From Armatimonadota bacterium (lineage in GTDB: Bacteria > Armatimonadota > HRBIN16): a stretch of 64,000 nucleotides of DNA. The position numbers were made by a program, and so were the translations under genes. This document shows, one piece after another, positions 1-64,000 of the stretch (position 1 is its first letter; each line of letters opens with the position of its first letter). The stretch spans positions 534,839 through 598,838 of the forward strand of contig BPGT01000001.1 of NCBI GenBank assembly GCA_026003175.1, in the 5' to 3' direction. The notes below the pieces were generated by a model. That model was not told where the DNA came from, made no database searches, and was given only the letters and a program-made list of their open reading frames with translations.

Positions 1-1
1 C

Positions 2-217
2 GCACCGTTTTATACTACCAAGGCAAAGGGGTCAGGGTTAGGGCTGGCGAACGTGCAGAAGATTGTGGAAAGTCACGGTGGCACCATTAGCGTGCAAAGC
101 GAGGTGGGTGCAGGCACCGAGATGCGTATCACCCTGCCGGTTCATCCGGTGCGACGCACCCGCCATATTGACCTGGGAGGCGGAGACAACCTCCGCACCA
201 TGATACCAGACCTCTGA
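2..217 (+). CDS. Sensor histidine kinase, C-terminal end (partial)
   Basis: The last 71 residues of a histidine kinase run off the left edge of the window. The G box ([19 protein letters not shown]) of the HATPase domain is visible, followed by the usual strand pair ending in EMRITLPV and a short 25-residue tail. It would autophosphorylate and pass phosphate to a response regulator. Its neighbour 38 bases downstream is an NtrC-like regulator with an intact receiver domain, so the two probably form a two-component pair. The sensor part lies outside the window, so the signal is unknown. Confidence 0.85.
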
Positions 218-255
218 ACAACTATCACACGCAGGTTTGGGGGGTATAAGCAGCT

Positions 256-1482
256 ATGGCAAGAGAAGTAATGGAGAAATCATCGCCGTTGACTTTACTC
301 ATCGTGGAGGACCAATCCAGTCACCGCCGCGTGCTGGAGGCGCATTTCTCCAAACATTACCACGTACTGACTGCCGAACATGGTGCGCGTGCGCTGGAAA
401 TCGCTTCGGAACAACCTGTGCACCTGGTAATTATCGACTTGATTCTTCCCGGCGCACTGAACGGGATGGAAGTGTTGCAGAAGATACGGGAGATGCACCC
501 GAACGCGATGGCTATCATGATTACCGCACATCCTACCGTTCGTACCGCGGTACAGGCGATGAAAGATGGCGCGGTAGACTACATCGAGAAACCCATTGAC
601 CTGGACGAACTGAAGGCGAAAGTGGACAAAGCGGCGGAGCAGTATCGCCAGAAGGAAGAGGCTGCGCAGCAATCCCAGCCTCAGCCAGCAAGTGCTGCTC
701 TGGACCTTCGCGGTATTGTGGGCAACAGTGAGGCGATGCAGAAGGTGTATGATATGATTCAGAAGGTGGCAGCCAGCAATGCCACTGTGCTGATTCGCGG
801 TGAAAGTGGCACCGGCAAAGAGCTGGTTGCTAAAGCCATCCATCACAACAGTAGCAGGGCAAAGGGACCGTTTATCGCTGTGTCCTGTGCCGCTTTGCCG
901 GAGACTCTGCTCGAAAGCGAACTGTTCGGACACGAGAAAAACGCCTTCACCGGCGCGACGGCGCAAAAGCCGGGACGCTTCGAACTAGCACATAAAGGCA
1001 CTCTGTTCCTCGACGAAATCGCAGAGGTTACCCCGGCTATCCAGGTGAAGCTGTTGCGCGTGCTACAGGAACACGAATTTGAACGGCTCGGAGGTACCAA
1101 AACCATCAAGGTGGATGTGCGCCTCATCGCCGCGACCAATAAGGACCTTGAGGAGATGGTCAGGAAAAATGCCTTCCGTGAAGACCTGTACTATCGCCTG
1201 CATGTTATCGAGATTTATCTGCCGCCCTTGCGTGAACGAAAAGAGGATATTCCACTTCTGGTGGAACACTTTCTGAAGCGGTACAGTGGGGAAAACGGCA
1301 AGCGGATCAAATCGGTCGCCCCCGAAGCGATGGATATACTGATGAAATACCGCTGGCCGGGTAACGTGCGCGAGCTCGAAAACACCATCGAGCGCGCTGT
1401 GGTGCTTGCTGAAAGCAACGTCGATGTGCTGACAACTGACCTTCTGCCTCCATCCATCACTGCAGCAGCGCAAAATATTTGA
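256..1482 (+). CDS. NtrC-like sigma-54 response regulator lacking a DNA-binding domain
   Basis: The 408-residue protein has an N-terminal receiver domain (about 12-125, phospho-Asp at D61 in [10 protein letters not shown]) and a central AAA+ domain (about 150-385). The AAA+ domain shows Walker A GESGTGKE (182-189), Walker B FLDEI (251-255) and the [11 protein letters not shown] signature. Family members normally continue into a Fis-type helix-turn-helix and reach about 450-480 residues. This one stops about 20 residues after the AAA+ domain, and no HTH is readable in the 110 bases downstream. The sigma-54 contact loop reads NAFTGA (229-234) where GAFTGA is usual. It follows a histidine kinase gene. 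By family it would activate sigma-54 polymerase, perhaps from solution as described for FlgR, but the altered loop makes activity uncertain. Confidence 0.88.
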
Positions 1483-1596
1483 GATTTTTCGCTCGATTCC
1501 GGTAAAAACGCGCCGAGTGGTACGGAACTTGCAGTTATTTATGGGCGGATACATTTCCAGAGGGAAACCTGTTAAAAGTGCAGGAGTTGTGAGTTA

Positions 1597-2658
1597 TTGA
1601 TAAAACGATGTAAGGGGATGCCGAAAGGGGAAGAGAAAGTGTCTGCGCCTGCAGTACTGATAGCGGACGACGAGGTAAACCTGTGCAAGGTACTGGCTGC
1701 AAGGTTGCAGCAAAGTGGATTGCAGTGCGTGATTGCGCATGACGGCGTGCGCGCGCAGGAAATCCTTCGCTCCCAACCGATAAGCGTGGCAGTGCTGGAT
1801 GTTCGGCTTCCGCGCAAGAACGGTGTACAGGTACTGCGAGAGATTCGGCGCGCCCAGCCGCGGCTGCCCTGTATCCTCATTACCGCTTTCGATGACGTCG
1901 AGCTACACGAGGAAGCAGTGCGCTTGGGAGCGAATGCTATATTGCAGAAGCCGTTTGACCTGGAAGCGTTCACGGAGCTAATCTGGCGCGAAATAAGCGC
2001 TCCCGCCCCCGCGACAAGAGCGGACATGCTGTTGCAAAACGGTGAAAAAGTGATTGTGGACATTCGGCGGGGCGAGTGGTCGTATACCTACACGCCGCGT
2101 GTCATTTCGCAAGATGACCGCACACTGGAGATTGAACCACCGCTGGCAGTAGTGGACGCAGAGGTGTTGTCGCAGGGGGTGGCTATCGTTCAGTTCACGC
2201 GAGGGGATGGCGTGTACCAGTTTCGTTCGCGCATCGAGCTGGCTACCGTTCCCCGACAGGCGCTATACCTGCGCAAGCCGGTCTCTATCCGCCGTCTGCA
2301 ACGTCGCAGGCACCAGCGCGTTATGGAAGAAGGACAGGTCAGCCTGGCTTTTTCGTTCCATGGCGGGCGTGAGGTGGCTCCACTTACGCTCACCGGTGAA
2401 CTGTATGACCTGAGCCGCAGCGGCTTCTCGGTGCTGCTCCCGCAGGCGCCGCCAGTCGGCGAGGAAGCCTCCTTCCAGATGACTTTACCGGAGGCAAACC
2501 TCACCCTTATCGGGCAAGCGCGGGTGGTAGGTGTAGGCGGTGTTATTGCCAACCGGGTACCGGCGGTTTATCGTGTCGGAATGGAGTTTACCCGGCTCGC
2601 ACCTGCTATGCGGCAAGCACTGACGGAGTGGGTGGAGAGGCTGCTGCAGCGGGTGTAA
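1597..2658 (+). CDS. Receiver domain fused to a YcgR-like/PilZ c-di-GMP-binding module
   Basis: A receiver domain (about 17-130, DDE acidic cluster at 24-26, phospho-Asp D68 in VAVLDVRLP) is followed by a YcgR-N-like beta domain (about 145-225). A PilZ domain (about 230-350) follows, with the arginine-rich RRRHQRV motif and the DLSRSG motif that together bind c-di-GMP. This suggests a protein that combines phosphorylation and c-di-GMP inputs, probably for motility or surface behaviour. The TTG start at 1597 is preferred because AGGAG lies 10 bases upstream. An ATG at 1618 has a purine run directly abutting it and is the alternative. It follows the kinase and NtrC-like genes and may act in the same pathway. 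Confidence 0.85.
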   Translation: MIKRCKGMPKGEEKVSAPAVLIADDEVNLCKVLAARLQQSGLQCVIAHDGVRAQEILRSQPISVAVLDVRLPRKNGVQVLREIRRAQPRLPCILITAFDDVELHEEAVRLGANAILQKPFDLEAFTELIWREISAPAPATRADMLLQNGEKVIVDIRRGEWSYTYTPRVISQDDRTLEIEPPLAVVDAEVLSQGVAIVQFTRGDGVYQFRSRIELATVPRQALYLRKPVSIRRLQRRRHQRVMEEGQVSLAFSFHGGREVAPLTLTGELYDLSRSGFSVLLPQAPPVGEEASFQMTLPEANLTLIGQARVVGVGGVIANRVPAVYRVGMEFTRLAPAMRQALTEWVERLLQRV

Positions 2659-2683
2659 ACACAAACTCTCAAGGAGGCGCGTC

Positions 2684-4219
2684 TTGCTGGTTCGTGTACT
2701 TTCGGGCACCGTACACGGGATTGAACCTCACACTATCGAAGTGGAAGTGGACATGCAGTCGGGCGGAGTGCCCGGGTTTACCCTCGTCGGTTTACCCGAT
2801 CGTGCCGTACAGGAAGCGATTGACCGTGTTCGTCTGGCTATCCGCAATTCGGGTCTTCACTGGCCCATGCGTCGTATCACCATCAACCTGGCTCCTGCCG
2901 ACCTGCGCAAGGAGGGTCCTGCTCTGGACCTGCCTATCGCTATCGGTATTCTGGCAGCAGCGGGGCAGGTAGACGGCGAATGGCTGGACGAAACGTTCAT
3001 GCTGGGTGAATTGTCGTTAGACGGTACGGTGCGCCCTGTCACCGGCGTGTTGCCCACCGCTATTCACGCTCGTGAGCAAGGGGTCAAGCGCATGGTTGTG
3101 CCCGCGCCAAACGCATCCGAAGCGGCGATCGTGGGTAACATTCAGGTGTACCCGGTCACCAGCCTTGCAGAAGCGGTGGCACTGTTGAACACGCGTGACG
3201 GCATCACCCCGCTCAGCAACGACCCCGAACAGCTGCTACAGCAACCGCCCAGATACGAGGTGGACTTCGCTGATGTAAAGGGGCAGCACCACGTCAAACG
3301 CGCGTTGGAGGTCGCCGCGGCGGGAGGACACAACGTAGTGATGATTGGTCCGCCCGGCTCCGGCAAAACGATGCTGGCGCGCCGCGTGCCTACCATCCTG
3401 CCCCCGATGACGGTGGAGGAAGCCATCGAGATTACCAAGCTATACAGCGTCGCCGGACTGTTGCCACCGAACACCGGGCTGTTGACCACGCGCCCCTTCC
3501 GTTCGCCTCACCACACCAGCAGTAACGCCGCGCTAGTGGGCGGGGGCAGTGTGCCCCGCCCGGGTGAGGTAAGCCTGGCGCACAACGGAGTGCTTTTCCT
3601 CGACGAGCTGCCGGAGTTTCGTCGCGAAGTGCTGGAGGTGCTGCGCCAGCCGCTGGAGGACGGCGTCGTGAGCATCGCGCGCGTGCAAGCCAGCATCGCC
3701 TACCCCGCCCGCTTCATGTTGATTGCCGCTATGAACCCTTGCCCATGCGGTTATTTCGGCGACCCTCAACATGGATGTACCTGCTCGCCCACGCAAATCC
3801 GCAAATACCAGCAGAGGGTGTCGGGGCCGTTGCTGGACCGCATTGACATCCATATCGAGGTGCCGCGTCTTACCCCGGACGACCTGCTGCGCACCCAGCC
3901 GGGCGAGCCGTCGGAAGCCATTCGTGAGCGGGTGGTGCGGGCGCGCGAGATTCAACAGAAGCGGTTTGAAGGCACGAGTGTGCGCTGTAACGCTCAGATG
4001 ACCACGCGCATGTTGCGCCAGTTTTGCCCGCTCTCGGAGGATGTGAAGGCGATGTTGCGGCAGGTAAGCCAGCAGATGGGCATCAGCGCGCGAGCCTTTG
4101 ACCGCATTGTGAAGCTGGCACGAACCATCGCCGACCTCGCCGGCGAGGAGCATATCGGTCTGGCGCATGTGGCGGAGGCTATCCAGTACCGCAGTCTGGA
4201 CAGGCGCATCTGGCTGTAG
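2684..4219 (+). CDS. comM: YifB/ComM family Mg-chelatase-like AAA+ ATPase
   Basis: The 511-residue protein has the full ComM/YifB architecture. An N-terminal Lon-protease-like fold (about 1-170) precedes a central Mg-chelatase AAA+ domain with Walker A GPPGSGKT and Walker B VLFLDELPEF. The family signature AMNPCPCGYFGDP and a C-terminal helical domain follow. ComM homologues act as hexameric helicases that promote branch migration during natural transformation. The TTG start is chosen because AAGGAGG sits 6 bases upstream. Length matches the family. It closes the left-hand plus-strand block, and type IV pilus parts elsewhere in the window (pilT, a pseudopilin) would suit competence, though that link is inference. 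Confidence 0.92.
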   Translation: MLVRVLSGTVHGIEPHTIEVEVDMQSGGVPGFTLVGLPDRAVQEAIDRVRLAIRNSGLHWPMRRITINLAPADLRKEGPALDLPIAIGILAAAGQVDGEWLDETFMLGELSLDGTVRPVTGVLPTAIHAREQGVKRMVVPAPNASEAAIVGNIQVYPVTSLAEAVALLNTRDGITPLSNDPEQLLQQPPRYEVDFADVKGQHHVKRALEVAAAGGHNVVMIGPPGSGKTMLARRVPTILPPMTVEEAIEITKLYSVAGLLPPNTGLLTTRPFRSPHHTSSNAALVGGGSVPRPGEVSLAHNGVLFLDELPEFRREVLEVLRQPLEDGVVSIARVQASIAYPARFMLIAAMNPCPCGYFGDPQHGCTCSPTQIRKYQQRVSGPLLDRIDIHIEVPRLTPDDLLRTQPGEPSEAIRERVVRAREIQQKRFEGTSVRCNAQMTTRMLRQFCPLSEDVKAMLRQVSQQMGISARAFDRIVKLARTIADLAGEEHIGLAHVAEAIQYRSLDRRIWL

Positions 4220-4222
4220 ACA

Positions 4223-4873
4223 CTATATCCGTTCGGGGTCAATGCCCAGATCGCGCAGCTTCGCGGCGAAGCGGTCTGCCCTTTGTCTTTCCGCCTCTGC
4301 CAGTTGACCCAGCTCCACAAAGCTCAGAAACTTGCGCCCATCGGGGGTGAAAAGCTGCACATCCGCGCCGTTGCCTTTCTCGAAGCGGATGCCCATGCGG
4401 GGGCTCTGCCAGCCCTCCATGCCTTTGACGGGCACCAGCTGTTCGCCCTCGCGCAGCCAGCCATCCCACTCGCCGTTGTCTGGATAGTAGATGTAGTACT
4501 CCTCCACGCCGTATCGGCGGTAGAAGTCCATCTTTTCCAGCATCTGCGACAGGCGGTTGCCTGGTGACCAGACCTCAAAAACCACCTGCGGGGGGATATT
4601 GTCCTCTTCCCACTGTTTATAGGACCCCCTGTGCCCCTTGGGACGACCGAACACCACCATCACGTCCGGCGCCTGGCGAATTTCAGGATGTCCTTCCTCG
4701 GGATACCACAGCAGGTCACCCGCCACAAACACATTCGGGTCGTTCGCGAACAAGAGCTCCAGGTTCCCTTTGATGGTTACAATGCACTCGAACTGCGTTG
4801 TATTATCTGCCATCGGCTTCCCATCCGAATCGGGGTAGAACACCCGTTGTTTTGCCTGAACTGCCGTTGACAT
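4223..4873 (-). CDS. Uma2 family (DUF820) putative restriction-endonuclease-like protein
   Basis: A PD-(D/E)xK-fold Uma2 protein of about 216 residues. The conserved stretches are readable: APDVMVVF, then VVFEVWSPGNR with the acidic residue, then a lysine in EKMDFYRRYGVEEYYIYYPD, the usual Uma2 spacing. The C terminus is a short charged helix (AEAERQRADRFAAKLRDLG) common in this family. Cellular role is unknown; Uma2 genes often occur in many copies per genome. ATG at 4873 is chosen because GGGAG lies 10 bases upstream and the family N terminus begins there; a longer reading to 4957 would run into the promoter region. It is convergent with comM and divergent from rarA. Confidence 0.85.
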   Translation of the reverse strand: MSTAVQAKQRVFYPDSDGKPMADNTTQFECIVTIKGNLELLFANDPNVFVAGDLLWYPEEGHPEIRQAPDVMVVFGRPKGHRGSYKQWEEDNIPPQVVFEVWSPGNRLSQMLEKMDFYRRYGVEEYYIYYPDNGEWDGWLREGEQLVPVKGMEGWQSPRMGIRFEKGNGADVQLFTPDGRKFLSFVELGQLAEAERQRADRFAAKLRDLGIDPERI

Positions 4874-4906
4874 ACTCACCACGCTCCCAGCCACAGGGAT
4901 GTACTC

Positions 4907-4936
4907 AGCATACCACAACAGTCGCGCTGCACGCAA
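4907..4936 (-). promoter_or_regulatory. Candidate promoter for the Uma2 gene
   Basis: Reading the minus strand, TTGCGT (4936-4931) and TATGCT (4912-4907) are separated by 18 bases, about 35 bases before the chosen start. The match is moderate, so this is less certain than the divergent rarA promoter. Confidence 0.4.
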
Positions 4937-4951
4937 GCGCCTCACGACGCT

Positions 4952-4980
4952 TTGCAATCGTCCTCACCATCTGCTACAAT
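4952..4980 (+). promoter_or_regulatory. Promoter of rarA
   Basis: TTGCAA (4952-4957), 17 bases, TACAAT (4975-4980). It lies just before the rarA ribosome site. A potential TTG start at 4952 coincides with the -35 hexamer, which argues against the longer reading of rarA. Confidence 0.65.
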
Positions 4981-4996
4981 CAGTACAGGAGCAGCC

Positions 4997-6355
4997 ATGA
5001 GCCTGTTTGAGCAGAAAAACCTGTACGAGACGGAAGTGGAGGCGCCGCTGGCGGCGCGGATGCGCCCGCGCACGCTGGAGGAGTTCGTCGGGCAGGAGCA
5101 TCTGGTTGGCGAGGGAACCGCCATCCGTAAAGCCATCGAGAACGACCAGCTGGGTTCGGTCATCTTCTGGGGACCGCCCGGCTGTGGCAAGTCCACGCTG
5201 GCGCGAATCATCGCCTCCCACACGAAGTGCCACTTTGTGGAATACAGCGCGGTGACCAGCGGTGTGGCAGAAGTGCGCAAAGCCATCGAAGAGGCACGCA
5301 GTCGTCGCCAGCTGCATGGTCAACGCACCATCCTGTTCGTGGACGAGATACATCGTTTCAACCGTGCCCAGCAGGATGCTTTCCTGCCCCACGTGGAGAA
5401 CGGCACCATTATCTTGATGGGCGCCACCACCGAGAACCCGTACTTCGCCATCAACGCGCCGCTGCTCAGCCGCTCGCGGGTGTTGCGATTTGAGCCCCTA
5501 AGCGAGGAGCACCTGCGCATCATCGTGGAGCGCGCTCTCACCGACGAGGAGCGTGGACTGGGCAAACTGCGGGTGCATCTCCCGCCAGAGTGCATGGACT
5601 ACCTGTTGCGTATCGCTAATGGGGATGCACGGGTCGCGTTGAATGTGCTGGAAGCCGCTGCTGCCCTCGCCGAGCCTGATTCGCAGGGCGAGCGCACCAT
5701 CGCGATAGAGATGCTGGAACAGGTGGTACAGCAGCGGGCAGCACGCTACGACCGTGAAGGCGACGAGCACTACGATACCATCTCCGCCTTCATCAAATCG
5801 GTACGTGGTTCTGACCCCGACGCGGCGCTACACTACCTCGCCCGTATGATCCGTGCTGGCGAAGACCCCCGCTTCATCGCCCGCCGACTGGTTATCCTCG
5901 CCAGCGAGGACATCGGCAACGCCGACCCCCACGCGCTACTGATAGCGGTAGCGGCGATGGAGGCGGTGCAGTTTATCGGCTTGCCCGAAGCGCAGATCAC
6001 GCTGGCTCAAGCCACCACTTACCTCGCCTGTGCACCCAAGAGCAACGCCAGCTACGTTGCGCTGAATAAAGCCATGCACGATCTCGAAACGCAGCCTCTG
6101 GCTCCCGTGCCCCTTCACTTGCGCGATGCCAGTTACCCGGGTGCACAGAAACTAGGACATGGCAAGGAGTACATTTATCCGCATGATTACCCCGGTCACT
6201 GGGTTCCCCAGCGCTACCTGCCCGAAGGTCACTGGAACCTGCCCTACTACGAACCTTCCGACAGCGGCTGGGAGCGTAAGATTAAGGAGAGATTGAACCT
6301 GCTACGCCAGCGATTGGGCTTGTCCGCAGCCGAGGAGCCCTCGGACAACCCTTGA
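4997..6355 (+). CDS. rarA: Replication-associated recombination protein A (RarA/MgsA)
   Basis: The 452-residue clamp-loader-like AAA+ ATPase has the family start LAARMRPRTLEEFVGQEHL, Walker A GPPGCGKST and Walker B ILFVDEIHRF. The sensor stretch GATTENPYFAIN and the long C-terminal tetramerisation region with SFIKSVRGSDPDAALHYLARM also match. RarA acts at stalled replication forks with SSB and RecA. ATG at 4997 follows GGAGC by about 6 bases and lies downstream of a good promoter. Length is typical. The tRNA-Gln promoter overlaps its last codons. Confidence 0.95.
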   Translation: MSLFEQKNLYETEVEAPLAARMRPRTLEEFVGQEHLVGEGTAIRKAIENDQLGSVIFWGPPGCGKSTLARIIASHTKCHFVEYSAVTSGVAEVRKAIEEARSRRQLHGQRTILFVDEIHRFNRAQQDAFLPHVENGTIILMGATTENPYFAINAPLLSRSRVLRFEPLSEEHLRIIVERALTDEERGLGKLRVHLPPECMDYLLRIANGDARVALNVLEAAAALAEPDSQGERTIAIEMLEQVVQQRAARYDREGDEHYDTISAFIKSVRGSDPDAALHYLARMIRAGEDPRFIARRLVILASEDIGNADPHALLIAVAAMEAVQFIGLPEAQITLAQATTYLACAPKSNASYVALNKAMHDLETQPLAPVPLHLRDASYPGAQKLGHGKEYIYPHDYPGHWVPQRYLPEGHWNLPYYEPSDSGWERKIKERLNLLRQRLGLSAAEEPSDNP

Positions 6356-6380
6356 CAAACCGCAGCTTCTTGGGCATAAT
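6352..6380 (+). promoter_or_regulatory. Promoter of tRNA-Gln
   Basis: TTGACA (6352-6357), 17 bases, CATAAT (6375-6380), ending 13 bases before the mature tRNA. The -35 hexamer overlaps the rarA stop codon. Confidence 0.8.
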
Positions 6381-6393
6381 ATATAGCGGATGC

Positions 6394-6467
6394 TGCGGGG
6401 TCGTTCAGCGGCAGGACGCCTGGCTCTGGACCAGGTAACGGTGGTTCGAATCCATCCCCCGCAGCCA
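6394..6467 (+). tRNA. tRNA-Gln (anticodon CTG), CCA encoded
   Basis: A complete cloverleaf can be drawn by eye. The acceptor is TGCGGGG (6394-6400) with CCCCGCA (6457-6463), discriminator G and encoded CCA. The D stem is GTTC/GGAC. The anticodon stem CCTGG/CCAGG encloses the loop CTCTGGA, giving anticodon CTG (6426-6428). The T arm is GGTGG/CCATC around TTCGAAT. CTG reads CAG, so the identity is glutamine. Confidence 0.95.
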
Positions 6468-6679
6468 ATTTTGTTTTTCTACGCCACCTGCGCTTCCTTG
6501 GCACAGGCTACAGCGATTATTTTGGCGGGTTGATTTCGCTTGTCCGCCATCCTGAGCACAAGCGAAGAATGCTTTAGCTCAGCACGACAAGGCAGGCTGC
6601 GCGCTCTGTTACGACCCAAAACGAACGGCTCAGCGGGAGCCTCGTCCCCCAGGACCCAGCATTGAACAGGCTACTGGAT
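6468..6679. other. Intergenic region with a decayed copy of a dispersed repeat
   Basis: About 210 bases without a supported gene. Positions 6626-6650 carry a degenerate minus-strand copy of the GAGGCTCC/GAGCC element that recurs at 14401, 18303 and 32332. No clear terminator follows the tRNA. Confidence 0.5.
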
Positions 6680-6708
6680 TTGACCTTCGCGTCGATATCA
6701 GGTATACT
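6680..6708 (+). promoter_or_regulatory. Promoter of ubiE-polyprenyl synthase operon
   Basis: TTGACC (6680-6685), 17 bases, TATACT (6703-6708). It lies inside the longest possible reading of ubiE, so that reading's start at 6662 cannot be the main one. Confidence 0.8.
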
Positions 6709-6748
6709 CGTTGCGGTAGTTGGTGAAAAGCCACGTCAGGAACTTGCG

Positions 6749-7489
6749 GTGAGTATCACTGAAGGACTGGACGAATCGAAAATCATTGGGGAGCAGAAGC
6801 GCTCGTACGTCCGCGACATGTTTGCGCGTGTCGCGCCGCGCTACGACCTTCTGAACTCGTTGCTCAGCCTGCGCATCCACCACTACTGGCGTGAATCCGC
6901 TACCAGGGAAGCCAAGCTGAGACCGGGCCACATCGCACTGGATGTTTGCACCGGCACAGCCGACCTCGCCATTCGCCTGGAACGCGAAGTCGGGGCAAGT
7001 GGCATCGTGCTCGGGGTGGATTTTTGCGAACCGATGTTACAGCTGGGTTTGAGGAAGGTGCGCAGGTACTCTCGTCATGGGCGGATAACGCTCGTGCTGG
7101 GTGATGCTCTCCAATTGCCTTTTGCTTCCGATTCGTTCGAAGCTGTCACGGTAGCTTTCGGCATCCGTAACGTGGTGGACATCCGCCAGGCATTTGCCGA
7201 GATGTGGCGCGTGTTGAAACCCGGCGGGCGTGTGGTGTGTCTGGAGTTTTCCCTGCCGCGTCGCCAGCCGTTTCGTTCGATATACAGTTTCTACTTCCAC
7301 CACTTGCTGCCCTGGATTGGCGGTTTGCTAAGCCATCGAGACGCCTACACTTACCTGCCCACCTCTGTACACTACTTCCCCGAGCGGGAACAGCTGGCGC
7401 ACATTATGCGCGAGGTGGGATTCGACGCGGTAACATGGCGGGAGCTGACTTTCGGTATCGTTTGTATTCACTCCGGGGTTAAACCATGA
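6749..7489 (+). CDS. ubiE: Demethylmenaquinone/ubiquinone C-methyltransferase UbiE/MenG
   Basis: A class I SAM-dependent methyltransferase. YVRDMFARVAPRYDLLNSLLS at the N terminus is the UbiE signature, ALDVCTGTADLA is SAM motif I, and FGIRNVVDIRQAFAEMWRVLKPGG carries the second family signature. It methylates the demethylated quinone ring in the last step of menaquinone synthesis. The GTG at 6749 gives 246 residues, the normal length, with AGGA about 9 bases upstream; the longer ORF from 6662 would start before the promoter. Its stop overlaps the next start as ATGA, so it is translationally coupled to the prenyl synthase. Confidence 0.93.
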   Translation: MSITEGLDESKIIGEQKRSYVRDMFARVAPRYDLLNSLLSLRIHHYWRESATREAKLRPGHIALDVCTGTADLAIRLEREVGASGIVLGVDFCEPMLQLGLRKVRRYSRHGRITLVLGDALQLPFASDSFEAVTVAFGIRNVVDIRQAFAEMWRVLKPGGRVVCLEFSLPRRQPFRSIYSFYFHHLLPWIGGLLSHRDAYTYLPTSVHYFPEREQLAHIMREVGFDAVTWRELTFGIVCIHSGVKP

Positions 7490-8502
7490 GCACTGTAACA
7501 ACATTTGTCACATATACCATTGACTCGCACATAGCGAGATTGCTGGAAGCTGTACTGCCAGACCTGCAGGCTGTTGAGGAACGTATTCAGCAAGAGATTT
7601 CCTCTCCGGTGCGAACGATATGGTCGTTAGGTGGGCATGTGTTGTCATCGGGAGGCAAACGATTGCGTCCCGCGCTCGTTTGTCTCAGCGCATACGCGAC
7701 AGGCTTGCCCGTAGATAGAAACCGGTTGATCCCTCTGGCGGCAGCTGCCGAGCTGATGCATACTGCCACACTCATCCATGACGACGTAGTAGACAATACC
7801 ACTACACGTCGCGGACGCCCTACCGCCAGTGCGCTGTTCGGTAACGGGGTTACGGTGCTCACTGGCGACTACCTGCTGGCGAAAGTAATGAGCCTGCTGG
7901 CGCAAGATGGGGATATCGAGATTATCCGCACCGTATCGCAGGTCGCCCTGGAGATGAGCGAAGGCGAGGTGCTCCAGATGATTCACAAAGCCGATGTGTC
8001 CATCTCCGAGCAGACCTACTTCGACATCATTCGCAAGAAGACCGCAGTATTCATTCAAGGATGCTGTCGAACAGGCGCACTGGTAACCAGAGCGCCTCAG
8101 CAGGTGGTAGAAGCGTTATCTCACTACGGTTTCCATCTGGGCATGGCTTTCCAGATTGCCGATGACCTGCTGGATTACACAGGCAACCCTGTCCGCATGG
8201 GTAAACCAATGGGCAGCGACCTGCGTGAGGGCAAGTTCACCCTGCCGCTAATTATCGCTCTGCGCGAATCCACCCCTGCGGACCGTGAGCGGTTGCTGCA
8301 GATGGTGGAAGCACCGGTAAACGATGGCGAGATACAGCAGGTGGTGGAGATTATCCGCCGCTATGATGGCTTCGCCAAGACGCGAGCCGTTGCCGTACGC
8401 CACGCTCGCCAGGCGGCAGAGGCTCTTTCCGCACTGCCACCCAATGCCATCCGCGAGAGCTTGACCGCACTATGCGACTATATTGTGGAACGAGACGTCT
8501 GA
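7486..8502 (+). CDS. Trans-polyprenyl diphosphate synthase (menaquinone side chain)
   Basis: The 338-residue protein has both aspartate-rich motifs of E-type prenyl synthases: LIHDDVVDNTTTRRGRPTA (first, chelating Mg-diphosphate) and FQIADDLLDYTGN (second), plus GGKRLRPALV near the N terminus for IPP binding. It would extend farnesyl diphosphate with IPP to a long chain. The operon with ubiE points to the menaquinone tail; chain length cannot be read reliably. A single polypeptide of this length is the homodimer type, not the two-subunit HepS/HepT type. Confidence 0.92.
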   Translation: MSTVTTFVTYTIDSHIARLLEAVLPDLQAVEERIQQEISSPVRTIWSLGGHVLSSGGKRLRPALVCLSAYATGLPVDRNRLIPLAAAAELMHTATLIHDDVVDNTTTRRGRPTASALFGNGVTVLTGDYLLAKVMSLLAQDGDIEIIRTVSQVALEMSEGEVLQMIHKADVSISEQTYFDIIRKKTAVFIQGCCRTGALVTRAPQQVVEALSHYGFHLGMAFQIADDLLDYTGNPVRMGKPMGSDLREGKFTLPLIIALRESTPADRERLLQMVEAPVNDGEIQQVVEIIRRYDGFAKTRAVAVRHARQAAEALSALPPNAIRESLTALCDYIVERDV

Positions 8503-8513
8503 CATTCGTCACC

Positions 8514-8542
8514 TTGACAGTATTGCCAGCCTGTGGTACACT
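8514..8542 (+). promoter_or_regulatory. Promoter upstream of the tig leader
   Basis: TTGACA (8514-8519), 17 bases, TACACT (8537-8542), 12 bases after the end of the prenyl synthase gene. Transcription from it would begin near 8549 and then cross a terminator-like hairpin before tig. Confidence 0.8.
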
Positions 8543-8569
8543 AGCACCGTGACCACACAAAGTGAGTGT

Positions 8570-8650
8570 ATGATATTTCCCGACAGCGCACAGGAAGGAT
8601 GCAAACCGCCCCTACCGAACGGCGGATTGTATCCTTCTTTTTGCGAATGA
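8570..8650 (+). CDS. Possible 26-codon leader ORF before tig
   Basis: ATG at 8570 opens a 26-codon frame that ends TGA at 8648-8650 and spans the whole terminator-like hairpin. A GTG at 8549 is in the same frame. There is no strong ribosome site. Nothing in the peptide points to a family. It is listed because its position over the hairpin would suit translation-dependent attenuation; it may equally be chance. Confidence 0.25.
   Translation: MIFPDSAQEGCKPPLPNGGLYPSFCE
8595..8642 (+). terminator. Intrinsic terminator-like hairpin in the tig leader
   Basis: A stem of about 16 bases with small mismatches pairs 8595-8610 (AAGGATGCAAACCGCC) with 8621-8636 (GGCGGATTGTATCCTT), loop 8611-8620, followed by CTTTTTG. 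It could end the ubiE operon, end a short RNA from the 8514 promoter, or act as an attenuator for tig. Confidence 0.75.
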
Positions 8651-8695
8651 GATAAGAGCATAGTCAAATATTCGTCAGTGAGGCAACAGAGAAGA

Positions 8696-10015
8696 ATGCA
8701 AGTCACCACACAAACGCTGGAAAACCGGACGGTAGCAGTACAGGTAGAGGTTGAACCGGAGCGTGTCAATCAGGTCTTCGAAAAGGTGTACCGCCAGCTC
8801 GGCAGGTACGTGGAGATACCCGGCTTCCGCCCCGGCAGGGCGCCTGTGGGTCTGCTGCGCCAGGCGTTACGCGAGGACTATGTGCGTGAGCACGTGCTGG
8901 AGCAGATACTGAGAGAGACAATGAACAGCGCGATGCAGCAGGCGCAGGTGGAACCATTCGGGGCGCCACCCGAGCTGGACGTGCAACAGCTGGAAGAAGG
9001 CAAGCCGATGCTCTACTCGCTTAAAGTGCCACTGGAGCCAAAGATAGAGCTCGGTGAGTATCGTGGATTGAAGGTCACTCGCTATAAGCCTGTTGTTACC
9101 GAAGAGGACGTGGCTAACGAGATCGAGTCGCGCCGACGCCAGTTGGCTCGCTACGAACGAGTAGGGCGTGAAGCGCAGACCGGCGATGTGGTGTTTGTGA
9201 CCATTGTGCCCTACCTTGAGGGTGAACAGACCTCCCTTCCGACTCGACGCAACCTGATACATCTTACCGAAGAGATGCTGGCTCACCCCCTTGGCAAGAT
9301 GCTGCTGGGCGCAAAGGCGGGTGATGTGAAAGAGGAGACGGTACAGTTCCCTGAAAACGACCCCGACCCGGAGCTGCGCGGCAAAACGGTGAAACTGCAG
9401 GTGACCGTACACGGTGTCTCCGAGATGAAGTTGCCAGACGACGAAGAGTTTTTGAAGCAGATGCAGGCGGAGACGATGGAGGAGCTGCATGAGCGTATCC
9501 GGCACATTCTGGAAGAGGAACTCGCGCGGTATGCGGATTCCTCTTCCCGCGCCGCCATGCGTCAGGCGGTGCTGGCATGTGCTCAGGTGGACATCTCACC
9601 CATTATTATCGCCTCGCGAGCGCGCGACACGCTGGCAGAACTGCAAGAACAACTTCGCCGCGGAGGATATACCCTCGAGGACTATGCTCGGGGATATAAC
9701 ATGAGCGAGGCAGAGTTCATCGAGTACTGGTACCGTCAAACCGCCTCAGATATCCTGTACGGGCTGATACTGGAGGCAATCCGCAAGCGCGAAGGCATCA
9801 CCCTCAGCGAGGAAGAGCGTCAACAAGCGATACGCGAGGTCGCCGAGCGGTACAATATAACAGAGCAAGAGGCTGCCCAGTCAGAATATCTGGAAGAGGA
9901 ACTGGAAGCGCGTCTTGCCCAGAAGACCCTGCAGTTCCTGTGGGATGTTGCCGATGTTACAGAAGAGGAGTTTCGCATCCAGTCCGAGCGCAGGCAACCC
10001 GATAATGAGGAGTAG
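8696..10015 (+). CDS. tig: Trigger factor (ribosome-associated chaperone/PPIase)
   Basis: About 439 residues with the usual three domains. The N-terminal ribosome-binding domain carries the PGFRPGRAP loop (family GFRxGxxP). A middle FKBP-like domain (about 150-240) and a long C-terminal helical chaperone arm rich in E, R and Q follow. It binds L23 at the exit tunnel and shields nascent chains. ATG at 8696 gives the normal N terminus MQVTTQTLENRTV; a GTG at 8678 is an alternative. It is the first gene of a tig-clpP-clpX-lon run with short gaps. Confidence 0.93.
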   Translation: MQVTTQTLENRTVAVQVEVEPERVNQVFEKVYRQLGRYVEIPGFRPGRAPVGLLRQALREDYVREHVLEQILRETMNSAMQQAQVEPFGAPPELDVQQLEEGKPMLYSLKVPLEPKIELGEYRGLKVTRYKPVVTEEDVANEIESRRRQLARYERVGREAQTGDVVFVTIVPYLEGEQTSLPTRRNLIHLTEEMLAHPLGKMLLGAKAGDVKEETVQFPENDPDPELRGKTVKLQVTVHGVSEMKLPDDEEFLKQMQAETMEELHERIRHILEEELARYADSSSRAAMRQAVLACAQVDISPIIIASRARDTLAELQEQLRRGGYTLEDYARGYNMSEAEFIEYWYRQTASDILYGLILEAIRKREGITLSEEERQQAIREVAERYNITEQEAAQSEYLEEELEARLAQKTLQFLWDVADVTEEEFRIQSERRQPDNEE

Positions 10016-10018
10016 GAG

Positions 10019-10630
10019 ATGAACAGGCTGCATAGCATCCATAGCTCACTGGTACCGATGGTGGTGGAACAGACAGCGCGGGGCGAGCGCGCCTACGACA
10101 TCTACTCGCGCCTGCTCAAAGACCGCATTATCTTCATCGGCGAGCCGATTGATGACCACGTGTCTAACCTGGTCATCGCGGAGATGCTTTTCCTGGAAAA
10201 GGAAGACCCCAACCGCGACATCGAACTGTACATCAACTCGCCGGGAGGCAGTGTGTCCGCAGGGCTGGCTATCTACGACACCATGCAGGTGCTCAAGTGC
10301 GAAATCGCCACCATCTGCGTGGGGCAGGCGGCATCGATGGCGGCAGTACTGCTTGCAGCCGGCACGAAAGGCAAACGCTATTGCCTGGAACACGCTCGCG
10401 TGATGATTCACCAGGTGAGTGCAGGCTTTCAGGGCACCGCTATCGACATCAACATCCAAGCGCAAGAGGTGCTGCGCTACAACCGGATGTTGAACGAAAT
10501 CCTCGCCTACCACACGGGACAGCCTATTGAACGTGTGGAGCAGGACACCCAGCGCGACTACTTCATGTCCGCGCAGGAGGCGAAGGAATACGGCATCATC
10601 GACGAGATACTGTCGCGTGGCGCACGCTAA
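10019..10630 (+). CDS. clpP: ATP-dependent Clp protease proteolytic subunit
   Basis: A 203-residue ClpP with catalytic Ser106 in [14 protein letters not shown] and His131 in EHARVMIHQ. The handle region and the [18 protein letters not shown] stretch are typical, and the aspartate region near [15 protein letters not shown] is present. It forms the 14-mer chamber that degrades proteins fed by ClpX. It begins 3 bases after tig and precedes clpX, a conserved order. Confidence 0.96.
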
Positions 10631-10658
10631 AACCATCTCAGCAAAGAGGAGCGAACCG

Positions 10659-11933
10659 GTGGCACGAACAGGATTTGAACCGCTGGAAGGGCGTTGTGTA
10701 CTGTGTGGTAAGATTCGCCCGCGCTTGATTCAGGGCATGCACGGAGGGGTTTGCATCGACTGTATCCAGTACGCCAATGAGCTTATCCAGTCGCAGGTGG
10801 CGCATCACGAACGCACCGCCTCCTACGGGCTGCCCAGCGTTCCCAAACCGAAAGAGATTTACCGTATCCTCAGCCAGTACGTGGTAGGACAGGAGCGGGC
10901 AAAACGCGCGCTGTCGGTGGCGGTGTACAACCACTACAAGCGCATCCAGCACACCGCTAAGGACCGGGATAGCGACGTCGAGCTGCAAAAGAGCAACATC
11001 CTGTTGATAGGTCCCACGGGAAGCGGAAAGACCCTGCTGGCACAGACGCTGGCGAAGATTCTGAACGTACCTTTCGCGATTGCGGATGCCACCTCCCTGA
11101 CCGAAGCGGGTTACGTGGGCGAGGATGTAGAAAACATCCTGCTACGCCTCCTGCAAGCTGCCGATACAGGCACCTCCCTGCAGGAAACTGTGCGCAACGC
11201 GCAGCGCGGCATCGTATACATCGACGAAATAGACAAAATCGCCCGCAAAGCAGATAACCCCTCCATCACCCGCGACGTTTCGGGCGAAGGTGTACAGCAA
11301 GCATTGCTGAAGATTCTAGAAGGAACCATCGCCAACGTGCCACCGCAGGGCGGACGCAAGCACCCGCAGCAGGAGTTTATCCAGGTAGATACCACCAATA
11401 TCCTGTTTATCTGCGGTGGGGCGTTTGAAGGGCTGGACAAGATTATCGCGCAACGACTGGGTAACCAGACGATGGGCTTCCGCGCTTCCCTGGAAGGCAA
11501 AAAGAAGCTCAGCTACGGCGAGCTGCTAGCGCAAGTGATTCCCGAAGACCTGCTGAAGTTCGGCTTCATCCCCGAGTTTATCGGGCGACTGCCGGTGGTC
11601 ACCACGCTGGAACCGTTGGACGAGGAGACCCTGGTACGTATCCTGGTAGAGCCTAAAAACGCTCTGGTCAAGCAGTACCAAAAGTTCTTCGAGATGGACG
11701 GGGTGGACCTGGTGTTCACCGAAGGCGCGTTACGCGCCATCGCGCAGGAAGCCATGTTGCGAGGGACCGGCGCGCGCGCCCTGCGTGCTATCATCGAAGA
11801 GGTTATGTTGAATATCATGTACGAGGTGCCCTCTTCTCAGGACATTAAACGGGTTGTTGTGGACGAGAGAACGGTTAGAGAACGCACCGACCCACAGGTG
11901 TTGCGTGCGGAAGACATCAAACAGGCATCATAA
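10659..11933 (+). CDS. clpX: Clp protease ATP-binding subunit ClpX
   Basis: A AAA+ unfoldase of 424 residues. The N-terminal zinc-binding domain is visible as CVLC with CIDC about 20 residues on. Walker A is GPTGSGKT and the [10 protein letters not shown] pore region and [11 protein letters not shown] Walker B follow. The GTG at 10659 has AGAGGA 8 bases upstream and gives normal length; the open frame extends back into clpP but that part has no ClpX similarity. It partners ClpP. Confidence 0.95.
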
Positions 11934-11938
11934 GCACC

Positions 11939-14374
11939 ATGCCCAGAGCACGCAAGCCGACAACAGAGACCGACGAGGTGGTGCCGAAGAGCCGCTCCAC
12001 CCGGCGCAGGCGGTCACGTTCTGTAGAGGCGGAGTGGGAAGAGGAGGATGTCGATTCGCGTATCCCATCCCAACTCCCCCTCGTGCCGGTGCGTGACCAG
12101 GTGTATTTCCCGCAGATGGTGTTTCCGCTGTTCGTGGGCAGGGAGCGCTCGGTGCGCGCGCTGGAAGAGGCGATGGAGAGCGACCGCCTCATCGCCCTCG
12201 CCGCGCAGAAAGAGGTCATCACCGAGGAACCCGAGCCTGAGGATATCTACAGCGTAGGCATTGTGGCGGAAGTATTGCAGGTGCTGCGTATGCCCGACGG
12301 CACCCTGCGCCTGATGCTACAGGGGGTAGACCGTATCCGCATTACCCGCTACGTGCAAACCGAACCCTTCATTCTGGTAGTAGTAGAGCCTCTGCACAGC
12401 GAGAAGCAGCACGACCTCGAGATCGAAGCGCTGATGGGCATCGTGGTGTCGCTCTTCGAGCAGCTGGTGAACGCGGGCAAGAACATCCCGCCGGAGGTGC
12501 TGCTGAGCGTCAGTAACCAGAGCGACCCCGAACGCATCATCAACACGGTCACGCCCTACCTGCCCGTTCGCGTGGAGGAGAAGCAGCAGATACTGGAGAT
12601 GTCAAGCGTGCGTGAACGGCTCGAGCGGCTGGTGGTCATCATGCGCAAGGAGATAGAAATCCTGGAGCTGCAGAAGACCATCCGCTCGCGCGTGGAGAAG
12701 GAGATGGGCGATACCCAGCGCGAGTTCTTCCTGCGCGAACAGCTGAAGGTGATCCAGCAGGAGCTGGGCGAGCGTGACGAACGCGCCAGCGAGGTGGAGG
12801 AGTTCCGCCAGAAGATTCTTGCCGCGGGGATGCCCGAAGAGGTGCAGGAGCGTGCCTTCAAGGAGTTGGAACGACTGGAGAAGATGCCCTTCGCTGCACC
12901 AGAGGGCGTGGTGGTGCGTAACTATCTGGACTGGCTGGTGTCACTGCCGTGGAGCACGGTCACGGAGGACAATCTGGACATCGCTGCCGCCGCGCAGGTG
13001 CTGGACGAAGACCATTACGGCTTGCAGAAGGTGAAGGAGCGTATCCTGGAGTTCCTTGCGGTGCGCAAGCTGGCAGGCAGCGCGATGAAGGGACCCATCC
13101 TGTGCTTCGTGGGACCGCCGGGCGTAGGTAAAACCTCCATCGGCAGGTCTATCGCTCGTGCGTTGGGACGCAAGTTCGTGCGGGTATCCCTGGGCGGCGT
13201 GCGGGATGAAGCGGAGATACGCGGTCACCGGCGCACCTACGTGGGCGCACTGCCCGGGCGCATCATTCAGGGCATCCGACAGGCAGGCTCGCGCAATCCG
13301 GTGTTCATGCTAGATGAGATAGACAAGCTGGGCATGGACTTTCGCGGCGACCCCTCTTCCGCCTTGCTGGAGGCACTGGACCCCGAGCAGAACTATGCCT
13401 TCTCCGACCACTATCTGGAGGTACCCTTCAACCTGCGCGAGGTAATGTTCATCACCACCGCCAACCTGCTGGATCCCATTCCTCCTGCTCTGCGCGACAG
13501 GATGGAGGTCATCGTCTTCCCCGGCTATACCGAAGACGAGAAGATGAACATTGCCAGTGGCTTCCTGGTGCCCAAGCAGTTGAAGGAGCATGGCTTAACA
13601 CCCGAACAGTGTCAGTTCACCGATGCGGCGATACAGCTCATCCTGCGCGAGTACACGCGCGAGGCGGGAGTGCGCAATCTGGAGCGCGAAATCGCCTCGG
13701 TATGTCGTAAGGTGGCGCGCGCGGTAGCTGAGGGACAGATAGAGTCCAAAACGGTCATGCCAGAAGACATTCCCGTGTATCTGGGCGCACGCAAGTACCA
13801 CTATGGCACGGCAGAGGAGAAAGACGAGGTCGGCGCAGCAACCGGGCTGGTAGTCACACAGTTTGGAGGGGACATTGTCTCCATCGAGGTGAGCGTGCTT
13901 CCTGCCACCAAGGGGCAGCTGTTGCTCACCGGTCAGCTGGGCGAGGTGATGAAAGAGTCGGCACAAGCGGCGCTCACCTACATCCGCTCGCGTGCCGCCC
14001 AACTGCAGATAGACCCCGAGTTCACCCGCAACGCGGACATCCACATCCACGTGCCGGAGGGTGCGGTGCCCAAAGACGGTCCATCCGCTGGCATCACCAT
14101 TGCCACGGCACTGGCGTCGGCGTTTACGGGGCGCCCTGTGCGGCGCGACGTGGCGATGACGGGCGAAATCACCCTGCGCGGGCGCATCCTGCCCATCGGT
14201 GGGGTGAAGGAGAAGGTGTTGGCAGCACACCGTGCGGGCATCCGCGTGGTTATCCTGCCTGAAGAGAACCGACGCGACATGGACGAAATCCCTCAGCAGG
14301 TGCTGAACGATATCGAGTTCCGCTTCGTGCGCCACATGGACGAGGTGCTACAGATTGCGCTGGTAAACAAATAA
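11939..14374 (+). CDS. lon: ATP-dependent Lon protease
   Basis: An 811-residue LonA protease. After a 38-residue basic and acidic low-complexity N terminus (unusual), the substrate-binding domain starts at [22 protein letters not shown]. The AAA+ module has GPPGVGKTS and [11 protein letters not shown]. The protease domain has the catalytic serine in PKDGPSAG (about residue 719) and the lysine in the following [14 protein letters not shown]. It degrades misfolded proteins in the cytoplasm. It starts 5 bases after clpX, so the run is probably one transcript. Confidence 0.95.
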
Positions 14375-14400
14375 CCTCCCCGCTCCTCGCCTGTTCTGCT

Positions 14401-14425
14401 GGGAGGGCGAGGCTCCTGCCCAGCC
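14401..14425 (+). repeat. Dispersed GAGGCTCC/GAGCC intergenic element, copy
   Basis: GGGAGGGCGAGGCTCCTGCC then CAGCC. The same string recurs, on either strand, at 18303-18330 and 32332-32360, with partial copies at 6626 and 20468. It sits where the decayed gene at 14430-14717 loses its 3' end. Confidence 0.65.
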
Positions 14426-14429
14426 GTGT

Positions 14430-14717
14430 TGCATTCATGGTTGCTTCTCCTTGCCGTGAGGGGCATATTATTCTCCTGCGAAGGTTCGTAGACCGCATCG
14501 GGGGACCGATTTTCTGCACGACCTCATGCTCGCTCATGCCTGGAGCCAATTCACGAACAAGGCACAGTATCCGTCCCCTAACGTGAGCTGTCAACAGTGC
14601 CAAGATGCACGCTGCAAGGCAGACCGCGTTCAAGACAAGAGACAGGCGATGAAGCACTGGACGCACCTCCTCTTTTAGAAACGCAGTGGAGTCATCGGCG
14701 GGGTTATGATAGGCCAT
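14430..14717 (-). pseudogene. Remnant of a small membrane-anchored protein gene
   Basis: From ATG 14717 on the minus strand the frame reads a short polar start, one hydrophobic segment (LVLNAVCLAACILALLTA), then ELAPGMSEHEVVQKIGPP, which resembles the GMxxxEVxxxiGxP motif of SmpA/BamE-like small proteins. At a run of five Cs the frame turns unprotein-like. Shifting by one base gives the more natural GPPDAVYEP. The 3' end then meets a dispersed repeat and runs into lon without a sensible stop. I read it as a frameshifted, truncated remnant; the family link is only a motif resemblance. Confidence 0.35.
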
Positions 14718-15278
14718 ATCACTTTTACAAAATGGGATACTCGTTGTCGGAGTGAGTCAGCACATCCTGTAAGACAGGGATTCTGTTACAGACAACGCGC
14801 TACCAACCACACAGGCTTGTGTGTCCGTCCACGAGTCATGGTTCCATCCACCGACAAGTTCCCACAGCAGTTGCCCCAGCCAGGCCAATTCCTACTCCTA
14901 AAGTACACCTGTAGTTATTGTAGTTATGCGGCAGCACATGAAGCAGTGATGTAAGTGCCCATTACCCACTATATCCTCAGGAAAGCCCCTGCCAAAGTCT
15001 AGGCGATTGACCTCTCGTCATGCTTGGATCAAGCAGATAGCAACACCTATGGGAATACCCCGCAGTAGAAAACCTCCAGCAGTTAGTCCGACCTTAGGTA
15101 AGGCGAACGAACCATGTAAGGAGACAAGCCACTCCTCCGCCAAGTTCGTACTTCTCCACCTCCACGGCGTCTCGGCGCTGCCCTGCTGATACCGCAACAC
15201 CCCGAACACATCAACCAGGTTGTTGCTGATCACTGATGCCGGCATGTTCCTCATCACTTCCGCGATGCCTGGTTGGTC

Positions 15279-15372
15279 AACCTCTCCCCCTTCCCCTCTC
15301 CTACGAGGAGAGGGGAGCCGCGCGTCGGACGCCCCCTTCCCTCGCAGGAAAGGGGGGCAGGGGGGGTAGGTT
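15279..15372. repeat. Single copy of the ~100-bp C-rich repeat
   Basis: Matches the unit of the tandem array at 17793-18290: ACCTCTCCCCCTTCCCCTCT, a gap around GCGAGGAGAGGGG-like complement, then CCCCCTTCCCTCGCAGG and its complement. The two halves are each an imperfect inverted repeat. Confidence 0.75.
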
Positions 15373-15476
15373 TCTCCCCAACGGGTCAAAGTGATGCCAT
15401 TCACTGTTTCGACATACCAGCGAAATGCCCTGCAGATACAGGGCACCGGTCGTCCAACTGCCACCCTCTGAAACCT

Positions 15477-15510
15477 CTGGTAGGCGTGCCATCAAAGGCA
15501 CACCTACCAG
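15477..15510. terminator. Perfect-looking hairpin after the PepSY gene
   Basis: CTGGTAGGCGTGCC (15477-15490) pairs with GGCACACCTACCAG (15497-15510) across a 6-base loop, with one G-T pair. It lies 16 bases beyond the stop of the minus-strand PepSY gene and could end that operon, though no T-run follows on either strand. Confidence 0.45.
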
Positions 15511-15525
15511 CACGCATGGTCACCG

Positions 15526-16422
15526 CTACTTCAGCAATATCCCGCCCAGCACCGAGCCATCAGCAGCGTCAATCCATACGGCTTCCTTGCCAAAATACAC
15601 CGCGTACGCGAGGCGGGCGCGATAGGGTACCTGCGGTGGATACCTTTTACCACCGAACGCGCCATTGGGGTAGACATACCCTATCTCTACACGCCCCGTA
15701 TACTGTCCCTGATGCGGACTGCGGTGCATCTGGTACCAGTTGGTGTAAACTTGCTTCGCCTTCTGCACTGCATCGTTCTGAGAAATGCTGAGGTCATGCG
15801 ATTCTATCAGCGTGTCTAGGCGTCGCCTAAAGTACACCAGCCTCCCGTCTACAGGGTCTACGGTTACCACCACTTCACCACTCTCGCCGAGAAACGAGTA
15901 GCCGAAGTAGCGCACGTCAAAAACGGCGGTAATTGTTCCTGCGCGATTGGCATCGCCGTTGCTTGTTTCTCCTTCAGCTACCATTCGCAACCGCTTCAGA
16001 TAAGCCCCCTTCGGTAGTCCGAGGCGCTGAGCCAGTTGCCAACAGTATTGTTCGGCTGCATCGCGCGAAGCAATCTGCGGTTGGCGGTCACGCCCTATTC
16101 GCTTCACCTGCTCGTATTCGCGAGCGTCGTTGCTGAAGCGATACACTTGCCCGTTCCGGGCATCTACGCGGAAGGTGTATTGCCCGGGCCAGGCAACATC
16201 CCAGAATCTCCAGCCGTCGCTCCCCGTTCGCAGACGTGCTCTCTGCGTACCGGTGGCTGGTGGCAACTGACAGGTTTGGAGAAACCAGCTTGCCGCTGCG
16301 ATCGCTCGATCTTCACTAAGTTCTTCCGCCGAGTACTCTCCTCTTGTAGCAGTAACCAATACTGCATACCCTGTCGCCGCTACCAGTAAGGCAACGCCAA
16401 ACCAAAGAGCCTTGCGCTTCAT
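15526..16422 (-). CDS. Membrane-anchored PepSY-domain-like protein
   Basis: The 298-residue protein begins with a basic start and one hydrophobic segment (ALWFGVALLVAATGYAVLV), a signal anchor or signal peptide. The rest looks like two PepSY/YpeB-like units: AIAAASWFLQTC with DARNGQVYRFSN, then AVQKAKQVYTNWYQ with a final WIDAADGSVLGG. Alternating helix, then FRVDARNGQVY or VTVDPVDGRLVYFRRR, is the PepSY pattern. PepSY domains often inhibit or chaperone secreted peptidases. It starts 15 bases after a caspase-like protease gene on the same strand, with AAGGAGG 10 bases before the ATG, so the two are probably cotranscribed. An inhibitor or maturation role is inference. Confidence 0.65.
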   Translation of the reverse strand: MKRKALWFGVALLVAATGYAVLVTATRGEYSAEELSEDRAIAAASWFLQTCQLPPATGTQRARLRTGSDGWRFWDVAWPGQYTFRVDARNGQVYRFSNDAREYEQVKRIGRDRQPQIASRDAAEQYCWQLAQRLGLPKGAYLKRLRMVAEGETSNGDANRAGTITAVFDVRYFGYSFLGESGEVVVTVDPVDGRLVYFRRRLDTLIESHDLSISQNDAVQKAKQVYTNWYQMHRSPHQGQYTGRVEIGYVYPNGAFGGKRYPPQVPYRARLAYAVYFGKEAVWIDAADGSVLGGILLK

Positions 16423-16437
16423 TTTTGTGTAACCTCC

Positions 16438-17511
16438 TTACCACCAGAAGTGCGGAGCATAAACATCGGATCCCGTATACGCTCCGCTTAGACGGGTGTA
16501 GTAATCTCCCCAGACACTGGCATAGTCGCGCCATGGACCGGGGACGGGTTCAGGAGAGAAGTACTCTTCCACCATCTGGTTTCGCGCCTGATGGGCTGTT
16601 AAGCCATCTGCAAGCCCGCTCCAGAAAGCCGCAGCACAAGCTTGCGTCTTGCGAGAATCGACACTAATGTTCCATCCCACCACTGCCTGATTTTCGCACC
16701 AGTTGGTATCGTAGCCATTGTAATACGGCCACAGAAACACATTGAAACTGTTGTCTGTACCCGTCAGGCAGGCGTCAATGAAAACCAGGTTGATGGGTGG
16801 TAATCCTGTATTGAACGGTGGATAACCGGTTCCGACGGCGGCCTGACGAACAGGCAAAACATCCCCTGGCAAAATCTCCTCTATAACCCCCGTCAACTCG
16901 TCGGAGTCGCTGATAAACACTCCTACGTTTCCGTGCGTGTTGACATAAAACACCGTGCATGGCTCAATGTCATTAAGTACCATTTGCTTCGTCCAGCCGA
17001 GAGCCACACAAGTATGCGATACGTTGTGGTTCATGTACGCCAGGTACTCCAAAGAAGGGGGCACTCCTGCTGTGGGCGCGGAGGGGTCGTTCTCCCATTC
17101 GTTGCGCCCGTAAAGGGTGGCTTTGTTGTATACCTGCACGTACCGAGAAGCCGAGCCGGTTTGTCCTGCGGAGTCGGTACCCTCCGCGTAAATCTCCAGA
17201 TGGGTATCGTCTGGAAAATGCGTGCTAGCGAAACGAATGTTGAGGTACACGTATGGCATTGGGTAAAGTAGGCTCTGGTCGATAAGCGTTTCGCTGCCCA
17301 TGCGTAACTTCACTCTTGTTAGGTAGGCGTTTGGGGTGTTTGTGTAGAAGTGAGCCACTACTTCGCAACGTGTACCGCTAGCGTAGTTGGGCCACTCTGT
17401 TTTGCCCGGGAACGGTCCCCATAAGATACTCACTTGAACACCTGCAAAACAAGTTTCCGCAAACAGCAGAGAAAGAAAAACGCAGGCTAAAAAGCGAGAG
17501 ATTAACGTCAA
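16438..17511 (-). CDS. Secreted caspase-like (clan CD) cysteine peptidase candidate
   Basis: With the TTG start at 17511 the protein has 357 residues and opens with a clean signal peptide (ISRFLACVFLSLLFAETCFA, then GVQ). Residues about 25-130 look like an Ig/FN3-like beta domain (TRVKLRMGSETLIDQSLL, then LEIYAEGTDSAG). Residues about 170-320 resemble the caspase/gingipain/C13 core. TVFYVNTHGNVG gives the catalytic His193-Gly, and INLVFIDACLTG gives the DAC motif with Cys248. AVVGWNISVDSRKTQACAAA then AFWSGLADGLTAHQA resemble the later strand and helix of that fold. The start is chosen because the upstream small ORF ends in TGA overlapping this TTG (TTGA), a coupling arrangement, and because the signal peptide then sits at the very N terminus. 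Substrate is unknown. It lies in an operon with a PepSY-like gene. The motif match is good but I could not run a structure or profile search. Confidence 0.6.
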   Translation of the reverse strand: MTLISRFLACVFLSLLFAETCFAGVQVSILWGPFPGKTEWPNYASGTRCEVVAHFYTNTPNAYLTRVKLRMGSETLIDQSLLYPMPYVYLNIRFASTHFPDDTHLEIYAEGTDSAGQTGSASRYVQVYNKATLYGRNEWENDPSAPTAGVPPSLEYLAYMNHNVSHTCVALGWTKQMVLNDIEPCTVFYVNTHGNVGVFISDSDELTGVIEEILPGDVLPVRQAAVGTGYPPFNTGLPPINLVFIDACLTGTDNSFNVFLWPYYNGYDTNWCENQAVVGWNISVDSRKTQACAAAFWSGLADGLTAHQARNQMVEEYFSPEPVPGPWRDYASVWGDYYTRLSGAYTGSDVYAPHFWW

Positions 17512-17636
17512 AAGTCTGTCGTTCTTACCCCCCCCCTCATGCTGGGAGAGGCGAAGAGCGGTGCCGCCACCTGCACGCTGAGGCTCAGGATGCACACGGT
17601 AGCCAGTGTGCGCAGATACGGAAAGCGTCGTAACAT
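17508..17636 (-). CDS. Small secreted peptide (42 aa) coupled to the caspase-like gene
   Basis: ATG at 17636 lies 12 bases after AAGGAGG and opens a 42-residue frame: MLRRFPYLRTL, a hydrophobic stretch (ATVCILSLSVQVAAPLFA) ending in an ALFA-like cleavage site, then SPSMRGGVRTTDF. It is thus a signal peptide with a very short tail. Its stop overlaps the TTG start of the protease gene. A run of nine Gs lies inside it (17528-17536), a likely slippage site that could fuse the two frames. It may be a real leader peptide, a translational coupler, or the true N terminus of the protease gene after a frameshift. Confidence 0.5.
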   Translation of the reverse strand: MLRRFPYLRTLATVCILSLSVQVAAPLFASPSMRGGVRTTDF

Positions 17637-17719
17637 TTTGGTAAGCACCCTCCTTTGTAATGTTGTGAAAAGCCCTCTTGAGATTTTCGCCACACTGCGG
17701 GAGATGTGCTACTGGCTAC

Positions 17720-17748
17720 AGTATAGCACCTCCCTACACGCTTGTCAA
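17720..17748 (-). promoter_or_regulatory. Consensus promoter of the peptide/caspase-like/PepSY operon
   Basis: On the minus strand TTGACA (17748-17743), 17 bases, TATACT (17725-17720). Transcription would begin near 17713, about 75 bases before the small-peptide ATG. Confidence 0.85.
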
Positions 17749-17792
17749 GCATTTTGGCGGGGGTGGGGGGAAAAATTTTTTCTAAAGATTCC

Positions 17793-18300
17793 ACCTCTCC
17801 CCCTTCCCCTCTCCTGAGAGGAGAGGGGCACAGGCGCGGATGCCCCCTTCCCTCGCAGGGAAGGGGGTCAGGGGGGTTAGGTTACTAGACTTTAACCTCT
17901 CCCCCTTCCCCTCTCCTGCGAGGAGAGGGGCGCAGGCGCGGATGCCCCCTTCCCTCGCAGGGAAGGGGGTCAGGGGGTTAGGTTACCAAACTTTAACCTC
18001 TCCCCCTTCCCCTCTCCTGCGAGGAGAGGGGAGCCGCGCATCGGGCGCCCCCTTCCTTTGTAGGGAAGGGGGGCAGGGGGTTAGGTTACTAGACTTTAAC
18101 CTCTCCCCCTTCCCCTCTCCTGCGAGGAGAGGGGCGCAGGCGCGGATGCCCCCTTCCCTCGCAGGGAAGGGGGTGGGGGGGTTAGGTTACTAGACTTTAA
18201 CCTCTCCCCCGTCCCCTCTCCTGCGAGGAGAGGGGAGCCGCGCGTCGGACGCCTCCTTCCCTTGTAGGGAAGGGGGTTGGGGGGTTAGGTTCCAACACCA
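17793..18300. repeat. Tandem array of five ~102-bp C-rich repeat units
   Basis: Units start near 17793, 17895, 17996, 18099 and 18200, so the period is 101-103 bases. Each unit begins ACCTCTCCCCCTTCCCCTCT, carries an imperfect inverted repeat around TCCTGCGAGGA, then CCCCCTTCCCTCGCAGGGAA with its complement, and ends GGTTAGGTTACTAGACTTTA. Two internal segments differ between units (GCGCAGGCGCGGAT against GAGCCGCGCGTCGGAC), so there are two subtypes. It fills the space between divergent-free minus-strand genes: the PhoR-type kinase ends at 18369 and the caspase operon promoter is at 17720. Related single copies occur at 15279, 20371, 25337 and 32380. Confidence 0.9.
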
Positions 18301-18302
18301 AC

Positions 18303-18330
18303 AGCTCGGCAGGAGCCTCGCCCTCCACAA
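18303..18330 (-). repeat. Dispersed GAGGCTCC/GAGCC element, copy next to the array
   Basis: Minus-strand copy of the element at 14401 and 32332 (reads TTGTGGAGGGCGAGGCTCCT then GCCGAGC). It directly follows the tandem array. Confidence 0.7.
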
Positions 18331-18368
18331 GGGTGAGGACAAGAATCCAGGATATGATGGGCACGCTC

Positions 18369-19571
18369 TTACTCGGTAGCAGCCTCGCCTTTTGGCACAC
18401 CTTCGCGCTCTACGCGGCTATCGGGCAGAACCACACCGAATCGACTGCCAACACCCCATTCGCTTTCCACCCACACTCGCCCTCCGTGCGCCTCCACCAG
18501 GTGCTTCACGATAGAAAGCCCTAACCCGGTACCGCCTTTGGCGCGGCTGCGTGCCTTGTCCACCCGGTAGAACCGCTCGAAGATGCGTTCCAGATGCTCA
18601 TGCGGGATGCCGATACCGGTATCTTCTACGATGATTTCGCTCCCCTCTGGCGTCTTTTGCGCCCGAATGCGCACCTGCCCACCACGACGGTTGTACTTGA
18701 TGGCGTTGTCTATCAGGTTCCACAGAATCTGCTCCAGCTGGTCACGTTGCGCGTAGACGACAAAATCCTCCGGCACCTCTACGGTCACTGTCACCTGGAC
18801 ACTTTCTGCCTGCGCCCGGAGCTGCTCCACCAGAGAACGGACAACATTGCCCAGTCTCATCTCCTGAGTCTGAGAAATAGGGCGTGCCTCCGCCTTCGCC
18901 AGCACCAGCAAGTCTTCGGTCATGCGGGTCAGCCGTTCAGTTTGTTGCACGATAGTGGTCAGGAATCTCTGTTGCATGGCAAAGTCATCGGTAGGGTTCT
19001 CCAGTAAGGCTTCTGCGTTTGCCCGGATGGAAGCCAGCGGAGTGCGCAGTTCATGCGAGACGTTGGCGACGAAATCGCTCCGAATCTGCTCCAGACGTCG
19101 CAGCTCGCTGATGTCCGTCAATACCACCAGATAGGTTGCTTCTGCCGCATGGGGCGCGGTAGGTAGCGGCAGGATGCGTGCAAACACCGTACGGGGATGA
19201 GGATGGTTCAATTGGACCTCTGCATGTTGGGGACGCTGGGTCTGCACGCAACGAGTAAGAAGTAGATTGAGGTCATAGCACAAAGTACGTTGCAGCAGGG
19301 TCTGCCCTAAAAGCCCTTCTCCCAGCAGACGGAAGGCGGCGGGATTTGCCATGGTCACGCTCCCCTCCGCCGTGACGAGTAGCACCGCATCCTGCAGCGA
19401 TTGCATAGTGTGGTGAAGCAACGAGCGATAATGCTGCAGCTCTACAGACGCCTCCTCATACCGCCGCTGGAGGGGCAAAACCTGCTCCTCTATGCGACGC
19501 AGCTTCACTGCCAGCACCATGACCACCACACCCAGCGCCAGCACCAGCAGCCATGGTAAGAGTGCTGCCAT
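18369..19571 (-). CDS. PhoR-type sensor histidine kinase with PAS domain
   Basis: The 400-residue kinase has one N-terminal membrane helix (LLPWLLVLALGVVVMVLAV), a coiled linker, and a PAS domain (about 55-165, AVLLVTAEGSVTMANPAAF). A HisKA domain follows with the phospho-His in VANVSHELRTPLASIRA, then an HATPase domain with NLIDNAIKYN, EDTGIGIP and GGTGLGLSIVKHLVEAHGG. There is no periplasmic sensor loop, so sensing is through the PAS domain or partner proteins, as in Gram-positive-like PhoR. It starts 3 bases after its response regulator, so the pair is one operon. PhoR identity is by architecture only. Confidence 0.9.
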   Translation of the reverse strand: MAALLPWLLVLALGVVVMVLAVKLRRIEEQVLPLQRRYEEASVELQHYRSLLHHTMQSLQDAVLLVTAEGSVTMANPAAFRLLGEGLLGQTLLQRTLCYDLNLLLTRCVQTQRPQHAEVQLNHPHPRTVFARILPLPTAPHAAEATYLVVLTDISELRRLEQIRSDFVANVSHELRTPLASIRANAEALLENPTDDFAMQQRFLTTIVQQTERLTRMTEDLLVLAKAEARPISQTQEMRLGNVVRSLVEQLRAQAESVQVTVTVEVPEDFVVYAQRDQLEQILWNLIDNAIKYNRRGGQVRIRAQKTPEGSEIIVEDTGIGIPHEHLERIFERFYRVDKARSRAKGGTGLGLSIVKHLVEAHGGRVWVESEWGVGSRFGVVLPDSRVEREGVPKGEAATE

Positions 19572-19574
19572 GCC

Positions 19575-20252
19575 TCATCCCCGAAACTTGTAACCCACGC
19601 CGCGCACCGTCAACAAGTACTTCGGCTTGCGCGGATTGGGCTCAATCTTCTCTCGCAGCCAGTGGATATGCACGTCCACTGTGCGCTCTTCGATATATTT
19701 CTCTTCACCCCATACGCGGTCTAACAGAGTCTGGCGCGAGAACACCTGCCCGGGGTGTTCCATCAGGAAGCGGAGCAATTCGAACTCTTTCGGCGAGAGG
19801 GAAAGGGGTGTATCGCCCAGTTTGGCTTCGTAGCGGCTCACATCGAGGGTTAAATCACCCGCTTTCAGCACGGGAGCTGTCGCCGGAGCCGGCGCCGACG
19901 CGCGTCGCAGCACGGACTTAATGCGCGCTATCAACTCGCGCATACTGAAGGGCTTGGTTACGTAGTCGTCCGCACCGATTTCCAGTCCCACCACGCGGTC
20001 GACCTCGGCCCCCTTCGCGGTAAGCATGATGATAGGCACGTTACTACGTTTGCGCAGAATCTGGCACACCTCAAAACCGCTACGCGTGGGCAACATCACA
20101 TCCAGAATCACCATGTCGGGATTGTGCTCGTTGAAAAGCCTCAGAGCATCCTCCGAGTCGGTAGCGGTCACGACCTCAAACCCTTCGCGCTCCAGTGCGT
20201 ACTGCAACGCGTCCAGCAGGGGCTGTTCATCGTCGACCACGAGCACTTTCAT
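19575..20252 (-). CDS. OmpR/PhoB-family response regulator
   Basis: The 225-residue regulator has a receiver domain (KVLVVDDEQPLLDALQ, phospho-Asp in DMVILDVMLPTRSG, lysine in YVTKPFSMREL) and a winged-helix DNA-binding domain (LSPKEFELLRFLMEHPGQV, then RTVDVHIHWLREKIE). It would bind direct repeats as a dimer when phosphorylated. ATG at 20252 gives the standard start MKVLVVDDE; the frame stays open 16 codons further to a TTG at 20300. It pairs with the kinase immediately downstream. Confidence 0.92.
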   Translation of the reverse strand: MKVLVVDDEQPLLDALQYALEREGFEVVTATDSEDALRLFNEHNPDMVILDVMLPTRSGFEVCQILRKRSNVPIIMLTAKGAEVDRVVGLEIGADDYVTKPFSMRELIARIKSVLRRASAPAPATAPVLKAGDLTLDVSRYEAKLGDTPLSLSPKEFELLRFLMEHPGQVFSRQTLLDRVWGEEKYIEERTVDVHIHWLREKIEPNPRKPKYLLTVRGVGYKFRG

Positions 20253-20535
20253 CTTCTTGCCTTCACCCTCTGGCAGTTTGTTAATCGTCAATCTTGCCAA
20301 CGGTCGCGCTCCGCCACAATCAGGTGTCCTGGCGAGCCGCGCAGCGGCAAAGCCATCTCCTGCACTAGACCAACCTCACCCCTGTCCCCTCTTCTGCGAG
20401 GAGAGGGGCGATTGTGGTTCCTCCTTCCCGCGCAGGGAGGGGGGCAGGAGGTTAGGTGCAGAGGCGTACCCTCGCCCTCCACAAGGGAGTGGCATGCGTC
20501 ACGCTTGACAGACTACTAGCCCTTCCCCGCGGCAG
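20253..20535. repeat. Compound intergenic repeat block
   Basis: No gene is seen. Three repeat modules lie side by side. GGCGAGCCGCGCAGCGGCAA with GCCATCTCCTGC (20331-20364) is the complement of 32431-32463. A C-rich unit (20371-20456) matches the tandem array. A partial GAGGCTCC-type element (CCTCGCCCTCCACAAGGG, near 20468-20486) closes the block. The same three modules occur together at 32332-32463. Confidence 0.7.
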
Positions 20536-21663
20536 TTACTCCGCGATGATCTCCACGTTGGCGCGAGGAACCACCACCCTCCTGCCATCCTCCAGTTCCG
20601 CTTCCAGCACGCGCACCATCGCGCCTGTAGGTATCTCTACCAGCTGAGGCGGCAGCGCGGTCACCGTTGCCAGCCTGCCAAAGTAAGGTTCGCGGATGAT
20701 CCGCACGTGGCTACCCACCTCCAGCACCTGCGCCTCAAATGCGGCGCGAGGGAGCGGCTCGTTCGCCAGCTCTGGGCGGGGCACGATGACCTCGGGACGG
20801 ATGACGCCTGCGCGAATCTGCGTCGCGCCGTTGATAGAAGCTGTTCTACCTTCCAGAGCGCGCAGCAGGTTGAAAGTGCGTTGCGCCATGCGAATCTCGC
20901 CAAAGCCTTCGGTCAGGATCAGCGTCAGGGGGATGTCCTCGTGTCCGGTGATGGCGACGCCGATGTCATAACCTAAAAACTCCACCAGGTCGGTGTCCAG
21001 TGTGCCGCCCACCACAATACCCACTACACCCATCTCGCCTGCCTTACGCAGGGCGGAACCGGGGATGAAGCTCCCGCCTACAATCACTTTACCTGCCAGG
21101 TCGGAGGTGATCATCTCGTCCGTGATGGGCTGGTCCGGGCTATCCACCAGCACCTTGATTTCGCCTAGTCGCTCACCCCCCACACCGAAGATACCTTGCA
21201 CCAGCGAACCGTGGGTCTCTACCACCACGCCCTCTTGCGGGATGACCTCCACCACCTTGCCTGCGATGTATGCTTTCACTTCCAGTGGAGTAGGTTTCTC
21301 ACGAATGCCCACGTGCCCGGAGACTTCGGAGATGAGTTCCACCGTACCTTCGACAGGAGATTTGACCTCACTGCGAAATAAGCCGAACAGTCCGCGAGAC
21401 TCCGCCAGCACCGTGCCCACCTGCACGGCATCGCCCACTTTTACCTTCAGCATTCGGGGCAGCTCATCAGGCTGTACACCCAGCTGCTCTGCCACCCGTA
21501 CCGTTTGCATAATGCCCGGAATCTCCGCCCGGGCAACCACCGTATCCGGCGCGACCTCCTGCCCTTCCTGCACCATGACCGTTCCCTTCAGGGGCAACCG
21601 CCGTGTTTTGCGAATCAGGGCATGGGCGCTCACCGCCAGACCGGGAGTATAAGCAGTTCCCAA
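20536..21663 (-). CDS. Conserved-looking protein with barrel-sandwich (lipoyl-like) and KOW-like parts
   Basis: I do not recognise a named gene. With the TTG start at 21663 (GGAGG 8 bases upstream) it has 375 residues. The N-terminal half holds two hairpin-rich stretches, LPLKGTVMVQEGQEVAPDT and VKSPVEGTVELISEVSGHV, like the barrel-sandwich hybrid domains of RnfC or biotinyl/lipoyl proteins, but no lipoyl lysine motif is clear. The middle (GKVIVGGSFIPGSALRKAGE, then GVVGIVVGG) is glycine-rich. The C terminus (GSHVRIIREPYFGRLATV, then ALPPQLVEIPTGA) resembles a KOW segment as in NusG. There is no signal peptide, so it is probably cytoplasmic. A longer frame from 21732 would start on the promoter's own -35 hexamer. 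Confidence 0.6.
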   Translation of the reverse strand: MGTAYTPGLAVSAHALIRKTRRLPLKGTVMVQEGQEVAPDTVVARAEIPGIMQTVRVAEQLGVQPDELPRMLKVKVGDAVQVGTVLAESRGLFGLFRSEVKSPVEGTVELISEVSGHVGIREKPTPLEVKAYIAGKVVEVIPQEGVVVETHGSLVQGIFGVGGERLGEIKVLVDSPDQPITDEMITSDLAGKVIVGGSFIPGSALRKAGEMGVVGIVVGGTLDTDLVEFLGYDIGVAITGHEDIPLTLILTEGFGEIRMAQRTFNLLRALEGRTASINGATQIRAGVIRPEVIVPRPELANEPLPRAAFEAQVLEVGSHVRIIREPYFGRLATVTALPPQLVEIPTGAMVRVLEAELEDGRRVVVPRANVEIIAE

Positions 21664-21703
21664 TACCACAACCTCCGCAATATTAGCAATTTCATCGTAT
21701 GCT

Positions 21704-21732
21704 AGTGTATCGTGAGAGAGGCGGTGTGTCAA
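21704..21732 (-). promoter_or_regulatory. Promoter of the barrel-sandwich/KOW-like gene
   Basis: On the minus strand TTGACA (21732-21727), 17 bases, TACACT (21709-21704). It fixes the translation start downstream of 21700. Confidence 0.8.
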
Positions 21733-21787
21733 GTTGGGCGACTCAACCCCTTTGTTAAGGGTGTATTATAACTCTTTGCTTTGTGCA

Positions 21788-23236
21788 CTACCGCCTACTT
21801 GCCCGGGTCACCTGTTGCCCATCGTAGGTGAAGACGGTTATGTCGCTATCCATGACGGTTTCGAGGTGTACAGGGCGGTTCCATATCGTGTAGATGTTCT
21901 TCAGGGCACGCAGGGTGTAATCCATGTCCAGCGGTTTGCCGTCGTAATGGTGCTTCAGGTAGAGCTCACCGCGTCGCCCATAGTCGCCGTCTTCTACCGT
22001 CACTACCGGCACGCCGAAGTTGGTCATAGAATCCAGCAGGGCATCGCGCACTTTCTCCCAATCGGTTTCCTGTACGCGCCATACCAGCTCGCCGTCCACT
22101 TCTTCCAGTTTGTAGGTATACATATCAAGCTTCTTCACGAGCGATTCGGTGAGGTATTTGCGCAGGAAGGTGACGTCACATTCCATCTCACGCACTTCCA
22201 GCAGCTTCTGCCAGCCTTCGCCGGTAGGGCGCGGTTTGGGACGTTGCAGCCAGTCGGTTTCCGGTTGCTCATCCTCTTCGGGCGGCTCGCCGTTCCACCG
22301 CCGTTCGATGTCGCGCAGTATTTGGTAACCCACGTAATAGGGGTTGATACTCATGCGTGAACCGGGTGACAGCACGCTGGAGTGCATCCGACGGAACTCC
22401 AGATGTTCGGCTGGAGTTAGCGGCAGCGCTTCCAGCACCCGCTCGTGAATCAGCGATGCCCACCCTTCGTTCATGATTTTGGTACGTATCTGGGGCAGGA
22501 AGTACAGCATCTCCTCGCGCACCATGCCGATAATGTCGCGTTGCCAGTCCTCCAGGTCCCTGGCGTAGTCACGCAGGAAAAGCAGGAGGTCTTTTTCAGG
22601 CTCTGGTGGGATGCGTTTGGTGGAGGGTGGCTCCGGCGTCTCCACGCGCCCCAACAGGTCGTCGAACTCGCTGGTCGGACGGGCTAAGATGGATTTCTGG
22701 TGCTCATACTCTCTCGGTTCACGCCGACGGTAGGCAGGCTCTACGGGATCGATATGCTCTTCAATGCTGAGCACCGCGTCCAGAAACTGCTCCACTCGCT
22801 GCGGACCGTACTCCATCTCGTACTGGCGGATACGGTCGGCGTGCAGGCGGGCGCGCTCTACCATGCGCCGGTCGGTGTGCGCGAAGTAGGTATTGTTCTT
22901 GAAGAAATCCGAGTGTCCTAGCACATGCGCTACTACCAGTTTGTTGGCGATGAGCGTGTTGTTCTCCAGCAAAAACGCCTGCGAAGGGTCGGTGTTGATG
23001 ACCAGCTCGTAGATGCGGGCAATGTTGTATTCGTACATCGTTTTTTGGCGGTGGTAGTCGCGCCCGAAGGTCCAGTGCGAAAAACGGGCAGGCAGCCCAT
23101 ACGCACCGATTTCGTAGATAATATGCGCAGGCACGAGCTCGAAGTGCACGGGGAAGGGGTCCAGCCCCATCTCGTGCACCTTTTCCCACGCTTGTTCAAT
23201 GAACTTTTCCAGTTCGGCGCGTTCCTGACTAGTCAT
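21788..23236 (-). CDS. spoVR: SpoVR family protein
   Basis: A 482-residue SpoVR-like protein, normal length for the family. Recognisable stretches are GLDPFPVHFELVPAHIIYEI, ANKLVVAHVLGHSDFFKNN, and NPYYVGYQILRDIERRW. The family works with PrkA and YeaH/YhbH in sporulation or in starvation responses in non-sporulating bacteria; biochemical role is unknown. All three genes lie on this strand in the order prkA, yhbH, spoVR, here separated by a nucleotidyltransferase/HEPN pair. ATG at 23236 gives the family start MTSQERAELEKFIEQA. Confidence 0.92.
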   Translation of the reverse strand: MTSQERAELEKFIEQAWEKVHEMGLDPFPVHFELVPAHIIYEIGAYGLPARFSHWTFGRDYHRQKTMYEYNIARIYELVINTDPSQAFLLENNTLIANKLVVAHVLGHSDFFKNNTYFAHTDRRMVERARLHADRIRQYEMEYGPQRVEQFLDAVLSIEEHIDPVEPAYRRREPREYEHQKSILARPTSEFDDLLGRVETPEPPSTKRIPPEPEKDLLLFLRDYARDLEDWQRDIIGMVREEMLYFLPQIRTKIMNEGWASLIHERVLEALPLTPAEHLEFRRMHSSVLSPGSRMSINPYYVGYQILRDIERRWNGEPPEEDEQPETDWLQRPKPRPTGEGWQKLLEVREMECDVTFLRKYLTESLVKKLDMYTYKLEEVDGELVWRVQETDWEKVRDALLDSMTNFGVPVVTVEDGDYGRRGELYLKHHYDGKPLDMDYTLRALKNIYTIWNRPVHLETVMDSDITVFTYDGQQVTRASRR

Positions 23237-23624
23237 CTGCAATACCTGCCTTTTCGCGGATGGATTCAATAAGATCCCACGCAGAAGTAAGGTCTTTTCC
23301 GAGCTCCTTTCGGTCGTATTCCGGCACAGGCCCGGGTGGGTATCGGTCGTCAATATAGTATTTTGTTGCCTTCTCGCATAGTTCGATAAATCTGTCGTAC
23401 CACTCCGGCTCAAACTGTGCAACCAAATTGAGCAACGTGTCCAGATCATGCACGCGAGGCGGCTTCTGCCCCTAACCCTTGAGATACTTTTCCATCGCTT
23501 GCTGAATGTGGTAAGCAATGCTGTCGGTATAACCATCCTGATCGTACAGCAGCTGCGCGGTCTCAATATCGTGGTCACCGCGCACGAACCACTCCATCGC
23601 TTGTTGCTTCAGCAAGTCATCCAT
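23229..23624 (-). pseudogene. HEPN domain protein interrupted by an in-frame stop
   Basis: Two halves in the same minus-strand frame make one HEPN protein. The first is MDDLLKQQAMEWFVRGDHDI and onward to HIQQAMEKYLKG (start 23624). After one TAG comes GQKPPRVHDLDTLLNLVAQF, running to a stop at 23229. Typical HEPN proteins read KYLKxFLxxxGxxPPRTHDLxxLL, so the TAG sits where about five residues have been lost: a short in-frame deletion that left a stop codon. The RNase-type R-x4-6-H motif itself is weak here. It overlaps the nucleotidyltransferase gene by 8 bases, the usual MNT-HEPN toxin-antitoxin layout, with this being the toxin. Confidence 0.75.
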
Positions 23625-23946
23625 ACAACACAATCCCTTCTTCCAGCACTTCCTCAATGAAGAAATCCCGTATCGCCAGCCGCCTCGCGATCTCCTCACT
23701 GGTGTAAACCAGAGGGGAGACAGATACCAGCCTGCTACGGTCTCGGAGCAGACGCTTGACCTCTTGCCAGCGTTCGAGAGGAGGCTTTTCTGTGTCCTTG
23801 ATAATCAGCAGGTCTATGTCGCTATCCTCTCTTGCCTCACCCCTGGCATAAGAACCGAACAGAATCACCTTCTGAGGAGCATAGCCCTCAACCAGCTTCT
23901 GCACGACGTCATTCAGTATCCCGGTGATCTCTTCGTGACACACCAC
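23617..23946 (-). CDS. MNT-type minimal nucleotidyltransferase (antitoxin of HEPN/MNT)
   Basis: About 109 residues from a GTG at 23946 (GGAGG 10 bases upstream; ATG 23997 is the alternative). The nucleotidyltransferase motif KVILFGSYARGEAREDSDID is intact, with the GSxxR and the paired aspartates of the active site. In MNT-HEPN modules this enzyme AMPylates the HEPN toxin to silence it. Its partner HEPN gene immediately downstream is broken. The pair sits inside the prkA-yhbH-spoVR cluster, so it is probably an insertion into that cluster. Confidence 0.82.
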   Translation of the reverse strand: MVCHEEITGILNDVVQKLVEGYAPQKVILFGSYARGEAREDSDIDLLIIKDTEKPPLERWQEVKRLLRDRSRLVSVSPLVYTSEEIARRLAIRDFFIEEVLEEGIVLYG

Positions 23947-24153
23947 TTGTGCGACACCTCCAAAAGTAGCTGAACGGCAGACGTATTCTAACGACATACA
24001 TCGCCTGGCGTCAACCCTTCTCTGCTTGCAGACGCTTCGGTGAGCCTCAGCGCCACATAGGAAAACGCTCGCGTGTCACTGTCAAGCAAAGAAACTCGTT
24101 CCGTTGCCACCCGGAAGCACCCGACTGGCGCACTGCATGGCAAGCTTATCACC

Positions 24154-25320
24154 TCACGCCCCTTGCACCTCCGGGTGTTTGCTAAAGAACCGCTTGAGCG
24201 CGGGCCACACTTCCTCTTTGTTGGTGATTCGCACCAGCACCACGCGCGGGTCGTGCGCGAATCGCTCGTAAAGCGCCTGCCCTAACGGAGCGAAAGCATC
24301 GGTATGTCCCCACAGTTCGTCTGCGATCTCGCCATAGCCGATGAGGTTGCTGATGGACGCCATCTGTTCAACCAGTTTCACCACTTCATGGTCGCCCCAG
24401 TTGTAGCCATCGGAGAAGAGGAAGGGATAGATATTCCACTCACGCGGGTTGTAGCGTTTGTCGATGATATCCAGCGCGAGCTTGTACGCCTCCGACAGCT
24501 TCGTGCCTCCTGAATCACCTGCTGCGAAGAACTCGTGCTCGTCCACCTCTTTGGCAATAGTATGGCAGGTGATGAACACGATTTCGGTGTTGGTGTATTT
24601 GGTGCGCAGGAAGCGCAGCATCCAGAAGTAGAACGAGCGGCAGATGTATGCCTCGAACTCGCCCATGCTGCCCGACACGTCGCGCATAGCGAAAATAACC
24701 GCGTTGCGCTGGGGTTCGGGCACGACCTCCCAAGAACGGAACCGCCGGTCGTCGGCGTGTATCTTGAAGCCGGGCTTGCCTTCTTTCGCACTACGTTTGT
24801 ACGCCTCGATGAGGGTACGCTTGCGATCGATGTTGGACAGTGGCCCTTTGCGCGCGATTGTGTTGAACTGCGTGGTATCCGCCATGACCTGCTTGCTACC
24901 CTTCTCCTGCAAGTTTGGCAGATGCAGGTCCTCGAAAACCAGCTCCATGAGCTCCTCGATGGTAAACTCCGCCTCGTAGAAATCTACGCCGGGTTCGGTT
25001 CCTGCCTGCTTGCCTGCACCCTGCCCTTCACCCGGTTGCCTGCCGAGGATATCACCCGGCTGGGTGCCGCCAGAACCCTGTCCAACGCGCTTGCCCGCAT
25101 TGGGGTCGAAGCGAATGCGCGGCAACTCCAGCCCCCGGATAGGGATTTTCACTATCTTGCCATCGTGCGCGGTAATGATGTCCTGCTGGCTGATAATCTC
25201 GCCCAGGTTCTGCTTGATAACCTCCTTTACCTTCTCGTTGTGGCGCTGGCGGTCACGCTCTGCCCGGTGGTGCAGGTCCCACGGGTCTTGCGAGAGTATA
25301 AACGGTGGATGATGCCACAT
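24154..25320 (-). CDS. yhbH: YhbH/YeaH family (DUF444) VWA-domain protein
   Basis: The 388-residue protein has the DUF444 layout. The N terminus carries FILSQDPWDLHHRAERDRQR, and a glycine-rich linker GSGGTQPGDILGRQPGEGQG lies about 85-105. A von Willebrand A domain follows with MIDAS motif MRDVSGSMGE and FSDGYNWGDHEVV. Its partners are PrkA upstream and SpoVR downstream on the same strand. In other bacteria the trio acts in sporulation or nitrogen starvation. Mechanism is unknown. Confidence 0.92.
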   Translation of the reverse strand: MWHHPPFILSQDPWDLHHRAERDRQRHNEKVKEVIKQNLGEIISQQDIITAHDGKIVKIPIRGLELPRIRFDPNAGKRVGQGSGGTQPGDILGRQPGEGQGAGKQAGTEPGVDFYEAEFTIEELMELVFEDLHLPNLQEKGSKQVMADTTQFNTIARKGPLSNIDRKRTLIEAYKRSAKEGKPGFKIHADDRRFRSWEVVPEPQRNAVIFAMRDVSGSMGEFEAYICRSFYFWMLRFLRTKYTNTEIVFITCHTIAKEVDEHEFFAAGDSGGTKLSEAYKLALDIIDKRYNPREWNIYPFLFSDGYNWGDHEVVKLVEQMASISNLIGYGEIADELWGHTDAFAPLGQALYERFAHDPRVVLVRITNKEEVWPALKRFFSKHPEVQGA

Positions 25321-25336
25321 CTCTGGTCACCTCTTT

Positions 25337-25388
25337 GCCCTCACCCCATCTCCCCTCTCCCAATGGGAGAGGGGACGAGGGAGAGGCT
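25337..25388. repeat. C-rich inverted repeat between prkA and yhbH
   Basis: CCCCTCTCCC AAT GGGAGAGGGG (about 25352-25374) is a perfect hairpin flanked by C-rich sequence, a short relative of the array units at 17793. It could modulate readthrough from prkA into yhbH on the minus strand. Confidence 0.6.
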
Positions 25389-27316
25389 TAACGATTCAAT
25401 AGCGTGCCCACATAGCGCATGACTTCACTGGCGCACACGGGGCAGTAGCCGTGCTCACTGCACAGGCGGTCTACCACCTCGTTCATCTTCTTCAGTTGCT
25501 CCTCGTTAGGCGTGGTGACGGAGGTGGTAATCTTCACCACGTCCTTCAGGTCGGCGAAGAGCTTGCGCTCGATGGCTTCCTTTAACCGCTCGTCGCTGTT
25601 GACGTCGAAGCGGATATTGCGCCTTGCCAGCGAGGCGACGGAGCGCAGGATGCCTTCACGGAACTCGCGCTTGGCGTTTTCGGAGATGCCGATTTGCTCC
25701 TCGATGGAGCGCATCAGCCTCTCGTCGGGTTCCATGTCCTCGCCGGTGATGGGGTCTTTCACCTTCGTGCGATTGCAGTAAGCGTCCACGTTGTCCAGAT
25801 AGTTGTCGAGCAGCGTTTGCGCCGCCTTCTCATAGGAGAAGACAAACGCGCGCTGGATTTCCTTCTTGGCGAGTTCGTCGTACTCTTTGCGTACCTCGTC
25901 GATAAGCCCAAGCAGTTTGCGCTTTTCCTCTTCGTTGCTGGTGTATTCGGCGAGTCCGTCGCGCAGGCTGCGCAGCACATCAATCGGCGTAATGCATGAC
26001 TTGCCGCTGCGGGCAATCGCACTGGAGATTCGGTTGATGATAAAGCGTGGCGACACACCCTGCATCCCCTCGTCGGGATATTCTTCCTGCAGCTCCTTCA
26101 GGTGCCGCTGGTCCCAATCGCCTACCTGCTTTTCGCCATCGTACAGCTTCATCTTGGTCATCAGGCTCAAGCCGCTCTTCTTGGAGGGCTTCAGTCGGCT
26201 CAGCACGGCAAACATGCTCGCCACGCGCAGGGCGTGCGGTGCAATATGCACCTTCTTCAGGTCTACGCCGTCCTCTTGCACTTCGCTCTGGGCGATGAGC
26301 TTCTCATAGATGCGCACTTCGTCGCTGACACGCAGGTTGTAGGGCACTTTGACCACGAAGATGCGGTCAATCATCGCCTCGTTCTCCTTGTTGGAGAAGT
26401 AGGCGTTGTACTCATACTCATTCGTGTGAGCAACGACAACAAGGTCGCAGTAGATGAGTGCGAACCGGGAGGCTTTAATCATCTGCTCGCCCGCAACCGT
26501 GTTGAGTTCATACAGGAAGCGTTTATCCGCCTTGAGCATTTCGATGAATTCCATAATACCCCGGTTGGCGATATTCAGCTCGCCGTCGAAGTTGTACACG
26601 CGTGGGTCGCTCTCCACGCCGATTTCGGTTAGCATCTGCAGGTTCACACTGCCTGTCAGCTCCGAAACGTCCTGCGACTTAGGGTCAGACGGTTTAAAAG
26701 TGCCGATACCGATGCGGTTGCGCTCGGAGAAGAAGATGCGCTCCACAGGCACCTGGTCAATCTTGCCGTGAAACTCCTCCTTCAGTCGCCATCGGCACAC
26801 CGGGCACAGGTCGCCCTCGATATAGATGCCGAACTGTCGGCGGAAATCTGCCCGAAGGTCTTCCGGGATGAGGTGTAGCGGTTCCTCGTGCATCGGGCAG
26901 CCTTTGATGGCGTACACCGCGCCTTGCTCGGTGCGGGAGTAGCGCTCCAGTCCCCGTTTGAGCATGGTAACGAGTGTGGACTTCCCCCCTCCGACGGGAC
27001 CGACGAGCATGAGGATGCGTTTGCGCACGTCCAGCCGTCGCGCTGCCGGTGCGAAGTACTCCTCCACAATCTGCTGCAGGGTCTTGTCCAGCCCGAAGAT
27101 TTCGGAGCGGAAGAAGCGGTATTGCTTAGGGCGTCCTTCCGGCTCATCCACCCCGGCAGCCATGATCATGTCGTACACCCGGGCGTGCGCCAGGTCTGCC
27201 ACCTGTGGGTTTTTGGTGACGATTTCCAGATAGTCGGCAAAAGTGCCTTCCCAGCGCAGAGACTGCTCGCTCTGGCGCAGTTCCTCCGCCTGTCTGAGAA
27301 ACTCGGATGGTTTCAT
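25388..27316 (-). CDS. prkA: PrkA family serine protein kinase (AAA+)
   Basis: A 642-residue PrkA, full length. The AAA+ part has Walker A GPVGGGKST and the PrkA region FRSEIFGLDKTLQQIVEEYF. The cysteine-bearing CPMHEEPLHLIPE and LCPVCRW segments are present, as is the C-terminal PrkA kinase-like domain. The end carries a CPVC pair (YCPVCASEVMRYVGTLLNR). ATG 27316 gives the family start MKPSEFLRQAEELRQ. It heads the prkA-yhbH-spoVR set. Its mRNA leader is about 350 nt and strongly structured. Confidence 0.93.
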   Translation of the reverse strand: MKPSEFLRQAEELRQSEQSLRWEGTFADYLEIVTKNPQVADLAHARVYDMIMAAGVDEPEGRPKQYRFFRSEIFGLDKTLQQIVEEYFAPAARRLDVRKRILMLVGPVGGGKSTLVTMLKRGLERYSRTEQGAVYAIKGCPMHEEPLHLIPEDLRADFRRQFGIYIEGDLCPVCRWRLKEEFHGKIDQVPVERIFFSERNRIGIGTFKPSDPKSQDVSELTGSVNLQMLTEIGVESDPRVYNFDGELNIANRGIMEFIEMLKADKRFLYELNTVAGEQMIKASRFALIYCDLVVVAHTNEYEYNAYFSNKENEAMIDRIFVVKVPYNLRVSDEVRIYEKLIAQSEVQEDGVDLKKVHIAPHALRVASMFAVLSRLKPSKKSGLSLMTKMKLYDGEKQVGDWDQRHLKELQEEYPDEGMQGVSPRFIINRISSAIARSGKSCITPIDVLRSLRDGLAEYTSNEEEKRKLLGLIDEVRKEYDELAKKEIQRAFVFSYEKAAQTLLDNYLDNVDAYCNRTKVKDPITGEDMEPDERLMRSIEEQIGISENAKREFREGILRSVASLARRNIRFDVNSDERLKEAIERKLFADLKDVVKITTSVTTPNEEQLKKMNEVVDRLCSEHGYCPVCASEVMRYVGTLLNR

Positions 27317-27679
27317 GTTTGCCCTGTCTCCTTCCTGCTGTGGATTGCCAGCAAAAGCAAAGCGCCTCGTGCTGCGGAGGCACACACGAGGCGCCGGTGA
27401 GACGGGCAAACTGCGGTCAGCTTTCGGGAGGCATTCCCTCCCTCAGAATGCCCTCAGCGCCTGCAGGTGTGTCCTCTGCAGCACCGATAAGGTCAACTGG
27501 CTCCTTAAGGGTATCTCCTGTGTCGCTCAATTTTCGTCTCCAACAACCTTTCGTTGCACAATGTTGTGTGTAGGCTCCGTCTAGTAGACTGCCAACCGGC
27601 TGTGAAGGTTCCCGTTTTGAAGATGCAGAAGACGGCAGTCACCCACGCGGTCAGTAAAATTATACCTGCTTTTTATCCT
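27317..27679 (-). promoter_or_regulatory. Long structured leader of prkA
   Basis: The transcript from the promoter at 27680 would carry about 350 nt before prkA. It contains a 10-bp hairpin GCGCCTCGTG/CACGAGGCGC (27362-27371 with 27385-27394, with inner TGC/GCA pairs) and GGCATTC/GAATGCC near 27432-27456. No known riboswitch was recognised. A second -10-like TATAAT lies at 27664-27659 without a good -35. Confidence 0.45.
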
Positions 27680-27708
27680 ATCTTAGTTATCGGTGCAAGC
27701 CTTGTCAA
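27680..27708 (-). promoter_or_regulatory. Candidate promoter of prkA
   Basis: On the minus strand TTGACA (27708-27703), 17 bases, TAAGAT (27685-27680). The -35 is perfect, the -10 weak. Confidence 0.55.
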
Positions 27709-27748
27709 GTGTTCAGGGCATTTTCCGGTAAAAGTGCGGAGCGAGGAC

Positions 27749-27775
27749 GTCCGCCCCGGTTTGCCGGGGGCGGAC
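27749..27775. terminator. GC-rich hairpin after pilT
   Basis: GTCCGCCCCGG (27749-27759) pairs with CCGGGGGCGGAC (27764-27775), just beyond the pilT stop on the minus strand. It lacks a T-run, so it is a weak terminator candidate. Confidence 0.4.
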
Positions 27776-27788
27776 GAAGCGCCAGGAA

Positions 27789-28946
27789 TCAGCCACTTTT
27801 CGGGGTGTGATGGTGCGGCGCCTGCACCGCCTGGGCGGTGGTCTGAACGGTTGTTGCGTGCACATCCGCTGCGCGGTGCACCTCGGTCTCTCCCAACTTT
27901 TCGGCAATTTCCTCCGGTCGGTCGGCGATGCGCATCATTTCGTCCTTGTCGATGATACCTTTACGGTAGAGCGACAGCAGGAACGAGTCCAGCGTACACA
28001 TGCCCCACTGCTGACCCGTCTGGATAGCGGAGTAGATGCTGTAGGTCTTGTGGTCGCGAATCATGTGCTGGATAGCGGGCGTGCAGATCATGACCTCGAA
28101 CGCCGCCACGCGCCCGGGGCGGTCGATACGCGGAAGCAGTTGCTGCGAAATGACCGCCACCAGGTTGGTGGAGAGCTGCACGCGGATTTGCTCCTGCTGG
28201 TCCAGCGGGAAGACATCGGTGATGCGGTCTACCGTTTTCGCCGCGCCGGTGGTATGCAGGGTGGAGAAGACCAGGTGCCCCGTTTCGGCTGCGGTAATCG
28301 CCGCCTGAATGGTGCGCAGGTCGCGCATTTCACCTACGAGGATAACATCGGGGTCTTCGCGCAGGGCGCGCACCACGCCGTCGGCGAAGGTAGGCACGTC
28401 CACGCCCACTTCACGCTGCGAGATGATAGATTTCTTCGGCGAATGGTAGTATTCAATCGGGTCCTCGATGGTGATGATATGACAGTCGCGGTGAGTATTA
28501 ATCCAGTCGATCATCGTCGCCAGTGTAGTGGTCTTACCTGAACCGGTGGGTCCTGTAATCAGGATAAGCCCGCGCGGTTCGTACAGCAGGTCAATTACCT
28601 CACGTCCCAAGCCAAGGTCCTCAAAAGTCAGCATCTTGTAGGGGATGAGGCGGAGGTTCATCGCGAGCGTGTTCTTCTGCCAGTACGCCGCCACGCGGAA
28701 ACGCGCTTTGTTCTGGTGCGAGATACCGAAGTCAGTACTGCGGTCGGTCTGCAGCTCCTCCCAGTTTCGGTCAGGGCATATCGAGCGCACTAATCGTTCG
28801 GTATCCGCGGGGGTGAGCACGTCGAACTCCTGCAGTCGATATAGCCTGCCATAAATGCGCAACACCGGTCGTTCGCCAGCAATCAGGTGGATATCGGAAG
28901 CATCCCGCTCCACCGCTAGGTCCATGAGTTTGTCGATAGTAACCAT
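27789..28946 (-). CDS. pilT: Type IV pilus retraction ATPase PilT
   Basis: A 385-residue PilT: Walker [16 protein letters not shown], Asp box IITIEDPIEYYH, Walker B DVILVGEMRDLRTI, His box TGHLVFSTLHTTGA. The N-terminal PAS-like domain starts VTIDKLMDLAVERDASDIHL. It powers pilus retraction for twitching and DNA uptake. AAGGAGG lies 8 bases before the ATG. The C-terminal 25 residues are a loose His/Thr-rich tail beyond the usual end. It stands alone, not in a pil operon. Confidence 0.95.
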   Translation of the reverse strand: MVTIDKLMDLAVERDASDIHLIAGERPVLRIYGRLYRLQEFDVLTPADTERLVRSICPDRNWEELQTDRSTDFGISHQNKARFRVAAYWQKNTLAMNLRLIPYKMLTFEDLGLGREVIDLLYEPRGLILITGPTGSGKTTTLATMIDWINTHRDCHIITIEDPIEYYHSPKKSIISQREVGVDVPTFADGVVRALREDPDVILVGEMRDLRTIQAAITAAETGHLVFSTLHTTGAAKTVDRITDVFPLDQQEQIRVQLSTNLVAVISQQLLPRIDRPGRVAAFEVMICTPAIQHMIRDHKTYSIYSAIQTGQQWGMCTLDSFLLSLYRKGIIDKDEMMRIADRPEEIAEKLGETEVHRAADVHATTVQTTAQAVQAPHHHTPKSG

Positions 28947-29077
28947 ACCAACACCCTCCTTGCGTTTTGCCCCTTCGGGGCGGGTTGACGTGCGACTACG
29001 ATAACATTTCGAGCCGGGATGCGCTCATTCCCCTCCATCGCATTGCCTGTGGCTGGGGAAGAAGCATGTCTGTATAC

Positions 29078-29106
29078 ACTATAAACCCAATGCTCATCGT
29101 TGTCAA
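29078..29106 (-). promoter_or_regulatory. Promoter of pilT
   Basis: On the minus strand TTGACA (29106-29101), 17 bases, TATAGT (29083-29078). It is divergent from the padR promoter, with 30 bases between the two -35 boxes. Confidence 0.8.
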
Positions 29107-29136
29107 GCGATTTGCAGAACTGTTTTACGGAACCCC

Positions 29137-29165
29137 TTGACATTTTGTTGAATCGAGGATATATT
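29137..29165 (+). promoter_or_regulatory. Promoter of padR
   Basis: TTGACA (29137-29142), 17 bases, TATATT (29160-29165). The -10 overlaps a dyad at 29158-29180. Confidence 0.8.
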
Positions 29166-29180
29166 GATTTTAGATATATC
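29158..29180. promoter_or_regulatory. Candidate PadR operator
   Basis: GATATAT (29158-29164), 9 bases, ATATATC (29174-29180). This perfect dyad covers the -10 and start site of the padR promoter, so autorepression is likely by position. Confidence 0.6.
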
Positions 29181-29200
29181 GGAAAACGAGGTATAAGCCC

Positions 29201-29572
29201 ATGAGCAATACGGAACAACTGGTGAAAGGGAACACTCCTCTGCTCATCCTGTCGTTGCTAGCGGAGAAGCCGATGCACGGTTACGCCATCGCGAAGGAGA
29301 TTGAGCGGCGCACCGCTGAACTGTTGCGCTTCCGCGAGGGCACGCTGTATCCAGCACTACACGAGATGGAACAAAGGGGCTGGATTCAGGGCACCTGGGA
29401 GACCACCGACGGTGGGCGCGAGCGCAAGGTGTACTCCATTACCCCGCAGGGATTGCAGGAGCTGCAGCGCCAGCAGCACGCCTGGCAACGGTTCCGCAAC
29501 GCTATCGAGGCGGTGATTGGGCGCAAGTCGTCCCAACCCGCAGAGGGAGGTATCGAGCCATGTACAACCTGA
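29201..29572 (+). CDS. PadR family transcriptional regulator
   Basis: A 123-residue PadR: winged helix LLILSLLAEKPMHGYAIAKE, recognition region RFREGTLYPALHEMEQRGWI, wing with RERKVYSITPQGLQEL, then a short C-terminal dimer helix (PadR-s2 size). It represses its own operon in most cases. It overlaps the downstream membrane-protein gene by 13 bases, so the two are coupled. Its likely operator overlaps its -10. Confidence 0.93.
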   Translation: MSNTEQLVKGNTPLLILSLLAEKPMHGYAIAKEIERRTAELLRFREGTLYPALHEMEQRGWIQGTWETTDGGRERKVYSITPQGLQELQRQQHAWQRFRNAIEAVIGRKSSQPAEGGIEPCTT

Positions 29573-30837
29573 TTGAAGACTACTTGGACCGACTGTGCCT
29601 GCCGCTGGTACGCCGGCTGCCCTACCACGAGCGTCAGCGTATTCGCCAGGAGCTGCGCGACCATCTGCTGGAGCGTGTGAACGAGCTGAAAACGCAGGGT
29701 GTGAGCGATGATGAAGCGGTGTCGCTTGCCCTCAAGCAGTTCGGTTCACCCGAGTGGGTAGGCACACTGATGCTGGAGAAACGAACTCCTCTGCCGCGGT
29801 TGAACTGGTGGCGGGCGATAGCGCTGATTGCGCTGGTGGCTCTGACATCCGTTTTTGTCGTGGGCTTGTCACCTCGGAGCCTCAATATGGAACGCCGGCA
29901 GCAACAGGTCGTAGACGTGATGCTCTGGACAGCGGGGCCTGTACTACTGCAGAACCTGCCCGAGGTGCGTAATACGCTTTTCAACTTGCAGGATGGAAGG
30001 GTACTCTCTCTGCCCCCTGTGCCCCCCGCCAACACCGAACCCGCTCCTCCGTTGCAGGAGATAGACCAGCTGGTGCGGACACACTATCAGCAGTGGTTCG
30101 AGCAGATTCAGACGAAGAGGTTGCGCCCGGGAAGCGTCGATCTGGTTCAGCCCGGACAACCACCATGGGGCATGGTAGCGTACCCATACGCAGCTTTTCG
30201 CCCCATGCTACCAATAAGCGTTTGCGGCGGGTATTCCGGTTGTTGGGAGCCGCTTCCTGCTACGCCTTCCCCGATATCAACCGCTCTGATACTGCCTCTG
30301 TTTGCTCTGGCTGCGATGACGGGCTTGCTGATGCGTCGCCTGCGGTGGGTGGTGGGGACCGGTACGCTGGCAGTGCTGTTTCTCTTGCTGTGGTGCAGTA
30401 CTGCCGCTTTGGAAAAGACAGGTGAGCGACCCGTTCGTTCCCTCTACGAAATTCAGCTACAACAGATCGTCGACCGACTGGAGCAGGATGCAGCGCGGCT
30501 GATTCGATTGACCAGACTGGCTCTGACCGCCGGAGTCCACCCCACTCTCTCGGCACAGGATTTGAAGATTCGTCATGAGTCAGAACGCCCTCAGCGTATT
30601 CGCCAGCTGGCGCAGCTTTTCCGCTACTACCAGCGCGAGTACGTCAACGCCTGGCAAAGGTGGAATGAAGCAGGCTTGCTGATGCAAACCTGGTGGGTGT
30701 TTCGCTACGGGGTGCTGGTCAGCTGGTGGAGCCTCCCTGCCGCCCTGATAGCCCTGCTGGCTGGAGGCTGGCTGGGTATCTGGATTGGCATCTGGTTCTG
30801 GCGTGTGCGCAGCTATCTGGTTTATCGCTACGCATAG
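29560..30837 (+). CDS. HAAS-domain-like multi-pass membrane protein
   Basis: The 425-residue protein starts with a HAAS/permease-prefix-like segment of about 80 residues (YLDRLCLPLVRRLPYHERQR, then DDEAVSLALKQFGSPEWVG), typical of proteins encoded beside PadR. Membrane helices follow near 85-105 (IALIALVALTSVFVVGL), 235-255 (ALILPLFALAAMTGLLM), 265-285 (TGTLAVLFLLLWCSTAA) and 385-415 (the end, rich in WxxWIGIWFW). The central part is soluble and proline-rich. Function is unknown; PadR/HAAS pairs are thought to sense membrane or antibiotic stress. No ABC transporter lies beside it, unlike many such loci. Confidence 0.75.
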   Translation: MYNLIEDYLDRLCLPLVRRLPYHERQRIRQELRDHLLERVNELKTQGVSDDEAVSLALKQFGSPEWVGTLMLEKRTPLPRLNWWRAIALIALVALTSVFVVGLSPRSLNMERRQQQVVDVMLWTAGPVLLQNLPEVRNTLFNLQDGRVLSLPPVPPANTEPAPPLQEIDQLVRTHYQQWFEQIQTKRLRPGSVDLVQPGQPPWGMVAYPYAAFRPMLPISVCGGYSGCWEPLPATPSPISTALILPLFALAAMTGLLMRRLRWVVGTGTLAVLFLLLWCSTAALEKTGERPVRSLYEIQLQQIVDRLEQDAARLIRLTRLALTAGVHPTLSAQDLKIRHESERPQRIRQLAQLFRYYQREYVNAWQRWNEAGLLMQTWWVFRYGVLVSWWSLPAALIALLAGGWLGIWIGIWFWRVRSYLVYRYA

Positions 30838-30872
30838 AGCGCTGCTTTCGCATCGAAGACCCTCCTGACTCT

Positions 30873-30899
30873 GGGCGTCTACACCAGACGCCCTTTTTT
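30873..30899 (+). terminator. Intrinsic terminator of the padR operon
   Basis: GGGCGTCT (30873-30880), ACACC loop, AGACGCCC (30886-30893), then six Ts. Confidence 0.93.
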
Positions 30900-30950
30900 G
30901 TGCGGAGAGTACAATGCCTGTTACAGATTCTGCCCTCATCTGCCGGTTGC

Positions 30951-30980
30951 TTGACTCCCGGAGAGGAGATGTGTTATAGT
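30951..30980 (+). promoter_or_regulatory. Promoter of the dockerin-protein gene
   Basis: TTGACT (30951-30956), 18 bases, TATAGT (30975-30980). The leader of about 105 nt holds a hairpin GCCCGC AGA GCGGGC (31051-31065) just before the ribosome site. Confidence 0.7.
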
Positions 30981-31091
30981 ATTCATACCGTGCTGAATCG
31001 GTTAACGGGGTAGATCATGGCGGGTTTTTCTAGGTTGTTTTGGCACCGAAGCCCGCAGAGCGGGCTCTGCAAATAGAAAGGAGGAAAAGCA

Positions 31092-32240
31092 ATGAAACGG
31101 TTCGCGCTTCTGGTTGCGCTCTGCCTGGGGGGGTCTGTCTGGGTAGCCGCGCAGCCCAACGACGTGGTGATTCTGGACAGGGTGTTTAACGACGACTCTG
31201 ATTCCATTAGCAACCACGTGAAGAATCTGCCAACAGTCATCCTGTCGGATACCAAACTCGACGGGGATGGCAGGCCTCCCGAGTTTGCCAATCGCCATGC
31301 GTGGTTTGTATCTGCGGATGGAGTCAATCCTTTGCAAATCCCCCTGGATGTGGAATGGACTCTGGAGTACGACCTGACTTTGACGGGCACGCCAGTAACG
31401 CCACGCAAGGAGGCTGGAGGCTTTGCCCGCATAGGAATGCCCTGGGGTTATTCCGAACTGCAGTTCATGGTGAACACCGACGCCCATGAGGTGGTGGCGT
31501 TCGGGTATCCGTTCCCGTTCTATCGGTTCAGCCTGTCGTACAACTCGGGAGATACTATCCATCTGGGCATCCGCTTCTTCAAGGACACCGACGGCAAGTA
31601 CAAGGTCATCTACATGGCGAACGAGCTGAGCAGCCCTGCACTGGCGCTGGATGACCAGAGCATCATTGTGCAGAAGAACTGGATTAGCCCGGGCGGCTAC
31701 CTGCAGGTGAATATTCAGGCAGGCAATCCCAATAACGGCGGAACGGCGGTGTTCGACCACATCAAGTGGAACGGCAATCTGCTGCGCAGGGCGTTTGCCA
31801 TCCGCGGCAACATCGAACTACGTGACTTTGGCGGCGACGTGAGCCAGGTGCCTGTCGATACGGAGCTGCGGCAGGGCGGCGTGGCGGTGCGCACCGAAAC
31901 GTTGTTTGCCGATTCGGCAGGCAACTACGCGATTCTGGACGTGACGCCGGGCACGTATGATGTGGCGTTCAAACCCAGCCACTGGCTGAGGGCGGTGGTG
32001 TCCGGCGTGACGGTAGTGGACGCGGATGTAACCGGTGTGGATGTTGCGCTGACCAACGGCGACATCGACGGCGATAACGAGGTCACCCTGTTCGACTTCG
32101 GCGAGCTGGTTGCCGCCTTCGGCAGTGTGCCGGGCGACAGTAACTGGAACCCCGATGCCGATTTGGACGGGGATCTGGAGGTCACCCTGTTCGACTTCGG
32201 CGTGCTGGTGCGCAACTTCGGCGCGATTGGCGACGAGTAA
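31092..32240 (+). CDS. Secreted protein with C-terminal dockerin-like repeat
   Basis: A 382-residue exported protein: signal peptide KRFALLVALCLGGSVWVAAQ, then a jelly-roll-like beta region to about 240 (LEYDLTLTGTPVTP, FDHIKWNGNLLRR). A carboxypeptidase-regulatory-like beta domain spans about 240-320 (GNYAILDVTPGTYDVAFKPS). A dockerin type I pair closes the protein: DIDGDNEVTLFDFGELVAAFG and DADLDGDLEVTLFDFGVLV, each a calcium-binding loop plus helix. No cohesin is visible in the window, and such dockerins in non-cellulosomal bacteria are often surface anchoring units. AAGGAGG lies 7 bases before the ATG. It is a single-gene transcript with its own promoter and terminator. Confidence 0.8.
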   Translation: MKRFALLVALCLGGSVWVAAQPNDVVILDRVFNDDSDSISNHVKNLPTVILSDTKLDGDGRPPEFANRHAWFVSADGVNPLQIPLDVEWTLEYDLTLTGTPVTPRKEAGGFARIGMPWGYSELQFMVNTDAHEVVAFGYPFPFYRFSLSYNSGDTIHLGIRFFKDTDGKYKVIYMANELSSPALALDDQSIIVQKNWISPGGYLQVNIQAGNPNNGGTAVFDHIKWNGNLLRRAFAIRGNIELRDFGGDVSQVPVDTELRQGGVAVRTETLFADSAGNYAILDVTPGTYDVAFKPSHWLRAVVSGVTVVDADVTGVDVALTNGDIDGDNEVTLFDFGELVAAFGSVPGDSNWNPDADLDGDLEVTLFDFGVLVRNFGAIGDE

Positions 32241-32253
32241 CTCTTATCCCTGA

Positions 32254-32288
32254 CCCCCTCTCCAGCAGCGTTGGGAGGGGGTTTTTTG
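32254..32288 (+). terminator. Intrinsic terminator of the dockerin gene
   Basis: CCCCCTCTCCA (32254-32264) pairs with TTGGGAGGGGG (32271-32281), followed by TTTTTT. Confidence 0.9.
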
Positions 32289-32331
32289 TTGTTTATCCAG
32301 TAGTCTGTCAGACGTGATTCGTGCTATCCCG

Positions 32332-32463
32332 TGTGGAGGGCGAGGCTCCCGCCGAGCCGATGGTGTCGTTGCCCTCTACACCTAACCCCCTTGCCCCTTT
32401 CCCTGCGAGGGGAGGGGTGAGGCTGGTCCGGCGCAGGAGATGGCTTCGCCGCTGCGCGGCTCA
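32332..32463. repeat. Compound intergenic repeat block (three modules)
   Basis: A GAGGCTCC/GAGCC element (32332-32360), a C-rich unit (32380-32422) and GCAGGAGATGGCTTCGCCGC with TGCGCGGCTC (32431-32463) lie in line. The same modules are grouped at 20331-20486. Confidence 0.75.
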
Positions 32464-32521
32464 CTATGGCACAACGATTGCGACAGATGCGGTGGAGTAC
32501 TGCGGGTTACACAGGTTCTTC

Positions 32522-33664
32522 CTACTTTTCCCTCGCCTGCCTCAATAAATCTAGCGCGTAAGCGGTGGAAGAGCTGTGGGGATATCGCTCCAAGAATCGC
32601 TGAAGCAAAGCGATTGCTTTATCGGGCTGGTGAAGGTGCTGCAGGGTAATCCGTGCCGATTGCAGCAGAGCGTTCTCTCCCTCGGGCGTGCCGATGGCTA
32701 TCTCGGCAAGTTGCTGTAAAGATGCCAGCGCCTCCTGATAATGTCCCGCCTGCGCCGCTCGCAACGACCAGCGCAAGCACATCTCACGCGGCAGAGGACA
32801 AGCCTGCAGATGCTGGTGAATTTCCAGAAAGATGTCGACCCCAGCTCGTGTGTCGTTCTGCATCTCACACAGCGTGAGTGCTTGCTGATAGTGTTTCAGG
32901 CTCAGGGATTCATCGCCTGCCGATTGTGCCATCCGCGCCGCCGTCAAATGCGCCTGCACCGAGTCCGGTTCCATCTGGCACCATCCCTCCGCGATGCGCA
33001 ATGCTTCTAGCAGGTCGCTACGCGCCTGCGCCTGTAGCAGTTGCTGTAACAGATAGCTGCGCGCTCCGGCTCGCGTCATGCGCAACGACATCGCCAGAGT
33101 AAGCCCCGCAATAAACCCGCCCAGATGCCCCCAGTAGCCCACCGTCCCCAAACTACCCTCCATCAACGTGCGCACCGCTCCTGCCAGCTGAGGTATCAGC
33201 CACAGCATAATAATCCATAAGCCGGGGATGGAGGTCTTGCCTATCCGTACATCTACAGCGAAAAAACGCACCGCAAATGTGCCTATCACCGCCGCTACCA
33301 TGCCCGACGCGCCCACAATGGGGGAGCCTGCCCGCTCCGGGTGTGAGGCAAGAACCACTGCGGTCTGCATCGCCGAAGCCACTATCCCCCCACAGAGTAG
33401 CACCAGCAGATACTCATAGCGTCGCACCGCCAGCTCCACCATACTGCCGAACAGAAGCAACCACAGCAAGTTGCCTAGCAGATGAGCGGTGTTGACATGC
33501 AGAAAGCAGGAAGTGAGCAACGACCATGCGGTGAATCTTTCGGGTATCAGCTGCAGCAGTCGTGTCGGCGCGCCCGCTTGCTGCACGGTATAGCCAATTA
33601 GCATCAGCAAGCACGTCCCGAACGTGACCCAAGGCAGTCGGCGTTGAACAGAAAAGGTTTTCAT
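32522..33664 (-). CDS. Rhomboid family intramembrane serine protease with TPR-like C terminus
   Basis: A 380-residue membrane protein. The rhomboid core covers about 10-200 with six predicted helices. HVNTAHLLGNLLWLLLFG is the H-x-x-N signature, GASGMVA carries catalytic Ser120, and WGHLGGFIAGL carries His180. After residue 200 come soluble helical repeats (LLEALRIAEGWCQMEPDS, then SLSLKHYQQALTLCE, then KAIALLQRFLERYP) that look like TPRs. It cleaves membrane-embedded substrates; the TPR part probably binds a partner. A promoter lies upstream on the minus strand. It is not linked to other genes. Confidence 0.88.
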   Translation of the reverse strand: MKTFSVQRRLPWVTFGTCLLMLIGYTVQQAGAPTRLLQLIPERFTAWSLLTSCFLHVNTAHLLGNLLWLLLFGSMVELAVRRYEYLLVLLCGGIVASAMQTAVVLASHPERAGSPIVGASGMVAAVIGTFAVRFFAVDVRIGKTSIPGLWIIMLWLIPQLAGAVRTLMEGSLGTVGYWGHLGGFIAGLTLAMSLRMTRAGARSYLLQQLLQAQARSDLLEALRIAEGWCQMEPDSVQAHLTAARMAQSAGDESLSLKHYQQALTLCEMQNDTRAGVDIFLEIHQHLQACPLPREMCLRWSLRAAQAGHYQEALASLQQLAEIAIGTPEGENALLQSARITLQHLHQPDKAIALLQRFLERYPHSSSTAYALDLLRQAREK

Positions 33665-33693
33665 CTGTATGGCTTCCCAAGAAACCCTTTTTT

Positions 33694-33722
33694 ATTGTAT
33701 CGGTTTTGGCATGTATTGGCAA
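33694..33722 (-). promoter_or_regulatory. Promoter of the rhomboid gene
   Basis: On the minus strand TTGCCA (33722-33717), 17 bases, TACAAT (33699-33694). Confidence 0.65.
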
Positions 33723-33962
33723 AGCGTATGCTCTTGCGGTTTGCCGTGCTGTACGGTAGTCTAATGGCACGACACCGACACGGAAGTGGAAGGATAGAAC
33801 AGACGGATTTATCCGGTTTCGGGAAGATAGTAGACAGGTTTTCAAACGGGCAAGGTGATGCCCGGCTCAAGCAGGTGGACGAGCAGTGGGAAAAGTACAT
33901 CGCATACCGCCACAATAGCATGCGCCTGTCTTTCAAGCAAGTCGGAGAAAGGGAGCCGTAGC
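33723..33962. other. Intergenic region, no supported gene
   Basis: Apart from the rhomboid promoter, nothing clear is seen. A plus-strand frame ending at 33961 has a charged C-terminal half but no ribosome site or family signature and overlaps the promoter, so it is not called. Confidence 0.4.
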
Positions 33963-34988
33963 CTATTTCGCCATCTGCTCTGAAACCAGAGGCAACCTCA
34001 CCTCGCTACGCTGGCGCACATGTTCCAGCACGGCGTCTATTATCTGTTCGGCAGTGACCCCCTGTGCCTCCGCCTCGAAGTTCAGCAGGATACGGTGTCG
34101 CAGGGCGGGGTACGCTACCGCTTCGATGTCCTCTATCGCCACGTTATAACGTCCGTTGCTGAGCGCGCGCACTTTGGCGGTTTGCACCAGAGCCTGCGCC
34201 CCGCGCGGGCTGGAACCGAAGCGCACATAGCGCCTCACCATATCGGGGGCACCATCCACGTCGGGGTGGGTGAAGTGCACCAGCTGCGAAGCGAAGTCAC
34301 GCACAGCATCCGCCAGCGGAACCTGCCTCGCCAGCTGCTGCATCCATCGCACCGTCTCGCCGTCGGCAACGACCTCTGCCTGCGGTATCTCCGCACCGGT
34401 AGTGCGGTCTACAATGGCGTTCAGCTGCTCCACCGAAGGCGATTGCACCAGCAGTTTGAACATGAATCGGTCTAACTGCGCTTCCGGCAGGGGGTAGGTT
34501 CCCTCCATCTCAATCGGGTTCTGTGTCGCCAGTACGAAGAAAGGTTCGGGCAGATCGTAGCGCACGCCTGCTACCGTGACCGCGTGTTCCTGCATCGCCT
34601 CCAACATGGCGGATTGTGTCTTGGGCGTGGCGCGGTTAATTTCGTCGGCTAAGACGATGTTGGCGAACACCGGGCCCGGCTGGAACTGGAACCGTCGCCG
34701 ACCACTCTCGTCTTCCGCCAGCAGGTTGGTTCCAGTGATGTCGGCGGGCATCAGGTCGGGTGTAAACTGGATGCGCGAGAATCGCAGAGACAGTACCTGC
34801 CCTAACGTGCGTACCAGCAGGGTCTTGCCCAGCCCGGGCACGCCTTCCAGCAGCGCATGCCCGCCCGCAAAAATGCACAGTAGCGTGCCTTCCACCACGT
34901 GCTCATGCCCTACAATCACACGCCCAATCTGCTCGCGCAACGCCTGCATGGTGTCGCGAAAACGGTTGACCTGTTCTTGCAGTTCCAT
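33963..34988 (-). CDS. MoxR family AAA+ ATPase
   Basis: A 341-residue MoxR chaperone ATPase: Walker A EGVPGLGKTLLVRTL, the MoxR stretch RIQFTPDLMPADITGTNL, Walker B IVLADEINRATPKTQSALLE-like (here SAMLEAM), sensor 1 FVLATQNPIEMEGTYPLPEA. MoxR proteins usually act with VWA-domain proteins to mature complexes, but no VWA partner or DUF58 gene lies next to it here. Its ATG overlaps the stop of the SDR gene (TGATG), so the two are coupled. Confidence 0.93.
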   Translation of the reverse strand: MELQEQVNRFRDTMQALREQIGRVIVGHEHVVEGTLLCIFAGGHALLEGVPGLGKTLLVRTLGQVLSLRFSRIQFTPDLMPADITGTNLLAEDESGRRRFQFQPGPVFANIVLADEINRATPKTQSAMLEAMQEHAVTVAGVRYDLPEPFFVLATQNPIEMEGTYPLPEAQLDRFMFKLLVQSPSVEQLNAIVDRTTGAEIPQAEVVADGETVRWMQQLARQVPLADAVRDFASQLVHFTHPDVDGAPDMVRRYVRFGSSPRGAQALVQTAKVRALSNGRYNVAIEDIEAVAYPALRHRILLNFEAEAQGVTAEQIIDAVLEHVRQRSEVRLPLVSEQMAK

Positions 34989-35761
34989 CAGCGGATATAC
35001 GAACCTCCGTTCACGTCCAGTGTGATACCTGTCAAGTAGTCGGCATCGGGCGAGGCAAGGAAACGCACCGCTTTTGCCACATCCTCTGGCTCAGCCACTC
35101 GCCCCACAGGTATTTGCGCGATGATGCTCTCTCCACGCTGTTTCAGCGGCTCCGCTGCCATGTCGGTAGCCACCCAGCCGGGCGCAACGGCGTATACCTG
35201 AATGTTCTCCCGCGCCAGCTCCACCGCCATGCTGCGTGCCAACACGACCATCGCTCCTTTGGAAGCAGCATAATGGCTGTGGTTGGCTTCCCCACGAATG
35301 CCCGCACGCGAGGCGATGAAGATAATCTTGCCGCTTCCCTGCCGGCGCATCACCGCTACGGCGTGGTAACTCAGGTTCACCGCGCTAAAGAAGTTGACGG
35401 CGAACATGCGCTGCCATGCGCTTTGCCAGCGTTCATAGCTTGGCTCGCTGAAGGGAAGCGGCTCGTAGATTCCTGCGTTGTTGACCACAATGTCCAGCCG
35501 ACCGGTTCTCTGCACGATCTGTTCTACCAGATTCTGGCATACCTGCGGTTCTGCAACGTCTCCCTGCAGCAGAAAGTGCCCCTCCCCTACCAGAGCGGAG
35601 AGCGTTTTGTGCGCTTCCATTTCGTTCTGGCGATAGTGCACAGCGATGGTAGCGCCCCATTCCGCAAGGGCTAGAGCGCAAGCCCGTCCGATACCTCGTG
35701 ATGCACCGGTCACCAGAGCCACCTTACCACGAAGGATGTCACACTCCATACTCCGCTCCAT
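34988..35761 (-). CDS. Short-chain dehydrogenase/reductase (FabG-like)
   Basis: A classical SDR of 257 residues: cofactor motif TGASRGIGRACALALAE, NNAGIYEP, catalytic Ser in IFIASRAGIRGE, Tyr-x-x-x-Lys in HYAASKGA, and end YLTGITLDVNGG. NAD(P)-dependent reduction of a keto or oxidation of a hydroxyl group; the exact substrate cannot be read. FabG-like by sequence but not in a fatty-acid operon. Start ATG 35761 or 35749 (GGAG just upstream of the latter) are both possible. Upstream, TATAAT at 35796-35791 on the minus strand may be its -10. Confidence 0.88.
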   Translation of the reverse strand: MERSMECDILRGKVALVTGASRGIGRACALALAEWGATIAVHYRQNEMEAHKTLSALVGEGHFLLQGDVAEPQVCQNLVEQIVQRTGRLDIVVNNAGIYEPLPFSEPSYERWQSAWQRMFAVNFFSAVNLSYHAVAVMRRQGSGKIIFIASRAGIRGEANHSHYAASKGAMVVLARSMAVELARENIQVYAVAPGWVATDMAAEPLKQRGESIIAQIPVGRVAEPEDVAKAVRFLASPDADYLTGITLDVNGGSYIR

Positions 35762-35806
35762 CTCTATCCCAGATTGTAGTTGTAAAGGATATTATACCGC
35801 GAGGGC

Positions 35807-38371
35807 TTATCGAACCCGTACCCGTATCTCGTAGAGCACCTGGTCGCCCCCATAGCCACCTATGACGGCGAGACGATTGACTGGCTGTCTGGGGTTGGGG
35901 TCGGTAGCGTACAGGACCGGCTTACCGTCTACCAGCAGCCACACCTCACCGCCTCGTCGCGAGAGCTGCAGGCTGTGCTTGCCCGGTGTCATCATCATCT
36001 CGCCGTCGCCCTCTTCGCGTCCGAAAAGGCGGAACCGGGTGATCGTGTTGCCGTAGCCACCCACAAAGGCGATATAGTCCACGCCTGCGTTCATCTGCGG
36101 CGTGCTTGGCAGGAACGCGCCCAGAATGCCATCCTGCTTCGCCTCGATTTGCGCCCACAGGTCGAACTCCAGTGCGTTTAAGCCGTCGATATACACTACC
36201 GATTCCTCATGCCCGGAGTGGCGTAACACGTTCCCTTCCAGCTTCCAGCCACTGCCAGTAAATTTCAACGCAGGGTCATTGGGCATCAGCACGCGCGTCG
36301 CCGATTCGCGACTCAGCTCGGCGGGGGCATTGGATGGCAGGGGGAAGCGTCCGTTCGGCTCCAGCATCACCGCGTAGAAGAGGTGATACGGTTCGTACAC
36401 CGAGTACGCCTTGTCGTCGGCGGCGATAACGTCTATCGATGCGCCGATTTCACGTCCGCCTCGCGTCCAGAACCATATCCCCTCGCCACGATTGGGCAGA
36501 CTGAACTCAAACACGGTGGTTCCGTCCGCCTTGCGTGAGGATTTCCACTTCAAGCCCGGCGCGGGTGCCCAGGGAGAGCGTACGGTAAGGGTGTCGCCGT
36601 TTAGCACTTCGATGGTCTGAATGCCCTCGCGCGAGAAGACGCCTTTGCCCTCTCCGTCGAACACTGCGTAGATACGCTTCCAGTTGCCCTTCACAGTGAA
36701 CAGTCCATAGTAGGCGTTTTCGTCATGCGCCTGCTTGAAGGCAAAGCGCAATCCACCTTTGTTCATCTCCCCGGCGGGCGGGATGTATTGCCATTCGTCA
36801 TCGTTGCCGTCCAGCGTGGCACGGTACGCATAGATGAACGGCTGCCAGGGGTAGAGCGGATAGGGGTCTATATCGTCGGTTAGTCCATCCCCGTCGCTAT
36901 CGGGGCTGGTGGGGTTTGGCTTGATGTACTGGGCGGGCGGCTTGTTGAGACTGAACTGCAGGGGCGCATACGCCCAGGTACTCAACATCACCTTGCGCAG
37001 GTCAGTGATTCTGCCGTCGGTGGAGCGTCTGCGCGGGTTGCTGCCGAACCGCTTCTCGTCCAGCGGCAGGCGTGGGTCGTCGTCAGGCACGCCGTCCTCG
37101 TCGGCGTCGCGTACGGTGACCGTATAGCCAATGTACATGCGCAGCCACTGCGCGTCGGTAAGGGTGCGGTCCCAGTATGCCATGCACTGCCAGTGTTCGC
37201 CGTGCTTGCCTGCCCCGTTCCAGGTGTTCTCGGAGAAGGTTCCGTCGGGGTTGGCACGGCGATAACGCGGTTCGGGGTGATTGAACACAATACGGTCGTC
37301 CTCGCGGTTTGCCAGCGAGAACGCGCCGAAGGATTCCATCTGATGGTGGAACTCATGGGTGACCAGCCAGGCGGTGTCGCCTCCCCCCAGAAACTGCGAG
37401 CGGGCGGGTATCCCGTCTGGCAAGCCGTCTACGCCGAAGGTGCCTCCACCAGAGCCGTAGAACTCCCACTTTTGGGTGCGGGGGTTCCAGCGACGAGGAA
37501 ACGCCTGCTCGATTTGCCCGGGGTAGGGGCGTTCTTCATAAACGGGCTGTGTGTTGGTGTGCAGGATGTCCTTTGTGTCCACAATGGTAAACTCACCGCC
37601 GCCTGGGCCACGGAAGTCCTCACCCGGATAGCTACGACAGACGGGCCATCCTTTATAAAAGGCATCGGCGTTAGCGGGTTCGGGTCCCCAGCGCTGCCAG
37701 CGGTCGTCGATAAAAATCTGGAAGTCCACCCAAAAGCGCATCCCGCTGTTGACCCAGAAGAAGCGCGCGGCGGTTTCGTACTCCTTGCGAATGATCTCCA
37801 TCTCCTGCGGTGTGAGCTTGTGCGGGCGCGGGGCGATCACACCGCTGGTATCGTGCGCAGAAGCCACGTTGATCACGTTGGGCATCAACAGCACTTTCAC
37901 CGGCACGCGGATAATCGTTTTATAGCCTTTGGGTGCCTGCGTGGAGACGGCGTATTCACGTCGCCAGGGCGGTTGCGCGCCCCAGCGTTTTTCTTCAGGG
38001 GTAGGAGTTGCGCCCGGGTCATAGATGCGGTAGAAGTAACGCTTGCCCGGCTTGAGACCGTCTACGGTCACGGTGTGCCACTGTCTGCGTCCGGCAACAC
38101 GCACCACCCGCACGTTGGGCTGTGCCCAGAAGTCGCTCTTTTTGCCTTCGGGACGCCAGACAATCATGGGGATATCGCCTTCGCGTACCTGCACCATTGT
38201 CTCGCAGGGTTGCTGGGTGAAGTACTGGAGGGTGAAGCTGGTGCGGGTGATGCGTGTCACAGGGCGCGTGGGGTCTACCAGCGGTGCGCTGTCGTCGCCA
38301 GCGAAACAGAAGGTGGCAGCACCTCCCATCAGTAACGCGCCAAGCGCGAGAAAGGTTCTCATTATCCTCAT
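35807..38371 (-). CDS. Large secreted zincin-like (HExxH) multidomain protein
   Basis: About 854 residues. The signal peptide is RTFLALGALLMGGAATFCFA. An FN3/purple-phosphatase-N-like beta domain follows (about 38-145, TVTVDGLKPGKRYFYRIYDP). A central domain contains WLVTHEFHHQMESFGAFS, an HExxH zinc motif near 339-343, with further histidines (KHGEHW) about 50 residues on. Two calcium-binding thrombospondin-3-like stretches, DADEDGVPDDD and DSDGDGLTDDIDPYP, come next. The end is a beta-rich concanavalin-like domain (LDLWAQIEAK-like, here FDLWAQIEAKQDGILGAFLP). I do not recognise a named family. It may be a secreted metallopeptidase; the third zinc ligand is not obvious. ATG 38371 is chosen because AAGGAG lies 6 bases upstream. 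Confidence 0.6.
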   Translation of the reverse strand: MRIMRTFLALGALLMGGAATFCFAGDDSAPLVDPTRPVTRITRTSFTLQYFTQQPCETMVQVREGDIPMIVWRPEGKKSDFWAQPNVRVVRVAGRRQWHTVTVDGLKPGKRYFYRIYDPGATPTPEEKRWGAQPPWRREYAVSTQAPKGYKTIIRVPVKVLLMPNVINVASAHDTSGVIAPRPHKLTPQEMEIIRKEYETAARFFWVNSGMRFWVDFQIFIDDRWQRWGPEPANADAFYKGWPVCRSYPGEDFRGPGGGEFTIVDTKDILHTNTQPVYEERPYPGQIEQAFPRRWNPRTQKWEFYGSGGGTFGVDGLPDGIPARSQFLGGGDTAWLVTHEFHHQMESFGAFSLANREDDRIVFNHPEPRYRRANPDGTFSENTWNGAGKHGEHWQCMAYWDRTLTDAQWLRMYIGYTVTVRDADEDGVPDDDPRLPLDEKRFGSNPRRRSTDGRITDLRKVMLSTWAYAPLQFSLNKPPAQYIKPNPTSPDSDGDGLTDDIDPYPLYPWQPFIYAYRATLDGNDDEWQYIPPAGEMNKGGLRFAFKQAHDENAYYGLFTVKGNWKRIYAVFDGEGKGVFSREGIQTIEVLNGDTLTVRSPWAPAPGLKWKSSRKADGTTVFEFSLPNRGEGIWFWTRGGREIGASIDVIAADDKAYSVYEPYHLFYAVMLEPNGRFPLPSNAPAELSRESATRVLMPNDPALKFTGSGWKLEGNVLRHSGHEESVVYIDGLNALEFDLWAQIEAKQDGILGAFLPSTPQMNAGVDYIAFVGGYGNTITRFRLFGREEGDGEMMMTPGKHSLQLSRRGGEVWLLVDGKPVLYATDPNPRQPVNRLAVIGGYGGDQVLYEIRVRVR

Positions 38372-38714
38372 CTCCATCTCCTTGCCGCCAAAGAGAAATC
38401 CTTGTTTACAGGTTACTCCTTTGTAGAAAAGGTGTCCTTCTCCGTATTTTCCCGCGCCTCTTGCGGTATAAGACGATAGGGGCGTCGAGCGTTCAGTTCG
38501 TGGTTTACGACTCGCGCGGAGACGTGGTGTTCACCAGCATGCCGATGCCAGTAAGCGACGGCAGTGTACGGTGCGTGATACACGCTAACCGCTAATATCG
38601 TACGGATAGCCTGTTTGCTTCACGCGAGGGTAGCTGTGAGCTTTGCTTTGGGTACTCCATTGTTAAGGAGTATTAAGGCAAGGAATCCCTTCGATGGGGT
38701 AGAATATACTCGGT
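38372..38714. other. Intergenic region with a possible gene fragment
   Basis: About 340 bases. A plus-strand stretch near 38487-38595 reads SVQFVVYDSRGDVVFTSMPM and ends at a stop, protein-like but with no start, and may be a fragment. A TATACT at 38705-38710 lies just before the GTG of the P-II gene and could give a nearly leaderless transcript, but no -35 is clear. Confidence 0.35.
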
Positions 38715-39054
<340 letters not shown>

Positions 39055-39086
39055 ACCAAACTATTCTATAAGGAGGAATGTCAGGT

Positions 39087-39959
39087 TTGAAACGGTCCGC
39101 CTTCACACTCATCGAGCTGCTCGTAGTCATCGCGATTATCGCGATACTGGCAGCGATTCTGTTCCCGGTCTTTGCCCAGGCGAGAGACAAAGCGCGGCAA
39201 ACTACCTGCTTGTCCAACTGCAAGCAGATAGGACTGGGCATCACGATGTACGTCAACGACTACGACGAGACCTTCCCACGCAACGATGACTGCATCGCTC
39301 CCAACGTGGTTCCGTATCAGCCGAACGCCGTGGGGTGCAGTGGTCCCACCTACGGGCAGCGGGTGAACCACTACAAGTGGCAGTACTGGATTTACCCCTA
39401 CGTGAAGAACATCCAGATTTTCTTCTGCCCCAGCCGCCAGTTCGACCAGCAAGCGTGGCAGCAGAACGCCGAAATCTTCGATGGCGGCTACTCGCTGGCG
39501 TTGCACGTGACGGGCGCGCTGAACACGTGGAACCGCACCGGCAACGCCCAGCAGATTCGCAATTCGTTCCTCGGCGGCACGCTGGCAGGCGTACAGCGGC
39601 CATCGGAAACCATGATTCTCATGGAAGACCGCTTCCCGGGCGTGCGGCACTACGTATACGGACCGCAGCCTATCCAGACCATCTACCCGATGGCACATCG
39701 GCACCTGTGGCAGAACTGGTTTTACCAGAACGGCGTGCTCAACAAGAACAACGCACCCCACTCCGAAGGCATCGTGATTACCTATGTAGATGGGCATGCC
39801 AAGTGGATGAACGTCCGCGAGTTCCTTGCCAAGTGCCCCACAGCGCAGGAATACCAGCCCAGTCCGCTAAACTCTTTTCCCAGCGGGATGGCATGGACAG
39901 TTAGCCAGCAGCCCACATGGGTTGGCGACTGGCCCCTGTGGGGACTGTACGGATATTGA
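39087..39959 (+). CDS. Type IV pilin-like/DUF1559 pseudopilin with H-x9-DG tail
   Basis: A 290-residue secreted pilin-like protein. The N terminus ([20 protein letters not shown], then [18 protein letters not shown]) is a prepilin signal with the processing site and Glu5. The body is beta-rich, with CxxxC ([12 protein letters not shown]) and a C-terminal [17 protein letters not shown] matching the H-x9-DG motif of DUF1559 proteins. These are abundant in Planctomycetota and Armatimonadota; function is unsettled, perhaps pseudopilins of a secretion system. TTG 39087 lies 10 bases after AAGGAGG; ATG 39078 is too close to it. Confidence 0.85.
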
Positions 39960-39965
39960 TAGCGA

Positions 39966-39993
39966 GGGGGCAATCCCGCAAGGGATTGCCCCC
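39966..39993 (+). terminator. Strong hairpin after the pseudopilin gene
   Basis: GGGGGCAATCCC, loop GCAA, GGGATTGCCCCC: a 12-bp perfect stem 6 bases after the stop, with a GNRA-type loop. No T-run follows, so termination would rely on the stem or on Rho. Confidence 0.6.
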
Positions 39994-40353
39994 CCTGATT
40001 GGCTGGAGTATTTGTCGTGGCTGGCGGCAAGGTCTGGTACCCTACAGGAATACTGGCTGACAACAGAGAACTCTCTGTGCCTTGCTCTGATACCCATGCT
40101 GTTGAAGCAGCAACTGCATAGCCTCTGTGATGGGTGGCTTGGTGGCTCCACGCTCAGCGCCCGACCTTGACGGTCTCTGTCAGCCTTTTCTTTTGTTCTT
40201 CTGTGAGCTCGGTATGCACGGATGCTTTGCGCGTCTCCAGCACTGTTCTTTTCGAAAAGTGCAGGGTGCGGGCGCATCTCCGCATCACGATAGTCGTTGG
40301 GGTATAATATCTGTAGCAATGCCCCTACCCTGTAATTGATGACAAGGCTACTT
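39994..40353. other. Intergenic region before maf
   Basis: No gene is supported. A perfect TATAAT lies at 40303-40308, about 46 bases before the maf start, but the region 17 bases upstream of it has no good -35. Long opposite-strand frames here have no family features. Confidence 0.4.
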
Positions 40354-40968
40354 ATGGGAGACTGCGCGCTCATACTGGCTTCCGCCTCGCCGCGCAGGCG
40401 GGAGCTGATGTCTCTGCTGGGCATACCGTTTCGCACTGTACCTGCGAACATCGACGAAACGCCTCCCGATGGACGCTCCCCCGAAGAGACCGCCGTCCAT
40501 CTGGCGCGCGAAAAGGCGCTGGCTGTTGCGCAAAACGAGCTGGACGCTGTAGTGCTTGGTGCGGATACCATCGTGGTATGTAACGGCGAGTCGCTGGGCA
40601 AGCCACGTGATGCTGAAGAGGCTTTAGAGATGTTGCGCCGATTGAACGGACGTGAGCATCAGGTGTTTACCGGGGTAGCACTGTTGGAGGTGAGGCACGG
40701 CACAGTAGTGCGTGAGCAATGTGACGCGGTATGCACGTTGGTGCGGTTCCGCAAGGTGGGTGATGAGCACCTGCGCCGGTACATCGCCACCGCCGAACCG
40801 ATGGATAAAGCAGGCGCGTACGGGGCGCAAGGGTACGGCTCCACGTTGATTGAGCGCATCGAAGGGTGTTACTTCAACGTGGTGGGATTACCGGTTTCTC
40901 GTGTATGTGCTATGCTGGAAGCATGGGGCATCACGCCGTTGCAGGTGGTATCGATTTCGGATGTGTGA
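40354..40968 (+). CDS. maf: Maf family nucleotide pyrophosphatase
   Basis: A 204-residue Maf protein: LILASASPRRRELMSLLGIP at the N terminus is the family signature, VVLGADTIVVCNGESLGKPRD carries the catalytic aspartate, and AGAYGAQGYGSTLIERIEGC closes the fold. It hydrolyses dTTP/UTP or modified pyrimidine triphosphates and can affect division. ATG 40354 has AAGG 6 bases upstream and gives the family length; ATG 40339 is the alternative. Confidence 0.93.
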   Translation: MGDCALILASASPRRRELMSLLGIPFRTVPANIDETPPDGRSPEETAVHLAREKALAVAQNELDAVVLGADTIVVCNGESLGKPRDAEEALEMLRRLNGREHQVFTGVALLEVRHGTVVREQCDAVCTLVRFRKVGDEHLRRYIATAEPMDKAGAYGAQGYGSTLIERIEGCYFNVVGLPVSRVCAMLEAWGITPLQVVSISDV

Positions 40969-41007
40969 GATTTGCAAAAAAATCTTTGCGAATCGCCCCC
41001 AAACGGG

Positions 41008-41036
41008 TTGACAAATCTGCAGGATTGTGCCATACT
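41008..41036 (+). promoter_or_regulatory. Promoter of rpoBC
   Basis: TTGACA (41008-41013), 17 bases, CATACT (41031-41036), 34 bases before the rpoB ATG. The usual rplKAJL genes do not lie upstream, so rpoBC has its own promoter here. Confidence 0.75.
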
Positions 41037-41070
41037 AATAATTCGTGTGTAAGCGTAGGAGGGCACCCGA

Positions 41071-49784
<8,714 letters not shown>

Positions 49785-49817
49785 GGCGCAAAAAGGCGCA
49801 TCTGGGCGCAAAAAAGG

Positions 49818-49846
49818 TTGACATTCTGGACACTTTCCAGTATAAT
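49818..49846 (+). promoter_or_regulatory. Consensus promoter of the str operon
   Basis: TTGACA (49818-49823), 17 bases, TATAAT (49841-49846): a perfect match to the housekeeping consensus, as expected for rpsL-rpsG-fusA-tuf. Confidence 0.92.
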
Positions 49847-49852
49847 ACTTCG

Positions 49853-50083
49853 GTTGGGTAAGCCTACCGAAAAAGTGAACTGCTTCCGCGAGATGCGGGA
49901 GATAACCATATAGACCAAACACGGAGCAAAGGAGGCGAGAGGGCGCCAGAAACGCTCGGTTTCGTTCCCCATCATAAAGGGGATGTGACATAGCGGGATG
50001 TGATATGACCAGCCCCTTCGCCTTCGTGTGTGGCGAAGGGGCTGTGTTTCGCCCAGAGACGGTGACGGAGGAAAACACGCAAG
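49853..50083 (+). promoter_or_regulatory. Structured leader of the str operon
   Basis: About 230 nt from the likely start site to rpsL. A 12-bp stem AGCCCCTTCGCC/GGCGAAGGGGCT (50011-50022 with 50032-50043) lies 40 bases before rpsL, and a smaller CCGC/GCGG hairpin lies near 49887. No protein-binding motif was recognised. It could be an attenuator or an S7/S12-type autoregulatory site. Confidence 0.5.
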
Positions 50084-50455
50084 ATGCCGACATTCAATCA
50101 GCTGGTACGCAAAGGGCGTCGACCGATACGCAAGAAAAGCAAAAGCCCTGCTCTGAAGGGCTGTCCGCAGAAGCGCGGGGTGTGTCTGGTGGTGCGCACG
50201 ATGACCCCGAAGAAGCCGAACTCGGCACTGCGCAAGGTGGCGCGTGTGCGTTTGAGCAACGGGGTGGAGGTAACTGCCTATATCCCGGGCATCGGGCACA
50301 ACCTGCAAGAGCACTCGGTGGTGCTGGTACGCGGTGGGCGTGTGAAAGACCTGCCGGGCGTACGCTACCACATTATACGAGGCACGCTAGACGCTGCGGG
50401 CACGCAAAACCGGAAAAAGGGTCGTTCTAAATACGGTACGAAGCGACCGAAGTAG
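50084..50455 (+). CDS. rpsL: 30S ribosomal protein S12
   Basis: A 123-residue S12: [20 protein letters not shown] at the start, [20 protein letters not shown] (streptomycin-region lysines intact) and the near-invariant [20 protein letters not shown]. Decoding-centre protein. It heads the str operon. GGAGG is 12 bases upstream. Confidence 0.97.
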
Positions 50456-50472
50456 GCTGGAGGGAGAGAACA

Positions 50473-50943
50473 ATGCCCAGAAAAGGACCGGCTCCGCGCC
50501 GTGAGATACCGCCAGACCCGGTGTATAATGATGTATTGGTTCAGCGGTTTATCAATCGCCTGATGATGTGCGGCAAAAAGAGTGTCGCCGAGAAGATTTT
50601 CTACAAGGCGATGGAGATAGTCGGGGAGCGTACCAAGCGCAACCCACTGGAAGTGTTCCATCAGGCGCTGAAGAACGTGATGCCTATCCTGGAGGTGCGC
50701 CCGCGGCGCGTGGGAGGCGCAACCTATCAGGTGCCAATGGAAGTGCGCCCGGAGCGCCGAGTCTCTCTGGGCATCCGCTGGCTGGTCACTTCCGCACGCA
50801 AGCGCGGTGGACGCACCATGATAGAGAAACTGGCTGCGGAAATCATGGACGCTGCGAACAACCAAGGCGCAGCGGTCAAGAAACGTGAGGATACGCACCG
50901 TATGGCGGAAGCCAACAAGGCGTTCGCGCACTATCGCTGGTAA
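50473..50943 (+). CDS. rpsG: 30S ribosomal protein S7
   Basis: A 156-residue S7 with [20 protein letters not shown] at the start, [20 protein letters not shown] and the end NKAFAHYRW. It nucleates assembly of the 30S head. It follows rpsL by 17 bases. Confidence 0.97.
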
Positions 50944-51012
50944 TGCTGTTATCTGTTCGCTGTGGGGATAACGGGCTTGCAGGTGCAGGTCTAGGAGGAA
51001 AGCAGTCAAAGT

Positions 51013-53109
<2,097 letters not shown>

Positions 53110-53150
53110 CATGACACAACGACAAGGAATATCAGGGAGGTCATTACTAA

Positions 53151-54353
<1,203 letters not shown>

Positions 54354-54372
54354 CGGCAGGAGGCAGTAGAGT

Positions 54373-54690
54373 ATGGCGCGTCGGGACTTTCAAAATAAGG
54401 TGCGAATCCGCTTGCGCGCGTATGACCATCGAGTGCTGGACCAGTCGGTGCAGAAGATAGTGGACACGGCGCGTCGCACGGGCGCACGCATTTCAGGACC
54501 TGTGTTGCTGCCCACAGAGCGCAACCGGTTTTGCGTCATCCGCGGACCGCATATCGATAAGGAGTCGATGGAGCACTTCGAACTGTGCACGCACAAGCGG
54601 CTCATCGATATTCTGGACGCCGGGCCCAAAACCATCGACGCGCTCATGCGACTGGACCTTCCCAGCGGCGTAGACATCGAAATCAAGTAG
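54373..54690 (+). CDS. rpsJ: 30S ribosomal protein S10
   Basis: A 105-residue S10: [40 protein letters not shown], and [20 protein letters not shown]. First gene of the S10 operon, 19 bases after tuf, with no promoter visible between them, so str and S10 are probably one transcript. It also serves in NusB-NusE antitermination. Confidence 0.97.
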
Positions 54691-54703
54691 GAGCAACTCA
54701 CAG

Positions 54704-55336
54704 ATGGCGGTACAGGCGATTTTAGGCAGAAAAATCGGCATGACCCAGATCTTCGATGAGACTGGACAAGCCATCCCGGTCTCGGTGATAGAAGCGGGTC
54801 CCTGCGTGGTAACGCAGGTTAAGACCCCGGAGAAGGATGGGTATGTCGCCGTACAGGTGGGCTTCGGGGCGATTTCCCCGAAGCGCGTCAACAAGCCCAT
54901 GAAGGGGCACTTTAAGAAGGCGAATGTGCCACCCATGCGCTATCTGCGCGAGGTGCCGGTAGATGATATCGGTGCCTTGTCGGTAGGCACAACGATTCAC
55001 GTCGCCGATGTGTTCAAGCCTGGTGACAAGGTGAAGGTAACCGGCACATCCAAGGGGCGAGGCTTTCAGGGGGTGGTGAAGCGACACCACTTTCACGGTG
55101 GTCCACAGTCGCACGGCTCGATGATACACCGCAAGCCTCAGTCCAGTGGTGCCACCGATGCCGCTCGCACCTTTAAGGGTGTCAAGAAGCCGGGGCACAT
55201 GGGAGCAGAGCGTGTCACCCAGAAAGGGCTTACTGTGGTACGCGTAGACGCAGAACGCAACCTGCTGCTGGTGCGCGGAGCTGTTCCCGGTGCGAACGGC
55301 GGACTGCTGATTATCGCCAGGGACGAGAGGGGGTAA
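54704..55336 (+). CDS. rplC: 50S ribosomal protein L3
   Basis: A 210-residue L3: [20 protein letters not shown] at the start, [20 protein letters not shown], and [20 protein letters not shown]. It contacts the peptidyl transferase centre through its long loop. Normal length. Confidence 0.97.
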
Positions 55337-55340
55337 GGCG

Positions 55341-55973
55341 ATGCCAAAGGTGAGCGTGTACGATAGAACGGGGCAGCCCGTGCGAGAGATAGAGCTGTCC
55401 GACGAGGTGTTTGCCGCTGAGGTGCGACCGGACCTGATGCATGCGGCAGTGGTCGCTGAACAGGCAAACGCCCGACAGGGAACAGCGGACACCAAAACGC
55501 GCGGGGAGGTGCGAGGTGGCGGTCGCAAGCCCTGGCGCCAGAAGGGCACCGGACGCGCGAGGCAGGGGTCTATTCGCGCCCCGCACTGGCGACACGGTGG
55601 CGTGGTGTTCGGTCCGCATCCGCGCGACTATAGCCAGCGTTTACCCAAAAAGATGCGCCGTGCAGCCATGCGCAGTGCCCTCACTGCCAAGCTGGAAGAG
55701 AGCGCCATTATCACAGTAGAGAGCATCCACTTTGACGAGATCAAGACGCGCCATGCCGTACAGTTCCTGAAGGAACTACACGTCGAGGATCCGAACCGCG
55801 TGCTGATATTGCTACCCGAGCACGACGAGGTGGTGTGGAAAAGCTTCCGTAACCTGCCTGGCGTGGAGGTACGCATCTCGCCGGCGGTGTCGGTGCGGGA
55901 TATGTTGATAGCGCGCCGGGTGATTACCACCCCGGAGGCGCTGCAGAAGCTGCAGGAGGTATGCGCCAGATGA
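55341..55973 (+). CDS. rplD: 50S ribosomal protein L4
   Basis: A 210-residue L4: GEVRGGGRKPWRQKGTGRAR is the tunnel loop signature, GGVVFGPHPRDYSQRLPKKM follows. It lines the exit tunnel; in some bacteria it also autoregulates this operon. It overlaps rplW by 4 bases. Confidence 0.96.
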   Translation: MPKVSVYDRTGQPVREIELSDEVFAAEVRPDLMHAAVVAEQANARQGTADTKTRGEVRGGGRKPWRQKGTGRARQGSIRAPHWRHGGVVFGPHPRDYSQRLPKKMRRAAMRSALTAKLEESAIITVESIHFDEIKTRHAVQFLKELHVEDPNRVLILLPEHDEVVWKSFRNLPGVEVRISPAVSVRDMLIARRVITTPEALQKLQEVCAR

Positions 55974-56260
55974 GATCGCCGTACGAGATTATTCTGCACC
56001 CCGTGATTACCGAGCGAAGCACCGACAACGCCCGCATGGGGCGATATACCTTCGCCGTGGCGCCGGACGCGAACAAGATAGACATCAAGCGGGCGGTGGA
56101 AGCCATTTACCGTGTGAACGTGCTGAAAGTGAACGTGATGAACGTACGCGGTAAACGCCGACGAATCGGGAGGATGCCCGCTGGCGAAACCGCCGGCTGG
56201 AAGAAGGCGATTGTGACGGTGCAACCGGGGCAGCGCATCGAGGCGTTCGAGGTGACGTAA
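55970..56260 (+). CDS. rplW: 50S ribosomal protein L23
   Basis: A 96-residue L23: EIILHPVITERSTDNARMGR, KIDIKRAVEAIYRVNVLKVN, then the basic loop GKRRRIGRMPAGETAGWKKA. Docking site of trigger factor at the tunnel exit. ATG 55970 makes ATGA with rplD and has AGGAGG 10 bases upstream; an ATG at 55961 is too near that site. Confidence 0.94.
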   Translation: MRSPYEIILHPVITERSTDNARMGRYTFAVAPDANKIDIKRAVEAIYRVNVLKVNVMNVRGKRRRIGRMPAGETAGWKKAIVTVQPGQRIEAFEVT

Positions 56261-56289
56261 TGGCAACAGGAGGCGCAAAGGAGTAAGCC

Positions 56290-57117
56290 ATGCCGATACG
56301 ACAGTTAAAACCGACCTCTCCGGGGCGCCGCTTTATGGCGGTGTCTACCTTTGAGGAGATTACACGCGAAGAGCCCGAGAAGTCGTTGCTCGCGCCGCTG
56401 AAGAAAAGCGGTGGGCGCAATAATCAAGGACGTATAACCGTCCGCTTCCGCGGCGGTGGCAATAAGCGGCGCTATCGCATTATCGATTTCAAGCGCGACA
56501 AAATCGGCGTGCCGGGCAAGGTGGTCAGCATCGAGTACGACCCCAACCGGTCGGCGCGCATCGCTCTGATACAATACGCAGATGGTGAAAAGCGGTACAT
56601 CCTCTGCCCGGACGGGTTGAAAGTGGGCGACCAAGTGCTTAGCGGCGAGAACGCCGACATCAAGCCGGGCAATGCCCTGCCGTTGCGAGCGATTCCGCTG
56701 GGCACGGTGATACACAATATCGAGCTGGTGCCGGGCAAGGGGGGGCAGCTGGTGCGCAGCGCAGGCACGGCAGCCCAGCTGGTTGCCAAAGAGGGGAAGT
56801 ACGCGCAGGTGCGCCTGCCCTCCGGTGAGGTGCGCATGATACACCTCGAGTGCAAGGCGACCATCGGTCAGGTTGGGCACGCCGAGCACGAGAACGAATC
56901 ACTGGGCAAAGCGGGTAAGAGCCGCTATCTGGGCAGACGCCCGCACGTGCGTGGCTCGGCGATGACGCCGCGCGACCACCCGCATGGTGGTGGCGAGGGC
57001 AAGGCGCCGATCGGTCGACGTGGTGGTCCGGTCACGCCGTGGGGCAAACCCACGCTGGGCAAGAAGACCCGCCGGCGCAAGCGGTCGGACAAGTTCATCG
57101 TACGGCGGCGCAAGTAA
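56290..57117 (+). CDS. rplB: 50S ribosomal protein L2
   Basis: A 275-residue L2: [40 protein letters not shown], and the invariant [20 protein letters not shown] with its key histidine. Required for subunit association and peptidyl transfer. Confidence 0.97.
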
Positions 57118-57147
57118 TACGAGCAAGGCGACTGGAGGAGCGTTGGT

Positions 57148-57435
57148 ATGTCACGTTCGATCAAAAAGGGACCGTATGTCGACCCGAAGCTGATGAAGAA
57201 AATCCAGGCGCTCAACGCCACCGGCGAGAAGCGGATTATCAAGACCTGGTCACGCCGGTCCACTATCCTGCCCGCAATGGTCGGACACACCATTGCGGTA
57301 CATGATGGCAGGAAGCACGTGCCGGTGTTCATCACGGAGAATATGATTGGACACAAGCTGGGTGAGTTCGCCCCGACCCGCACCTTCCGGGGGCATCCGG
57401 GGCACCACACCGACCGCACAACACGCAAGAAGTGA
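57148..57435 (+). CDS. rpsS: 30S ribosomal protein S19
   Basis: A 95-residue S19: [40 protein letters not shown], and [20 protein letters not shown]. 30S head protein near the A site. Confidence 0.97.
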
Positions 57436-57444
57436 GGCAGAGAG

Positions 57445-57867
57445 ATGGCACACGCAATAGCAAAATACGTGCGTGTATCGCCGCGTAAAGCGCGGTTGCT
57501 CATAGAGGCGATTCGGGGACAGTATGTACCCGAGGCCGTGGCGTTTCTGCGCTTTTCGCCGCAACGTGCCGCCCGTCCTATCCTGAAGGTAGTGCAATCG
57601 GCGGCAGCAAATGCAGCGTTCTTGGCGGAGCGCGACGGGGGGACCATCGACGAAAACGCGCTGAAAATCGTGCATGCTGTCGTGGACGAAGGTCCCCGCT
57701 TGAAGCGTTACCGCCCGCGCGCGATGGGACGTGCTTATCCCATCATCAAGCCCACCTGCCATATCAGGGTAGAGGTGGAGGAAGTACCGCGCCCACAGCC
57801 TGCGGGGCGACGAGCGCGACATACCGACGGCGGAACCGCGCCGAAAGCACCGACGAGCGAAAGCTAG
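57445..57867 (+). CDS. rplV: 50S ribosomal protein L22
   Basis: A 140-residue L22: [20 protein letters not shown], then the tunnel hairpin [20 protein letters not shown]. The last 25 residues ([20 protein letters not shown]) are a polar tail beyond the usual 110-residue fold. Confidence 0.95.
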
Positions 57868-57893
57868 CGTGAGAGAACCGAAGGAGGTTCAGT

Positions 57894-58724
57894 TTGGGAC
57901 AGAAGATTCATCCAATCGGTTTTCGCGTGGGTATTATCCGCGACTGGGACAGTCGCTGGTACTCGGCGAAGGACTACGCAAAATGGGTATATGAGGATTA
58001 CAAGATACGTCGCTTCTTGAAAAAGGACTTGCCCAAGCGTCGTCCGGAACTGGCTTCGGCAGCCATTTCGCGCGTGGAGATCGAGCGCGCAGCGAATCGG
58101 GTCGAAGTTACCATCTTCTCGGCGCGGCCGGGCATCCTGATTGGTCGGCAGGGACGAGGGTTGGAAGAGATACGCCAGGCACTGGTGCATCTGCTCGACC
58201 CGACGTACCGCTGGCGTGCGGCACGCCAGAAAGATGCTCGTCCGAACGTGGAGGTACACGTGCACGTGCAAGAGGTCAACGAGCCGGATAAGGATGCGCA
58301 GCTGGTGGCGGAGAACATTGCCCAGCAAATCTCGCGCCGTGTGTCGTACAAGCGCGCCATGCGGCAGGCTATCCTGCGCACCATGCGTGCAGGGGCACTG
58401 GGCATCAAGGTGCGTGTAGCAGGTCGCCTTGCTGGCGCGGAAATGGCGCGTTCCGAAGTGGATAAGATGGGCAAGATTCCTTTGCAGACCATACGAGCGG
58501 ACGTGGATTACGGTTTTGCAGAAGCACCCACGACCTACGGCAACATCGGCGTGAAGGTGTGGATTTATCGCGGCGATATTCTGCCCGGACAGAAGGTGGA
58601 AGAAGAGAGCCGGGAAGTGACACCGGTAGTGCCACAGGAAGGCGAACGTCCCGCCGGACGCCGCCGCCGGGGTCGCCGGGGAGGAAGGAGGCAACGCGGC
58701 AATGTTGATGCCGAAACGAGTTAA
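57894..58724 (+). CDS. rpsC: 30S ribosomal protein S3
   Basis: A 276-residue S3: [22 protein letters not shown] domain with [20 protein letters not shown], then [20 protein letters not shown]. The C terminus is an Arg/Gly-rich tail ([19 protein letters not shown]) that overlaps the start of rplP by 23 bases. TTG start at 57894, with AAGGAGG 6 bases upstream. Confidence 0.96.
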
Positions 58725-59247
58725 GTATCGCCGACAACATCGCGGGCGACGTAAGGGCAAGGCGTCGGGAGCCACCAAGCTGGATTTCGGCGAGTACGGG
58801 CTGCAGGCGCTGGAGTCCTGCTGGATGACCAGCAACCAGATTGAAGCCGCCCGTATCGCGATGACCCGTCACGTGCGCCGTGGCGGAAAAATCTGGATTC
58901 GCGTCTTTCCCGATAAGCCCTACACCAAAAAGCCCGCGGAGACCCGCATGGGCAGCGGCAAGGGCGCGCCAGCGGGATGGGTAGCAGTAGTGAAACCAGG
59001 ACGTATTCTGTTCGAGATGGCTGGCGTGCCGGAAGATCTGGCACGCGAAGCGATGCGCCTGGCATCGCATAAACTACCGATTGCTACCAAATTCGTTACA
59101 CGACGGGATTTCGAGGGAGAATATGAAACCGTTGAAACCAGAGGAACTCCGCAAGCTGAGCCTGCCGGAGCTGCAGCAGAGGCTGCAGCAGGAAATGGAG
59201 AGGCTGTTCCAACTCCGACAGAACAAGGCAATGCGGAAATTGAGTGA
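58702..59247 (+). CDS. rplP: 50S ribosomal protein L16 with a C-terminal extension over rpmC
   Basis: The L16 core is standard: [20 protein letters not shown], then [20 protein letters not shown], then [17 protein letters not shown] near residue 134, where L16 normally ends. Here there is no stop and the frame continues for about 45 residues of Ala/Glu/Pro-rich sequence ([20 protein letters not shown]) to 59247. That stretch lies out of frame over the first 125 bases of rpmC. The total is 181 residues against the usual 136-145. L16 sits at the tRNA-binding face of the 50S. Whether the extension is stable protein is unknown. Confidence 0.94.
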
Positions 59248-59335
59248 TACAGCAAGCATCCGCATCACGCGGCATAACATCGCGCGCCTGCATACCATCA
59301 TCACCGAGAAGCAGCGTGCGCAAAAGAGCGCGTAA
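59123..59335 (+). CDS. rpmC: 50S ribosomal protein L29
   Basis: A 70-residue L29: [20 protein letters not shown], then [20 protein letters not shown] and [14 protein letters not shown]. Two-helix protein at the tunnel exit. GAGGGAGAAT precedes the ATG. Its 5' end is also read in another frame as the rplP extension. Confidence 0.93.
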
Positions 59336-59353
59336 CGGATGGGGGGAACATCA

Positions 59354-59626
59354 ATGGCTGAAAACAAGGTAATCACGCGCGGACGCCGCAAAGTGCGTGT
59401 GGGAGTGGTGGTCAGCGACCGGATGGACAAAACGGTGGTGGTGGCCGTTGAGCGTATCATGCGCCACCCGCTGTACGGCAAAACAGTCAAGCGCACCAAG
59501 AAGTTCCACGCGCACGATGAGAACAACGAGTGTCGGGTGGGCGATGTGGTGGAAATTATGGAGACCCGCCCCCTGAGCAAAACAAAGCGCTGGCGTGTGT
59601 CGCGCGTGGTGCAGAAGGCACAGTAG
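59354..59626 (+). CDS. rpsQ: 30S ribosomal protein S17
   Basis: A 90-residue S17: [20 protein letters not shown], then [20 protein letters not shown] and [21 protein letters not shown] 59354 is preferred over 59339 because the family begins at the Lys/Arg-rich stretch and a G-run lies 7 bases upstream. Confidence 0.96.
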
Positions 59627-59641
59627 GGGAGGTATCTGGCA

Positions 59642-60010
59642 ATGATACAGATATATACCCGGCTTAAGGCTGCTGACAACTCGGGCGCGCGCGAGCTGAT
59701 GTGTATCCGCGTACTGAAAGGATCGAACACTCGCTACGCTCGCGTGGGTGATGTGATTGTGGCCGTAGTGAAGTCGGCAACGCCCGGAATGCCGGTCAAA
59801 AAGAGCGATATCGTCAAGGCGGTGGTGGTTCGCACTAAACAACCTATTCGCCGCCCCGACGGCTCGACGCTGCGATTCGACGAGAACGCCGCCGTGGTGG
59901 TAACCAACAGTCTGGAGCCTCGCGGCACACGCATTTTCGGACCTGTGGCGCGCGAGCTGCGCGAGCGCAACTTTATGCGCATCATCTCGCTGGCGCCGGA
60001 AGTGCTGTAG
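59642..60010 (+). CDS. rplN: 50S ribosomal protein L14
   Basis: A 122-residue L14: [40 protein letters not shown], and the end [12 protein letters not shown]. Full length. Confidence 0.97.
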
Positions 60011-60022
60011 GAGAGGAGACCC

Positions 60023-60406
60023 ATGAGCACTGCAACTGCCAAGAAAAAGCAGAGCGGACGCATGGTGCGCCCGCTGAAAATACGCAAGGACGACATCGTA
60101 GAGGTTATCGCGGGCAAAGATCGGGGCAAGCGGGGCAAGGTGATACATACCATCCCACGCGAGAATCGCGTGCTGGTAGACGGAGTAAACCTGGTAACCC
60201 GCCACCAGAAGCCCCGTCCCACCAGCCGCGCTACCCCGCAAACGCAGACGGGGCGTGTGGTGAAGCCGGCTCCCTTGCATGTATCGAAGGTGATGTTGGT
60301 GTGTCCGCGCTGTAACCAGCGGACGCGCATCGCCATCTCGTTCACCTCGGATGGCAAACGGGTTCGCACCTGCAAGAAGTGTAAGGAGTATATCGACTCA
60401 GTGTAG
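60023..60406 (+). CDS. rplX: 50S ribosomal protein L24
   Basis: A 127-residue L24: a KOW start KIRKDDIVEVIAGKDRGKRG, then HQKPRPTSRATPQTQTGRVV. It ends in a zinc-ribbon-like segment, MLVCPRCNQRTRIAIS and RTCKKCKEY, two CxxC pairs as found in one subset of L24 proteins. Assembly initiator of the 50S. Confidence 0.95.
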   Translation: MSTATAKKKQSGRMVRPLKIRKDDIVEVIAGKDRGKRGKVIHTIPRENRVLVDGVNLVTRHQKPRPTSRATPQTQTGRVVKPAPLHVSKVMLVCPRCNQRTRIAISFTSDGKRVRTCKKCKEYIDSV

Positions 60407-60449
60407 ATAGCATCCGCCGAATCAGGCGGCCATGGAGTGGTGTGAAGCG

Positions 60450-61022
60450 ATGAGTGAAACGACAACACAAACCCGATACGTGTCGCGGCTCAAAGAGAAA
60501 TACTATAAGGAAGTGGTACCCCAGCTGATGCAACAGTTCGGGTATAAGTCCATCATGCAGGTACCACGCCTGGTCAAAATAGTCATCAACATGGGCGTGG
60601 GACAGGGCGAGCAGGACCCGAAGCAGCTGGATGGGGCGGTGCGCGACCTCGCGGCTATCTCCGGGCAAAAACCGGTGGTTACCCGCGCGCGCAAGTCCAT
60701 CTCCAACTTCCGTATTCGACAGGGGCATCGCATCGGTGCGAAGGTAACCCTGCGTGGCGACCGGATGTACGACTTTCTGGATAAGCTGATGAACATCGTG
60801 TTGCCGCGCGTGCGCGACTTCCAGGGTGTCTCACCCAACTCGTTCGATGGGCGCGGGAACTTTTCGATGGGGATGCGCGAGCAGCTGGTGTTTCCCGAAA
60901 TCGTCTACGATCAGGTAGACCGTATTCGGGGCATGGACATCTGTATCGTGACTACCGCGCGTACCGACGAGGAAGCCCGTGCGCTGCTAAAGGCACTGGG
61001 TATGCCGTTCCGACAGCGATGA
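60450..61022 (+). CDS. rplE: 50S ribosomal protein L5
   Basis: A 190-residue L5: [40 protein letters not shown], and [20 protein letters not shown]. It binds 5S rRNA. In most spc operons rpsZ/rpsN follows directly; here an EF-G-like gene intervenes. Confidence 0.96.
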
Positions 61023-61085
61023 CCTGTGCTAAACTGTTCATGGTGAAGCCGTAATTGGGGGAACTGAAGACAGGAGGGCGTTTCG

Positions 61086-63170
61086 GTGAAACAGGTTGGC
61101 ATCAAGGCGATACGCAACGTGGCTTTCGTAGGGCATGGAGGCTCCGGCAAAACCAGCCTCACGGAGGCGTTGCTGTTCATCACCGGCGGCATCGACCGCA
61201 TGGGCAAGGTGGAAGACGGTAATACTGTGTCGGATTTCGATGCAGATGAAGTCAAGCGCAAAATCAGCATCAACGCCTCCGTGGTGCCCGTCGAGTGGAA
61301 GGAGCATAAAATAAACATTATCGACGCCCCTGGCTACCTGGACTTTGTTGGGGATATGGTGGGTGCGCTGCATGTAGCGGACGCTGCCGTGCTGGTGACC
61401 CCGGCACAAAGCGCTCCGGAAGTGGGCTTCGACATCGCGCTGGAGTATATCGAGAAACGCGGCATCGCCCGTGCGGTGTTCATCAGCAAGATGGACCGCG
61501 AGAACGCCGACTACGAGGCGCGTTTGAAAGAACTGCGTGAGCGGTTTGGCTCGCGGGTGGTTCCGGTTATCGTGCCAATTGGCGCCGAGGCAGCATTTGA
61601 AGGCGTTATCGACCTGATCTCGATGCGGGCAGTGCGTGGTGTGGGCGCCAAAGCCACCGAGTCAGAGATACCCGCCTCCCTGCAAGAGCAGGTGAACGGG
61701 TATCACGAGTGGCTGGAGGAATCGGCAGCGGAGGGCGACGATGAACTCACGCTCAAGTACCTGGAGGGCGAGCCCCTGAGCACCGAAGAGGTGCGTCGTG
61801 GACTGAAGGAGGGAATCGCCAGCGGGAAGCTGATACCCGTGTTGTGCGGCTCTGCTAGCAACCTGAACGGCTTGACTGCCTTCCTGGACTTCATCGTCGG
61901 CGAGTTCCCCTCGCCGGCAGACATGCCGCCTGTCAAGGGCACCAATCCACAAACCGGACAGGAGGAGACGCGCAAGCCGGACGACAACGAGCCGCTGGCA
62001 GCGTTTGTGTTCAAGACAATGGCGGACCCGTACGTGGGCAAGCTCACCTACTTCCGCGTGATCTCGGGTGTGTTGCGCTCCGACAGCCATGTGTGGAACG
62101 CCAACAAAGAGCGCGATGAGCGTGTGGGGCAGATTTTCTTCGTGCGAGGTAAACAGCAAGAGCCGACACCTGCGGTGCACGCAGGCGACATTGGCGCGAT
62201 TGCTAAGCTGCAGGAAACCAGCACTGGCGACACACTGACCGACCGCGCCAAGCCCATTATCCTGCCGGGCATCGAGTTTCCTGCGCCAGTGTATAGTGTG
62301 GCGATTCGCGCTAAGAGCAAAGCGGACGAGGACCGTTTGGGCCCCGCCCTGAACCGCCTGGCGGAAGAGGACCCGACCTTCCGCTACTACCGCGACCCCG
62401 AAACGGGACAAACGGTGATTTCAGGCATGGGTGAATCGCATCTGGACGTCGTTATCGAGCGGATGAAGCGCAAGTTCGGCACGGAAGTGAACGTTGAGGA
62501 ACTGCGCATTCCCTATCGCGAGACCATTCGCAGCAAGGCGCAGGCACAAGGCAAGCACAAAAAACAGACCGGCGGTCGCGGACAGTACGGCGACTGCTGG
62601 ATTGAGATAGAACCCTATCCCGATGGCGAGTTCCTGTTTGAGGACCGCATTGTGGGCGGCGTGATCCCGAAGCAGTATATCCCTGCAGTGGAAAAAGGCG
62701 TGCGCGACGCGATGCGCCGAGGCGTGCTGGCTGGCTATCCGGTTGTCAACGTCAAGTGCGCCGTGTACGATGGTTCGTACCATACGGTAGACTCGTCGGA
62801 CCAGGCGTTCCAGATAGCAGGTAGCCTCGCGTTCCAGAACGCCGCCGCCAAAGCGAACATGGTGTTGCTGGAGCCGGTGCTGAAGGTGGAGATTATTGTG
62901 CCGGAAGAGTTTCTGGGCGACGTCATTAGCGACCTGAACGGCAAGCGCGGGCGCGTGATGGGCACTGAGAGCGCAGGCCCCGGCAAGCAGAAAATCACCG
63001 CGCTGGTGCCGCAGGCGGAGATGGTGCGCTACGCGATTGACCTGCGTTCCATCACGCGCGGGCGTGGGCGATTCTCCACCGAGTTCTCGCACTACGACGA
63101 GGTGCCGGCGCACATCGCCCAGCAGATTATCGAACGCGCCAAGAAAGAGCGTGCCGAGGCGGAGAAATAG
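61086..63170 (+). CDS. Divergent second elongation factor G (EF-G2-like)
   Basis: A 694-residue translational GTPase with EF-G domains but altered GTPase motifs. G1 is [16 protein letters not shown]3 reads [20 protein letters not shown] where canonical EF-G has DTPGHVDF, and G4 reads [11 protein letters not shown] where NKMD is usual. The domain IV stretch [20 protein letters not shown] is present. The altered G3 histidine (Tyr here) is the catalytic residue of translational GTPases, so hydrolysis may be slow or specialised. EF-G2 paralogues are known in several phyla and may act in rescue or recycling. GTG start with AGGAGGG 7 bases upstream. It sits between rplE and rpsZ, so it is made with ribosomal proteins. 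Confidence 0.9.
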
Positions 63171-63185
63171 ATGACCGTCTGTAGC

Positions 63186-63203
63186 CGCAACCTTCAGGTT
63201 GCG
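63186..63203 (+). repeat. Small hairpin between the EF-G2 gene and rpsZ
   Basis: CGCAACC TTCA GGTTGCG, a 7-bp perfect stem with a TTCA loop, 15 bases after the EF-G2 stop. Seen once in this window. Confidence 0.5.
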
Positions 63204-63226
63204 CAGTTATCAGGAGGGAGTGACCT

Positions 63227-63412
63227 GTGGCAAAAGAGTGTTTGAAAGTGAAAGCGCGGCGCCCGCAGAAGTTCAAGGTGCGTGAGTACCACCGTTGCAG
63301 CATCTGCGGTCGCCCCCGCGGATATATTCGCAAATTCGGTTTGTGCCGAATCTGCTTCCGCGAGATGGCACATCGCGGGCTACTGCCCGGTGTCAAAAAA
63401 GCATCGTGGTAA
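63227..63412 (+). CDS. rpsZ: 30S ribosomal protein S14 type Z (zinc form)
   Basis: A 61-residue S14 of the short zinc-binding type: [20 protein letters not shown] with CSIC, then [20 protein letters not shown] with CRIC. GTG start at 63227, with AGGAGGGAG upstream. Confidence 0.96.
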
Positions 63413-63490
63413 CGGGGATGGATACCTTCGCCGTGCCTGACAGGCGCGCAGCGAACCGTCCATCACACCAGGAAGAAGGAGGAAAAAATC

Positions 63491-63901
63491 ATGCCTGTCA
63501 ACGACCCGATTGCGGATATGTTGACACGCATCCGCAATGCCAACATGGCACTCCACGAGACAGTGGAGATGGATGCGTCCAAAATCAAAGTGGAAATTTG
63601 CCGAATCCTCAAGGAAGAAGGCTACATCAAGGACTACGAGGTCATTGAGGCAAAGCCTCAAAACCGCTTGCGCATTACTTTGAAGTACGGTGCGAAACAG
63701 GGCAGGACGCGCGAACGCGCGATTACCAACCTGCGCCGGATAAGCAAGCCGGGGCTGCGGGTGTATCGCAAGGCAAAGGACCTGAAGCCTGTCTATTTCG
63801 GCTTCGGTACGGCAATTGTCAGCACTTCGCGCGGTATCATGACCGACAAACAGGCTCGCCGACTGGGCTTGGGAGGCGAAGTGCTGGCGGAAGTGTGGTA
63901 A
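63491..63901 (+). CDS. rpsH: 30S ribosomal protein S8
   Basis: A 136-residue S8: [20 protein letters not shown], then [20 protein letters not shown] and [20 protein letters not shown]. It binds the central domain of 16S rRNA and autoregulates spc operons in some bacteria. Confidence 0.97.
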
Positions 63902-63937
63902 AATAGAGTTCGCACCGGGGAAAAGGAGTGTTGTCGT

Positions 63938-64000
63938 ATGTCACGTATAGGCAAAAAACCGATACCCATCCCGCAGGGAGTAGATGTGCAGTGGGAGCCT
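63938..64000 (+). CDS. rplF: 50S ribosomal protein L6, N-terminal start (partial)
   Basis: The first 21 residues (MSRIGKKPIPIPQGVDVQWE) match the L6 start and the position in the spc operon; the gene runs off the right edge. AAAAGGAG lies 9-10 bases before the ATG. Confidence 0.9.
   Translation, partial: MSRIGKKPIPIPQGVDVQWEP

Follow-up and report, generated by a model that had tools for sequence, protein, structure and literature searches.

A putative phase-variable operon encoding an exported clan CD peptidase and a PepSY-like partner in the Armatimonadota

Organization of the locus

The window analysed here, a 64-kb stretch of DNA from the 4.1-Mb genome of a member of the Armatimonadota, carries on its minus strand three open reading frames (ORFs) of 42, 357 and 298 aa, preceded by a promoter-like site (Table 1). 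An earlier note on this DNA had read these elements as a TTGACA-17-TATACT promoter driving genes for a secreted peptide, a caspase-like protease and a PepSY-like protein, and both the promoter-like site and the three ORFs were indeed recovered. The stop codon of the 42-aa ORF overlaps the TTG start codon of the peptidase gene (TTGA). The promoter region is conserved, as TTGACA-17-TACAGT, in a paralogous operon of the same genome (L011, described below). Near-identical GC-rich palindromic repeats of the CCCCTTCCCTGCGAGGGAAGGGGGC type were observed on both sides of the operon (window positions 15290-15380 and 17790-18200), and these may have contributed to its duplication or movement.

Table 1. 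Features of the operon, in window coordinates
Feature	Position	Strand	Details
Promoter-like site	17720..17748	-	TTGACA 17743-17748, 17-nt spacer, TATACT 17720-17725; 11/12 matches
42-aa ORF	17508..17636	-	ATG 17636, TGA 17508-17510; Shine-Dalgarno-like AAGGAGGG at 17648-17655
Proposed phase-variation repeat	17528..17540	-	ATG 17538-17540, then A, then G9 17528-17536
357-aa predicted exported clan CD cysteine peptidase	16438..17511	-	TTG start in the G9 state
Predicted peptidase segments			Signal peptide ~1-23, Ig-like domain ~24-134, catalytic domain ~145-357
Predicted catalytic His193 codon (NTHGN)	16933..16935	-	Conserved among relatives
Predicted catalytic Cys248 codon (IDACLTG)	16768..16770	-	Conserved among relatives
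Invariant Asp336, C-terminal GDxxTRL motif	16504..16506	-	Aligns with the GDP motif ending C25 peptidases
298-aa predicted membrane-anchored PepSY partner	15526..16422	-	Own Shine-Dalgarno AGGAGG at 16433-16438

An exported peptidase family between CHAT and C25

As judged from its sequence, the 357-aa protein is exported. The NTHGN and IDACLTG motifs previously attributed to it are both present. Each of the 43 near-full-length relatives with coverage of these sites retains their His193 and Cys248, which are also invariant in an alignment of 41 sequences; Asp336 and Tyr345 are likewise conserved in every near-full-length copy covering them. In clan CD peptidases, the catalytic His and Cys each lie behind a hydrophobic strand, on loops L3 and L4 (PMC4357240). 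The strand-His then strand-Cys order of the protease agrees with this arrangement, strands 187-192 and 241-246 of the structural model preceding His193 and Cys248, respectively. The model itself is poor (pLDDT 60, below 50 in the Cys loop) and confident solely in the N-terminal Ig-like domain. That domain, which had been proposed earlier and is supported by the model over residues ~24-129, was also the only part matched in fold searches (best rows with Z of 8.0-8.7 to SoxZ, PKD and CARDB domains). With so weak a model, the missing match to a caspase fold is no evidence against such a fold, and the assignment of the catalytic domain therefore rests on profiles and motifs.

Scans of the protease against Pfam and NCBIfam returned no family matches. 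When the catalytic domain was compared, profile against profile, with families collected from the same phylum, it aligned with CHAT (PF12770; 93% probability, E = 3e-7, 128 columns) and with C25 (PF01364; 90% probability, E = 1.9e-6, 140 columns), in both cases with the HG motifs and the Cys residues in register, and the C25 alignment closes in a shared GDxxx(R/K)(L/V) motif. Control profiles (shuffled, reversed and unrelated PepSY) reached at most 0.2% against CHAT and C25. In a profile search of the PDB, the CHAT protein 8tl0 was retrieved with an E-value of 0.0011 over a region spanning HG...AC. No member of the family passes the Pfam gathering cut-off for CHAT (1 of the 41 matched, at E = 0.11), and C25 likewise stayed below its gathering cut-off and is absent from the Pfam families listed. 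The caspases and metacaspases of family C14, considered as closest relatives, were rejected (1% probability over 21 columns, not significant). The earlier description of a caspase-like protease is thus supported as regards clan CD but not as regards kinship with classical caspases (C14), the nearest families being CHAT and C25.

These comparisons lead us to regard the protease as the representative of a real, undescribed family of predicted clan CD cysteine peptidases, which would lie between CHAT and C25 as a distant relation. Its HG...AC dyad blocks align with those of CHAT, but the domain is predicted to be exported behind an Ig-like domain, is paired with a PepSY protein and is often preceded by a repeat (see below), whereas CHAT proteins are typically cytosolic, of TPR or CARF type. 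With the C25 gingipains it shares predicted export, clan CD membership and an alignment that runs through the C-terminal GDP motif; the Ig-like domain, however, is N-terminal in the protease and C-terminal in RgpB. Moreover, gingipains are inhibited by their own N-terminal prodomain (PMC4357240), while the candidate inhibitor of the protease described here is encoded by a separate gene.

Homologues of the protease were found in 48 of the 291 genomes of the phylum with a broad profile (38 of 291 with a narrow one), often in several copies per genome. The named relatives of the protease belong to Armatimonadota metagenome-assembled genomes (MAGs) of Chthonomonadaceae, Fimbriimonadaceae and Chthonomonas. 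No homologue turned up in the nine congeners searched, and none was returned by a scan of genome contigs with the single protease sequence. Protein searches identified no relatives in phages, plasmids or viral contigs, and a wider scan of 397 relatives, a number exceeding the 291 genomes of the phylum, gave no match outside the phylum among the matches listed.

A PepSY-like partner and its persistence

The structural model of the 298-aa partner (pLDDT 77) is composed of three alpha-beta4 units. Fold and profile both support the PepSY assignment of this membrane-anchored protein made in the earlier note, which had counted two units rather than the three seen in the model. The model matches the C-terminal domain of Bacillus YpeB (5boi) with a Foldseek E-value of 3.9e-9 and a Z of 14.4 over 203 residues; the high rmsd (11.5 over the multi-domain chain) points to units that correspond individually but are placed differently relative to one another. 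Propeptides of M4 proteases, including that of vibriolysin, were the next and weaker fold matches, and a search with the partner profile retrieved the propeptide of thermolysin (E = 0.0037). The window partner falls below the Pfam cut-off for PepSY (PF03413; E = 0.17, 12.7 bits against 24), and 16 of 32 partners match PepSY at E<=1, the best at 2.6e-6. On its predicted structure, the partner is a PepSY/YpeB-type protein. It resembles YpeB and the M4 propeptides in predicted fold and in its tandem PepSY units, but it is paired with a cysteine peptidase, whereas YpeB accompanies the lytic enzyme SleB and the M4 propeptides a metalloprotease.

A partner gene from the multi-copy genome G019 (L063, 8578-9906) is split by a frame break into pieces of 330 and 112 aa. 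In the congener G001 (contig C48; L107, 3528-5054), an orphan PepSY partner, with no protease nearby, lies in one open frame with the preceding sigma-factor-like ORF.

A PepSY-like gene is located directly downstream of nearly every protease copy. With a partner profile built from the window's own genome and G019 only, an adjacent downstream partner was detected for 32 of 54 protease matches; a broad partner profile found one in 43 of 63 loci at E<=1e-6, mostly within ~100 bases, and ORF calling combined with the profile raised this to 51 of 68 loci (10 of 24 in loci outside profile building). Most of the remaining loci possess an overlapping downstream ORF with an ending that looks PepSY-like by eye; L051 and L056 have none. 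The pairing of protease and PepSY protein thus recurs across the phylum in the same order, but no counterpart of the 42-aa ORF, put forward as the first of three genes, was seen in the loci examined. We found no PepSY/caspase pair in the literature.

The two members of the pair appear to have unequal fates. The second operon copy in the window's own genome (L011; G000:C1, ~1351.9-1353.1 kb) retains an intact PepSY gene (68% identical) next to a protease reduced to two short C-terminal pieces. An internal deletion of the protease core, with the downstream partner still open, is found in L011 (3810-4022), L087 (4767-5480) and L086 (6453-6992); a copy from a Chthonomonas-like MAG is one in which the catalytic core is lost and the partner kept, and the congeners G001 and G005 carry a partner without a protease. 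Since partners stand alone or beside gutted proteases, loss seems to fall on the protease, a pattern that would fit a protective partner.

A foldase or tether, rather than an inhibitor, is the most serious alternative for the partner, and one to which we give a real but minor chance: the two genes would then form an ordinary pair around a secreted, nutrient-scavenging or surface-processing protease. The likeness of the partner to both M4 propeptides and YpeB leaves room for this reading, as inhibition is not the only function of PepSY-type propeptides in M4 proteases, which they also help to fold. However, the persistence of partners after the protease has been lost or gutted is easier to reconcile with an immunity-like role than with a foldase. 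The precedent of YpeB, a PepSY-containing protein hypothesised to hold SleB inactive at the membrane (PMC13393411), points in the same direction and, by analogy, makes inhibition of the protease by its partner plausible.

Frame-shifting repeats at the 5' end of the peptidase gene

The 42-aa ORF contains a tract of nine G residues (G9); no other G or C run in the 64-kb window reaches 8 bases. At this tract length, neither the ATG at 17540, four bases ahead of G9, nor that at 17636 is in the protease frame, while frame arithmetic places both there at G10 or G7. The in-frame product from ATG 17540 begins with MRGGGKNDRLLTLISRFLACVFLSLLFAETCFAG..., a textbook signal peptide by sequence. The 42-aa ORF thus ends where it does because of the G9 tract.

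Repeats are found at the same place in other members of the family. The 5' ends of protease genes carry G8-G12, C9-C15, T11, (CT)18, (CTTT)7, (TCGGT)6, (TCAGGGC)6 and (TCGGCGCA)4-5, located just before the signal peptide and ~90-170 bases ahead of the mature domain. The repeat-length cut-offs published for phase-variable repeats of Campylobacter (PMC6321876) were applied to one genome per species. A frame-shifting repeat was detected in 26 of 68 protease 5' ends, the other 42 copies having none by these cut-offs, versus 5 of 386 other ORFs of the same loci (Fisher 3e-19, a p-value weakened by kinship among copies). The same cut-offs gave 1 of 68 for partner starts; in the protease catalytic region, the count was 1 of 68. 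The final test leaves out T-runs upstream in G019, which are not within the reading frame. Repeat-bearing genes occur in 18 of 36 genomes, and the repeats found at this one position are unrelated in sequence; in one genome (G142; L053, L060), at least three protease copies share the 8-base TCGGCGCA in 4 or 5 units and others have no repeat. The tract lengths are those of the assemblies, which can be wrong.

Repeat units are of 1, 2, 4, 5, 7 and 8 bases, and units of 3, 6 or 9 were not seen at the protease repeats except as sub-patterns of CT and C runs. Furthermore, of 21 cases, 16 have their nearest upstream ATG in a frame other than that of the protease. Together, the absence of units in multiples of three and the usually out-of-frame ATG indicate phase variation, and the diversity of units argues for repeated independent origin despite the kinship among copies. 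We conclude from these sequence features that the protease genes with such repeats are probably contingency (phase-variable) loci. The window gene itself has the makings of an SSR contingency locus, with a frame-shifting G9 tract in its 5' coding part that exceeds the published length. No report of phase variation in Armatimonadetes was found in the literature.

The secreted 42-aa peptide proposed as a separate first gene finds no support in this comparison: with one G more, or two fewer, its ORF runs on into the protease, and other members of the family have equivalent repeats at the corresponding position. Most probably, the peptide is what the protease gene yields when OFF-frame, and the ORF would be the 5' part of that gene, a warning that short 'signal-only' ORFs ahead of secreted genes can be off-phase products. 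Alternatively, the ORF might encode a real leader or secreted peptide coupled to the peptidase gene through TTGA, with G9 incidental and the peptidase always translated from the TTG at 17511. ATG 17636 does have a good Shine-Dalgarno-like site, better than that of the downstream ATG; the ORF resembles a signal peptide, and the TTG that its stop codon TGA overlaps is where a second signal peptide begins. In addition, ATG 17636, once in frame, would yield a product with two hydrophobic segments, an odd feature that counts against the switch. Nevertheless, we consider such a leader unlikely, as the only G/C run of its kind in the window falls where other copies have unrelated frame-shifting repeats, and no leader peptide resembling the 42-aa ORF was seen in the loci examined.

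It is also rather improbable that the repeat length in the window is an assembly error and the gene simply in frame. Homopolymers are error-prone, and the 7-contig assembly suggests long reads; yet an error of this kind would leave standing both the enrichment across 18 genomes and the 5- to 8-mer repeats, and the 42-aa gene would be an artefact in that case too. We regard as very unlikely a mechanism by transcriptional slippage or programmed frameshifting, in which the peptidase would be produced at a constant low level with no heritable switching. RNA polymerase can indeed slip on a run such as G9, and most copies have a peptidase frame that stays open through the repeat. Repeats with units of 4, 5, 7 and 8 bases, however, occupy the same position; these are well suited to slippage of DNA but make poor sites for slippage during transcription.

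A model for the operon

We favour, as the probable though by no means certain explanation, a phase-variable operon for an exported CHAT/C25-like peptidase and a membrane-held PepSY partner that restrains it at the cell's own surface. Slippage at G9, near the start of the peptidase gene, would change the frame in which that gene is read. The allele sequenced here would have its proper ATG out of frame and would be OFF, or at low output through the overlapping TTG, translation stopping as the 42-aa peptide; at G10 or G7, the peptidase would be made with a normal signal peptide. The partner, having no repeat and its own ribosome site, should be expressible in both phases, although the OFF frame could lower its expression by polarity. 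Its most likely role would be to restrain the peptidase at the home surface, either as a propeptide acting in trans or as an immunity-like inhibitor. Scavenging as a public good, surface processing and competition are all candidate uses of the protease. More tentatively, one may envisage a phylum-wide toxin-immunity or kin-recognition system, in which the phase-variable protease would harm or process neighbours and the always-expressible PepSY protein would shield ON and OFF siblings alike.

Phase-variable precedents

The best-known SSR contingency loci are those of host-associated bacteria. In the present case, a little-studied and mostly environmental phylum appears to have gained frame-shifting repeats repeatedly, in the same gene and at the same place, with different sequences. 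Such recurrence of differing repeats at one spot strongly suggests that switching of a secreted protease has been selected for. A comparable case is NalP, a serine-protease autotransporter. In Neisseria meningitidis, this surface protease is switched by a homopolymeric tract in its coding sequence (PMC3723659). The likeness lies in a repeat tract within the coding sequence of a surface or exported protease; the NalP tract is polyC, whereas in the Armatimonadota the predicted protease is of clan CD, the repeat type varies between species and a conserved partner follows. The present analysis also names an undescribed clan CD family and offers a testable PepSY partner for a cysteine protease.

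Two further G9 tracts were observed in the window's own genome, just past start codons in L215 (1501-1534; G000:C1:701781) and L225 (~1452-1540; G000:C2:987626). The ORFs behind them begin with signal-like N-termini, MKICKLTRGGAIILHKW... and MRGGVITASALFS..., respectively, which suggests that this genome may encode additional phase-variable exported proteins.
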